A DNA stretch of 35,700 nucleotides from an uncultured Prevotella sp. (lineage in GTDB: Bacteria > Bacteroidota > Bacteroidia > Bacteroidales > Bacteroidaceae). The notes beneath the pieces were generated by a model. It did not search any database. It worked only from the letters and a program-made list of their open reading frames with translations, and was not told where the DNA came from. Positions 1 through 35,700 of this stretch are shown piece after piece; position 1 is the first letter of the stretch, and every line of letters begins with the position of its first letter. The position numbers were made by a program, and so were the translations under genes. The DNA lies in assembly GCA_900315545.1 (NCBI GenBank), contig OMZM01000017.1, positions 1 to 35,700 on the forward strand, given 5' to 3'.

Positions 1-100
1 ACTTAATGTTTTGAACACCACTAAGTTACTAAAAATCAGCGATATGTGCAACTTTTTACTCATATTTATCAACTTAAATTAATTCCGCCAACGGGTTATA
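1..100. other. Intergenic edge
   Basis: AT-rich sequence downstream of the SusC-like gene, which is transcribed leftward. I see no gene and no clear terminator hairpin. A SusD-type partner, if present, would begin beyond the left edge. Confidence 0.5.
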
Positions 101-3100
101 TTAGAAACTTGCACGGAGTGAAACGCCAAATGAACGTGTTGTTACAGATGAACCGCCAATCCAGCTTTGTTCTACCCAGTTTGTTGCGTCTGTTGCTTCT
201 GCATCGAATATCGGCATGTTCTTGTAGATGTAGAACGGGTTGCGTGCAAATGCAGATACCTGCAGCTTGGTGCAGTGGAATTTATCTGTTATGCTCTTCG
301 GGAAGTTGTAGCCGATAACAATCTCACGTACCTTAACATAGCTGTTGTTGAAGATAGCGTGTGAGTAGTAAGTAGGATCGCCTACGCCCCAGTTGTAAGA
401 CCAGTTGTACCAGCGTGCTGCTGATATCATGATGTCGTTCTTTTCGCCGTTCTCTTTCACGCCCTTCAGTATCATACCGTCGTCGTAGAGAACCTTGCCT
501 GCCGGAGCAACATCTGCCGGAATTACGTTTGCATCGTCGTCAAGATAGTATGTCATACCACCGTGAGCCTTGTCGCGGTAATCCATGCTTTCTACCAGTG
601 AGCCACGTCCCATCATGTATTCGTATGGCATGTTGAATACAGCGCCACCGTGACGGAAGTCGAGTGAGAAATCAAGGAAGATGTCTTTGTATGTAACGGT
701 TGCGCCAAGACCACCGGTGTACTTAGGCATAGCGTTGCCAACCTTTACAGGCTCTGTAGAGAGGAGGTAGTTTCCGTCATCCTGTATGATAGGGAGACCA
801 GTCTTTGGATCTACCTGAGGAGCGTATGCGTAGAAGTCGCCGATAGAGCCGCCTACTGAAGAGTAGAGGTATGCTGCACCGTTGTCCCAGCGCTTGTGCT
901 CGAGGATGTCGATACCTTCAGCGAGTTTCTTAACCTTGTTGCGGTTCCATGCGATGTTACCGCGAACGTCGATGCGCCAGTCCTTTGTCAGCAGTGGTGT
1001 GCCGTAAGCTGCAATTTCAAGACCCTTGTTTACAAACTTACCTACGTTCATAATCTGACCTGTTGCACCTGTTGAAGATGCGGCTGTTGCCTGCAGGATC
1101 TGGTCGTTGATAGTCTTTGTATAGAGAGCGATGTCGATGCCCAGTCGGTTGTTGAGGAACTTGCCTTCAGCACCGATTTCCCATTCGTATGTCATCTCTG
1201 GCTTCAGTGCGTTGTTGCCGAGAGACATCTTCTGCCAGTTGGCTACGTAGCCAGACATTGTTGCCTGCTCGAATGCCTTTGAAGCGAAGTATTCTTCAGG
1301 AGAAAGACCTACGACACCGTAAGATGCGCGAATCTTGCCATAGTCTAACCATGCCGGACGGTTTTCCTTCAGGAGTTCAGAGATGATGATACTTGCGTTT
1401 ACTGACGGGAACCAGTATGAGTTGTTGTCCTTGAACAGTGTAGACGACTTTTCGTTACGCAGGGTTGCCTCCAGGTATGCCCAGTTGTCATAACCCAGTG
1501 TGATGTCGCCATACCATGAAGTCTTCAGCATGTGGAGCTCGTATGGAGATGTCTTAGCCTGCTTAACGCTGTTGTTCAGCGAGAACCAGTTTTCCTGGAA
1601 CAAGCCACCGTCAGTCCATGAACTGAGGTTGTACTGTGATACGCGTCTGCCTGACCATCCTACGAAAGCGCTGAGGTTGAGCTTGTCTGTAAGATTCTTG
1701 TCGTACATAAGCATTACGTCGCCGTAGACGATAGAGTAGCGGTTGTTCTTCAGTTCGTAAGAGCCACTGTAAGAGCCGAATGCGTTAGCCTGCTCAGTGC
1801 GGTTCTTGTTCTCAATCTTGCTCGATGTGAAGTCTGTTGCGAGGTTACCGCGCAGAGTCAGACCAGGAATAATCTCCCAAGATGGAGCAACCTTAGCTAT
1901 GATGCGGTTGTTGCGCTCTATCTGCTCTTTGCCGTAGATGTTCCAGAGATATTCGTCTACAAGACCTGAGCGGCTTGAGAAGTCATACTCGTAGCCTTCT
2001 GCCGGGTTCTCGTGTACGCTTGAGTCCCATGGGCGGTTCTTGTAGCCTGCCGTTGTAATGACGCTGTTGCGGATGTAGTTGAGGTCGTCGAATGCACCGA
2101 ACATACCTGCGAAGTTACAGAGAAGGCGGTACATACGGTATGGACGGTTCTTGACGTGTTCTGTCAAGTAGTTTACGCCGTAGTCCAGCTTCAGGTTCTT
2201 CAGGATGTTGTAGCTTCCGTTCAGGTTGAAGTTGTGCTTGTCGTACTTAGAGTTGTACTGGTTTGGCAAGCTATTTAAATATGTATAAGAGAAACGGAAG
2301 TTAGACTTGTCTGTAGCGTTTGTGATGGCTACGTTGTACTGCTGGTCGAAACCTGTGCGGAACAAGTCAGAGAATGGGTTGCTGCTGATGGCATTGTACT
2401 TGCGCACTGTGCCGTCGTAGTAGAGCACGTCGCGGCCGTCGTACTTCGGTCCGAAGTATGCAGTACCTGTAACGTACTGGTGCTCAACGCCGTTGCGGTC
2501 GTTGCGTGTGTAGAAGCCGTAAGCGTCGGCAGCGCTGCCTACGCGGCTCTGTGGAGTGGCACCAGGACCGAATGTGGTCTGATATTCTGGCATGTAAGCC
2601 ACCCAGTTGCCTGTCCAGCTTGCGTTGAAGTCGACGCCGATGCCCTTAGAGCCACGTCCGCTCTTTGTTGTAATCATTACGACACCGTTGGCACCTTCAG
2701 AACCGTAGAGTGCTGTTGCGGCAGCACCTTTCAGAATTGAGAGGTTCTCGATGTCCTCTGGGTTGATCTGTGCCAGACCGTTGGTGTTGACGCGCTGGTC
2801 GCTCCAGTAGTCCTTGTTGTTGGCATCGCCGTTGCGTACAGGCACACCGTCGAGGATAATCAGCGGCTGGTTTGTACCAGAGATTGACTGCAAACCACGA
2901 ATGTTCATAGAGATAGAACCGGTTACGCCGCCAGGAGCTGTCTTGATAGACACACCTGCTGCCTTACCGTAGAGTGCAGAACCAAGCGAAGGAGAAGCTG
3001 TCTTGGCTATGTCGTCTGCCTTAATCTGGCTTACGGCATAACCTACCTTGCGCGCATCTTTCTTGATGCCGAGAGCAGTAACGACTACTTCGTTGAGGTT

Positions 3101-3415
3101 GGTTGACTCTTCGACAAGAGTAACGTTGATGTACTCCTGTCCTCTTACCGGGATGTTCTGAGTCTTGTAGCCGATGTAGCTGATCTCGAGGATTGACGCT
3201 GCATCGCACTTGATGAGGTACTCACCATCCATGTTTGTCATCGTACCAGTCTTAGAACCCTGTACCTTGACAGTCGCACCGATAACCGGCTCGCCTGTTT
3301 CGTCAGTGACAGAACCCTTTACTGTAACGTTCTGTGCCGATAATGCGACGGCAAAGAACATGAGAAGTCCTGTCAGACAGGCTCTCAATGTGAAACAATT
3401 TTCTTTCTTTTTCAT
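101..3415 (-). CDS. SusC/RagA-family TonB-linked outer membrane transporter
   Basis: An 1104-residue outer membrane beta-barrel that, with a SusD-like lipoprotein, imports glycans or peptides using TonB energy. The N-terminus has a signal peptide ending near LSAQ. A carboxypeptidase-regulatory-like domain follows (about residues 30-105, VKGSVTDETGEPVIGATV). Next comes the family hallmark NEVVVTALGIKK and a plug domain (about 125-240, with LIILDGVPVRNG). The remainder is barrel, ending in Phe as is usual for barrel insertion. The length is typical for the family. The ATG at 3415 begins MKKKENCF, a good signal-peptide start. A consensus promoter lies about 150 bp upstream, leaving a long leader. 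The substrate cannot be read from the sequence; the GH97 gene 13 kb away is not evidently linked. Confidence 0.95.
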   Translation of the reverse strand: MKKKENCFTLRACLTGLLMFFAVALSAQNVTVKGSVTDETGEPVIGATVKVQGSKTGTMTNMDGEYLIKCDAASILEISYIGYKTQNIPVRGQEYINVTLVEESTNLNEVVVTALGIKKDARKVGYAVSQIKADDIAKTASPSLGSALYGKAAGVSIKTAPGGVTGSISMNIRGLQSISGTNQPLIILDGVPVRNGDANNKDYWSDQRVNTNGLAQINPEDIENLSILKGAAATALYGSEGANGVVMITTKSGRGSKGIGVDFNASWTGNWVAYMPEYQTTFGPGATPQSRVGSAADAYGFYTRNDRNGVEHQYVTGTAYFGPKYDGRDVLYYDGTVRKYNAISSNPFSDLFRTGFDQQYNVAITNATDKSNFRFSYTYLNSLPNQYNSKYDKHNFNLNGSYNILKNLKLDYGVNYLTEHVKNRPYRMYRLLCNFAGMFGAFDDLNYIRNSVITTAGYKNRPWDSSVHENPAEGYEYDFSSRSGLVDEYLWNIYGKEQIERNNRIIAKVAPSWEIIPGLTLRGNLATDFTSSKIENKNRTEQANAFGSYSGSYELKNNRYSIVYGDVMLMYDKNLTDKLNLSAFVGWSGRRVSQYNLSSWTDGGLFQENWFSLNNSVKQAKTSPYELHMLKTSWYGDITLGYDNWAYLEATLRNEKSSTLFKDNNSYWFPSVNASIIISELLKENRPAWLDYGKIRASYGVVGLSPEEYFASKAFEQATMSGYVANWQKMSLGNNALKPEMTYEWEIGAEGKFLNNRLGIDIALYTKTINDQILQATAASSTGATGQIMNVGKFVNKGLEIAAYGTPLLTKDWRIDVRGNIAWNRNKVKKLAEGIDILEHKRWDNGAAYLYSSVGGSIGDFYAYAPQVDPKTGLPIIQDDGNYLLSTEPVKVGNAMPKYTGGLGATVTYKDIFLDFSLDFRHGGAVFNMPYEYMMGRGSLVESMDYRDKAHGGMTYYLDDDANVIPADVAPAGKVLYDDGMILKGVKENGEKNDIMISAARWYNWSYNWGVGDPTYYSHAIFNNSYVKVREIVIGYNFPKSITDKFHCTKLQVSAFARNPFYIYKNMPIFDAEATDATNWVEQSWIGGSSVTTRSFGVSLRASF

Positions 3416-3566
3416 TTTTTGTACATTTAAGGATTCAATGATTTTATGTTAATTAATAAGTAATTCGTATGAATAATGATTCTACGTAGAAATTATTATA
3501 GTTGATTTTTTCATATATATTCTGTTTAATGTTTTCTGTAAACTCTTGTTTTTTGTTATAGCGCCT

Positions 3567-3597
3567 CAAAATTATAAAAAAATTACATATAAACAAA
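3567..3597 (-). promoter_or_regulatory. Bacteroidetes-type promoter of the SusC-like gene
   Basis: On the minus strand TTTG (3597-3594), a 19-bp spacer, then TAATTTTG (3574-3567) match the -33 TTTG / -7 TAnnTTTG consensus. Transcription would start near 3560 and give a leader of about 145 nt. Confidence 0.7.
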
Positions 3598-3767
3598 AAA
3601 ATGCAAAAGAAATATTCAAAATATTGACAAATGTCAACAAATTAGGTGCAGATTTTTACAAAATGACGAAATATCTGCACGTTTTAACACATGATATAAG
3701 CGTTTTTTTGTTCTTGGAAGCATTGTGTGTCGCAGAGTGATGCAATGCTTGCGAAAGTGTGGATGTA
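3598..3767. other. Intergenic stretch with two palindromes
   Basis: No credible gene. It holds a palindrome TTGACA-AA-TGTCAA (3624-3637), about 27 bp upstream of the SusC promoter -33 box. It also holds an inverted repeat GTGCAGAT / ATCTGCAC (3646-3653 / 3673-3680). Either could be an operator for the SusC-like gene; this is inference from position only. Confidence 0.35.
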
Positions 3768-3935
3768 TAATCAAATTTTGCCCGTTTACTGTCGCGAGAA
3801 TGCCCGCGAAAGTCGTTCCGGACAAAAAAGGTGCGAAATATGCCCGAAATTCGCATGTTGTCGTAACTGTCTGACGGTCAGCGTGATACTGCGAAATATG
3901 GCAGAAATATGCTGGAAAAGCATGTGTTAAAATTG

Positions 3936-4062
3936 TCAAAGAGCATGTTTGAGATTGTCAAACACACTGTTTGAGGAGGTCAGACATAGTGTTTGAGGGT
4001 GTCGGGCACTGTGCCTGGCAGGGCAAAAAACGCGAAATAGGAGCCTCAAAGATACTCTTTGA
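3936..4062 (+). promoter_or_regulatory. Array of alternating half-sites at 11-bp phase, copy 1
   Basis: Six-base half-sites alternate in orientation and start exactly every 11 bp: TCAAAG 3936, GTTTGA 3947, TCAAAC 3958, GTTTGA 3969, TCAGAC 3980, GTTTGA 3991, TCGGGC 4002, GCCTGG 4013. After two weak slots the same register resumes with TCAAAG 4046 and CTTTGA 4057. Each facing pair is a 6-5-6 palindrome, the geometry known for NtrC-type enhancer-binding proteins. The TCGGGC/GCCTGG pair keeps its complementarity (one G-U) despite several base changes. Binding of an activator array is inference; an RNA made of small hairpins is the alternative. Confidence 0.75.
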
Positions 4063-4199
4063 CAATTTTAACACTTATAGTTGGTGTAGGTTTTAGCATA
4101 TTTTTGCAGTCGGAAAGGTTTGTTTGCATCTCTTTTGCACTTTTTCCCCTGTCAAAATTTTTCATCATTTTTCGCCCCGAAAGAAAATCCTGATGAGTT

Positions 4200-4215
4200 T
4201 GGCACGCTTTTTGCA
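4200..4215 (+). promoter_or_regulatory. Sigma-54-type -24/-12 promoter motif, copy 1
   Basis: TGGCACG-CTTT-TTGCA matches the sigma-54 (RpoN) consensus TGGCACG-N4-TTGCW exactly, with GG (4201-4202) and GC (4213-4214) at the required spacing. Transcription would start near 4226, about 100 nt before mrp. The half-site array is centred about 200 bp upstream, a normal distance for an enhancer. Confidence 0.65.
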
Positions 4216-4249
4216 GGAAGACAAGAAAGACGATTTATTCTGGCGTAGA

Positions 4250-4279
4250 CTTGTATGTTAGATTTTTTTTGTACATTTG
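4250..4279 (+). promoter_or_regulatory. Housekeeping-type promoter of mrp
   Basis: TACATTTG (4272-4279) is a perfect -7 box. The -33 box is weak (CTTG 4250-4253, 18-bp spacer). mrp may therefore have two promoters, this one and the sigma-54-type site just upstream. Confidence 0.5.
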
Positions 4280-4325
4280 CAGACTGATTGACGTTACACC
4301 TTATATAATAATAAGAAGAAAGAGC

Positions 4326-5423
4326 ATGACACTATATCCGAAACTCATAATGGATGTTCTCGCGACAGTTGTCTATCCGGGAACAAAGAAAAATCTGGTC
4401 GAGAGCGAAATGATAGCCGACAATCTGCGCATCGACGGCATGAACGTCTCGTTCTCAATAATCTTCCCGCGCGACACAGACCCGTTCATAAAGTCGACGC
4501 TGAAAGCGACGGAAGCAGCCATACACTACCGCATCTCTAAGGACGTGAACGTAGAAATAACGCCCGAATACAAGTCGCAGCAACGTCCCGAGCCCGACAA
4601 GCTGCTGCCGCAGGTGAAGAACATCATAGCCGTCAGCTCGGGCAAGGGCGGCGTGGGCAAGTCTACCGTTGCCGCCAACCTCGCCGTAGCGCTGGCAAGG
4701 CTTGGCTACAAGGTGGGACTGCTCGACACCGACATATTCGGTCCGTCGATGCCAAAGATGTTCGGGGTGGAAGACGAACGCCCGTACGCAGAGCAGATAG
4801 ACGGGCGCGACCTGATAATTCCTGTCGAGAAATATGGCGTCAAGCTGCTGAGCATAGGCTTCTTCGTCAGTCCCGACACGGCTACGCTGTGGCGCGGAGG
4901 CATGGCGTCGAACGCGCTGAAACAGCTTATAGCCGATGCCGACTGGGGCGAACTCGACTACTTCATCCTCGACACGCCTCCCGGAACAAGCGACATACAC
5001 CTGACGCTGCTACAGACGCTTGCCATCACGGGCGCCGTCATCGTCAGCACACCGCAGCAGGTGGCTCTGGCTGATGCGCGCAAGGGAATAGACATGTACA
5101 GAAACGACAAGGTCAACGTGCCGATACTTGGACTGGTGGAGAACATGGCATGGTTTACGCCGGAAGAACTGCCCGACAACCGCTACTACATCTTCGGCAA
5201 GGAAGGCTGCAAGCAGCTCGCCGAAGAAATGCAGGTGCCGCTGCTGGCACAGATACCGATAGTGCAGGGCATACGCGAGGCAGGCGACGAAGGCACTCCG
5301 GCAGCACTCAACATAGAGTCGGCGGTGGGACAGTCATACCTCTCGCTTGCCCAGGCAGTCGTTACGGTAACGCGACGCAGAAACGCCGAACAGCCTAAGA
5401 CGGAACGAATACACGTGAAATAA
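4326..5423 (+). CDS. mrp: Mrp/ApbC-family P-loop ATPase, Fe-S cluster carrier type
   Basis: A 365-residue protein of the Mrp/NBP35 family, which binds and transfers Fe-S clusters in an ATP-dependent way. It has an N-terminal MIP18/DUF59 domain (about 1-85) and then a deviant Walker A KGGVGKST (K107 onward) with downstream DTPPGTSD and GLVENMAWF motifs. The ATG at 4326 is chosen because MTLYPKLIMDVL opens the DUF59 domain; the upstream extension overlaps the -7 promoter box. The C-terminal CPxC motif of many Mrp proteins is missing: the place after NMAWF reads TPEELPDNRYY. I recall this as the usual Bacteroidetes form. It stands alone, converging with ispH across a shared terminator, with repeat copy 1 upstream. 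Confidence 0.93.
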   Translation: MTLYPKLIMDVLATVVYPGTKKNLVESEMIADNLRIDGMNVSFSIIFPRDTDPFIKSTLKATEAAIHYRISKDVNVEITPEYKSQQRPEPDKLLPQVKNIIAVSSGKGGVGKSTVAANLAVALARLGYKVGLLDTDIFGPSMPKMFGVEDERPYAEQIDGRDLIIPVEKYGVKLLSIGFFVSPDTATLWRGGMASNALKQLIADADWGELDYFILDTPPGTSDIHLTLLQTLAITGAVIVSTPQQVALADARKGIDMYRNDKVNVPILGLVENMAWFTPEELPDNRYYIFGKEGCKQLAEEMQVPLLAQIPIVQGIREAGDEGTPAALNIESAVGQSYLSLAQAVVTVTRRRNAEQPKTERIHVK

Positions 5424-5432
5424 TGTAGCAAG

Positions 5433-5495
5433 TCCTGCTTCCGCAGGATGCAAAAAAAACATTCAGCAACGTGCTACGGCGTTGCTGAATGTTTT
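5433..5495. terminator. Convergent terminators between mrp and ispH
   Basis: Two hairpins. TCCTGC-TTCC-GCAGGA (5433-5448) follows mrp. A 16-bp perfect stem (5456-5471 with 5480-5495, 8-nt loop) has a run of eight T on the minus side, so it is a strong terminator for ispH. The ispH stop codon (5476-5474) sits in the loop, so the last codons form one stem arm. Confidence 0.8.
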
Positions 5496-6346
5496 ATTCT
5501 CATATTTATATAGTCGCGACACTCCTCCATGAGCCACTTGGGAGTGGACGTCGCACCGCATATTCCAACGGTGTCTACGCCGTCGAGCCAACTCATGTCT
5601 ATCTCTTCGGCACGCTCTATATGGTAGCTACGTGCATTCTTGCTCAGACTCTGGGCAAACAGCACGCGCCCGTTGCTGCTCTTTCTGCCGCTGACAAACA
5701 GCACCACGTCGTGGCGCGACGCAAAGTCGGCAATGTTGGGCATGCGGTTGGCAACCTGTCGGCAGATGGTGTCGAAGCTCTCGAAATGGGCGTCCGCAGA
5801 GATATGCTCCCTGATGTAGCTGATGATTTGGCGGAACTCGTCGAGCGACTTCGTGGTCTGCGAATAGAGATAGATGTCCTTGTTGAAGTCGAGTTGCATC
5901 ACGTCGTCGATGTTTTCCACGACAATGGCTTTGCTGTTGGTCTGTCCTACAAGACCGAGCACCTCCGCGTGTCCGTTCTTTCCGAAGATAACAATCTGCG
6001 CATTTGGATTGGCAGCAAACTGCTTTTTTATTCTTTTCTGCAACTGAAGCACAACGGGGCAGGTGGCATCTATAATCTCTATGCCGTTCTGCCTTGCCGT
6101 CTCGTAAGTATGCGGCGGCTCGCCGTGAGCGCGAAGCAGCACTTTGGCGTTGTGAAGCCTGTTCATCTCGTCGTGATTTATAGTCTCAAGCCCCATGCTT
6201 TTCAGGCGCTCACACTCCATGCCGTTGTGTACTATGTCGCCGAGACAATACAGTTGCTGCTTGTTTGTCAGCTCCTCCTCAGCCTTCTTGATGGCTGTCG
6301 TTACGCCGAAGCAGAACCCGCTGCCATCGTCAATCTCTATCCTCAT
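5474..6346 (-). CDS. ispH: 4-hydroxy-3-methylbut-2-enyl diphosphate reductase
   Basis: Last enzyme of the MEP isoprenoid pathway: a cytoplasmic Fe-S protein that reduces HMBPP to IPP and DMAPP. 290 residues. The three cluster cysteines are present: C12 (GFCFGV), C96 (DATCP) and C195 (DTICRQV). So are the substrate-binding motifs RAHGE (H74), GHAE (H126) and SGRKSSN. The length is that of a stand-alone IspH with no fused domain. It is the last of a run of minus-strand genes (alpha-2-macroglobulin, DUF1573, meaB, ispH) with gaps of 60-90 bp, so it may be cotranscribed with meaB. I see no good promoter in the 61-bp gap upstream. Confidence 0.97.
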   Translation of the reverse strand: MRIEIDDGSGFCFGVTTAIKKAEEELTNKQQLYCLGDIVHNGMECERLKSMGLETINHDEMNRLHNAKVLLRAHGEPPHTYETARQNGIEIIDATCPVVLQLQKRIKKQFAANPNAQIVIFGKNGHAEVLGLVGQTNSKAIVVENIDDVMQLDFNKDIYLYSQTTKSLDEFRQIISYIREHISADAHFESFDTICRQVANRMPNIADFASRHDVVLFVSGRKSSNGRVLFAQSLSKNARSYHIERAEEIDMSWLDGVDTVGICGATSTPKWLMEECRDYINMRIKHSATP

Positions 6347-6407
6347 AACTTGAAAACTTAATCGTCAGACAATCAGTGTTATAGCCTCACAGGCTTAAAC
6401 CTTACGG

Positions 6408-7532
6408 TCAATATCCTTCTTTCCTTATTCTCAGTCCCTTCAGGTCGTCGAAATAGGTGTCGAGCAGTATCTGTGCAGCCGTGAACGATGTCATCTCGCC
6501 GCGCAAGACACGCTCTTCGGCTTTCGACATGCGCTCCTGTATGATGTCGTTGTTGTAGAAACTGTTGCGCAGCTGCTCGTTGATGCTTTCATACATCCAG
6601 TATTTAGCCTGCTCGTTGCGCCTTATGTCGAAGTAGCCGTTAGCCTTTACGAAGTCGATATACTGGAAAATCATGTCCCACACTTCCTTTATTCCGTTTC
6701 CGAAGAACCCGCTGTAGCAGAGCACCTTAGGCGTCCATCCGCTTGCCGGCATGGGGAAGAAGTGCAGAGCGTTGCGCAGGCTGGTGGCAGCCATCTGGCA
6801 CTTGTCCACATTGTTGCCGTCGCACTTGTTTATGGCAATACCGTCGCTTATTTCCATTATGCCTCGCTTGATGCCCTGCAGCTCGTCGCCCTGTCCGGAA
6901 AGCTGTATGAGCAGGAAGAAGTCGACCATAGAGTGGCATGCCGTCTCGCTCTGTCCGACACCCACAGTCTCAACGAAAATCTTGTCGTAGCCTGCTGCCT
7001 CGCAGAGAATTATCGTCTCCCTCGTCTTGCGGGCAACGCCTCCCAGCGAGCCAGCCGTTGGCGAAGGGCGGATGAAAGCCCCATCTCTCTGAGTCAGTTT
7101 CTCCATGCGCGTCTTGTCGCCGAGAATGCTTCCCTTGCTCCGTTCGGAACTCGGGTCGATGGCAAGTACAGCCAGCTTGCCGCCCGTACGGTCGAGAACG
7201 TGGCAGCCGAACTGGTCTATAGACGTACTCTTGCCTGCTCCCGGCACGCCGCTGATGCCTATGCGCACCGACTTGCCGCTGTATGGCAGGCACTTGTTGA
7301 TAACCTCCTGAGCCTTGGCATAGTGGTCGGGATTGATGCTTTCAACGAGCGTTACGGCTTGAGAAAGTATCGTTACGTCGCCCTTGAGGATGCCTTCGAC
7401 CATCTCGTCGACAGTGTATTCGTGGCGGCGGTAGCGTCCGCGTTTCAGATAAGGGTTTATGATTGAAGGTTGCTGCACGCCTTCGTTAACTTGCAGCCCC
7501 TTGTATTCCTCGTTGTTTTCAGGATGTTCCAT
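6408..7532 (-). CDS. meaB: MeaB/ArgK-family GTPase, methylmalonyl-CoA mutase chaperone
   Basis: 374-residue G3E-family GTPase that protects and reactivates adenosylcobalamin-dependent methylmalonyl-CoA mutase. Walker A GVPGAGKS at 95-102, followed by LAIDPSS (D126) and SILGDKTRM. FVETVGVGQSE (about 187-196) is the switch region, and NKCD (235-238) gives guanine specificity. The mutase subunits are not in this window. They belong to the succinate-propionate route common in Bacteroidales. 61 bp separate it from ispH, which has no metabolic link to it. Confidence 0.93.
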   Translation of the reverse strand: MEHPENNEEYKGLQVNEGVQQPSIINPYLKRGRYRRHEYTVDEMVEGILKGDVTILSQAVTLVESINPDHYAKAQEVINKCLPYSGKSVRIGISGVPGAGKSTSIDQFGCHVLDRTGGKLAVLAIDPSSERSKGSILGDKTRMEKLTQRDGAFIRPSPTAGSLGGVARKTRETIILCEAAGYDKIFVETVGVGQSETACHSMVDFFLLIQLSGQGDELQGIKRGIMEISDGIAINKCDGNNVDKCQMAATSLRNALHFFPMPASGWTPKVLCYSGFFGNGIKEVWDMIFQYIDFVKANGYFDIRRNEQAKYWMYESINEQLRNSFYNNDIIQERMSKAEERVLRGEMTSFTAAQILLDTYFDDLKGLRIRKEGY

Positions 7533-7620
7533 GATTCAGTTGTATGTTTATGTTTTTTATTTTTAATTCTTTTCTATGTGAGTTTTGTCTTTCTTCTACA
7601 TGCGCGTTTTGCCTGCGTCG

Positions 7621-8685
7621 TTACTGCACGTTTACCTTGATGATGCGCTTCGGATGCTTAGGGTCGTTGGTAATCATCAGTATTCGTGGTTTCGAGCGTG
7701 CCGCTTTCAGTTCTTTCTTGTCGGCAGTAATCTTCATTTTTGCCTCTTCTCCTGGAGCAATATGGGTGTCGCTGAGCGATACTTTCAGCCCGGTGGTGAA
7801 CATCTGCATGCTGTTGATGTCAAGCATGGATGCTCCTGTGTTCTTGAGCGTTATCGTTGCGGTCATGCGTTTCTTCTTGCCGAAAGTCAGCATAAGTTCC
7901 TCTTCCGACAGTTCGAGGCGCGGAGCCTGTGCCAGCAGCGAAGCCGTCATCTCCTCGAAGTTGGGGAGAATGATGGTCGACACGCTGATTTCCTTGTCCT
8001 GACTGACCTTGTCGCCTGGATTGTTGCCTAAGAAAATGTTTGTCTGAACGAGTCCGTAGGTGTTCAGTTTTTCGGAGTCGAGCGTGATGCGTGCCACTCC
8101 TGAGCGTCCCGGCGATATCGTCGTCGGCGACACTTCGGCTTTCAGGTATGGCGGCAGGTGCATGACGACAGGCGACAGGCGCTTGTCGGAGTTGTTTTTT
8201 ATGTGTATCTCCTGGAACGGACGGTCGCCTATGTTGACGTCGTCGAACTCGATGTCTCGCTTGTCGATGCTCAGTTCGCCGATGGAGTAGGGGTACTGAC
8301 CTGCGAAATCGTGAATCTCGTCAACGACAACGCCTTTCAGCGTGAGCAGCACGGGCGGCTCGTCGTTGTCAAGATAGAGACCAACCTGCTTCTCAAAGTG
8401 TCCCATCTGCTTTGAATCGTATGTGGCTGCAACCTTGAACGACTGACCGGCAGCAATGCCGTTTCGGGGATAGTCGACTGTCGTACATCCGCATGAGGTC
8501 TTCACGTTCTCAATGTTCAGTGTCGTGCCTGACGTGTTCTGCAACTCAAACTCTGCCGTAACAGGCATTCTGTAGATAACTTGTCCGAGATTTATCGTAC
8601 TGCTCTTTGTCTCCACCGGTTGTGCGTGCAGCTGGAATGCAGCCGCTATGGCAAATGCAGTTATGATTGTTTTTCTGCTCATCAT
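7621..8685 (-). CDS. DUF1573-domain secreted protein
   Basis: 354 residues with a signal peptide (MMSRKTIITAFAIAAAFQLHAQ). Two or more Ig-like beta domains of the DUF1573 type follow. The first carries the family motif TSCGCTTVDYP after FELQNTSGTTLNIENVKTS. A second module near the C-terminus has ITLKNTGASMLDINSMQ. The start at 8685 opens the signal peptide; the longer reading frame adds a charged, non-signal N-terminus. The family is widespread in Bacteroidetes and its role is not established. It lies 79 bp downstream of the alpha-2-macroglobulin gene on the same strand, so the two envelope proteins may be coexpressed. Confidence 0.85.
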   Translation of the reverse strand: MMSRKTIITAFAIAAAFQLHAQPVETKSSTINLGQVIYRMPVTAEFELQNTSGTTLNIENVKTSCGCTTVDYPRNGIAAGQSFKVAATYDSKQMGHFEKQVGLYLDNDEPPVLLTLKGVVVDEIHDFAGQYPYSIGELSIDKRDIEFDDVNIGDRPFQEIHIKNNSDKRLSPVVMHLPPYLKAEVSPTTISPGRSGVARITLDSEKLNTYGLVQTNIFLGNNPGDKVSQDKEISVSTIILPNFEEMTASLLAQAPRLELSEEELMLTFGKKKRMTATITLKNTGASMLDINSMQMFTTGLKVSLSDTHIAPGEEAKMKITADKKELKAARSKPRILMITNDPKHPKRIIKVNVQ

Positions 8686-8764
8686 ATTATGTTTGTTTTC
8701 TTGTTTACAGTGTCTTATTCCTTTTTTCGTTGTTCCAATGACAATCACGCGAAAGCGTCTTGTC

Positions 8765-11700
8765 TTATTCTACATGCATTGTCTGTGCCTTGTCGCGCCC
8801 CATGAAGGCTGGCGAATATGCACATTGCGCCGTTGCAGTGCCTGAACGATAATCGCCTTTGCGGTCGATGTAGTATTCCATCTCTACGGTATGCGTGCCT
8901 TTTGCCATCTTGTCGAAATAGAAATGCGTGGTATAGTCTTGCGGAGCAACATAGCAACCGTAGTGATAGCCGCTCAGTTGGTTTGTTGGCTCAAGGCATG
9001 CTGCACGCTTGTCAACAACCTCTACGAAGTCGAAGTCGCGCTCAGCCTTTATCGTAATGCGCACTTTTATGCGGTCGCCGACACTCATTTGCTTTCTGTC
9101 GGTTATGATTTCCCGCTTCACGGTCAGTCCCTCGCTTGCCGACCTGATGTCTTCTACGGGCTGCATGAACTGTGCATAGACAGCTCCCCACGATGTTCCG
9201 TCGCTTGATTTGTCGACGGTGAAGGTCTGTCGGTTGTCTCTTTCCACTGTCGTCTTTACATATCCGAGACCTGAAATCGTTTCTGGCACAGGGAGCAGCC
9301 TGCCGTCAGTCATGAGGGTTGCTGGCTTGCCAGTGTTAAGACTTTGCATGTTGCCATCCAGGAAAGCATAGATGGCATCTACTGCGTTGACAGGTGTGTT
9401 CCAGGATGTGGTGCGTTTTTCCTGCAACAGCCATCTCTGCATTTCCTCGACGGTAGCCTTGTCGTCTGGTTTGAGCATCTTCAGTGCTTCGATGGCAGCC
9501 ACCTGTGTCGGTATCTTGTAGTCAAACCATGAGTAGTAGGCACGCGGCGAGTCGTAGTAGCGACCCATTTCCGGCGTGCAGACACTGTATTCCTCCATGC
9601 TCTTGAGATATTCTGATGCACGCTTGTCGTAGCCGTTCTTCATAAGAATGACAGCCGAGCAAGCCTTGCCGTATATGGTCAGCACTGATGTTTGCTCCGA
9701 CAGACGCTTTACAAAACAGTCGGCGGCAGTGCCGCTGCGTCCTTTTGGATGTCGGTCGATAAGCGAATTGATATAAAGAATGTGGAGTGCGGTTTCCGAA
9801 GGGATATATTTCCTGCGCAATGATGACTTCATTTTCATCATTTCGTTGTACTCGTCAACCAGTCGGGAGTCTAAGTACACAAATGCTTTTTCAAGCATCT
9901 TGGCTGTCGACGACTGAGTGCCTGTCAGTTTGTTGAGGCGTGCAAACATCTCGCAGATTGCCGTAGTGATATATGTAGAGCCCTGCATGCCTTGCCACCA
10001 GCTCCATGAGCCGTCGCTGTTTTGCAGTCTTTGCAGTTTCTGCAAGGCATCATTAAGGCGCATGTCCATAGTCGGTTTGTCAAAGAACTTCATAAGCTGG
10101 CGACGCTGTGCAGCCTCGTTGTTAGCCTGCATGACCCATGGCGTTTCTTCGAGAATAAGCGATTTCAGCTCCTGATTCTTCTCCAGTTCGCTCTCAAATG
10201 CTTCACGCTCGCCGTTGCTCCACTGTCTTACGGTCTCCTCGATGTCTGGCGTGGCATTCATAATGTGCTGACCTAATGTGTTGACATACAGTGAAATGGC
10301 TTGTGTAAGCGCATCGTCGCGATAGCCGTAGGCGTATGTAGGCATAGCCTGAACCATCATCCAGACAGGATTGTTGGCATATTCTACGGTAAGAAGCTCG
10401 TGGGTTGCATTTTTGTCGAACAGTGTATTGAGGTCTAAACTGAACGTTCCTGGTTCGTGTTGTGTGAATGGTCGGGTGTTTGTAACAAGCTCTTTGTCGG
10501 TCAGGATAGGCAGATAGTGTTGCTCGCCGTCGCTGAAAGTGTTGCCCTTTGCAACTATGCGGCAGATGTAAAGCATGTTGTCTTCGTCGTCGACAACAAC
10601 ATCGAAGTTGACATTTGTTGTCTCTCCGGCAGCAACAGAGAATGGTTGCTGTTGCTGATATAAAACTTTTTCATTCTCCGGATTTAGCAACTGTATTGTT
10701 GCAGTACCGCTCTGTGTTTCTTCAGACGTGTTGATGACTTTTGCAGCGATTACAGCCCTGTCGCCAAAACGCAGGAAACGAGGCATATTGGGTTGCACCA
10801 TGATGTCTTTCTTTGCTACGGTTTCATTCTCGGTATATGCATAGTTCATGTCAGCATCATGTGTTATAGACATGAAACGCCATGTCGTTATGCTTTCCGG
10901 CACTTTGAAACGAATGCAGACATCGCCGCTTTCGTCAGTCATAAGGGTAGGGTAGAAGAATGCCGTTTCAGCCATATCTTCACGCATTTGTACGTCGTTG
11001 AAATCCTCGATGCTGCTTTCTTCATCTGTAAGGCTGGCTTCTTTCGCTCTATAGCCATAAATTTTGGTTTTATTTTCTTCATCAAGTTTGGCTGCATTCA
11101 TCTTTGCCAGTGCTACAGGTGGTACCTCATAAAGCATATCAGCACTTTCCCGTTTGGCGGCTCCGCGTATCATAATTCCACTAACCATCCCACTAAACAA
11201 AGGGGAATAGAAATCGAAAAGACTTTCGTCAAAATGACTTCTGTCGATAGTATAATGTTTTGTCCAACTAATACCACGTGTCAGAAAGCAGGCAATACTA
11301 GTTGTATTCGGTTTTCCCCAGCCAGATGAGTGCAAGTAATTATTATTGAAGTTAAGTTTGAAAAACCAACTGTTCTTTTCTATCTGGTCAAGCGTTTTGT
11401 CGAAAAGAACGGCCATTGTCTGCGCTTGTGCAGGCGTACCGTCAGGATGTGTAACGTGCATTGTCCATTCTTCTTCCTGTCCGGGAACGAGTTGGTTACG
11501 GAATGTTGTCCATCGAGTGATAAGCCTCTTGTCTGGCAGAGGCTTCCTGATGGTTGCAGAATGACTGTACATGATGCCGTCTTTTACCCATGCGTAACTG
11601 ATGAAAACAGCATCTCCATATTTATTTTCGTATTTGAAATCGCGGTTATGCAGACTGTTGCTGACAACAAAAGAGCCTTTCTCAATAATCTCGTTGCCTG

Positions 11701-14284
11701 TAACGATGTGGTAATAAATGCGTGTATTTGTGTCGGAAGTGCCTAATTGCAGATGAACAGGATTGCCGTCGGCGGGAAATTCATAGCCTGAAATATAAAA
11801 CCAGTCGTGTGTCTGAACAATAGGACGTGTGTCTTTCAGGCTGAAAACAATAAACTCATGTTCCGCGGTATCGTTCTCGCATATTGCATTTATGGTGTGT
11901 TTGCCATACAGTAGATGACTTATCCGTTCCAGGCGGATGCTCTCGTTGCTGCTGACAGTTGTGGCTTTTTCCCCGTCAATATAAACCTTAATCTTTGTAT
12001 TAATAGGCTTGCCAGCCATATTTGTATATGAAAAACTGACAGATGGAATGCTGTCGCGCAAGATTATATTGTCCATGTTGATACTAAGTGCAGTAGCGCG
12101 TGTGCCGATAGGCATACTTATTTCAGCAGCATGGGTCTCACCAGCCTGATCAGTAACTTTTGCCGTTGCCAATATATTATAGAAACGTGCGTTGTTGCGA
12201 CCGTTGTTATAGTTTATGTCTTCGTCTTCAGGAAGGAGCATAGGCATTTCAACAGTGAAGCGACCATTATTGTCTGTAGTGGCAACACCCTCGTACAACA
12301 GTTCGCTGTCTGGTCTGTTGTCGTGCCACCAACGCCACCAATAAGCCTTGCGACGCATAACTTTATAACTAACCTTGCCTCCCTGAACAGGTACGCCAGC
12401 GTAGCTTTTGGCTTGACCGCTTACTTTTATCGTGTCGCCGACAGAGTATTGTTCGTTGTAGTCGTCGAAGTCGACAGTAAATGTAGGACGTTTGTATTCC
12501 TCTATAGATATGCTTTTCGATGCTGTTCTTTCGATAATCAGTTGATAAGTGCCTGTAAGTTTGTTCTCCGGAACAGTAAAGTCGGCAGCAGCCTTGCCAT
12601 ATTTGTCGGTAACAACACTAACGGTTTGCACTAGCTCGTAGTTGACATCACGCAGCTGTATGTCGTATTTCCTGTCGACAACAGGCGCAGTCTTGTTGTC
12701 TGGAGTACATGTATATGCAATAATAGCAGCATGAATAGTTTGTCCGGGACGGTATATCTTGCGGTCGGTAAATATCGAAGCGTAAGTTATTGTCCATTTT
12801 TGGCGATAGTAGTTGAAATATGCAGACATATTGGTAATAGGCATATATCGGTCGCTTTCCGTATAAGCCCAGACTCTATTAGGTTTTTTTGTACCGTATG
12901 CATGTATGTATTCGCCGTTGCTGTCTGTTGTAACGTTGTCTGTAACAGCAGGTTTGTACCATGAAATATTAGTATTCAGTTGCAGTTTAGCGTTGCTTAT
13001 TGGTTGTCCGCTTGAAGCATTGACGACAATATACCGTATTTTATTATTGGGCAGTTCCTGGTTTATAACATATACATCTGAAACGTACAGCAAATCATAT
13101 TCAGGCTCAATATCATTTGTTTCTGCAGATGTCTCAATGAGATAAACGCCTGCCGACAGCTTTGGCAGCATTATGGAGTCGTTGAAAACCTCGTATTCCT
13201 GATGACCACTGAAAGTCTTTGTTATAGTTTGTCGTGTTGACTTCAGTTGCAATTTCTTCAGTTTTTTAATGTCTTTCTCATTATATTTAGACCACTCTTT
13301 GCTTCCGTCAGTATCTACGCGTGTAATGTTGATAGTTATTTCACTTATGTTTCTTATATCTGAGATTTCCAGTTTATATTCTTTGTTGGGAAGAATGACA
13401 TTGCTTTCCGTCCTTATCTTAAACATCGGATTGACCAGTTGTTCCTTGTAGTTTGCAAGTACATCGTTGTTTCTCCATCCTTTCCATTTGTCAATATTGT
13501 TGTTCAGGTAGTCGTAAAGTTGTTTCGGCTCAGTATCGTGAGCCTCTTTCATGAAGTCATATCTCGCTATTGCAATTTCGCATGCAGCATCCAAATCTCC
13601 GTATTCAGCCATCAGCGAGTCGAGTTTGCTTATGTACCTGCTGTTTTTTATATTGTAGTCAGATGGTTCTTTCTTTTGCTTTGCATCATCAAGAGCTGTA
13701 AGCAGTGCAGCCGTTCGCAGAGGTGTGTTGCGGTAATAACGATTCATGGAAGCATAGTCTCTTGCGTTATATCCAATGACGTGTAGCAGGTCGTTGTTGA
13801 AAATCTTGCTGTCGACATTCTCAACGATTAGTGGTGCGTATTCGGCAGACTTCACGCTTGCCAGCAGTTCAGGGTATAGCATCGACTTTTCAAAGTGATA
13901 TTTACTGACAGAGTCGTTGTATATATCTTCGATATTTTTGTATATAGAGCCTAACACAGAGTGATAGACCGATGCCAGCACTTTGTCTTTTCCACCAGAA
14001 AGCGTCGCAGCATCCTCAAGCCTGCTAATTGCTTTTCTTAAAGAATCAGGAGTTATACTTGTCAGTTTGCTGACACGCAAGAGCTGAGCCTTAAGCAGAT
14101 GTCCGTAAGCTCGTTCCCTTGTAGCCTTGTCAATAATCCTGTCGAGTATCTTTATCTCAGTTCGTGGCTGATCATTTTTTTCTGCATTCTCAACATCAGT
14201 CCACAGTGATGTGAAGTCATCAGCACGCATAAATGAAGGGACTAATGTAAGTATAGCAAACAGTAATATAGCAATTTTCCTCAT
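8765..14284 (-). CDS. Large alpha-2-macroglobulin-family envelope protein lacking the thioester
   Basis: 1839 residues from the ATG at 14284 (MRKIAILLFAILTLVPSF signal peptide, then ADDF). A helical N-terminal part of about 350 residues precedes the macroglobulin beta domains. MG2-type signature FTDRKIYRPGQTIHA lies around residue 510, and the alpha-2-macroglobulin core FYPTLMTDESGDVCIRFKVP around 1110. A helical toroid-like domain (about 1300-1600) and a receptor-binding-like end follow. Bacterial relatives are thought to trap proteases at the cell surface. The CxEQ thioester expected after NPVWMMVQAMPTY is absent (YGYRDDALTQ, around 1315-1325), so covalent trapping is unlikely. A perfect promoter sits directly at the start codon. 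Confidence 0.88.
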   Translation of the reverse strand: MRKIAILLFAILTLVPSFMRADDFTSLWTDVENAEKNDQPRTEIKILDRIIDKATRERAYGHLLKAQLLRVSKLTSITPDSLRKAISRLEDAATLSGGKDKVLASVYHSVLGSIYKNIEDIYNDSVSKYHFEKSMLYPELLASVKSAEYAPLIVENVDSKIFNNDLLHVIGYNARDYASMNRYYRNTPLRTAALLTALDDAKQKKEPSDYNIKNSRYISKLDSLMAEYGDLDAACEIAIARYDFMKEAHDTEPKQLYDYLNNNIDKWKGWRNNDVLANYKEQLVNPMFKIRTESNVILPNKEYKLEISDIRNISEITINITRVDTDGSKEWSKYNEKDIKKLKKLQLKSTRQTITKTFSGHQEYEVFNDSIMLPKLSAGVYLIETSAETNDIEPEYDLLYVSDVYVINQELPNNKIRYIVVNASSGQPISNAKLQLNTNISWYKPAVTDNVTTDSNGEYIHAYGTKKPNRVWAYTESDRYMPITNMSAYFNYYRQKWTITYASIFTDRKIYRPGQTIHAAIIAYTCTPDNKTAPVVDRKYDIQLRDVNYELVQTVSVVTDKYGKAAADFTVPENKLTGTYQLIIERTASKSISIEEYKRPTFTVDFDDYNEQYSVGDTIKVSGQAKSYAGVPVQGGKVSYKVMRRKAYWWRWWHDNRPDSELLYEGVATTDNNGRFTVEMPMLLPEDEDINYNNGRNNARFYNILATAKVTDQAGETHAAEISMPIGTRATALSINMDNIILRDSIPSVSFSYTNMAGKPINTKIKVYIDGEKATTVSSNESIRLERISHLLYGKHTINAICENDTAEHEFIVFSLKDTRPIVQTHDWFYISGYEFPADGNPVHLQLGTSDTNTRIYYHIVTGNEIIEKGSFVVSNSLHNRDFKYENKYGDAVFISYAWVKDGIMYSHSATIRKPLPDKRLITRWTTFRNQLVPGQEEEWTMHVTHPDGTPAQAQTMAVLFDKTLDQIEKNSWFFKLNFNNNYLHSSGWGKPNTTSIACFLTRGISWTKHYTIDRSHFDESLFDFYSPLFSGMVSGIMIRGAAKRESADMLYEVPPVALAKMNAAKLDEENKTKIYGYRAKEASLTDEESSIEDFNDVQMREDMAETAFFYPTLMTDESGDVCIRFKVPESITTWRFMSITHDADMNYAYTENETVAKKDIMVQPNMPRFLRFGDRAVIAAKVINTSEETQSGTATIQLLNPENEKVLYQQQQPFSVAAGETTNVNFDVVVDDEDNMLYICRIVAKGNTFSDGEQHYLPILTDKELVTNTRPFTQHEPGTFSLDLNTLFDKNATHELLTVEYANNPVWMMVQAMPTYAYGYRDDALTQAISLYVNTLGQHIMNATPDIEETVRQWSNGEREAFESELEKNQELKSLILEETPWVMQANNEAAQRRQLMKFFDKPTMDMRLNDALQKLQRLQNSDGSWSWWQGMQGSTYITTAICEMFARLNKLTGTQSSTAKMLEKAFVYLDSRLVDEYNEMMKMKSSLRRKYIPSETALHILYINSLIDRHPKGRSGTAADCFVKRLSEQTSVLTIYGKACSAVILMKNGYDKRASEYLKSMEEYSVCTPEMGRYYDSPRAYYSWFDYKIPTQVAAIEALKMLKPDDKATVEEMQRWLLQEKRTTSWNTPVNAVDAIYAFLDGNMQSLNTGKPATLMTDGRLLPVPETISGLGYVKTTVERDNRQTFTVDKSSDGTSWGAVYAQFMQPVEDIRSASEGLTVKREIITDRKQMSVGDRIKVRITIKAERDFDFVEVVDKRAACLEPTNQLSGYHYGCYVAPQDYTTHFYFDKMAKGTHTVEMEYYIDRKGDYRSGTATAQCAYSPAFMGRDKAQTMHVE

Positions 14285-14293
14285 TTTTTTCTG

Positions 14294-14325
14294 CAAATAT
14301 ACACTTTTATGTTGTAACAGGCAAA
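14294..14325 (-). promoter_or_regulatory. Consensus promoter abutting the macroglobulin start codon
   Basis: TTTG (14325-14322), 20-bp spacer, TATATTTG (14301-14294) on the minus strand: a perfect match. The ATG at 14284 lies only 9 bp beyond the -7 box, so the mRNA would be leaderless or nearly so. Confidence 0.75.
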
Positions 14326-14399
14326 TGATTTATGTTTTGTTAGACTTTTGGTTTGTGTTTTATGTTTTCTTTTGTTTAGTTTATTGTGTTTAATACAAG

Positions 14400-14440
14400 A
14401 AATCTCTGCCGACATAATCGTTTATGTTCGGCAGAGATTT
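14400..14440 (-). terminator. Hairpin terminator of the zinc-ribbon/Nif3 pair
   Basis: AAATCTCTGCCG pairs with CGGCAGAGATTT, extended by CATAA/TTATG with a single bulge. It lies 22 bp beyond the zinc-ribbon gene stop. Confidence 0.75.
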
Positions 14441-14461
14441 ATCTTGGTGCTGTAAAGTTTT

Positions 14462-15301
14462 TTATTCTTCAGTCTTTGCAGTGTCGTCTTTCTTTGTTGT
14501 TTTTCTTATTGCACGCTTGCGCTTTGGCTTTTCTTCCTTAGCAGCAGTCAGCTTCACTCCGGCAAGTTCTGGGTCTATCAGTATTCGTCCGCAGTATTCG
14601 CAGACGATGACTTTCTTGTGCATCTTGATGTCAAGTTGTCTCTGTGGCGGAATCTTGTTGAAGCATCCTCCGCATGCATCACGCTGAACGTAAACGATAC
14701 CGAGACCGTTGCGTGCGTTCTTGCGTATGCGCTTGAAGCTGTTGAGGAGACGCGGCTCTATTTTCAGTTCATAGTCTTTTGCCTTGTCTTTCAGACGTTC
14801 TTCCTCTTCTTTTGTTTCCTGCATTATCTCGTCAAGTTCCTCGCGCTTTCCTTCAAGGTCCTGCATTCTGTCGCTGATGAGTTCCTGTGCTTTCTTTAGA
14901 TCTTCTTCTCTTTCTGCAATTTTCGTAGTTGCTTCAGTGATTTTCTTATTGCACAGTTCTATTTCGAGTGTCTGATATTCTATTTCTTTGCTCAGAGTGT
15001 CGTATTCGCGGTTGTTCTTTACCTCGTTCAACTGGTTCTTGTATCGCTCCACGCTTGCCTGTGCGTTGGCAATTTCGCCTTTGCGTACAGTGATAGCATT
15101 CTTAAATTCAGCGATGTCGTTCTGTATTTTTTCCGAACGTGTGCTGAGACCGGCTATCTCGTCTTCCAAGTCTTGAACTTCGAGAGGGAGTTCTCCGCGC
15201 AGTGCTTTCTTCTCGTCGATAGACGAAAGGGTTGTTTGCAGCTGAAACAGTGTTTTCAGTTTCTCTTCTACAGAGAGGTCGGTTGGATCTTTTCTTGCCA
15301 T
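14462..15301 (-). CDS. Coiled-coil zinc-ribbon protein (C4-type, DUF164/zf-RING_7)
   Basis: 279 residues. About residues 10-195 are a long charged antiparallel coiled coil. A C-terminal treble-clef zinc ribbon follows with two cysteine pairs, CGGC (ACGGCFNKIPPQ) and CEYC (VCEYCGRILIDPELA). A basic and acidic tail rich in Lys/Arg/Thr ends the protein. This architecture is the conserved bacterial family of unknown role often found beside Nif3 genes, as here: the Nif3 gene ends only 4 bp upstream. Possible roles in nucleic-acid or protein binding have been suggested from fold only. Confidence 0.88.
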   Translation of the reverse strand: MARKDPTDLSVEEKLKTLFQLQTTLSSIDEKKALRGELPLEVQDLEDEIAGLSTRSEKIQNDIAEFKNAITVRKGEIANAQASVERYKNQLNEVKNNREYDTLSKEIEYQTLEIELCNKKITEATTKIAEREEDLKKAQELISDRMQDLEGKREELDEIMQETKEEEERLKDKAKDYELKIEPRLLNSFKRIRKNARNGLGIVYVQRDACGGCFNKIPPQRQLDIKMHKKVIVCEYCGRILIDPELAGVKLTAAKEEKPKRKRAIRKTTKKDDTAKTEE

Positions 15302-15305
15302 AGTC

Positions 15306-16091
15306 TTAAAAGTATTTTATTGGATTTGTATTTATCTTTGTCATATATGTTCTTACCTGCGGGCATTGTTTTTCCAGAATGTCTTTGAATATTTCCGGAG
15401 TGTACTGCTCGCTTTGATAGTGTCCGATGACACATATCTGTATGTCGTCGTTATGGTCGAAGAAGTCGTGATAGTGCATTTCGCCAGTTATGAAGGCGTC
15501 TGCTCTGGCTGCTATTGCTTCTTCTAGCAGGAACGAGCCTGCTCCTCCGCAAATGGCAACGCGGCTTATCTGTCGGCTTATCAGGCTGTTTGTCTGTACG
15601 CATTCCACGTTGAAGCGCTCTTTCAGCATTCCGATGAAGTCTGTCGCAGCCATTGGTGCCGGCAGGGTGCCTATCGTTCCTGAGCCGCACTCTATGTCGC
15701 CTACCTGCTTTGTGGTGAAGAAACGCACGTCGGTCATGCCCATTTTCTCGGCTATGCGATAGTTTACTCCGTCTCGCGCATTGTCGATGTTTGTGTGCAT
15801 CGACACTATTGCGATGTCGTTTTTCAGTGCTTTTATTATGCACCGCTGGACTTCGTTTGTCCCTGTTATATTGCGCAGTTTGCGGAATATGAGAGGGTGG
15901 TGCGACACGATGAGGTTGCACGCATTTTCAATGGCTTCGTCGACGATTTCTTCGGTTACGTCAAGACACAATAAAACCCCTGATACATACGTCTCTGTTA
16001 ATCCTACTTGCAAGCCGGCATTGTCCCAGTCTTCCTGCAGAGGCAGTGGCGCAAAGTGTTCAAGGGCAGCAACTACTTCTTTTATTTTCAC
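15306..16091 (-). CDS. Nif3/YbgI-family dinuclear metal-centre protein
   Basis: 261 residues of the DUF34/NIF3 family, which form hexameric rings with a two-metal site. Metal-ligand motifs are visible: VSHHPLIF, MHTNIDNARDGVNY and, near the C-terminus, GEMHYHD. The length is that of the short E. coli YbgI type, without the PII-like insertion that makes other family members about 370 residues. Its biochemical role is unsettled. It is the first gene of a tight two-gene unit with the zinc-ribbon protein. A -7-like TATTTTTG lies upstream (16143-16136), but I see no -33 box. Confidence 0.92.
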   Translation of the reverse strand: MKIKEVVAALEHFAPLPLQEDWDNAGLQVGLTETYVSGVLLCLDVTEEIVDEAIENACNLIVSHHPLIFRKLRNITGTNEVQRCIIKALKNDIAIVSMHTNIDNARDGVNYRIAEKMGMTDVRFFTTKQVGDIECGSGTIGTLPAPMAATDFIGMLKERFNVECVQTNSLISRQISRVAICGGAGSFLLEEAIAARADAFITGEMHYHDFFDHNDDIQICVIGHYQSEQYTPEIFKDILEKQCPQVRTYMTKINTNPIKYF

Positions 16092-16205
16092 GCTGTCTTA
16101 GCTTTCTTATGTACTTTTTGTGCAGTTTTGAACTGCAAAAATAATGTTTTTATTTTAATTTTGATGTTTTTTGCAGCAGTCTTTAACTCTTTTTATGTAT
16201 TTTGT

Positions 16206-18302
16206 TCAGTCTGTCGGCACTATGCTGATAGCGTATCCGCCACCGTTGACGGTGGTCAGCGTGAGTACGGATTTCGATGTAACGCGCTGTTTCCTTATGG
16301 TGTATCGTGCCTGATTCTGCCTGTTGTCGGCATCTTTCGCGTCGCAATATATTGTGGCTGTGTATTCCTTTCCTGGCTTCAGGAAATTCAGTTCGAGCCT
16401 GGATTTCCTGCGGTCTACTGCCGTTATTGAGCCCACGAACCATCTTTCGCCGTTCTTTTCGCGCCGTGCGACAGTGATATACTGTCCCGGCTCGGCTTCC
16501 ACATAGTGCGACTGGCTCCAGTCTGCCGGTACATCTTTTATGAACTGGAAGGCATCGGCATATCGTTCGTAGCTTTCCGGAACGTCGGCAGCCATTTGCA
16601 GCGGACTATACATTATTATATATAGTGCCAGTTGGTTGCAAACGGTAGACGATATTCGGTTTTTGTTTTCCTGATTTACCTTCGACAGGTCGCTTTCCAG
16701 CAGTCCCGGCGTGAAGTCCATAGGTCCTCCCATCAGTCTGGTAAACGGCAGTATGGTTGTGTGTTGCGTGCCAAATCCGTCTGTGGCGTAAAATTCCTGT
16801 CCGCGAGCCGACTCGTTGCAGAGCAGGTTAGGGTAGGTGCGGCAGAGTCCCGTCGGCCGTACAGCCTCGTGGGCATTGACCATCAGTCGGAAGTCTGCTG
16901 CCCGTTTCACTGCGTGCAGGTAGTGGTCGACCATCCACTGGTCGAAGTGGTGTCCCCCATAGGGGAATATCGGACCTACATATCCGCTCTTTATCAGTTC
17001 GCAACCGTTGTCGGTAGCCAGTCGGTAGGCATCGTCGAGCTGTCGTTCATAGTTGAGTACGGATGCTGATGTCTCGTGGTGCATGATGATTTTCACGCCC
17101 TTTTCCTCTGCATACCTGCTGAGTTTCTTCAGGTCGTAGTCGGGATACGACTGCGTGAAACTGTAGTTGTCGAGTTTCTGCCATGAGTCTTCCCATCCCT
17201 TGTTCCATCCTTCCACGAGCACGGCATCGAATGAATTGTCTGCCGCGAAGTCTATATATCGCATCACGTTGCTGTTGTTGGCGGCGTGTCTGCCTGTTGT
17301 CGGCAGTTTTGTGTAGTCGGTTTTCTCTATGTCTATGTGCTGATAGTCGGCATAGTTCCACGTTGCTGCTCCGCTCATCATTTCCCACCATACGCCCACA
17401 TATTTTATCGGATGAATCCACGACGTGTCTTCTATCTTGCACGGCTCGTTCAGGTTGAGTGTCATTCTGGATGCCAGCATGTCTCTGGCATTGTCGGTTA
17501 TGATGACAGTTCGCCACGGCGTGTGTGCCGGACAGTGCATCCTTGCCATCCGTCCCTCGCTGTCGGGCGTGAGGCGCGACGTCAGTGTCAGTGTCGTGTC
17601 GTTCAGTTCGAGGTGCATGGCAGAATAGTCTGTGAGTGCCGCCTCGTGTATGTTTATGTATATTCCGTCGTCGGTCTTCATCAGCAGCGATGTCTGTACG
17701 CCGGTCGGCGAGAATGGACTCTGGCATGCGTTGGCGGTTATGGCGTCGTTCATCATTTGCCTTATCTCCGTCAGTCGGCATGTCCTGTATTCATATTCGC
17801 TGGTGTCGTAGTCGCCTGGTATCCAGTATGCCGTATGGTTTCCGCACATAGCAAACTGCGTCTGCTCCTGTTTCACCCATACGTTGTCGAGCTGTTGCTG
17901 TCGCGGCAGTTCGTATCTGAATCCCACGCCCTCGTCGTATACGCGGAAACGCACTGTTATCCGTCGGTTGGTGGTAGTCTGCCTTACCGTTGCAGCCAGT
18001 TCGTTGTAGCTGTTGAGTATTTCGTCTTCTTCGCCCCAGACAGGTCTCCACGTCTCTGAAAACGTTGATGTGCTTGTGGTGTCGGGCACGAAGTTTCCGT
18101 CGAGGTCAGCCCAGTTTATCAGTTGCAGTCCCAAATGCGAGGGTCTAACTATCTCCTTGTCTTTGTAGAATATGCGGTAGGTCATGTTGCCGTTGTCTAC
18201 GTAGAACTGCAGGCGCACCTGTCTGTTGGGCGAGCATATCTCCGCGCTCCACGTCAGCGACATTGTCAGCAGCGAGAGAAATAATAGTGATAATCGTTTC
18301 AT
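16206..18302 (-). CDS. Glycoside hydrolase family 97, SusB-like (inverting type)
   Basis: 698 residues with signal peptide MKRLSLLFLSLLTMSLTWSA, so periplasmic or exported. An N-terminal beta-supersandwich (about 20-290), a TIM barrel (about 290-590) and a C-terminal beta domain are expected from the family. Key motifs: LVEGWNKGWE (E364), HHETSASV (E410), NAHEAVRPTGLCRTYPN (E479) and NESARGQE (E497, E503). The spacing 410/479/503 mirrors SusB Glu439/508/532 as I recall them. This points to the inverting alpha-glucosidase branch rather than the retaining alpha-galactosidase branch. The start at 18302 opens the signal peptide and lies just past the terminator of the upstream EamA gene. No SusCD pair is adjacent. 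Confidence 0.93.
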   Translation of the reverse strand: MKRLSLLFLSLLTMSLTWSAEICSPNRQVRLQFYVDNGNMTYRIFYKDKEIVRPSHLGLQLINWADLDGNFVPDTTSTSTFSETWRPVWGEEDEILNSYNELAATVRQTTTNRRITVRFRVYDEGVGFRYELPRQQQLDNVWVKQEQTQFAMCGNHTAYWIPGDYDTSEYEYRTCRLTEIRQMMNDAITANACQSPFSPTGVQTSLLMKTDDGIYINIHEAALTDYSAMHLELNDTTLTLTSRLTPDSEGRMARMHCPAHTPWRTVIITDNARDMLASRMTLNLNEPCKIEDTSWIHPIKYVGVWWEMMSGAATWNYADYQHIDIEKTDYTKLPTTGRHAANNSNVMRYIDFAADNSFDAVLVEGWNKGWEDSWQKLDNYSFTQSYPDYDLKKLSRYAEEKGVKIIMHHETSASVLNYERQLDDAYRLATDNGCELIKSGYVGPIFPYGGHHFDQWMVDHYLHAVKRAADFRLMVNAHEAVRPTGLCRTYPNLLCNESARGQEFYATDGFGTQHTTILPFTRLMGGPMDFTPGLLESDLSKVNQENKNRISSTVCNQLALYIIMYSPLQMAADVPESYERYADAFQFIKDVPADWSQSHYVEAEPGQYITVARREKNGERWFVGSITAVDRRKSRLELNFLKPGKEYTATIYCDAKDADNRQNQARYTIRKQRVTSKSVLTLTTVNGGGYAISIVPTD

Positions 18303-18310
18303 AAGATATA

Positions 18311-18344
18311 AAAATAACCCCGACACAGTGGTTGTATGTCGGGG
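18311..18344 (-). terminator. Terminator between the EamA gene and the GH97 gene
   Basis: On the minus strand CCCCGACA (18344-18337) and TGTCGGGG (18325-18318) form an 8-bp stem, followed by TTATTTTT. The GH97 start codon lies 16 bp past the stem. Either the GH97 gene depends on read-through or its promoter is not recognisable. Confidence 0.75.
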
Positions 18345-18359
18345 GTGTGTTTATGTTTG

Positions 18360-19253
18360 TCAGTCGCGGCACCCGATGTTTGCCATGTAGACACCGAGAA
18401 TTATCAGTCCGCATCCTATCCATGCTATGAATGTCATCTCTTCATGCAGCACTATGGCGCTGAAGATGACGGTAGAGAACGGCACCAGATAGATATAGTT
18501 GTTCGACGTTACGGCGCCGAGCTTGTTTACTACGAATGTCCAGAGCAGGAAGCATGCGAACGATGCTATCAGCGCAAGGAACAGCAGGTTGAGCATGACT
18601 TTCACGTCGAGCAGGTTTTCCAGTGGGAACTGCCATGGGTAAACAAGGAACAGCGGCATGGCGGTAAGCAGTCCGTAGATGAACATTTTTCGCGTGATGA
18701 ACACCGAGTCGTACTTGTTGCCCATGAATTTCAGGAAGTAGCCGTAGACACCGAACGACACCATCGTCAGTATGGCAAGCATGTCGCCTTTCGGATGCAG
18801 CTCAACGTGTCCCTTCAGCACGACGATGGCAACGCCCGCTATGGCAACGGCAGTGCCTATGAACAGTATCTTGCGTATGGGAATGTTCTTGTAGGTCAGC
18901 AGCACCAGCGCTGTCGTAACGATGGGGGAGATGCTGGCTATGAAGCCCACATTGTTGACGTAGGTATAGTTTACCGCCATGTTTTCCGTTATGAAATAGA
19001 GCGAGCCGCCGGTAATGCCAAGCAGCACCATCATCATCTCGTCTTTCAGCGAGTCTGCCCACAGCTTGCGCGGACTGATAAACAATATTGCGATGTAGGC
19101 TATTGCTGCGCGCATGACAAATATTTCGAGTTCGCTCATGCCTGCCTGTATGAGCACCTTCGTGCTTACGAGCGTGCATCCCCAGATGAAAACAATGGCA
19201 AATGCTACGAGATGCCATACGTTGAAAATGCTTTTCTTGCTGTCTTCTCCCAT
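18360..19253 (-). CDS. EamA/DMT-family transporter
   Basis: 297 residues with about ten hydrophobic segments in two EamA repeats (first about 10-140, second about 150-295), the usual size for drug/metabolite exporters. Motifs such as FIWGCTLVSTKVL, the glycine-containing GITGGSLYFITENMAVNYT and VNKLGAVTSNNYIYLVPFSTVI match the family. The substrate is unknown. The ATG at 19253 is chosen because the longer frame starts inside the promoter. AGGA lies about 9 nt upstream of it. A perfect housekeeping promoter is at 19330-19299, and 113 bp farther upstream is the sigma-54-like end of repeat copy 2, pointing the same way. Confidence 0.9.
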   Translation of the reverse strand: MGEDSKKSIFNVWHLVAFAIVFIWGCTLVSTKVLIQAGMSELEIFVMRAAIAYIAILFISPRKLWADSLKDEMMMVLLGITGGSLYFITENMAVNYTYVNNVGFIASISPIVTTALVLLTYKNIPIRKILFIGTAVAIAGVAIVVLKGHVELHPKGDMLAILTMVSFGVYGYFLKFMGNKYDSVFITRKMFIYGLLTAMPLFLVYPWQFPLENLLDVKVMLNLLFLALIASFACFLLWTFVVNKLGAVTSNNYIYLVPFSTVIFSAIVLHEEMTFIAWIGCGLIILGVYMANIGCRD

Positions 19254-19298
19254 GTTTATAGTTCCTGTTTTTATACTGTCGTTGTTCCAAATCAAGTG

Positions 19299-19330
19299 CA
19301 AAAATACTTATTTTTTTTCGTTATAACAAA
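19299..19330 (-). promoter_or_regulatory. Consensus promoter of the EamA gene
   Basis: TTTG (19330-19327), 20-bp spacer, TATTTTTG (19306-19299) on the minus strand. Leader of about 40 nt to the ATG at 19253. Confidence 0.75.
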
Positions 19331-19442
19331 AAATGTAAATCATTTCTTTCTCCTTTTATATTATTTACGCGCGCCTTATGTGTTGTTTTTGTTCGGAAAA
19401 GGCTGACTGCTGCCGTGTTCCGGCGACGTAATTTCTGCCTAC

Positions 19443-19458
19443 AGCAAATAGCGTGCCA
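19443..19458 (-). promoter_or_regulatory. Sigma-54-type -24/-12 promoter motif, copy 2
   Basis: On the minus strand TGGCACG-CTAT-TTGCT, again an exact match to TGGCACG-N4-TTGCW, with the GG and GC 12 bp apart. It would start transcription near 19432 toward the EamA gene, about 180 nt upstream of its start codon. Confidence 0.65.
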
Positions 19459-19595
19459 AACTCATCAGGATTTTCTTCCGGGACGAAAAAGTATGAAAAA
19501 TTTTGACAGGGGAAAAGTCTCCAAATAGAATTTTTGTAGCCTCTAAAATTGCAAAAATCTGTTAATTTTCAGACCAAACACAACTGTTAAAATTG

Positions 19596-19722
19596 TCAAA
19601 GAGTACCTTTGACATACCTATTTCGTCTGTTTTGCCCTGCAAAACATAGCGTCCGACACCCCCAAACACTGTGTCTGACCTCTTCAAACAGTGTGTTTGA
19701 CAATCTCAAACATGCTCTTTGA
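19596..19722 (-). promoter_or_regulatory. Array of alternating half-sites at 11-bp phase, copy 2
   Basis: Minus-strand half-sites start at 19722 (TCAAAG), 19711 (GTTTGA), 19700 (TCAAAC), 19689 (GTTTGA), 19678 (TCAGAC), 19667 (GTTTGG), 19656 (TCGGAC), 19645 (GTTTTG), 19634 (CAAAAC). After one weak slot come 19612 (TCAAAG) and 19601 (CTTTGA). Eleven of twelve slots in an unbroken 11-bp register over 127 bp make this the most complete of the three arrays. Confidence 0.75.
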
Positions 19723-20005
19723 CAATTTTAACACTTGTGTTTCTTGCTTAAAAGGCGTATATTTTGCGTTAATAAACTGACTGTCAGGCGATTGCAGGTG
19801 CATACGAATTTTGGGCATATTTTACCCCTGCGATTTTTGAAACGACTTTCGCGGGCATTCTCGCGACAGTAAACGGGCTAAAATTGATTATATGTTTTAT
19901 AGTGCTTTTCTGCCTGCCGACATCGCAATGACACCAGATATTCCTGTCGATTTTCAGTCGTTGGCAGTCGTAAAAATGATTTTTTTGAAAAAATATCGCA
20001 AAATA

Positions 20006-20037
20006 TTTGGTTGTTTCTGAAAATAGTTATACCTTTG
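20006..20037 (+). promoter_or_regulatory. Consensus promoter of tRNA-Arg
   Basis: TTTG (20006-20009), 20-bp spacer, TACCTTTG (20030-20037). The start site would be 10-15 nt before the mature tRNA 5' end. The 115 bp between it and repeat copy 2 hold nothing else I can name. Confidence 0.8.
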
Positions 20038-20058
20038 CAACCGCAAAACAAGCAATGA

Positions 20059-20132
20059 GGCTCCTTAGCTCAACTGAATAGAGCATCTGACTACGGATCA
20101 GAAGGTTGTGGGTTTGAATCCCGCAGGAGTCA
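20059..20132 (+). tRNA. tRNA-Arg (anticodon ACG)
   Basis: Full cloverleaf of 74 nt including the discriminator A. The acceptor stem GGCTCCT/AGGAGTC has one G-U pair. D arm GCTC...GAGC. The anticodon stem TCTGA/TCAGA encloses the loop CTACGGA, giving anticodon ACG. T arm GTGGG-TTTGAAT-CCCGC. CCA is not encoded. ACG would be edited to ICG and read CGU, CGC and CGA. It has its own promoter and terminator, so it is a single-gene unit. Confidence 0.95.
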
Positions 20133-20135
20133 CGA

Positions 20136-20169
20136 AAAAAGGATACTTTCACAAGAGAGTATCCTTTTT
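20136..20169. terminator. Bidirectional terminator after tRNA-Arg
   Basis: Perfect 12-bp inverted repeat AAAAAGGATACT / AGTATCCTTTTT with a 10-nt loop. The T run reads out in both directions, so it can end both the tRNA transcript and the leftward regulator gene that stops at 20231. Confidence 0.85.
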
Positions 20170-20230
20170 CTTTTTGTATGTCATTCCTTGCAGGCGTCTT
20201 CCGCCATTCGCAGACCTTGTCTGTAAAGTC

Positions 20231-21184
20231 TTACAGCTCAACGCTGCTGATGTCTACAAGATTGTTTACGATGGCATAGATAGTCAGTCCGGCAGCACTG
20301 TGTATCTGCAGTTTCTTGGCAATGTTGCGCCTGTGAGTGATGACAGTGTTTATCGAGATGCACAGATGGTCGGCTATCTCCTTGTTCGTCATTCCCTGCA
20401 CGACGCTGACGATGACGTCTTTCTCCCTGTCGCTCAGCGTTTCATTGTTTGCGGAAGGACCTATCATGTTTGAAATCTTCACGGAAACGTCAGACTGTTT
20501 CATTTTTCTTTCCAGCCTTCTTATAGCCGGAATAAACAGATTATCCTCCACTTCGGCATGCAGCGACAGCCACTCCTCGTTGTTGTAGATGTCGTACAGG
20601 GTTGCCGACAGCTGGTTGTTGCGCAGTCCGTCTGAAGGCAGATACTTGATGATGATGCTCTTCAGCTCGCGCAGTTTATCGTCGGTCTTGCCGTGATGCT
20701 TTGAGAATGTCTCTATGTCGTAGCCATTTGTCGTTTTGCCCTCCAGCAGGTTGTTGACGTATGGAAACACCATTTTCTCCTCATACTGCATGTGGCTGCG
20801 TATGGAGTGTGCATATTCGTCGTACAGTTTCAGTATCAGTCTTGCCAGGTTGTCGTGCTCGTCGAGCGCACCCTGCAGCTCCTTGCGAATGAAAGGCAGC
20901 TGAAAACCAAGATAATATTCGTGGCTTGCACGCAGATACTGCATCAGCGTCGGTATCGAGAGCTTGTCAATGTCGTCGAAGTCGCGATAGCCGTTGATTG
21001 TAAAGTTTACCACCGCAAGAAATGTGTAGGTATCTACGTTCTGGTCGCTGCATACCTCGCGCACCGTCTTGTCGCCAAATCCCAAGTTTATTCCGAAACT
21101 TCCAAGACTCTGAAGCAAATTGTAGTTGTCGCGTATGAGCGATATCATCTTGTCGCTTGCTTCGTACATTTTCTGCTGTTTCAT
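20231..21184 (-). CDS. Hemerythrin/RIC-like di-iron domain fused to a LuxR-type HTH regulator
   Basis: 317 residues in three parts. Residues 5-60 resemble the ScdA_N segment of iron-sulfur repair proteins (LLQSLGSFGINLGFGDKTVREVC), but the usual Cys-Cys is replaced by Leu-Gly. Residues 75-230 are a hemerythrin-like four-helix domain. Its ligand set H88, H131, E135, H164, H209, E213 parallels E. coli YtfE H84, H129, E133, H160, H204, E208. Residues 248-310 are a LuxR/GerE HTH (LSDREKDVIVSVVQGMTNKEIADHLCISINTVITHRRNIAKKL). I infer an iron-, oxygen- or nitric-oxide-responsive transcription factor. It has a perfect promoter 25 bp upstream and is divergent from the porin/imelysin/di-heme/CcsBA cluster, its likely target. 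Confidence 0.85.
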   Translation of the reverse strand: MKQQKMYEASDKMISLIRDNYNLLQSLGSFGINLGFGDKTVREVCSDQNVDTYTFLAVVNFTINGYRDFDDIDKLSIPTLMQYLRASHEYYLGFQLPFIRKELQGALDEHDNLARLILKLYDEYAHSIRSHMQYEEKMVFPYVNNLLEGKTTNGYDIETFSKHHGKTDDKLRELKSIIIKYLPSDGLRNNQLSATLYDIYNNEEWLSLHAEVEDNLFIPAIRRLERKMKQSDVSVKISNMIGPSANNETLSDREKDVIVSVVQGMTNKEIADHLCISINTVITHRRNIAKKLQIHSAAGLTIYAIVNNLVDISSVEL

Positions 21185-21208
21185 AATGCTTACAATTTTT
21201 AACCGATG

Positions 21209-21239
21209 CAAAATTACAAATAATAAATGAAATACCAAA
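21209..21239 (-). promoter_or_regulatory. Consensus promoter of the hemerythrin-LuxR regulator
   Basis: TTTG (21239-21236), 19-bp spacer, TAATTTTG (21216-21209) on the minus strand. Leader of about 20 nt, which supports the ATG at 21184. Confidence 0.75.
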
Positions 21240-21259
21240 TAATAAAAAATAAGTATTTA

Positions 21260-21273
21260 TCATGCGCGCGTGA
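21260..21273. promoter_or_regulatory. Near-palindrome between divergent promoters, possible operator
   Basis: TCATGCG/CGCGTGA pairs in six of seven positions. It lies between the regulator promoter (21209-21239) and the porin promoter (21321-21352). The role as operator is inference from position only. The rest of this 330-bp divergent region holds the two promoters and the porin leader. Confidence 0.3.
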
Positions 21274-21320
21274 GCAGCGAAATTGTCTGGAAACCAGCAC
21301 TCATTTACCGACATTTGGGT

Positions 21321-21352
21321 ATTGTGCATCTTGCCGCAACACATTACCTTTG
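21321..21352 (+). promoter_or_regulatory. Promoter of the porin-led cluster
   Basis: ATTG (21321-21324), 20-bp spacer, TACCTTTG (21345-21352). The -7 box is perfect and the -33 box has one mismatch. It gives a leader of about 160 nt before the porin. Confidence 0.65.
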
Positions 21353-21386
21353 CAACCGTAAAACTGTAAACATAAGATTCAACGAT

Positions 21387-21498
21387 ATAAGTGCAGTGAA
21401 AGATGCAACTCTTGTTACATAAAAAGGCATGCTTACCAATTCAGTTGTTATAAAAGCTAACCGCTATGACAAGACCGCAACTTGAAATCTGCACTTAT
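21387..21498 (+). promoter_or_regulatory. Long-range inverted repeat in the porin leader
   Basis: ATAAGTGCAG (21387-21396) and its exact complement CTGCACTTAT (21489-21498) could close a 92-nt loop in the mRNA leader, ending 18 nt before the porin ATG. This may be a regulatory leader structure or chance. Confidence 0.3.
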
Positions 21499-21516
21499 TT
21501 TAAATTTAAAAGAACA

Positions 21517-22827
21517 ATGACAGGAAAATTTATTAAAAGCATTGCATTGGCAGGCGTTTGTCTTTTCTCTCAGAATGTATTGTCTCAGGAAGTAACAGCC
21601 GACAGCGTCATGCAACACGTCAAAGGCAAAAGGTTAAGCATCGGAGGCTATGGCGAAATAGTTATGTCGCGCAATTTCTACAGCGACAATGTTTATCGCT
21701 ATTCGCGTCCGAGTCAATATAAAGACGATCCGAGCCACGGTCGATTCGACATACCGCATGCCGTAATCTATCTCGGCTACGACTTCGGAAAGGGATGGAC
21801 ATTCGGAACAGAGATAGAATTTGAACACGGAGGTACAGGTACGGCAGTGGAGCGAGAATTCGACGAGGCTGCCGAGTGGGAACAGGAAGTGGAAAAAGGT
21901 GGCGAAGTGGAACTCGAACAGTTCTGGATACAGAAGTCCTTTGCCAGATGGGCTAACGTAAGGGTAGGACATATAGTAGTGCCGGTGGGATTGAACAATG
22001 CCTACCACGAACCGATGAACTACTTTACCGTCTACCGTCCGGAAGGAGAAAACACCATACTTCCCAGCACATGGCACGACACGGGTATCAGCTTCTGGGG
22101 ACGCAGCGGCGATTTCCGCTACGAACTGCAAGTGCTGGCAGGGCTTGATGCATTCATGTTCAATCGCGACGGATGGATACACAACGGACCTAAGTCAGTG
22201 TTTGAATACAAGGTGGCAAACAAATACGGCGTTGCCATGCGACTCGACAACTACAGCCTGCCTGGTTTGCGCTTCGGACTCAGCGGATATGTTGGAAACG
22301 CAATGCACAACACATTCCCGCATGACATGGAGGGAGAAGGTAAGCGATATGACAAGATAAAAGGTAAGGTTGCCGTCGGCTCTTTCGATTTCACGTTTGA
22401 CAAATACAACTGGATAGTTCGTGGAAACGTAGACTACGGATATGTTGGCGATGCAGTAACGATAAGCAACATAAAGAGAAACATAACGTCGAAAGATGCG
22501 CCATACAGCAGCACGCCAGTAGGCAAGAATGCAGTCGCAACGGGAATAGAGGCAGGATACAATATCTTCTCGCAGATACCTAAACTTGCAGATGCGCAGA
22601 AGCTGTACCTATTCGGTCGTTACGAGTATTACAACACATACATTCCCGACAAGGCACAAGCTCCATACACATATACGGAGCGAAACCGCATAGCCGCAGG
22701 TCTGAACTATCACCCAATACCACAGGTGGCTGTCAAGGCAGAATACTCTCACCGCTTCTTCAAGTCGGAATATAACAACGAACCATCGATAAACATAGGT
22801 GTCGTATACGAAGGATTATTCCTCTAA
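21517..22827 (+). CDS. Outer membrane porin-like beta-barrel protein
   Basis: 436 residues with signal peptide MTGKFIKSIALAGVCLFSQNVLSQ. The mature part is rich in alternating hydrophobic and polar beta strands with aromatic girdle residues and ends in Phe-Leu. Stretches such as SIGGYGEIVMSRNFY, VGHIVVPVGLNNAYHEPMNYFTVYRPEGEN and HDTGISFWGRSGDFRYELQVLAGL resemble phosphate-selective-porin-like (OprO/OprP fold) proteins of Bacteroidetes. A charged segment (EREFDEAAEWEQEVEKGGE, about 110-130) is probably a loop. The ATG at 21517 opens the signal peptide. It heads a four-gene run with imelysin 64 bp downstream. The transported ion is unknown; iron or a chelate is suggested only by the neighbours. 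Confidence 0.8.
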   Translation: MTGKFIKSIALAGVCLFSQNVLSQEVTADSVMQHVKGKRLSIGGYGEIVMSRNFYSDNVYRYSRPSQYKDDPSHGRFDIPHAVIYLGYDFGKGWTFGTEIEFEHGGTGTAVEREFDEAAEWEQEVEKGGEVELEQFWIQKSFARWANVRVGHIVVPVGLNNAYHEPMNYFTVYRPEGENTILPSTWHDTGISFWGRSGDFRYELQVLAGLDAFMFNRDGWIHNGPKSVFEYKVANKYGVAMRLDNYSLPGLRFGLSGYVGNAMHNTFPHDMEGEGKRYDKIKGKVAVGSFDFTFDKYNWIVRGNVDYGYVGDAVTISNIKRNITSKDAPYSSTPVGKNAVATGIEAGYNIFSQIPKLADAQKLYLFGRYEYYNTYIPDKAQAPYTYTERNRIAAGLNYHPIPQVAVKAEYSHRFFKSEYNNEPSINIGVVYEGLFL

Positions 22828-22891
22828 AACGACATATATAAATATGTATATATAAAGAAAACCAAACCAATTCAAATAAAAAATGACAGAC

Positions 22892-24145
22892 ATGAAAAAG
22901 ATTTTTAAGTATGCACTGCTGTTTATGGCAGCATGCACCATGACAATGGGATTTACATCGTGCAGCGATGACAACGACAATGATGGCGGCAGCTCGCTGA
23001 CAGAAAAGGAAGTAGCACTCCGGGCATTGACAAACAAGTATGTAAACAACGTGATTTACCCTACTTACGGCAACCTTGCAGCACAGACAGAGAAACTCTA
23101 CGACTTGCTTGAAGATGCAACCGATAAGTTTAACAATAACTCCCTGACACAGAGCGATATAGATGAGATATGCAACACATTCCTCAGTGCACGTTCATAT
23201 TGGGAAAAGAGTGAGGCATTCCTCTATGGTGCCGCAACAGACTTTGGTATCGACCCACACATCGACACATGGCCTCTTGATGTCAAAGTGCTTGCAAACA
23301 CACTGAAGGATGCTGAGCGAATAGAGGATCTGCAGGGTGAAGACGGCATAGAATATGCAAGAGCCAACTTGGGAGAACAGCTACTGGGCTTCCACGGCAT
23401 AGAGTTTATCATCTTCCGCGACGGACAAAACCGAAAACTGACCGACCTGAAGGCATATGAAAAAGACGAGAACTTTGCAGGCTCAAAGGTTAACGGACGT
23501 CAGGAACTCATCTATGCTACAGCCGTTGCAGGCGATCTGCGTGACAAGTGCTATCAAATGGAAGTGGCATGGATGGGCGAGAAAGCGCCGCAAGCACACG
23601 TCAACCGCGTGGAAGAATGCGAGTTTACGACAACCGTTAACGGTGTCGACGGACTCTACTACGGCAACAACATGCTCAACGCAGGCAATGCAGGTAGCAC
23701 ATACGCATCATGGTTCAACGTGGCATACACAATACTTGTGTCTGGATGTTCTAACATTGCAGTGGAAGTAGCAGACCAGAAAATGGGACAGGCTAATCGC
23801 GGTGATGATGTAAACTATATAGAATCGCCGTATAGCAAGAAGTCGTTTACTGATTTCTATGATAACATTGCAAGTATCAAAAACTCACTTTATGGCAATT
23901 ACGATAAGGAAACACCAGACAATGAGTCAATAATGAGCTATCTGAGAAAATACAACAACGAGCTGGCTGCAAGATTACAGACAAACCTCGATGCAGCATT
24001 AGCCTCTCTGATTACATGTATCAACAGTGGAACAGCCTTTGTCGACAATCCTAAGGCAAGCTATGTTAGTGATGCCATGAACAAGATTGACGACCTCGAC
24101 GAGGTATTGAACGAAGCTGCAACTTGGATAACACGTAATCATTAA
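22892..24145 (+). CDS. Imelysin-family (M75-like) lipoprotein
   Basis: 417 residues with lipoprotein signal MKKIFKYALLFMAACTMTMGFTSC. The acidic SDDNDND after the cysteine resembles the Bacteroidetes surface-export signal, so cell-surface display is likely. The imelysin signature GxHxxE is present as GFHGIE (G166, H168, E171). Family members such as IrpA, EfeO-type proteins and ICMP act in iron uptake and are not proven proteases. An in-frame ATG 9 bp upstream (22883) is also possible. Directly followed by a DUF1111-type di-heme protein, a pairing known from iron-regulated loci in Proteobacteria. Confidence 0.92.
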   Translation: MKKIFKYALLFMAACTMTMGFTSCSDDNDNDGGSSLTEKEVALRALTNKYVNNVIYPTYGNLAAQTEKLYDLLEDATDKFNNNSLTQSDIDEICNTFLSARSYWEKSEAFLYGAATDFGIDPHIDTWPLDVKVLANTLKDAERIEDLQGEDGIEYARANLGEQLLGFHGIEFIIFRDGQNRKLTDLKAYEKDENFAGSKVNGRQELIYATAVAGDLRDKCYQMEVAWMGEKAPQAHVNRVEECEFTTTVNGVDGLYYGNNMLNAGNAGSTYASWFNVAYTILVSGCSNIAVEVADQKMGQANRGDDVNYIESPYSKKSFTDFYDNIASIKNSLYGNYDKETPDNESIMSYLRKYNNELAARLQTNLDAALASLITCINSGTAFVDNPKASYVSDAMNKIDDLDEVLNEAATWITRNH

Positions 24146-24170
24146 TAAAGTATCTGAAGCACGGGCATCT

Positions 24171-24188
24171 GCCGTCTTGACGGCTTTT
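24171..24188 (+). terminator. Weak intercistronic terminator/attenuator
   Basis: GCCGT-CTTG-ACGGC hairpin followed by TTTT, between the imelysin and di-heme genes. The short stem and T run suggest partial termination. Confidence 0.45.
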
Positions 24189-24233
24189 GCATGTGCTGTT
24201 TTATTAAAAAACAAAACAAAGTTATAGCACATA

Positions 24234-25928
24234 ATGAACAAGTTTTTAAGACAAACAATTTATTTGACACTCGGATTTCTGTTGTCGGCATCACTCGTTT
24301 CGTGCACTGACGACGACAACGAAGCCTTGAAAGAGATTACGACAGAGGATGTTGACTTTGTAGGCAAGGCTGTCGGCAATTTCCTTGCAGAGGAATGGTA
24401 CCCGGGTGGACAGCTTGGTACAACAATGAACGTTGTTGCCGGTTGCTATGAAGATGAGACTCCAGCAGTTACGCAGCAGAATTTTACTGAGGCTTTCAAT
24501 CGTGGAGAACAGTTTTTTGAGCGTAGCACAAACGAGTTTCAGGTACCTTTCAATGGCTTGGGACCAGCTGCCGTGCGCAAGGGATGTCTCGATTGCCACC
24601 CAGCATACGGACATGGAAAGCGTGTAAGCCAGTACACTGCCACATGGGGCAATGGTTATCTGCTCGTAGTATATCATCCAGTTGACGGCTTGAACAGCGA
24701 TGACGGACCATACGTTTCTGAGGTTACAGGTATGCCGCAGACCATAGCCACATCGCCATTCCTTGCACCAATCGACGAGAAGCAGATACAACTTGACTGG
24801 AAAACACTTGACAAGATGGAGAGTGGCTTGGCTATGCAGTTCCCCGACGGAGAGAAATATGAGCTTATCTATCCGGAACTTTATATTCCAAAATCGGCTT
24901 TCAACACAACACCGACACCTTACGAAAGTGGCGCAGTGGCATTCCGACTTGAATCTACGATAGGCATCATAGGCACAGGTCTTATAGATGCTATTCCCGA
25001 TGACTCGATAAAACTGCAATATCAGCGTGAGGCGGCAGCAGGCATAGAGCTTAATCCTGCAATGTGGGACAAAGCCAAGAACGACTGGGCGCCATCGGCG
25101 ATGTATACTGCAAACGGCGTTAACCGCATAAAAAAGTTTACTTACGCATGTACTCGCGGCTCTCTGCAGGATGGTGCAGGTGCCAATGCCATCTGGAACA
25201 TTACAAACGTGAGTCGCAGCGACCGTCCGTACCTTTATACTACGGATGCTTGGGCTACTCGCATGAGTGAGACTCCGTCTGTAATCAGTGCAATAAAGGC
25301 AGATCCTACTTCTCCTTACTATGCCGACGGCTCTGATGAGGGCATTAAGGCAGCCGTGAGAGGACTTCTCTCGCCAAAGACAAATCAGTTTGACAACGAG
25401 TGGCATAACTTCACACCAGAAATGTCTGATGAGAATTTCTGGGCTTTCATGGTTTGGCATCGTGGTTTGGCTATTCCACGTGCACGCAACCTTAACGACC
25501 CAGAAGTGCAGCGCGGTAAGCAGGTTTTCAATGAGATTGGTTGCGCATACTGCCACCGTCCGAAGTGGCAGACTGACAAAGACAACTATTGGTCGCCGAC
25601 AATGCTCACGTCGAAGAACCTGAATCTGCCACGCTATCAGAATCAGACAATATATCCTTACACAGATATGGTGCAGCACAGACTGTATATGAAGAATGGC
25701 ATACATGGTTCGTGGTGTCGCACTACACCGCTGTGGGGACGTGGACTGTCGCTTGTCAACACAGGTGCTGAGGACAGATTGCACGATTGCCGTGCACGAA
25801 ACGAGATAGAAGCCATCATGTGGCATGGCTACAGCAAGAAGAGCGATGCTTATGCTTCTACCGAGAAATTCTATAATTTGCCTAAGAAAGACCGCGATGC
25901 GGTTGTTAAATTCTTACGCTCAATTTAG
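24234..25928 (+). CDS. Di-heme c-type cytochrome lipoprotein (DUF1111, thiol-oxidoreductase-like)
   Basis: 564 residues. Lipobox LVSC (C24) is followed by TDDDNE, again a surface-export-like signal. Two heme c sites: CLDCH (C118, C121, H122) and CAYCH (C437, C440, H441). The spacing and motifs such as FNGLGPAAVRKGCLDCHP and AIPRARNLNDPEVQRGKQVFNEIGCAYCH fit the di-heme oxidoreductase family related to MauG/cytochrome c peroxidases. In Proteobacteria its partners are imelysin proteins in iron-regulated loci, and a role in redox handling of iron is inferred. The covalent hemes require the CcsBA-type synthase encoded next. An antisense reading frame of 511 codons here is a shadow. Confidence 0.92.
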   Translation: MNKFLRQTIYLTLGFLLSASLVSCTDDDNEALKEITTEDVDFVGKAVGNFLAEEWYPGGQLGTTMNVVAGCYEDETPAVTQQNFTEAFNRGEQFFERSTNEFQVPFNGLGPAAVRKGCLDCHPAYGHGKRVSQYTATWGNGYLLVVYHPVDGLNSDDGPYVSEVTGMPQTIATSPFLAPIDEKQIQLDWKTLDKMESGLAMQFPDGEKYELIYPELYIPKSAFNTTPTPYESGAVAFRLESTIGIIGTGLIDAIPDDSIKLQYQREAAAGIELNPAMWDKAKNDWAPSAMYTANGVNRIKKFTYACTRGSLQDGAGANAIWNITNVSRSDRPYLYTTDAWATRMSETPSVISAIKADPTSPYYADGSDEGIKAAVRGLLSPKTNQFDNEWHNFTPEMSDENFWAFMVWHRGLAIPRARNLNDPEVQRGKQVFNEIGCAYCHRPKWQTDKDNYWSPTMLTSKNLNLPRYQNQTIYPYTDMVQHRLYMKNGIHGSWCRTTPLWGRGLSLVNTGAEDRLHDCRARNEIEAIMWHGYSKKSDAYASTEKFYNLPKKDRDAVVKFLRSI

Positions 25929-25940
25929 TCAATAGATATC

Positions 25941-25980
25941 AGAAGCTAATGGTACTTATGTGCTATTGGCTTCTTTTTTA
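25941..25980 (+). terminator. Strong intrinsic terminator between the di-heme and CcsBA genes
   Basis: A 15-bp stem (25941-25955 with 25960-25974, three G-U pairs) with loop TTAT is followed by TTTTTT. It ends 9 bp before the ccsBA start codon. I see no promoter after it, so CcsBA expression probably depends on read-through. Confidence 0.8.
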
Positions 25981-25988
25981 TTTCAGAT

Positions 25989-28226
25989 ATGAAGAAGTTT
26001 TTATACGCAGTTTACATATTAATAGTAGTAAGTCTTGCCGTAGCAACAATAGTTGAAAACAGTTTCGGAACGGAATTTGCAGGCAGGCATATCTACGGAG
26101 CATGGTGGTTTACGTCATTATGGACGGCACTGGTCGTTCTGGGATGCGCCTGGATTGTGCATAGGAAGATGCGCCGCTGGTCGCTGCTGTTGCTGCACGG
26201 CTCATTCGTCATTATACTTGTCGGTGCCGCAATAACCCATTTCACGGCAAAGCGCGGTATGATACACTTACGAACAGGCGAACAGACATCTTCATACATC
26301 ATATCTGACGGAAACAAAGGCATGGACACGGCAGAACTGCCATACACGTTGAGGCTCGATACTTTTGCTGTCTCATATCATGAAGGCACAGATGCGGCTG
26401 CCGACTTTGTTTCTTTCCTGACTGTCAGCGACGGCAATGGTGTGCAGAAAGCAAGAGTTTCGATGAACAACATCTTTTCATATAAGGGAATAAGACTCTA
26501 TCAGAACTCCTATGACGATGATGGTGGGGGAACGGTGCTGACAGTTAAGAGCGACCCCGCTGGTATTGCAGTAACATACTGTGGATATGCCTTGCTGTTC
26601 TTTTCACTGCTTTTCATGCTTGTCGACCCTAAGGGAGCATTCCGCCGACTTTTGCGCGACGATCGGCTGAACAAAGGTTTTCTGGTGTTTGCAGCATTGG
26701 TATGTTGCTCGCTTTTATTCAGTACGGCTTCTAATGCGGCACCAACCCTGCCGAAAGAACAGGCAGAGCGTTTTGGCAGACTCAACATATTATACAATAA
26801 CCGTATATGTCCGTTACAGACATTTGCCATCGATTTTACAAAGAAGATATACGGAAAGGACACCTACAACGGCTTGACGGCTGAACAGGTAGTCGCTGGT
26901 CTTGTGTTCTATGGCAACGAATGGAATGACGAGCCGTTTATTCGTCTAAAGAAAAAGGAGTTGCGCAATGCGCTAAACCTGCCAAAATATGTATCGATGA
27001 ATCGCCTTTTCGAGGGTGGGAGATATCTGCTGGGACCTTATTACGACGAATATCTTCGCGGCAACGACGACAAGCTGCACAAGCAGGTAGCCGACATCGA
27101 CGAGAAACTGCAACTTGTAATGGATTTGCGCAGAGGAATACTGCTGAAAGTATTCCCATACAACAACGGCAAGACAGTTGTATGGTATTCCCCGACAGAG
27201 CAGCATCTGCCGCAGGACATGGATTCTGTACAGGCAAAATACATCAATACATCGTTCAATATCCTTTATCAGAATGTGCTTTCAGAACGCTACGACAACG
27301 TTGACAATATGCTGCTGAAGATGCGCAAATACCAGCAGGTAAACGGAGGCGCATCGCTGCCCACACCCATACAGCGCAAAGCCGAGTTTGCATACAACGC
27401 AATATCATTTGCCAAGATATTGTTCATGGCATGTCTTGCTGTGGGAATGTTGTCGCTGATAGTCGTCATGGTGCGCATGACAGATAACCGACAGGAACGT
27501 AAAGGCATGGGCAAGCGTGCCTTGCTGACCATGTATGCGATAATGCTGCTGTGCTTTGGCGTGCTCACATGGTGTCTCGCATTGCGATGGATAATAGGTG
27601 GCACGGTGCCAATGTCGAACGGTTACGAAACGATGCTGTTGCTCGCATGGATAATAATGCTTGTATCCATTGCGGTAGGCAGGCGTTTCCCCATAATGCT
27701 GACGTTTGGTTTCCTCTTGTCGGGATTCTTCCTCCTCGTGGCATACATAAGCAATATGGACCCGAAGATAACACATATCATGCCCGTCCTGCAGTCGCCC
27801 TTGCTGAGTATACACGTAGGAGTCATAATGATGTCATACGCCCTGCTTGCACTTACGTTCTTGTGCAGTCTTACGGCGACACTGCTATATATAGCTAAGC
27901 GTGATAGGAGCCGCGAGCAAGTCATGTCGCTGGCATTGCTGAGCAGATTGCTTTTGTTTCCGTCAATCACTGCACTCGGCTTGGGAATATTCATAGGAGC
28001 GATATGGGCAAACATAAGTTGGGGCGACTATTGGAGCTGGGACCCAAAAGAAACGTGGGCGCTGATAACCATGCTCGTATATGCCGTGCCGCTGCATACG
28101 GCAACCGTGCCAAGCATCAGCAAGCCAATGGCATATCATTTCTATATGATGTTTGCATTCCTGACCCTGCTCATGACATATTTCGGAGTGAACTATCTTC
28201 TCGGGGGAATGCACTCCTATGCATAG
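25989..28226 (+). CDS. Fused ResB/CcsA cytochrome c biogenesis protein (CcsBA type)
   Basis: 745 residues in the inner membrane; exports heme and attaches it to CxxCH apocytochromes (system II). The ResB-like half (about 1-230) has four hydrophobic segments and candidate heme-ligand histidines H70 and H84. A periplasmic stretch (about 250-465) links to the CcsA half with about eight segments. The tryptophan-rich WWD heme motif is WGDYWSWDPKETW (W678-W690), and further histidines lie in IHVG and PLHT. The fusion order is that known from Bacteroides and epsilon-proteobacteria. It is last in the cluster, directly after the di-heme lipoprotein, which is the obvious client. Confidence 0.93.
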   Translation: MKKFLYAVYILIVVSLAVATIVENSFGTEFAGRHIYGAWWFTSLWTALVVLGCAWIVHRKMRRWSLLLLHGSFVIILVGAAITHFTAKRGMIHLRTGEQTSSYIISDGNKGMDTAELPYTLRLDTFAVSYHEGTDAAADFVSFLTVSDGNGVQKARVSMNNIFSYKGIRLYQNSYDDDGGGTVLTVKSDPAGIAVTYCGYALLFFSLLFMLVDPKGAFRRLLRDDRLNKGFLVFAALVCCSLLFSTASNAAPTLPKEQAERFGRLNILYNNRICPLQTFAIDFTKKIYGKDTYNGLTAEQVVAGLVFYGNEWNDEPFIRLKKKELRNALNLPKYVSMNRLFEGGRYLLGPYYDEYLRGNDDKLHKQVADIDEKLQLVMDLRRGILLKVFPYNNGKTVVWYSPTEQHLPQDMDSVQAKYINTSFNILYQNVLSERYDNVDNMLLKMRKYQQVNGGASLPTPIQRKAEFAYNAISFAKILFMACLAVGMLSLIVVMVRMTDNRQERKGMGKRALLTMYAIMLLCFGVLTWCLALRWIIGGTVPMSNGYETMLLLAWIIMLVSIAVGRRFPIMLTFGFLLSGFFLLVAYISNMDPKITHIMPVLQSPLLSIHVGVIMMSYALLALTFLCSLTATLLYIAKRDRSREQVMSLALLSRLLLFPSITALGLGIFIGAIWANISWGDYWSWDPKETWALITMLVYAVPLHTATVPSISKPMAYHFYMMFAFLTLLMTYFGVNYLLGGMHSYA

Positions 28227-28443
28227 AAACAACTCCGATTTGGAAATAAAGAGCCCCTATCTGCACAAAAAACACTAATCAATTTTCGCCCGTTAACCCT
28301 CGCGAGAATGCCCTCGAAAGCCGTTTCTGAAATCACATGGGCAAAAAACGCCCGTATTTCGTGTGCATCTGCAATCGTCTGACAGTCAAGATGATAGCGC
28401 GGAATACACTACTTTTACGCACGAAATCTATATGTTAAAATTG

Positions 28444-28569
28444 TCAAAGAGTATGTTTGAGATTGTCAAACACACTGTTTGAGGATGCCAAACATAGTGT
28501 TTGGGACTCTCAGAGACAATGTTTTGCAAGACAAAATACGCAAATAGCCGCCTCAAACATACTCTTTGA
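28444..28569 (+). promoter_or_regulatory. Array of alternating half-sites at 11-bp phase, copy 3
   Basis: Half-sites start at 28444 (TCAAAG), 28455 (GTTTGA), 28466 (TCAAAC), 28477 (GTTTGA), 28488 (CCAAAC), 28499 (GTTTGG), 28510 (TCAGAG), 28521 (GTTTTG), 28532 (CAAAAT). After a slot with no match the pair TCAAAC 28553 / CTTTGA 28564 follows, one base out of register. CCAAAC/GTTTGG shows a paired change at both outer bases compared with copy 1, which keeps the palindrome. Confidence 0.72.
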
Positions 28570-28706
28570 CATTTTTAACAATTATAATTGGTCTGAAAAT
28601 TAACATAGTTTCACGCTTCCAGCGCCTGTTCCGCATCTATTTTGCAACTTTTTCCCTGTCAAAATTTTTCATCATTTTCCGCCCTCAAACAAAATTCCGT
28701 TCACTT

Positions 28707-28722
28707 TGGCACACTTTTTGTA
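28707..28722 (+). promoter_or_regulatory. Degenerate sigma-54-type motif, copy 3
   Basis: TGGCACA-CTTT-TTGTA keeps the GG of the -24 element and the spacing, but the invariant -12 GC has become GT. It is probably weak or inactive. Confidence 0.45.
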
Positions 28723-28904
28723 GGGAGGTCGTTAATGGCAGACTTTGTCTTAATAGATAACTAAGCATCGGCAGTTGCAAACGCATTGGGAGCGTTAGAT
28801 TTAAGGTTATGGTTGAGGTTTTGTCTTGCTTGTTCGGGTTTTAGCGGACAGCAATAATTATGAAAACATGATGTCCTTGTTTTGTTTTGCCTCTAAGGTA
28901 AGGT
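28723..28904. other. Intergenic stretch after repeat copy 3
   Basis: No gene and no convincing hairpin. A nine-codon frame with a good ribosome site (GGGAGG, ATG at 28735, stop 28762-28764) is too short to call. If copy 3 is a promoter, its transcript would run antisense into the phospholipase D-like gene. Confidence 0.4.
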
Positions 28905-30194
28905 TTACAGGAATGGCGCGAGCAGGTGTGCGAACCATCCTCTGAAGCGTTGCCAGCGTGTGCGGAAGGTTTTCCAGTTGTCTTTCGTCAGCTTAAAGCT
29001 TTTCTGCTTGTCGTTCTGGAACATGCTGATAAGCTGTTGCGTAGTGCATTTGTCGACGATTATGGCATTGTCTTCCATGTCGAAACGCAGACTTCTGGAG
29101 TTGAGGTTGGCACTTCCAACGGTGCAAAATCTGCCGTCGACGGTTATAATCTTCGTGTGATGAAATCCAGGTTCGTAGATCCAGACATCTACACCGTGCT
29201 TCATCAGCCTGTGGACATTATAGAACACGCAGTCTGGCGTGAGTGGAATATCGCTTTTGGCAGACACCATTACTTCCACTTTCACCCCTCGCCTGACGGC
29301 GCGTCGCAGTGCTTTCTTCAGCCGATGGTTGAGTGTAAGGTATGGGTTTACGAGCATTATGCTGTCTTGTGCGGCATCGATGGCTTCGACGTAGAAGTCT
29401 CTTATAATGCTGCTCGACGTGCGAGGCTCTCGGTTAATGATGCCTACGGTTTTGCTGTGGGCTGTGTCGCAAGTGTCCTGCTTCAGGTTGCGGAAGGTTC
29501 GGTTGTGCAGGTGTCCCTGATAGTATTTGGCGCCTTTCAGGTCTTGATGCGTAACCTTGTTCCATAAGCTGATGAATATCTTTTGCAGCGTGTTTACCTC
29601 TTGTCCTTCTATCCGGCAGTGCATGTCGCGCCATTCGCCGACGACATCGGTGCCGTTTATATAGTAGTCGGCTACGTTCATGCCTCCCGTATAGGCTATT
29701 TTCCCGTCGATGACCACTATTTTCCTGTGGTCTCTGCACAAAACATGGTTGACCCATGGGAAACGTACAGGGTCGAATTCGTAGATTTCGATACCTTTGT
29801 CTCTTATTGTTTCCAGATGTTTTTTCTTCAGTGGCTTGTTGTTTGAGTCGTTGCCGAAGCCGTCGAAGAGCGCCCTTACTTCCACTCCTTGTCTTGCCTT
29901 GTCGCCGAGCAGGTCGAAAAGCAGTGTTGCGATGGAGTCGTTGCGGAAGTTGAAGTATTCGAGATGTATGCTGCTTTCTGCCTGCCGTATGGCTGCGAAC
30001 ATGTCGTCAAACTTCTCTTGCCCGTTCATCAGCAGTGTAACTGAGTTGTCGTGGCTGAACGTTACGCCCTGCGAACGCATCTTTTCGACTATTATGGAGT
30101 CGGAGGTAAGAGAGTTGTCCTGTGCTGATATGTGGCAGAACGGCAGTATGAAAAATACGAAAACAGTTATGATATAGTATCTCAATATCTTCAT
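28905..30194 (-). CDS. Phospholipase D-like / cardiolipin synthase-like protein with signal peptide
   Basis: 429 residues. N-terminal signal or anchor MKILRYYIITVFVFFILPFCHISAQ, then two PLD domains. The first HKD motif is HRKIVVID (CRDHRKIVVIDGKIAYTGG), the second HHTKIITVDGRF with GSANLNSRS following. This pairing is typical of ClsA/B-type cardiolipin synthases. However, those usually have two membrane helices, whereas this one looks exported, so a periplasmic phosphatidyl transferase or hydrolase is possible. The ATG at 30194 opens the signal peptide; the longer frame would overlap kdsD. It lies 70 bp after kdsD on the same strand, in a lipid/LPS setting. Confidence 0.88.
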   Translation of the reverse strand: MKILRYYIITVFVFFILPFCHISAQDNSLTSDSIIVEKMRSQGVTFSHDNSVTLLMNGQEKFDDMFAAIRQAESSIHLEYFNFRNDSIATLLFDLLGDKARQGVEVRALFDGFGNDSNNKPLKKKHLETIRDKGIEIYEFDPVRFPWVNHVLCRDHRKIVVIDGKIAYTGGMNVADYYINGTDVVGEWRDMHCRIEGQEVNTLQKIFISLWNKVTHQDLKGAKYYQGHLHNRTFRNLKQDTCDTAHSKTVGIINREPRTSSSIIRDFYVEAIDAAQDSIMLVNPYLTLNHRLKKALRRAVRRGVKVEVMVSAKSDIPLTPDCVFYNVHRLMKHGVDVWIYEPGFHHTKIITVDGRFCTVGSANLNSRSLRFDMEDNAIIVDKCTTQQLISMFQNDKQKSFKLTKDNWKTFRTRWQRFRGWFAHLLAPFL

Positions 30195-30264
30195 TATGTG
30201 TGTCGTCTGTGGCTGCAGATGTTTGTTTATGAGTTGTCTGATGTATTCATTTATGTCTGTTCTC

Positions 30265-31239
30265 TTACACACCGCAGCTGTAGCTGTCGACGATGCCAAG
30301 CAGATGTCTGTCTGAATCGGTAACAAGCACGGAGTGTATCTTGTGCTTGTGCATAAGCTCCTGTATCTCGGTTATCTTCATCGTAGTAGGTATGCACTTC
30401 GGGGTTGGCGTCATTATGTCGCTGACGGTCTTGTCGAAGAATTCAGCCTGCCATTTCTCCATAGCGCGACGTATGTCTCCGTCGGTTATCAGTCCTGCTA
30501 TTTTACCGTCCTCCATAGCCACTCCCATGCCGAGTTTGCCTTTCGATACAAGTATGATAGCTTCTCCGAGATGCATCTGCGGAGTAATCAGCGGCAGATG
30601 TTCCTTGTGCATTACGTCGGCAGCCGTTGTCAGCAGGCGTCTGCCAAGTGAGCCGCCGGGATGGAACTGTGCAAAGTCTCGCTGCTCGAATCCACGTACT
30701 TCCATCAGTGCAATGGCAAGTGCGTCGCCCATAGCGAGTGCAGCCGTCGTGCTGCTTGTCGGTGCAAGATTGAGTGGGCAAGCCTCTTTCTTAACGTAGA
30801 CGGTAATGTGTGCGTCAGAATATTTTGCCAGTAATGATTCGGCATTGCCAGTCATCGATATGATAGGTATGTTCTTTTGTTGCAGCATAGGTATGAAACG
30901 CAGCAGTTCGTCGGTCTGTCCTGAGTTGCTGAGTGCCAGAACTACGTCGTCGACGGTCATTACGCCCAAGTCTCCGTGAAACACGTCGAGAGGGTTGATG
31001 AAGAACGATGGCGTGCCCGTACTCGACAGTGTGGCAGCTATTTTCGCTCCGATGTGCCCGCTTTTGCCGACACCGGTAACTATAACCTTGCCCTTGCAGT
31101 TGAATATCATTTCTACGGCACGCTCGAAGTTGTCGTCTAATTGTGGAATAAGTTCAATAAGTGCGTCTGCCTCATCGCGCAGACAGCGTTCAGCATACTC
31201 CTTGGCACGACGAATGCCGTTTATGTTTGTGTTGCTCAT
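30265..31239 (-). CDS. kdsD: Arabinose-5-phosphate isomerase (KpsF/GutQ family)
   Basis: 324 residues in the cytoplasm. Converts ribulose 5-phosphate to arabinose 5-phosphate, the first step to Kdo for lipopolysaccharide. SIS domain (about 40-175) with VTGVGKSGHIGAKIAATLSS, HGDLG and SNSGQTDELL. The signature TSSTTAALAMGDALAIALM and FAQFHPGGSLGRRLL follow, then two CBS domains (about 205-265 and 275-324). The start at 31239 has AAGGA about 8 nt upstream. It lies 54 bp downstream of kdsA, whose product uses its product, so the two form a Kdo operon. Confidence 0.95.
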   Translation of the reverse strand: MSNTNINGIRRAKEYAERCLRDEADALIELIPQLDDNFERAVEMIFNCKGKVIVTGVGKSGHIGAKIAATLSSTGTPSFFINPLDVFHGDLGVMTVDDVVLALSNSGQTDELLRFIPMLQQKNIPIISMTGNAESLLAKYSDAHITVYVKKEACPLNLAPTSSTTAALAMGDALAIALMEVRGFEQRDFAQFHPGGSLGRRLLTTAADVMHKEHLPLITPQMHLGEAIILVSKGKLGMGVAMEDGKIAGLITDGDIRRAMEKWQAEFFDKTVSDIMTPTPKCIPTTMKITEIQELMHKHKIHSVLVTDSDRHLLGIVDSYSCGV

Positions 31240-31293
31240 ATTTATTCCTTAATGTCAATATTGTTATCGTATCAGATTCATGATGCCTATTCG

Positions 31294-32055
31294 CTACGGC
31301 TTCAGTATGCTTGCGAGAGTATCTTCCAGCTTGTCGAGCTCCAGCATGTTTGCCGCATCGCTCAGCCCCTTGTCTGGGTCGGGATGCACCTCAAAGAAAT
31401 ATCCCGTTGCCCCGAATGCCTTAGCTGCCATAGCCATAGCAGGCACAAAGCGTCGGTCGCCGCCTGTAATGCCGTTAGCACTGGTAGGGCGTTGCACGCT
31501 GTGAGTGCAGTCCATGATGACTCGCGGCACAATTTCAAGCATGTCGGGAATATTGCGGAAATCCACTACAAGATTGTTATAGCCGAAGCAGTTGCCTCTT
31601 TCTGTCAGCCAAACGTCGCTGGCTCCGCTCTCACGTGCTTTCTCTACGGGGTAGCGCATGTCGCGTCCGCTAAGGAATTGTGCCTTCTTTATGTTCACAA
31701 TGCGCTGTGTTTTGGCTGCCGCGACAAGCAAGTCTGTCTGTCGGCACAGGAATGCGGGAATCTGAAGCACGTCGGCAACTTCTGCCGCTGCTGCTGCCTG
31801 CCAGCTCTCGTGAATGTCTGTCAGTATTCGGAGTCCATACTTCTGCTTTATGTCGCCAAGCATCTGCATGCCCTTTTCAATTCCTGGTCCGCGAAAAGAA
31901 CGCAGGGACGTGCGGTTGGCTTTATCGAACGAAGCCTTGAATATAATCTCAACGTCAAGTCGATTGCTTATTTCTACAAGTCGGCATGCTACGACATCGA
32001 GCAGTTCTGCTGACTCTATGACGCAGGGACCGGCAATAAATATAGGTTTGTCCAT
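31294..32055 (-). CDS. kdsA: 3-deoxy-8-phosphooctulonate synthase (Kdo-8-P synthase)
   Basis: 253 residues. Condenses phosphoenolpyruvate with arabinose 5-phosphate to Kdo 8-phosphate. TIM-barrel motifs: FIAGPCVIES, FKASFDKANRTS, SFRGPG, ITDIHE-like LTDIHESWQ, PAFLCRQTDLL and GNCFGYNNLVVD. C11 in the AGPC motif, with the later His (DCTHSVQ), Glu (FFEVHPDP) and Asp (GLSDAAN), is the ligand set of the metal-dependent class, unlike the Asn of E. coli KdsA. The ATG at 32055 opens MDKPIFIAGP directly after AAGGA; the longer frame overlaps the promoter. It is the first gene of kdsA-kdsD-PLD. Confidence 0.95.
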   Translation of the reverse strand: MDKPIFIAGPCVIESAELLDVVACRLVEISNRLDVEIIFKASFDKANRTSLRSFRGPGIEKGMQMLGDIKQKYGLRILTDIHESWQAAAAAEVADVLQIPAFLCRQTDLLVAAAKTQRIVNIKKAQFLSGRDMRYPVEKARESGASDVWLTERGNCFGYNNLVVDFRNIPDMLEIVPRVIMDCTHSVQRPTSANGITGGDRRFVPAMAMAAKAFGATGYFFEVHPDPDKGLSDAANMLELDKLEDTLASILKP

Positions 32056-32076
32056 TTCCTTATGGTTAATTTTTTG

Positions 32077-32108
32077 CAAAAGTACGACAATTATCACAAA
32101 CACCCAAA
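32077..32108 (-). promoter_or_regulatory. Consensus promoter of the kdsA-kdsD unit
   Basis: TTTG (32108-32105), 20-bp spacer, TACTTTTG (32084-32077) on the minus strand. Leader of about 15-20 nt. Confidence 0.8.
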
Positions 32109-32167
32109 ACAATGTAAAACATTTTTCGGCATACTGCACGTTGCATGTTGGTGTTGTCGGATTTTGC

Positions 32168-34504
32168 TTACATTTGTGTGTTTATAATTCTCAGGTCGCG
32201 TTGTGGGAATGGTATTTGAATGTCGTTTGCGTTAAGTGTGTTGTATACACATTCCAGTATTTCGCAGTCGGCAGCATACTGTGTCTGCACGGGAACCCAT
32301 ACTACGACTTTCAGACATACCGAACTGTCGCCAAATTCGCGCAGTACAACCTTCACTCCCTTGCGTTTGTTGATGACATCGAGCTTTCCTATTTCTTCGA
32401 TAAGCAGTTTCCGTGTTTGCTCTATGTCTGTTCCGTAAGCCACGCCAACGTCTAACGTGTGCATCTCGTAGCCGTGATTGCGTGTCATGTTCTTGTAGTT
32501 TTTCGTGAAAAGCTGACTGTTCTGGAACGCCATTGTAGAGCCGTCTACCGTCTCAAACATAGTGCTGGTGTAGCTTATAGAGCTTACGCGTCCTCTTATT
32601 CCGTCGCAGATAATCCAGTCGCCGACTTTTATTCTTCCCGCCATGAGCGATATTCCGTAGTAGACATTCTCGATGATGTCTTTCATGGCGAAACCGATAC
32701 CGGTGGAGAGACCACCTGAAACGACAACAAGCCATGTGTTGCTGACGTGGCATATTGCCAGCGCAATGAGCAGCCATGTGCCCCAGACAACTACCTGAAG
32801 AATGTTTCTCGCCATTACCATGCGCGACTCTGCTGTTGTGGGGTCGTGCTCCAGGAAGTAGTGGTGCATCAGTTCCTTGACAGTCTGGCTGATGTATGAG
32901 AAGCAGAAATACAGGATTATCACCATCGTGATGTTCAATATGCTGAGCGAGAAGTTAGGCGAGTTGATAAATTTATATGAGAATATGCTCCATGTCAGGT
33001 CGCTGAGGTTGAAGACGTCGGCAGCCCAGTAGATTGCCAGAATGACAGAGCCGACGCCCATGATGGGCAGCAGCACGCTGTAAAGAAGGCGGAATGACCA
33101 TGTCTTCGTTATGGGCTGCTTCTCTATGTTGTGCTTTGTTCCATATCGTTTAATCCACTGGCGGATGCAGGTTATGGTCAGTATGCACGTCAGCTGCATT
33201 ATCCACCAGATGAGCATCTGCACCGACAGCAGCGTATATCCCGACCACGAGCATATCAGCGACGCTACGAATACTGCCAGCGAGATGTATGTGTAGAATA
33301 CGTCGCTGCGCGGAATGTTGTCGTTGTGTCTGCGTATGACGCTCCACTGCCACAGCGTGCAGACGAGCAGTATTGGCGGGAATACGAGGTTTACGAGGTC
33401 GTTGGGGATAAGTATGATGCGGAACGAGATGACGATGAATCCTATTACTATCAGCGGACTGTATATCCTGAATGTGCTTTTTATCTGTTCGCCGTTCACG
33501 CGCAGCAGCAATGATATCAGAATTACGCCCAGCAGCCATGCGTATTCCACGAGCAGGTTGCTTGCCATGATGATGAAGTTCTGCTGCCACGTCAGCCTGA
33601 CGATGCCGAGAATGAGTGCAAACGTGATGACCGTCGTAGTCATGGTGATGCAAGTGCGCTTGGCAATGAATCCCTCAGAACGGAAGCGTTTGGGCAGCAG
33701 CACGCGCAATACGAGCAGGTTGAGCAGTGCTGCGATGATGCCGTAGATGACGATTATGACGAAAAGACCTATTATCACGCGGCTGTCCCAGTCGGAACGG
33801 GTTTTATTCGACGACTGGTATTTGTCACTGATAGTTTCGGTTGTCTGCGAGACATTTGTCTGTAGCCGCGATAAAATCTTGAAATAGCTGTCGCCACCGT
33901 TTATAAATATGTTGCTCTGTATTTCAGAATAGCGTTTCTGGGCATAGTCGTTCAGCATTTTCAGCTCCTTCTCGGTGTGTTCGTAGTAGCCGATGTAGTC
34001 GTTCAGCTGTGTGCGCATTTCCTCCATAGTGCGCTTTATGTGTACGGCGAGCGTAAGGCACACGTTCCTGTCGGTCTTGCCTTTCTCGCTGAGAATGACG
34101 ACGGGCATCTCGCTCAGGCTTACCACGAGGCTGTCGTAGCGTGCCGTTTCGATGTCTATCTTGTCGACGATGGTGCGGAACGGCATTATCTGGTGCTGGA
34201 AATTGCGGTACATCTCGGTAGCCTCATGGCATGCATAGGTAAGGTCGAAGACGTAGCCCGACTTCTGCGAATAAAGCATAAGCGAGTTCTGCTTGCTGTG
34301 TTTCATTATGTCGAACATCCTGTCGCGCACCTGTTCCTTTATCCGCTTGCCGAACTTTGCCTGCTTCTGTTGCTCGAGATACTGTTTCGTAAGCTCGCTG
34401 CGGAGTATTGCCAGCGTGCTCTCCAGGTCTTTTTCCTTCAGCACTGCATGCGATGTCAGGCTGAATGCAAATGCCATTAAAAGTATGATGTACAGTCGTT
34501 TCAT
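32168..34504 (-). CDS. Large MscS-family mechanosensitive channel
   Basis: 778 residues. Signal peptide MKRLYIILLMAFAFSLTSHA, then a helical periplasmic-type region (about 25-240) rich in charged residues. About ten hydrophobic segments follow (about 250-590). The C-terminal MscS core has the pore helix GGLSTGIGFAMKDIIENVYYGISLMAGRIKVGDWI, the beta domain GRVSSISYTSTMFETVDGSTMAFQNSQLF and a C-terminal alpha/beta domain ending near FPQRDLRIINTQ. This resembles the MscK/KefA-like extended architecture and should protect against hypo-osmotic shock. The start at 34504 opens the signal peptide; the longer frame begins inside the leader. Confidence 0.92.
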   Translation of the reverse strand: MKRLYIILLMAFAFSLTSHAVLKEKDLESTLAILRSELTKQYLEQQKQAKFGKRIKEQVRDRMFDIMKHSKQNSLMLYSQKSGYVFDLTYACHEATEMYRNFQHQIMPFRTIVDKIDIETARYDSLVVSLSEMPVVILSEKGKTDRNVCLTLAVHIKRTMEEMRTQLNDYIGYYEHTEKELKMLNDYAQKRYSEIQSNIFINGGDSYFKILSRLQTNVSQTTETISDKYQSSNKTRSDWDSRVIIGLFVIIVIYGIIAALLNLLVLRVLLPKRFRSEGFIAKRTCITMTTTVITFALILGIVRLTWQQNFIIMASNLLVEYAWLLGVILISLLLRVNGEQIKSTFRIYSPLIVIGFIVISFRIILIPNDLVNLVFPPILLVCTLWQWSVIRRHNDNIPRSDVFYTYISLAVFVASLICSWSGYTLLSVQMLIWWIMQLTCILTITCIRQWIKRYGTKHNIEKQPITKTWSFRLLYSVLLPIMGVGSVILAIYWAADVFNLSDLTWSIFSYKFINSPNFSLSILNITMVIILYFCFSYISQTVKELMHHYFLEHDPTTAESRMVMARNILQVVVWGTWLLIALAICHVSNTWLVVVSGGLSTGIGFAMKDIIENVYYGISLMAGRIKVGDWIICDGIRGRVSSISYTSTMFETVDGSTMAFQNSQLFTKNYKNMTRNHGYEMHTLDVGVAYGTDIEQTRKLLIEEIGKLDVINKRKGVKVVLREFGDSSVCLKVVVWVPVQTQYAADCEILECVYNTLNANDIQIPFPQRDLRIINTQM

Positions 34505-34567
34505 CTGAATGTTGTTGTTGCTAAGAATGTAAAATGTTTGTTTGTCGCGCAACGCGTGTTGCACATG

Positions 34568-34601
34568 CAAAAGTAAGTATTTTTGTCATATTATCAACAA
34601 A
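34568..34601 (-). promoter_or_regulatory. Promoter of the MscS-family gene
   Basis: TACTTTTG (34575-34568) is a perfect -7 box. TTTG (34601-34598) lies 22 bp upstream, slightly long. Leader of about 58 nt. Confidence 0.55.
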
Positions 34602-34670
34602 ACATCGTGCTTTTTTGTCATTTCTGCAATTCTTTTTGTGCATGAAGAGTTGTTTTGAGCGAAAAATGCT

Positions 34671-34678
34671 TACTTTTG
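34671..34678 (+). promoter_or_regulatory. Promoter -7 box of the BadF-type kinase gene
   Basis: TACTTTTG matches TAnnTTTG. The best -33 candidate is GTTG (34649-34652) with an 18-bp spacer. The ATG follows 18 bp after the box, so the leader is short. Confidence 0.55.
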
Positions 34679-34696
34679 CAAATAAAAACGAAAACA

Positions 34697-35557
34697 ATGA
34701 ACCTTATCGTAGACAGTGGCAGCACTAAGGCAGACTGGTGCATAACCGACGGGGGACTTCTCGTTTCGCAGACAAAGACCGATGGCATCAATCCAGTGTT
34801 TCAGAGCGACGGAGAGATAATGGGCCTGCTGGAGGAGGCTTTGGAAAAAATGGGCAATGCGAAGAGCATCGACAGAGTGTATTTCTATGGTGCAGGAGTG
34901 CGAGAAAATACCGTCGAGAAACTATATTTGGACATAGAGTATGTGTTTATTACTAACAATCTGAATACCAATACGTTGAAGATATGCGTTGAAGGAGACC
35001 TTATGGGTGCTGCGAGGGCATTGCTGAAAGACTCCGAAGGCATTGCCTGCATACTCGGAACGGGAGCAAATTCGTGCCTTTACGACGGCAAGAAAATAGT
35101 CGACAATGTTCCGCCGATGGGATACATCCTCGGCGACGAGGGTAGTGGGGCTGTGCTCGGAAAAACTCTGCTCAACGCAATGTACAAACGCAGGCTGCCG
35201 AAAGAAATTCTTGATGGTTTCGAGGCAAAATATGAAATGTCGCTGAACGACATAATAGACAAGGTCTACCGTGAGCCGAAAGCCAACCGCTTCCTGGCGT
35301 CGCTCTCGCCGTTTGTCAAGTCAAACATAGCCGACGGAGCCGTAGAACAGATGGTCGTAGAGCATTTTGAGTCCTTTTTCAGAAACAATGTGGCAAGCTA
35401 TGGTCGCCGCGACCTGCCAGTCTGTTTCGTCGGCAGCATAGCATACTATTTCGAGAAGCAGCTGAAAGAGGCTGCAAGGCATGAGGGATTTACTGTCGGA
35501 ACAATCGTGAAATCGCCTCTGTACGGGCTTGTTGACTATCATTCGGCTATGTCCTGA
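34697..35557 (+). CDS. BadF/BadG/BcrA/BcrD-type ATPase, probable N-acetylglucosamine-type sugar kinase
   Basis: 286 residues with the ASKHA (actin/hexokinase) fold. Phosphate-1 motif DSGSTKADW (6-14), CILGTGANSCLYDG (phosphate-2 region) and GYILGDEGSGAVLGK are the marks of the N-acetylglucosamine kinase-like branch. The 4-cysteine motif of the activases for 2-hydroxyacyl-CoA dehydratases is not seen, so a sugar kinase in amino-sugar recycling is the better guess. The ATG at 34697 directly opens MNLIVDSGST; the longer frame uses a TTG upstream of the -7 box. Divergent from the MscS gene. Confidence 0.87.
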   Translation: MNLIVDSGSTKADWCITDGGLLVSQTKTDGINPVFQSDGEIMGLLEEALEKMGNAKSIDRVYFYGAGVRENTVEKLYLDIEYVFITNNLNTNTLKICVEGDLMGAARALLKDSEGIACILGTGANSCLYDGKKIVDNVPPMGYILGDEGSGAVLGKTLLNAMYKRRLPKEILDGFEAKYEMSLNDIIDKVYREPKANRFLASLSPFVKSNIADGAVEQMVVEHFESFFRNNVASYGRRDLPVCFVGSIAYYFEKQLKEAARHEGFTVGTIVKSPLYGLVDYHSAMS

Positions 35558-35584
35558 CACATCAGACGGCAAGGCTGACGGATA

Positions 35585-35700
35585 TGTTAAACAGTTTAAC
35601 ACATTAGTGTCCCGTTAAAATCGGGATCAGTTAAATATTAATCAAATAACCCCGGAAAGAGGGGACAATCGAGTTCTTTGACATTATTGAAATCAGTCCT
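35585..35700 (+). other. Palindrome-rich right edge, possible end of an insertion sequence or rRNA-like leader
   Basis: Contains TGTTAAAC-A-GTTTAACA (35585-35601). Then TTAGTGTCCCG, whose TCCCG pairs with CGGGA (35610-35626), and CCCC-N7-GGGG (35650-35664), then GTTCTTTGACAT. The string starting TTAGTGTCCCGTTAAAA looks like a transposon terminus, and GTTCTTTGACAT resembles leaders of Bacteroidetes rRNA operons. The window ends before either can be confirmed. Confidence 0.25.

Follow-up and report, generated by a model that had tools for sequence, protein, structure and literature searches.

Several classes of dispersed sequences in bacterial genomes can be compared with the element described here. 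REP/BIME, ERIC and Correia repeats occur in many intergenic copies per genome and contain palindromic parts, some of which bind gyrase or IHF. They are shorter, or are mobile with inverted ends, and to our knowledge neither an even spacing of about 11 kb nor a fixed 22-bp lattice is known for them. A second class comprises the dispersed sites for a DNA-organising protein, such as matS for MatP, parS for ParB and SBS for Noc, which are single sites of about 14–16 bp that are largely confined to a domain. Supercoil domains of about 10 kb in bacteria are commonly regarded as lacking boundaries fixed by sequence, and the study on plectoneme pinning by curved DNA reportedly involves no repeat lattice. 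For enterobacteria, supercoil domains of about 10 kb are reported in PMC3420936, which also treats matS, and the pinning of plectonemes by curved DNA is the subject of PMC6301789. The BrickBuilt MITE of Porphyromonas gingivalis is described in PMC4596501 as having 19 copies, each with 1 to 22.8 units of 23 nt; its terminal inverted repeats are IS5-like, and duplications occur in some cases.

The window, i.e. the whole stretch of DNA that was analysed, comprises 35,700 nucleotides and is the entire contig C13 of an uncultured Prevotella sp. assembly of 2,288,422 bp in 56 contigs, which is 92% complete (G000 in the following). The repeat family found in it, F1, resembles REP/BIME, ERIC and Correia in its many intergenic copies and palindromic parts. 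With matS, parS and SBS it shares the dispersed sites, the protein being a predicted one in our case; it differs from them in having arrays of about 100–450 bp, which occur on each large contig sampled and whose half-sites differ between species. According to PMC4596501, BrickBuilt too is a Bacteroidales repeat located between genes, and its units form an internal array between a non-repeated leader and tail. F1 is unlike it in its copy number of about 164, in an array length fixed within 1 bp (45 copies), in the lack of duplications and in its regular spacing. A search of the open-licence literature found no description of such arrays.

Anatomy and conservation of the element

The three copies claimed by a first-pass annotation were all found. 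As cut here, they extend over 3768–4214 (plus strand, 447 bp, type A of family F1), 19444–19890 (minus strand, 447 bp) and 28276–28721 (plus strand, 446 bp), the core arrays of the second and third lying at about 19586–19732 and 28434–28579. Copy 3 sits in the gap between two convergent called genes. As a small correction to the ends, conservation fades across several bases on both sides without a single-base stop.

In the first copy, the left-end block TAATCAAATTT (3768–3778, plus strand), whose TAATCA is invariant in 45/45 full copies of the genome, is followed by the CTGACnGTCAG landmark dyad (3871–3881) and by the core array (3926–4072), a 22-bp lattice of GTCAAA- and TTTGAC-like half-sites between the caps GTTAAAATT and AATTTTAAC. 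The block TGTCAAAA (4150–4157, plus strand), again invariant in 45 copies, and the right end TTTGGCACGCTTTTTGC (4198–4214, plus strand), which resembles a sigma-54 -24/-12 promoter, complete the element. More generally, type A elements start with AAAAnnncTAATCAATTTT, a GC-rich block, CTGACnGTCAG and the core array, and continue with TGTCAAAATTTTTCAT and the right end TTTGGCACnnTTTTTG[C/T]. The palindrome, reported for all three window copies, is imperfect in the third, since this copy reads CTGACAGTCAA.

The fixed distances between landmarks that had been proposed hold in the three window copies and in the 45 full copies of the genome. With a loosened site pattern, TAATCA lies 103 bp (38 copies) or 104 bp (7 copies) from the CTGACnGTCAG site, and the latter lies 55 bp from GTTAAAA in all 45. 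The distance from GTTAAAA to TTTGGCAC is 272 bp in 34 copies, 271 in 7 and 273 in 4, and that from TGTCAAAA to TTTGGCAC is 48 bp in 40 and 49 in 5. From cap to cap the array measures 131 bp (38 copies) or 130 bp (7 copies), and the number of internal repeats does not vary. GTCAAA-like half-sites begin at element positions 168, 190, 212, 256 and 278 and TTTGAC-like ones at 181, 203, 225, 247 and 291; a further, weak half-site of the lattice was read from the consensus at 234, and at 269 no clear one is visible. Alternation of the dyad centres every 11 bp was seen in both window copies that were tested.

The AA/TT signal peaks at a period of 10.8–10.9 bp in 45/45 copies, with a median power at 10.9 bp of 3.07 in the elements versus 0.42 in genome windows. 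It exceeds the 99th percentile of the genome in all 45 copies and that of mostly non-coding windows in 14 of them. At 10.9 bp the left, core and right parts are in phase within 0.7 bp; taken by itself, the left part has its peak at 10.0 bp, and its power is low.

Mean pairwise identity of the 45 full copies is 77.5%, i.e. an average difference of about 22%, with identities between nearest neighbours of 75 to 91%, and 81% of the tree length obtained with FastTree falls on terminal branches. Parsimony counts 1,600 terminal and 656 internal substitutions, 2,256 altogether, versus 20 runs of insertions or deletions (113 substitutions per indel), which agrees with the earlier suggestion that the spacing itself is under selection. 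Columns without any terminal change number 142 of 447 versus 12.5 expected, a signal that may be exaggerated by kinship among the copies and by the way they were aligned, though scarcely to this extent; TAATCA, TGTCAAAA and TTTGGCAC show zero terminal changes. Because length is nearly constant and these blocks are invariant despite 22% divergence, the copies look maintained, and the retention of motifs and distances in old copies argues for selection at each site. The proposal of a multi-site module is supported as well.

Family size and placement in the genome

The element had been said to be present three times, which is correct for the window and grossly understates a family that extends over the genome. 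The whole-genome search proposed by the same annotation yielded many more copies with conserved internal spacing. Allowing for up to 3 mismatches, a search with the inner-arm pattern gave 138 forward and 135 reverse matches genome-wide (reversed control 0 and 0), and a 448-bp query gave 164 first-look candidates, 40 of which were scored, each with a match that spans at least 407 of 448 bases. In sampled stretches totalling 822,203 bp (36% of the genome), 59 F1 elements were identified by profile; assuming uniformity, this extrapolates to about 164 for the 2.29-Mb genome. These 59 comprise 45 full elements of type A, 7 of type B, in which the right end is absent, 3 of type C, which have a different core, and 4 that are partial or cut by a contig end. 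A query specific for the type C core detects 9 such elements in the whole genome and further sites too, several of them inside large F1 gaps.

A screen of 398 other genomes from the genus yielded a single partial copy, located in G005. This half element (L051:1497–1670, equal to query positions 281–445) adjoins what we take to be an hcp-like gene, followed presumably by an IS3-like transposase region. No F1 copy turned up in a family-level draw of 399 genomes, which overlaps the genus and includes the genome itself, and there was no F1 match in collections of plasmids, phages and viral contigs, the last searched by exact pattern.

According to our own gene calls, which rest on a codon model and are uncurated, the 59 elements, which are intergenic, show 2 gene overlaps. 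The 55 elements with both neighbours lie between divergent (20), tandem (20) or convergent (15) genes, versus 69, 214 and 53 among all 336 gaps of at least 60 bp, so that operon interiors are seemingly avoided. Of the genes that come next on the right side, 27 of 55 are directed away from the element's right end and 28 toward it, which speaks against the earlier idea of a regulator of adjacent genes; a promoter of neighbouring genes was rejected for the same lack of orientation bias. A role of replication polarity was also discarded (correlation with GC skew r -0.07, p 0.62), and the correlation with gene strand bias is weak and not significant (r -0.24, p 0.07).

Compared with the same number of sites drawn from intergenic gaps, F1 alone shows 1/52 intervals below 6.5 kb versus 19.5 expected, the lowest of 5,000 draws being 9. 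This sole short interval in the sample is a 461-bp pair, one member of which is a partial copy.

A lag scan, which records self-similarity at a given lag and is blind to the sequence, was run for lags 13 to 39 in G000. In the sampled 822 kb, lag 22 accounts for 63 regions, and no other lag has more than 2. Of the 63, 55 coincide with F1, 7 are bare 22-bp arrays of the TTACAG-N5-CTGTAA type, referred to as F2, and one is an AT-rich 22-bp tandem (C17:83368–83526) about 4 kb from an F1 element; being unlike F1 or F2 in sequence, this tandem was left out of the spacing set as unrelated. A strict palindrome filter over the whole region proved too harsh, since it keeps 9 lag-22 regions in G000 versus 63 in the plain scan; it gave 1 hit at lag 21 and 1 at lags outside 21–23, all sets taken together.

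Each of the 7 F2 arrays in the sample is separated from the nearest F1 element by 6.7 to 17.1 kb (p 0.00015 by gap count, 0.005 by gap length). For F1 and F2 together, 1/59 intervals in the sample is below 6.5 kb versus 24.3 expected (lowest of 5,000 draws 13), the median interval is 11.4 kb and the coefficient of variation (CV) is 0.35 without the 461-bp pair, versus a null mean of 0.88. On contigs outside the sample, where intervals are lengthened because the lists of places are incomplete, 2/53 are below 6.5 kb versus 22 expected from an exponential distribution and 3/53 exceed 20 kb versus 10 expected, with a median of 10.8 kb. Of the two short intervals, the one on C19 measures 3.8 kb and the one on C35, from F2 to F1, 6.1 kb. 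This count leaves out contigs with one known element as well as C11, which has one interval of about 18 kb, and C45, where two sites about 3.8 kb from each other may form a pair, the second being a candidate element; with C11 and C45 added, 3/55 intervals are below 6.5 kb. Deletion between direct repeats was dismissed as the cause of the spacing, since divergent neighbours are likewise at least 7.5 kb apart; for convergent neighbours the minimum distance is that of the 461-bp pair. Placement over the genome is non-random and quasi-regular, as in a family of chromosome-organising sites.

Arrays in related genomes

By lag scan, 22-bp arrays with other half-sites were detected in four genomes of the same genus (G016, G010, G024 and G274), and 400 kb of sequence from five genomes that belong to other families of the same order gave no lag-21 or lag-22 region. 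In 600 kb of G016, the scan over lags 15 to 35 returned 45 regions at lag 22 and no more than 4 at any other. Starting from 44 seeds, a search by similarity gave 69 array loci in G016, a count which includes at least one likely false seed (391,941) and perhaps a second (104,078), and 1/69 lies inside called genes. Short intervals are again scarce: 10/68 are below 5 kb versus 29.6 expected (lowest draw 18) and 23/68 below 6.5 kb versus 36.5 expected (lowest draw 25). G016 is less regular than G000 (CV 0.78, p 0.038), and its result replicates the under-dispersion once, with a different sequence. Its largest gap measures 52 kb and contains a Mu-like prophage at C1, about 118–149 kb, with matches to a transposase, a transposition protein and a portal protein.

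Arrays are sparse in G010 (4 in 200 kb, one of them not linked to the others), G024 (4 in 200 kb) and G274 (2 in 80 kb), and these numbers are too small for an assessment of spacing; in 109 kb of G005 the scan gave a single lag-22 region and three lag-21 regions. Because these four genomes are array-poor, the lattice of about 11 kb is not general, and non-random spacing is demonstrated in two genomes only.

Named records, mainly of Prevotella or Prevotellaceae, supplied 80 loci of about 8 kb; 11 have a lag-22 region and 69 are without an array at the threshold used. Seven of these 11 show dyads alternating every 11 bp, three show a dyad only and L104 shows neither; alternating dyads are present in 5/5 arrays of G016, 2/2 of G010, 1/2 of G024 and 0/1 of G274. 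When 80–120 kb of each of four relatives were searched for repeats by copy, no repeat passed the thresholds of that method, whereas the lag scan did find arrays. Lags 14, 21 and 28 in other Prevotella loci were considered as dyad arrays and rejected, as they are mostly heptamer microsatellites, which were seen in L077, L087, L100, L111, L132 and others. The window protein at 25989–28226, presumably of the cytochrome-biogenesis type, has matches on contigs of Prevotella and relatives, the nearest among the 80 loci kept being a Prevotella sp. MAG with 66% identity.

Possible functions of the lattice

Of the first reading of this element, the selected spacing, the multi-site character and the exclusion of a recent insertion stand, and the RNA and the regulator of adjacent genes do not; its local view missed that the element belongs to an evenly spaced, genome-wide family and exemplifies a type of array that also occurs in other genomes of the genus. 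The lattice, the arrays and their phasing, the conserved spacing, the lack of RNA covariation or of an open reading frame and the arrays of the same period in the genus are observed. Our leading, though still tentative, suggestion is that the elements are nucleoprotein anchor sites of a chromosome-wide lattice whose protein changes its specificity between species. We infer a sequence-specific protein that would bind the 22-bp array and, as inverted half-sites recur about every helical turn, would lie along one face of the DNA. The array and the phased A-tracts may bend or wrap the element in the cell, over about 450 bp, into a fixed shape. The elements would then delimit segments of the chromosome about 11 kb long, i.e. 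loop or supercoil domains, with a binding specificity that differs from species to species. It has to be noted, however, that the making of domains alone requires no minimum distance between sites.

With slightly more reserve, one may extend this to Prevotella chromosomes as such, which might carry a quasi-regular intergenic lattice read by a dedicated protein family, its specificity replaced between species and array geometry and spacing kept. It is conceivable to the same degree that such a lattice corresponds, in bacteria, to the rapidly evolving DNA of centromeres or boundaries. Fast evolution is known from centromere and recombination-site proteins, and specificity turnover, if true, would offer a tractable bacterial case of it. 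If the arrays set domains, the sequence would reveal the domain ends in this genus, and each could be tested in turn. The layout hints at an undescribed way to organise a bacterial chromosome. As with the curved DNA treated in PMC6301789, the position of supercoils is predicted to be encoded in the sequence.

The right end suggests another function, namely that the elements are dispersed sigma-54 promoter cassettes in which the array serves as the enhancer and the right end as a stress-induced promoter. We consider this unlikely for the family as a whole, although the promoter at the right end, judged by its sequence, may well work. The right end fits the -24/-12 form: TTTGGCAC and GG are present in 45/45 copies and GC at -12 in 29/45, the remaining 16/45 having GT, which counts against it. 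The array ends about 130 bp before the putative promoter, a usual enhancer distance. The genome contains rpoN, and the enhancer-binding family PF00158 gave one strong and three weak matches (24–38 bits). In addition, TTGGCAC-N5-TTGC was searched for in 30 genomes, and in 8 of the 30 loci fetched it lies 0–100 bp before a chaperone or Clp-type frame, the strict site being at position 1501 in each. The frames are HtpG in three (L191, L195, L204), a Clp-type AAA protein in two (L190, L203), GrpE in two (L199, L202) and DnaK in one (L207), where the GrpE and Clp matches are below the NCBIfam cut-offs and the Clp frames are cut by the locus end; in most other fetched loci the site is apparently gene-internal or without a clear frame. 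These sites are consistent with a sigma-54 chaperone regulon, and PMC12316311 reports that sigma-54 controls chaperones in Bacteroidota. The only strict site outside an element in the sampled 822 kb (G000 C29:24316, L042:4316) is followed by a thioredoxin gene; its 250 bp upstream, however, contain no GTCAAA array.

Promoter cassettes would imply that at least some 100 outward transcripts start together with the chaperone genes, yet the downstream gene faces the wrong way in 28/55 cases. Moreover, the right end is absent in 7/59 elements and in the F2 arrays, which nevertheless belong to the same lattice. Because type B and F2 are promoterless within the lattice and orientation gives no target, gene control fails to explain the layout. 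F1 is thus like sigma-54 promoters with upstream enhancers in its -24/-12 right end and its several upstream dyads, and unlike them in having no consistent target gene and a partly promoterless lattice. As a separate observation, TTGGCACTATCTTTGC occurs upstream of a gene in L189, L214 (G010) and L206, the gene in L206 being iPGM phosphoglycerate mutase, and the site in G010 is situated within three tandem units of 66 bp.

The even spacing could also have arisen from a non-autonomous mobile family with target immunity in the style of Mu or Tn7, which spaced itself during its spread and later decayed. The scarcity of close pairs resembles immunity, the 22-bp transposase sites of Mu and Tn7 fit the period, and copy number is high in one species, with a match, a partial one, in only 1/398 other genomes of the genus. 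We nevertheless regard such an origin as quite unlikely, and mobile elements were abandoned as candidates for want of duplications and recent copies among the 45 aligned. Target-site duplications (lengths 3–6, 8 and 9) are not above shuffled pairing, and nearest-neighbour identities of at most 91% reveal no recent pairs, in line with the earlier statement that the element is not a recent insertion. Terminal substitutions avoid the motifs, as decay after insertion would not; F1 and F2 have a common spacing without common ends, and in other species the sequences that show this period are unrelated. Terminal inverted repeats were not seen by eye, the left TAATCAATTTT and the right TTTGGCACnnTTTTTG not being inverted copies. 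A search for Mu-type transposases gave no match and is uninformative, as its control found none anywhere; the genome has one rve match, on C35.

Sites by which a defence or repair machine tells the host chromosome from invaders would account for the turnover of specificity, with half-sites that differ among genomes, and for the rarity of long gaps, as in the 3/53 intervals above 20 kb versus 10 expected; the Mu-like prophage in the largest G016 gap speaks for it as well. Such self-marking, however, predicts no minimum distance, and we consider it very unlikely.

A structured RNA or riboswitch-like leader, offered by the first-pass annotation, is extremely improbable and was dropped after the arm covariation test: RNA folding does beat shuffles (z -4.4 and -6.7), but this is accounted for by the inverted DNA sites, whose arms would pair as RNA, whereas the three most variable arm pairs vary independently (28, 22 and 11 of 45 copies paired, 17, 23 and 34 broken, without compensatory changes), arm pairs variable on both sides share at most 0.009 bits of mutual information, not above shuffles, and the flanking genes have both orientations. 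Coding was excluded because no frame is open throughout, the longest stop-free run being 21–87 codons by copy and frame. Rfam at gathering score gave nothing in the whole window except one tRNA, and no match at the elements of four loci. Separately, a cobalamin riboswitch was recorded at L002:146–333 (minus strand) with 105 bits.
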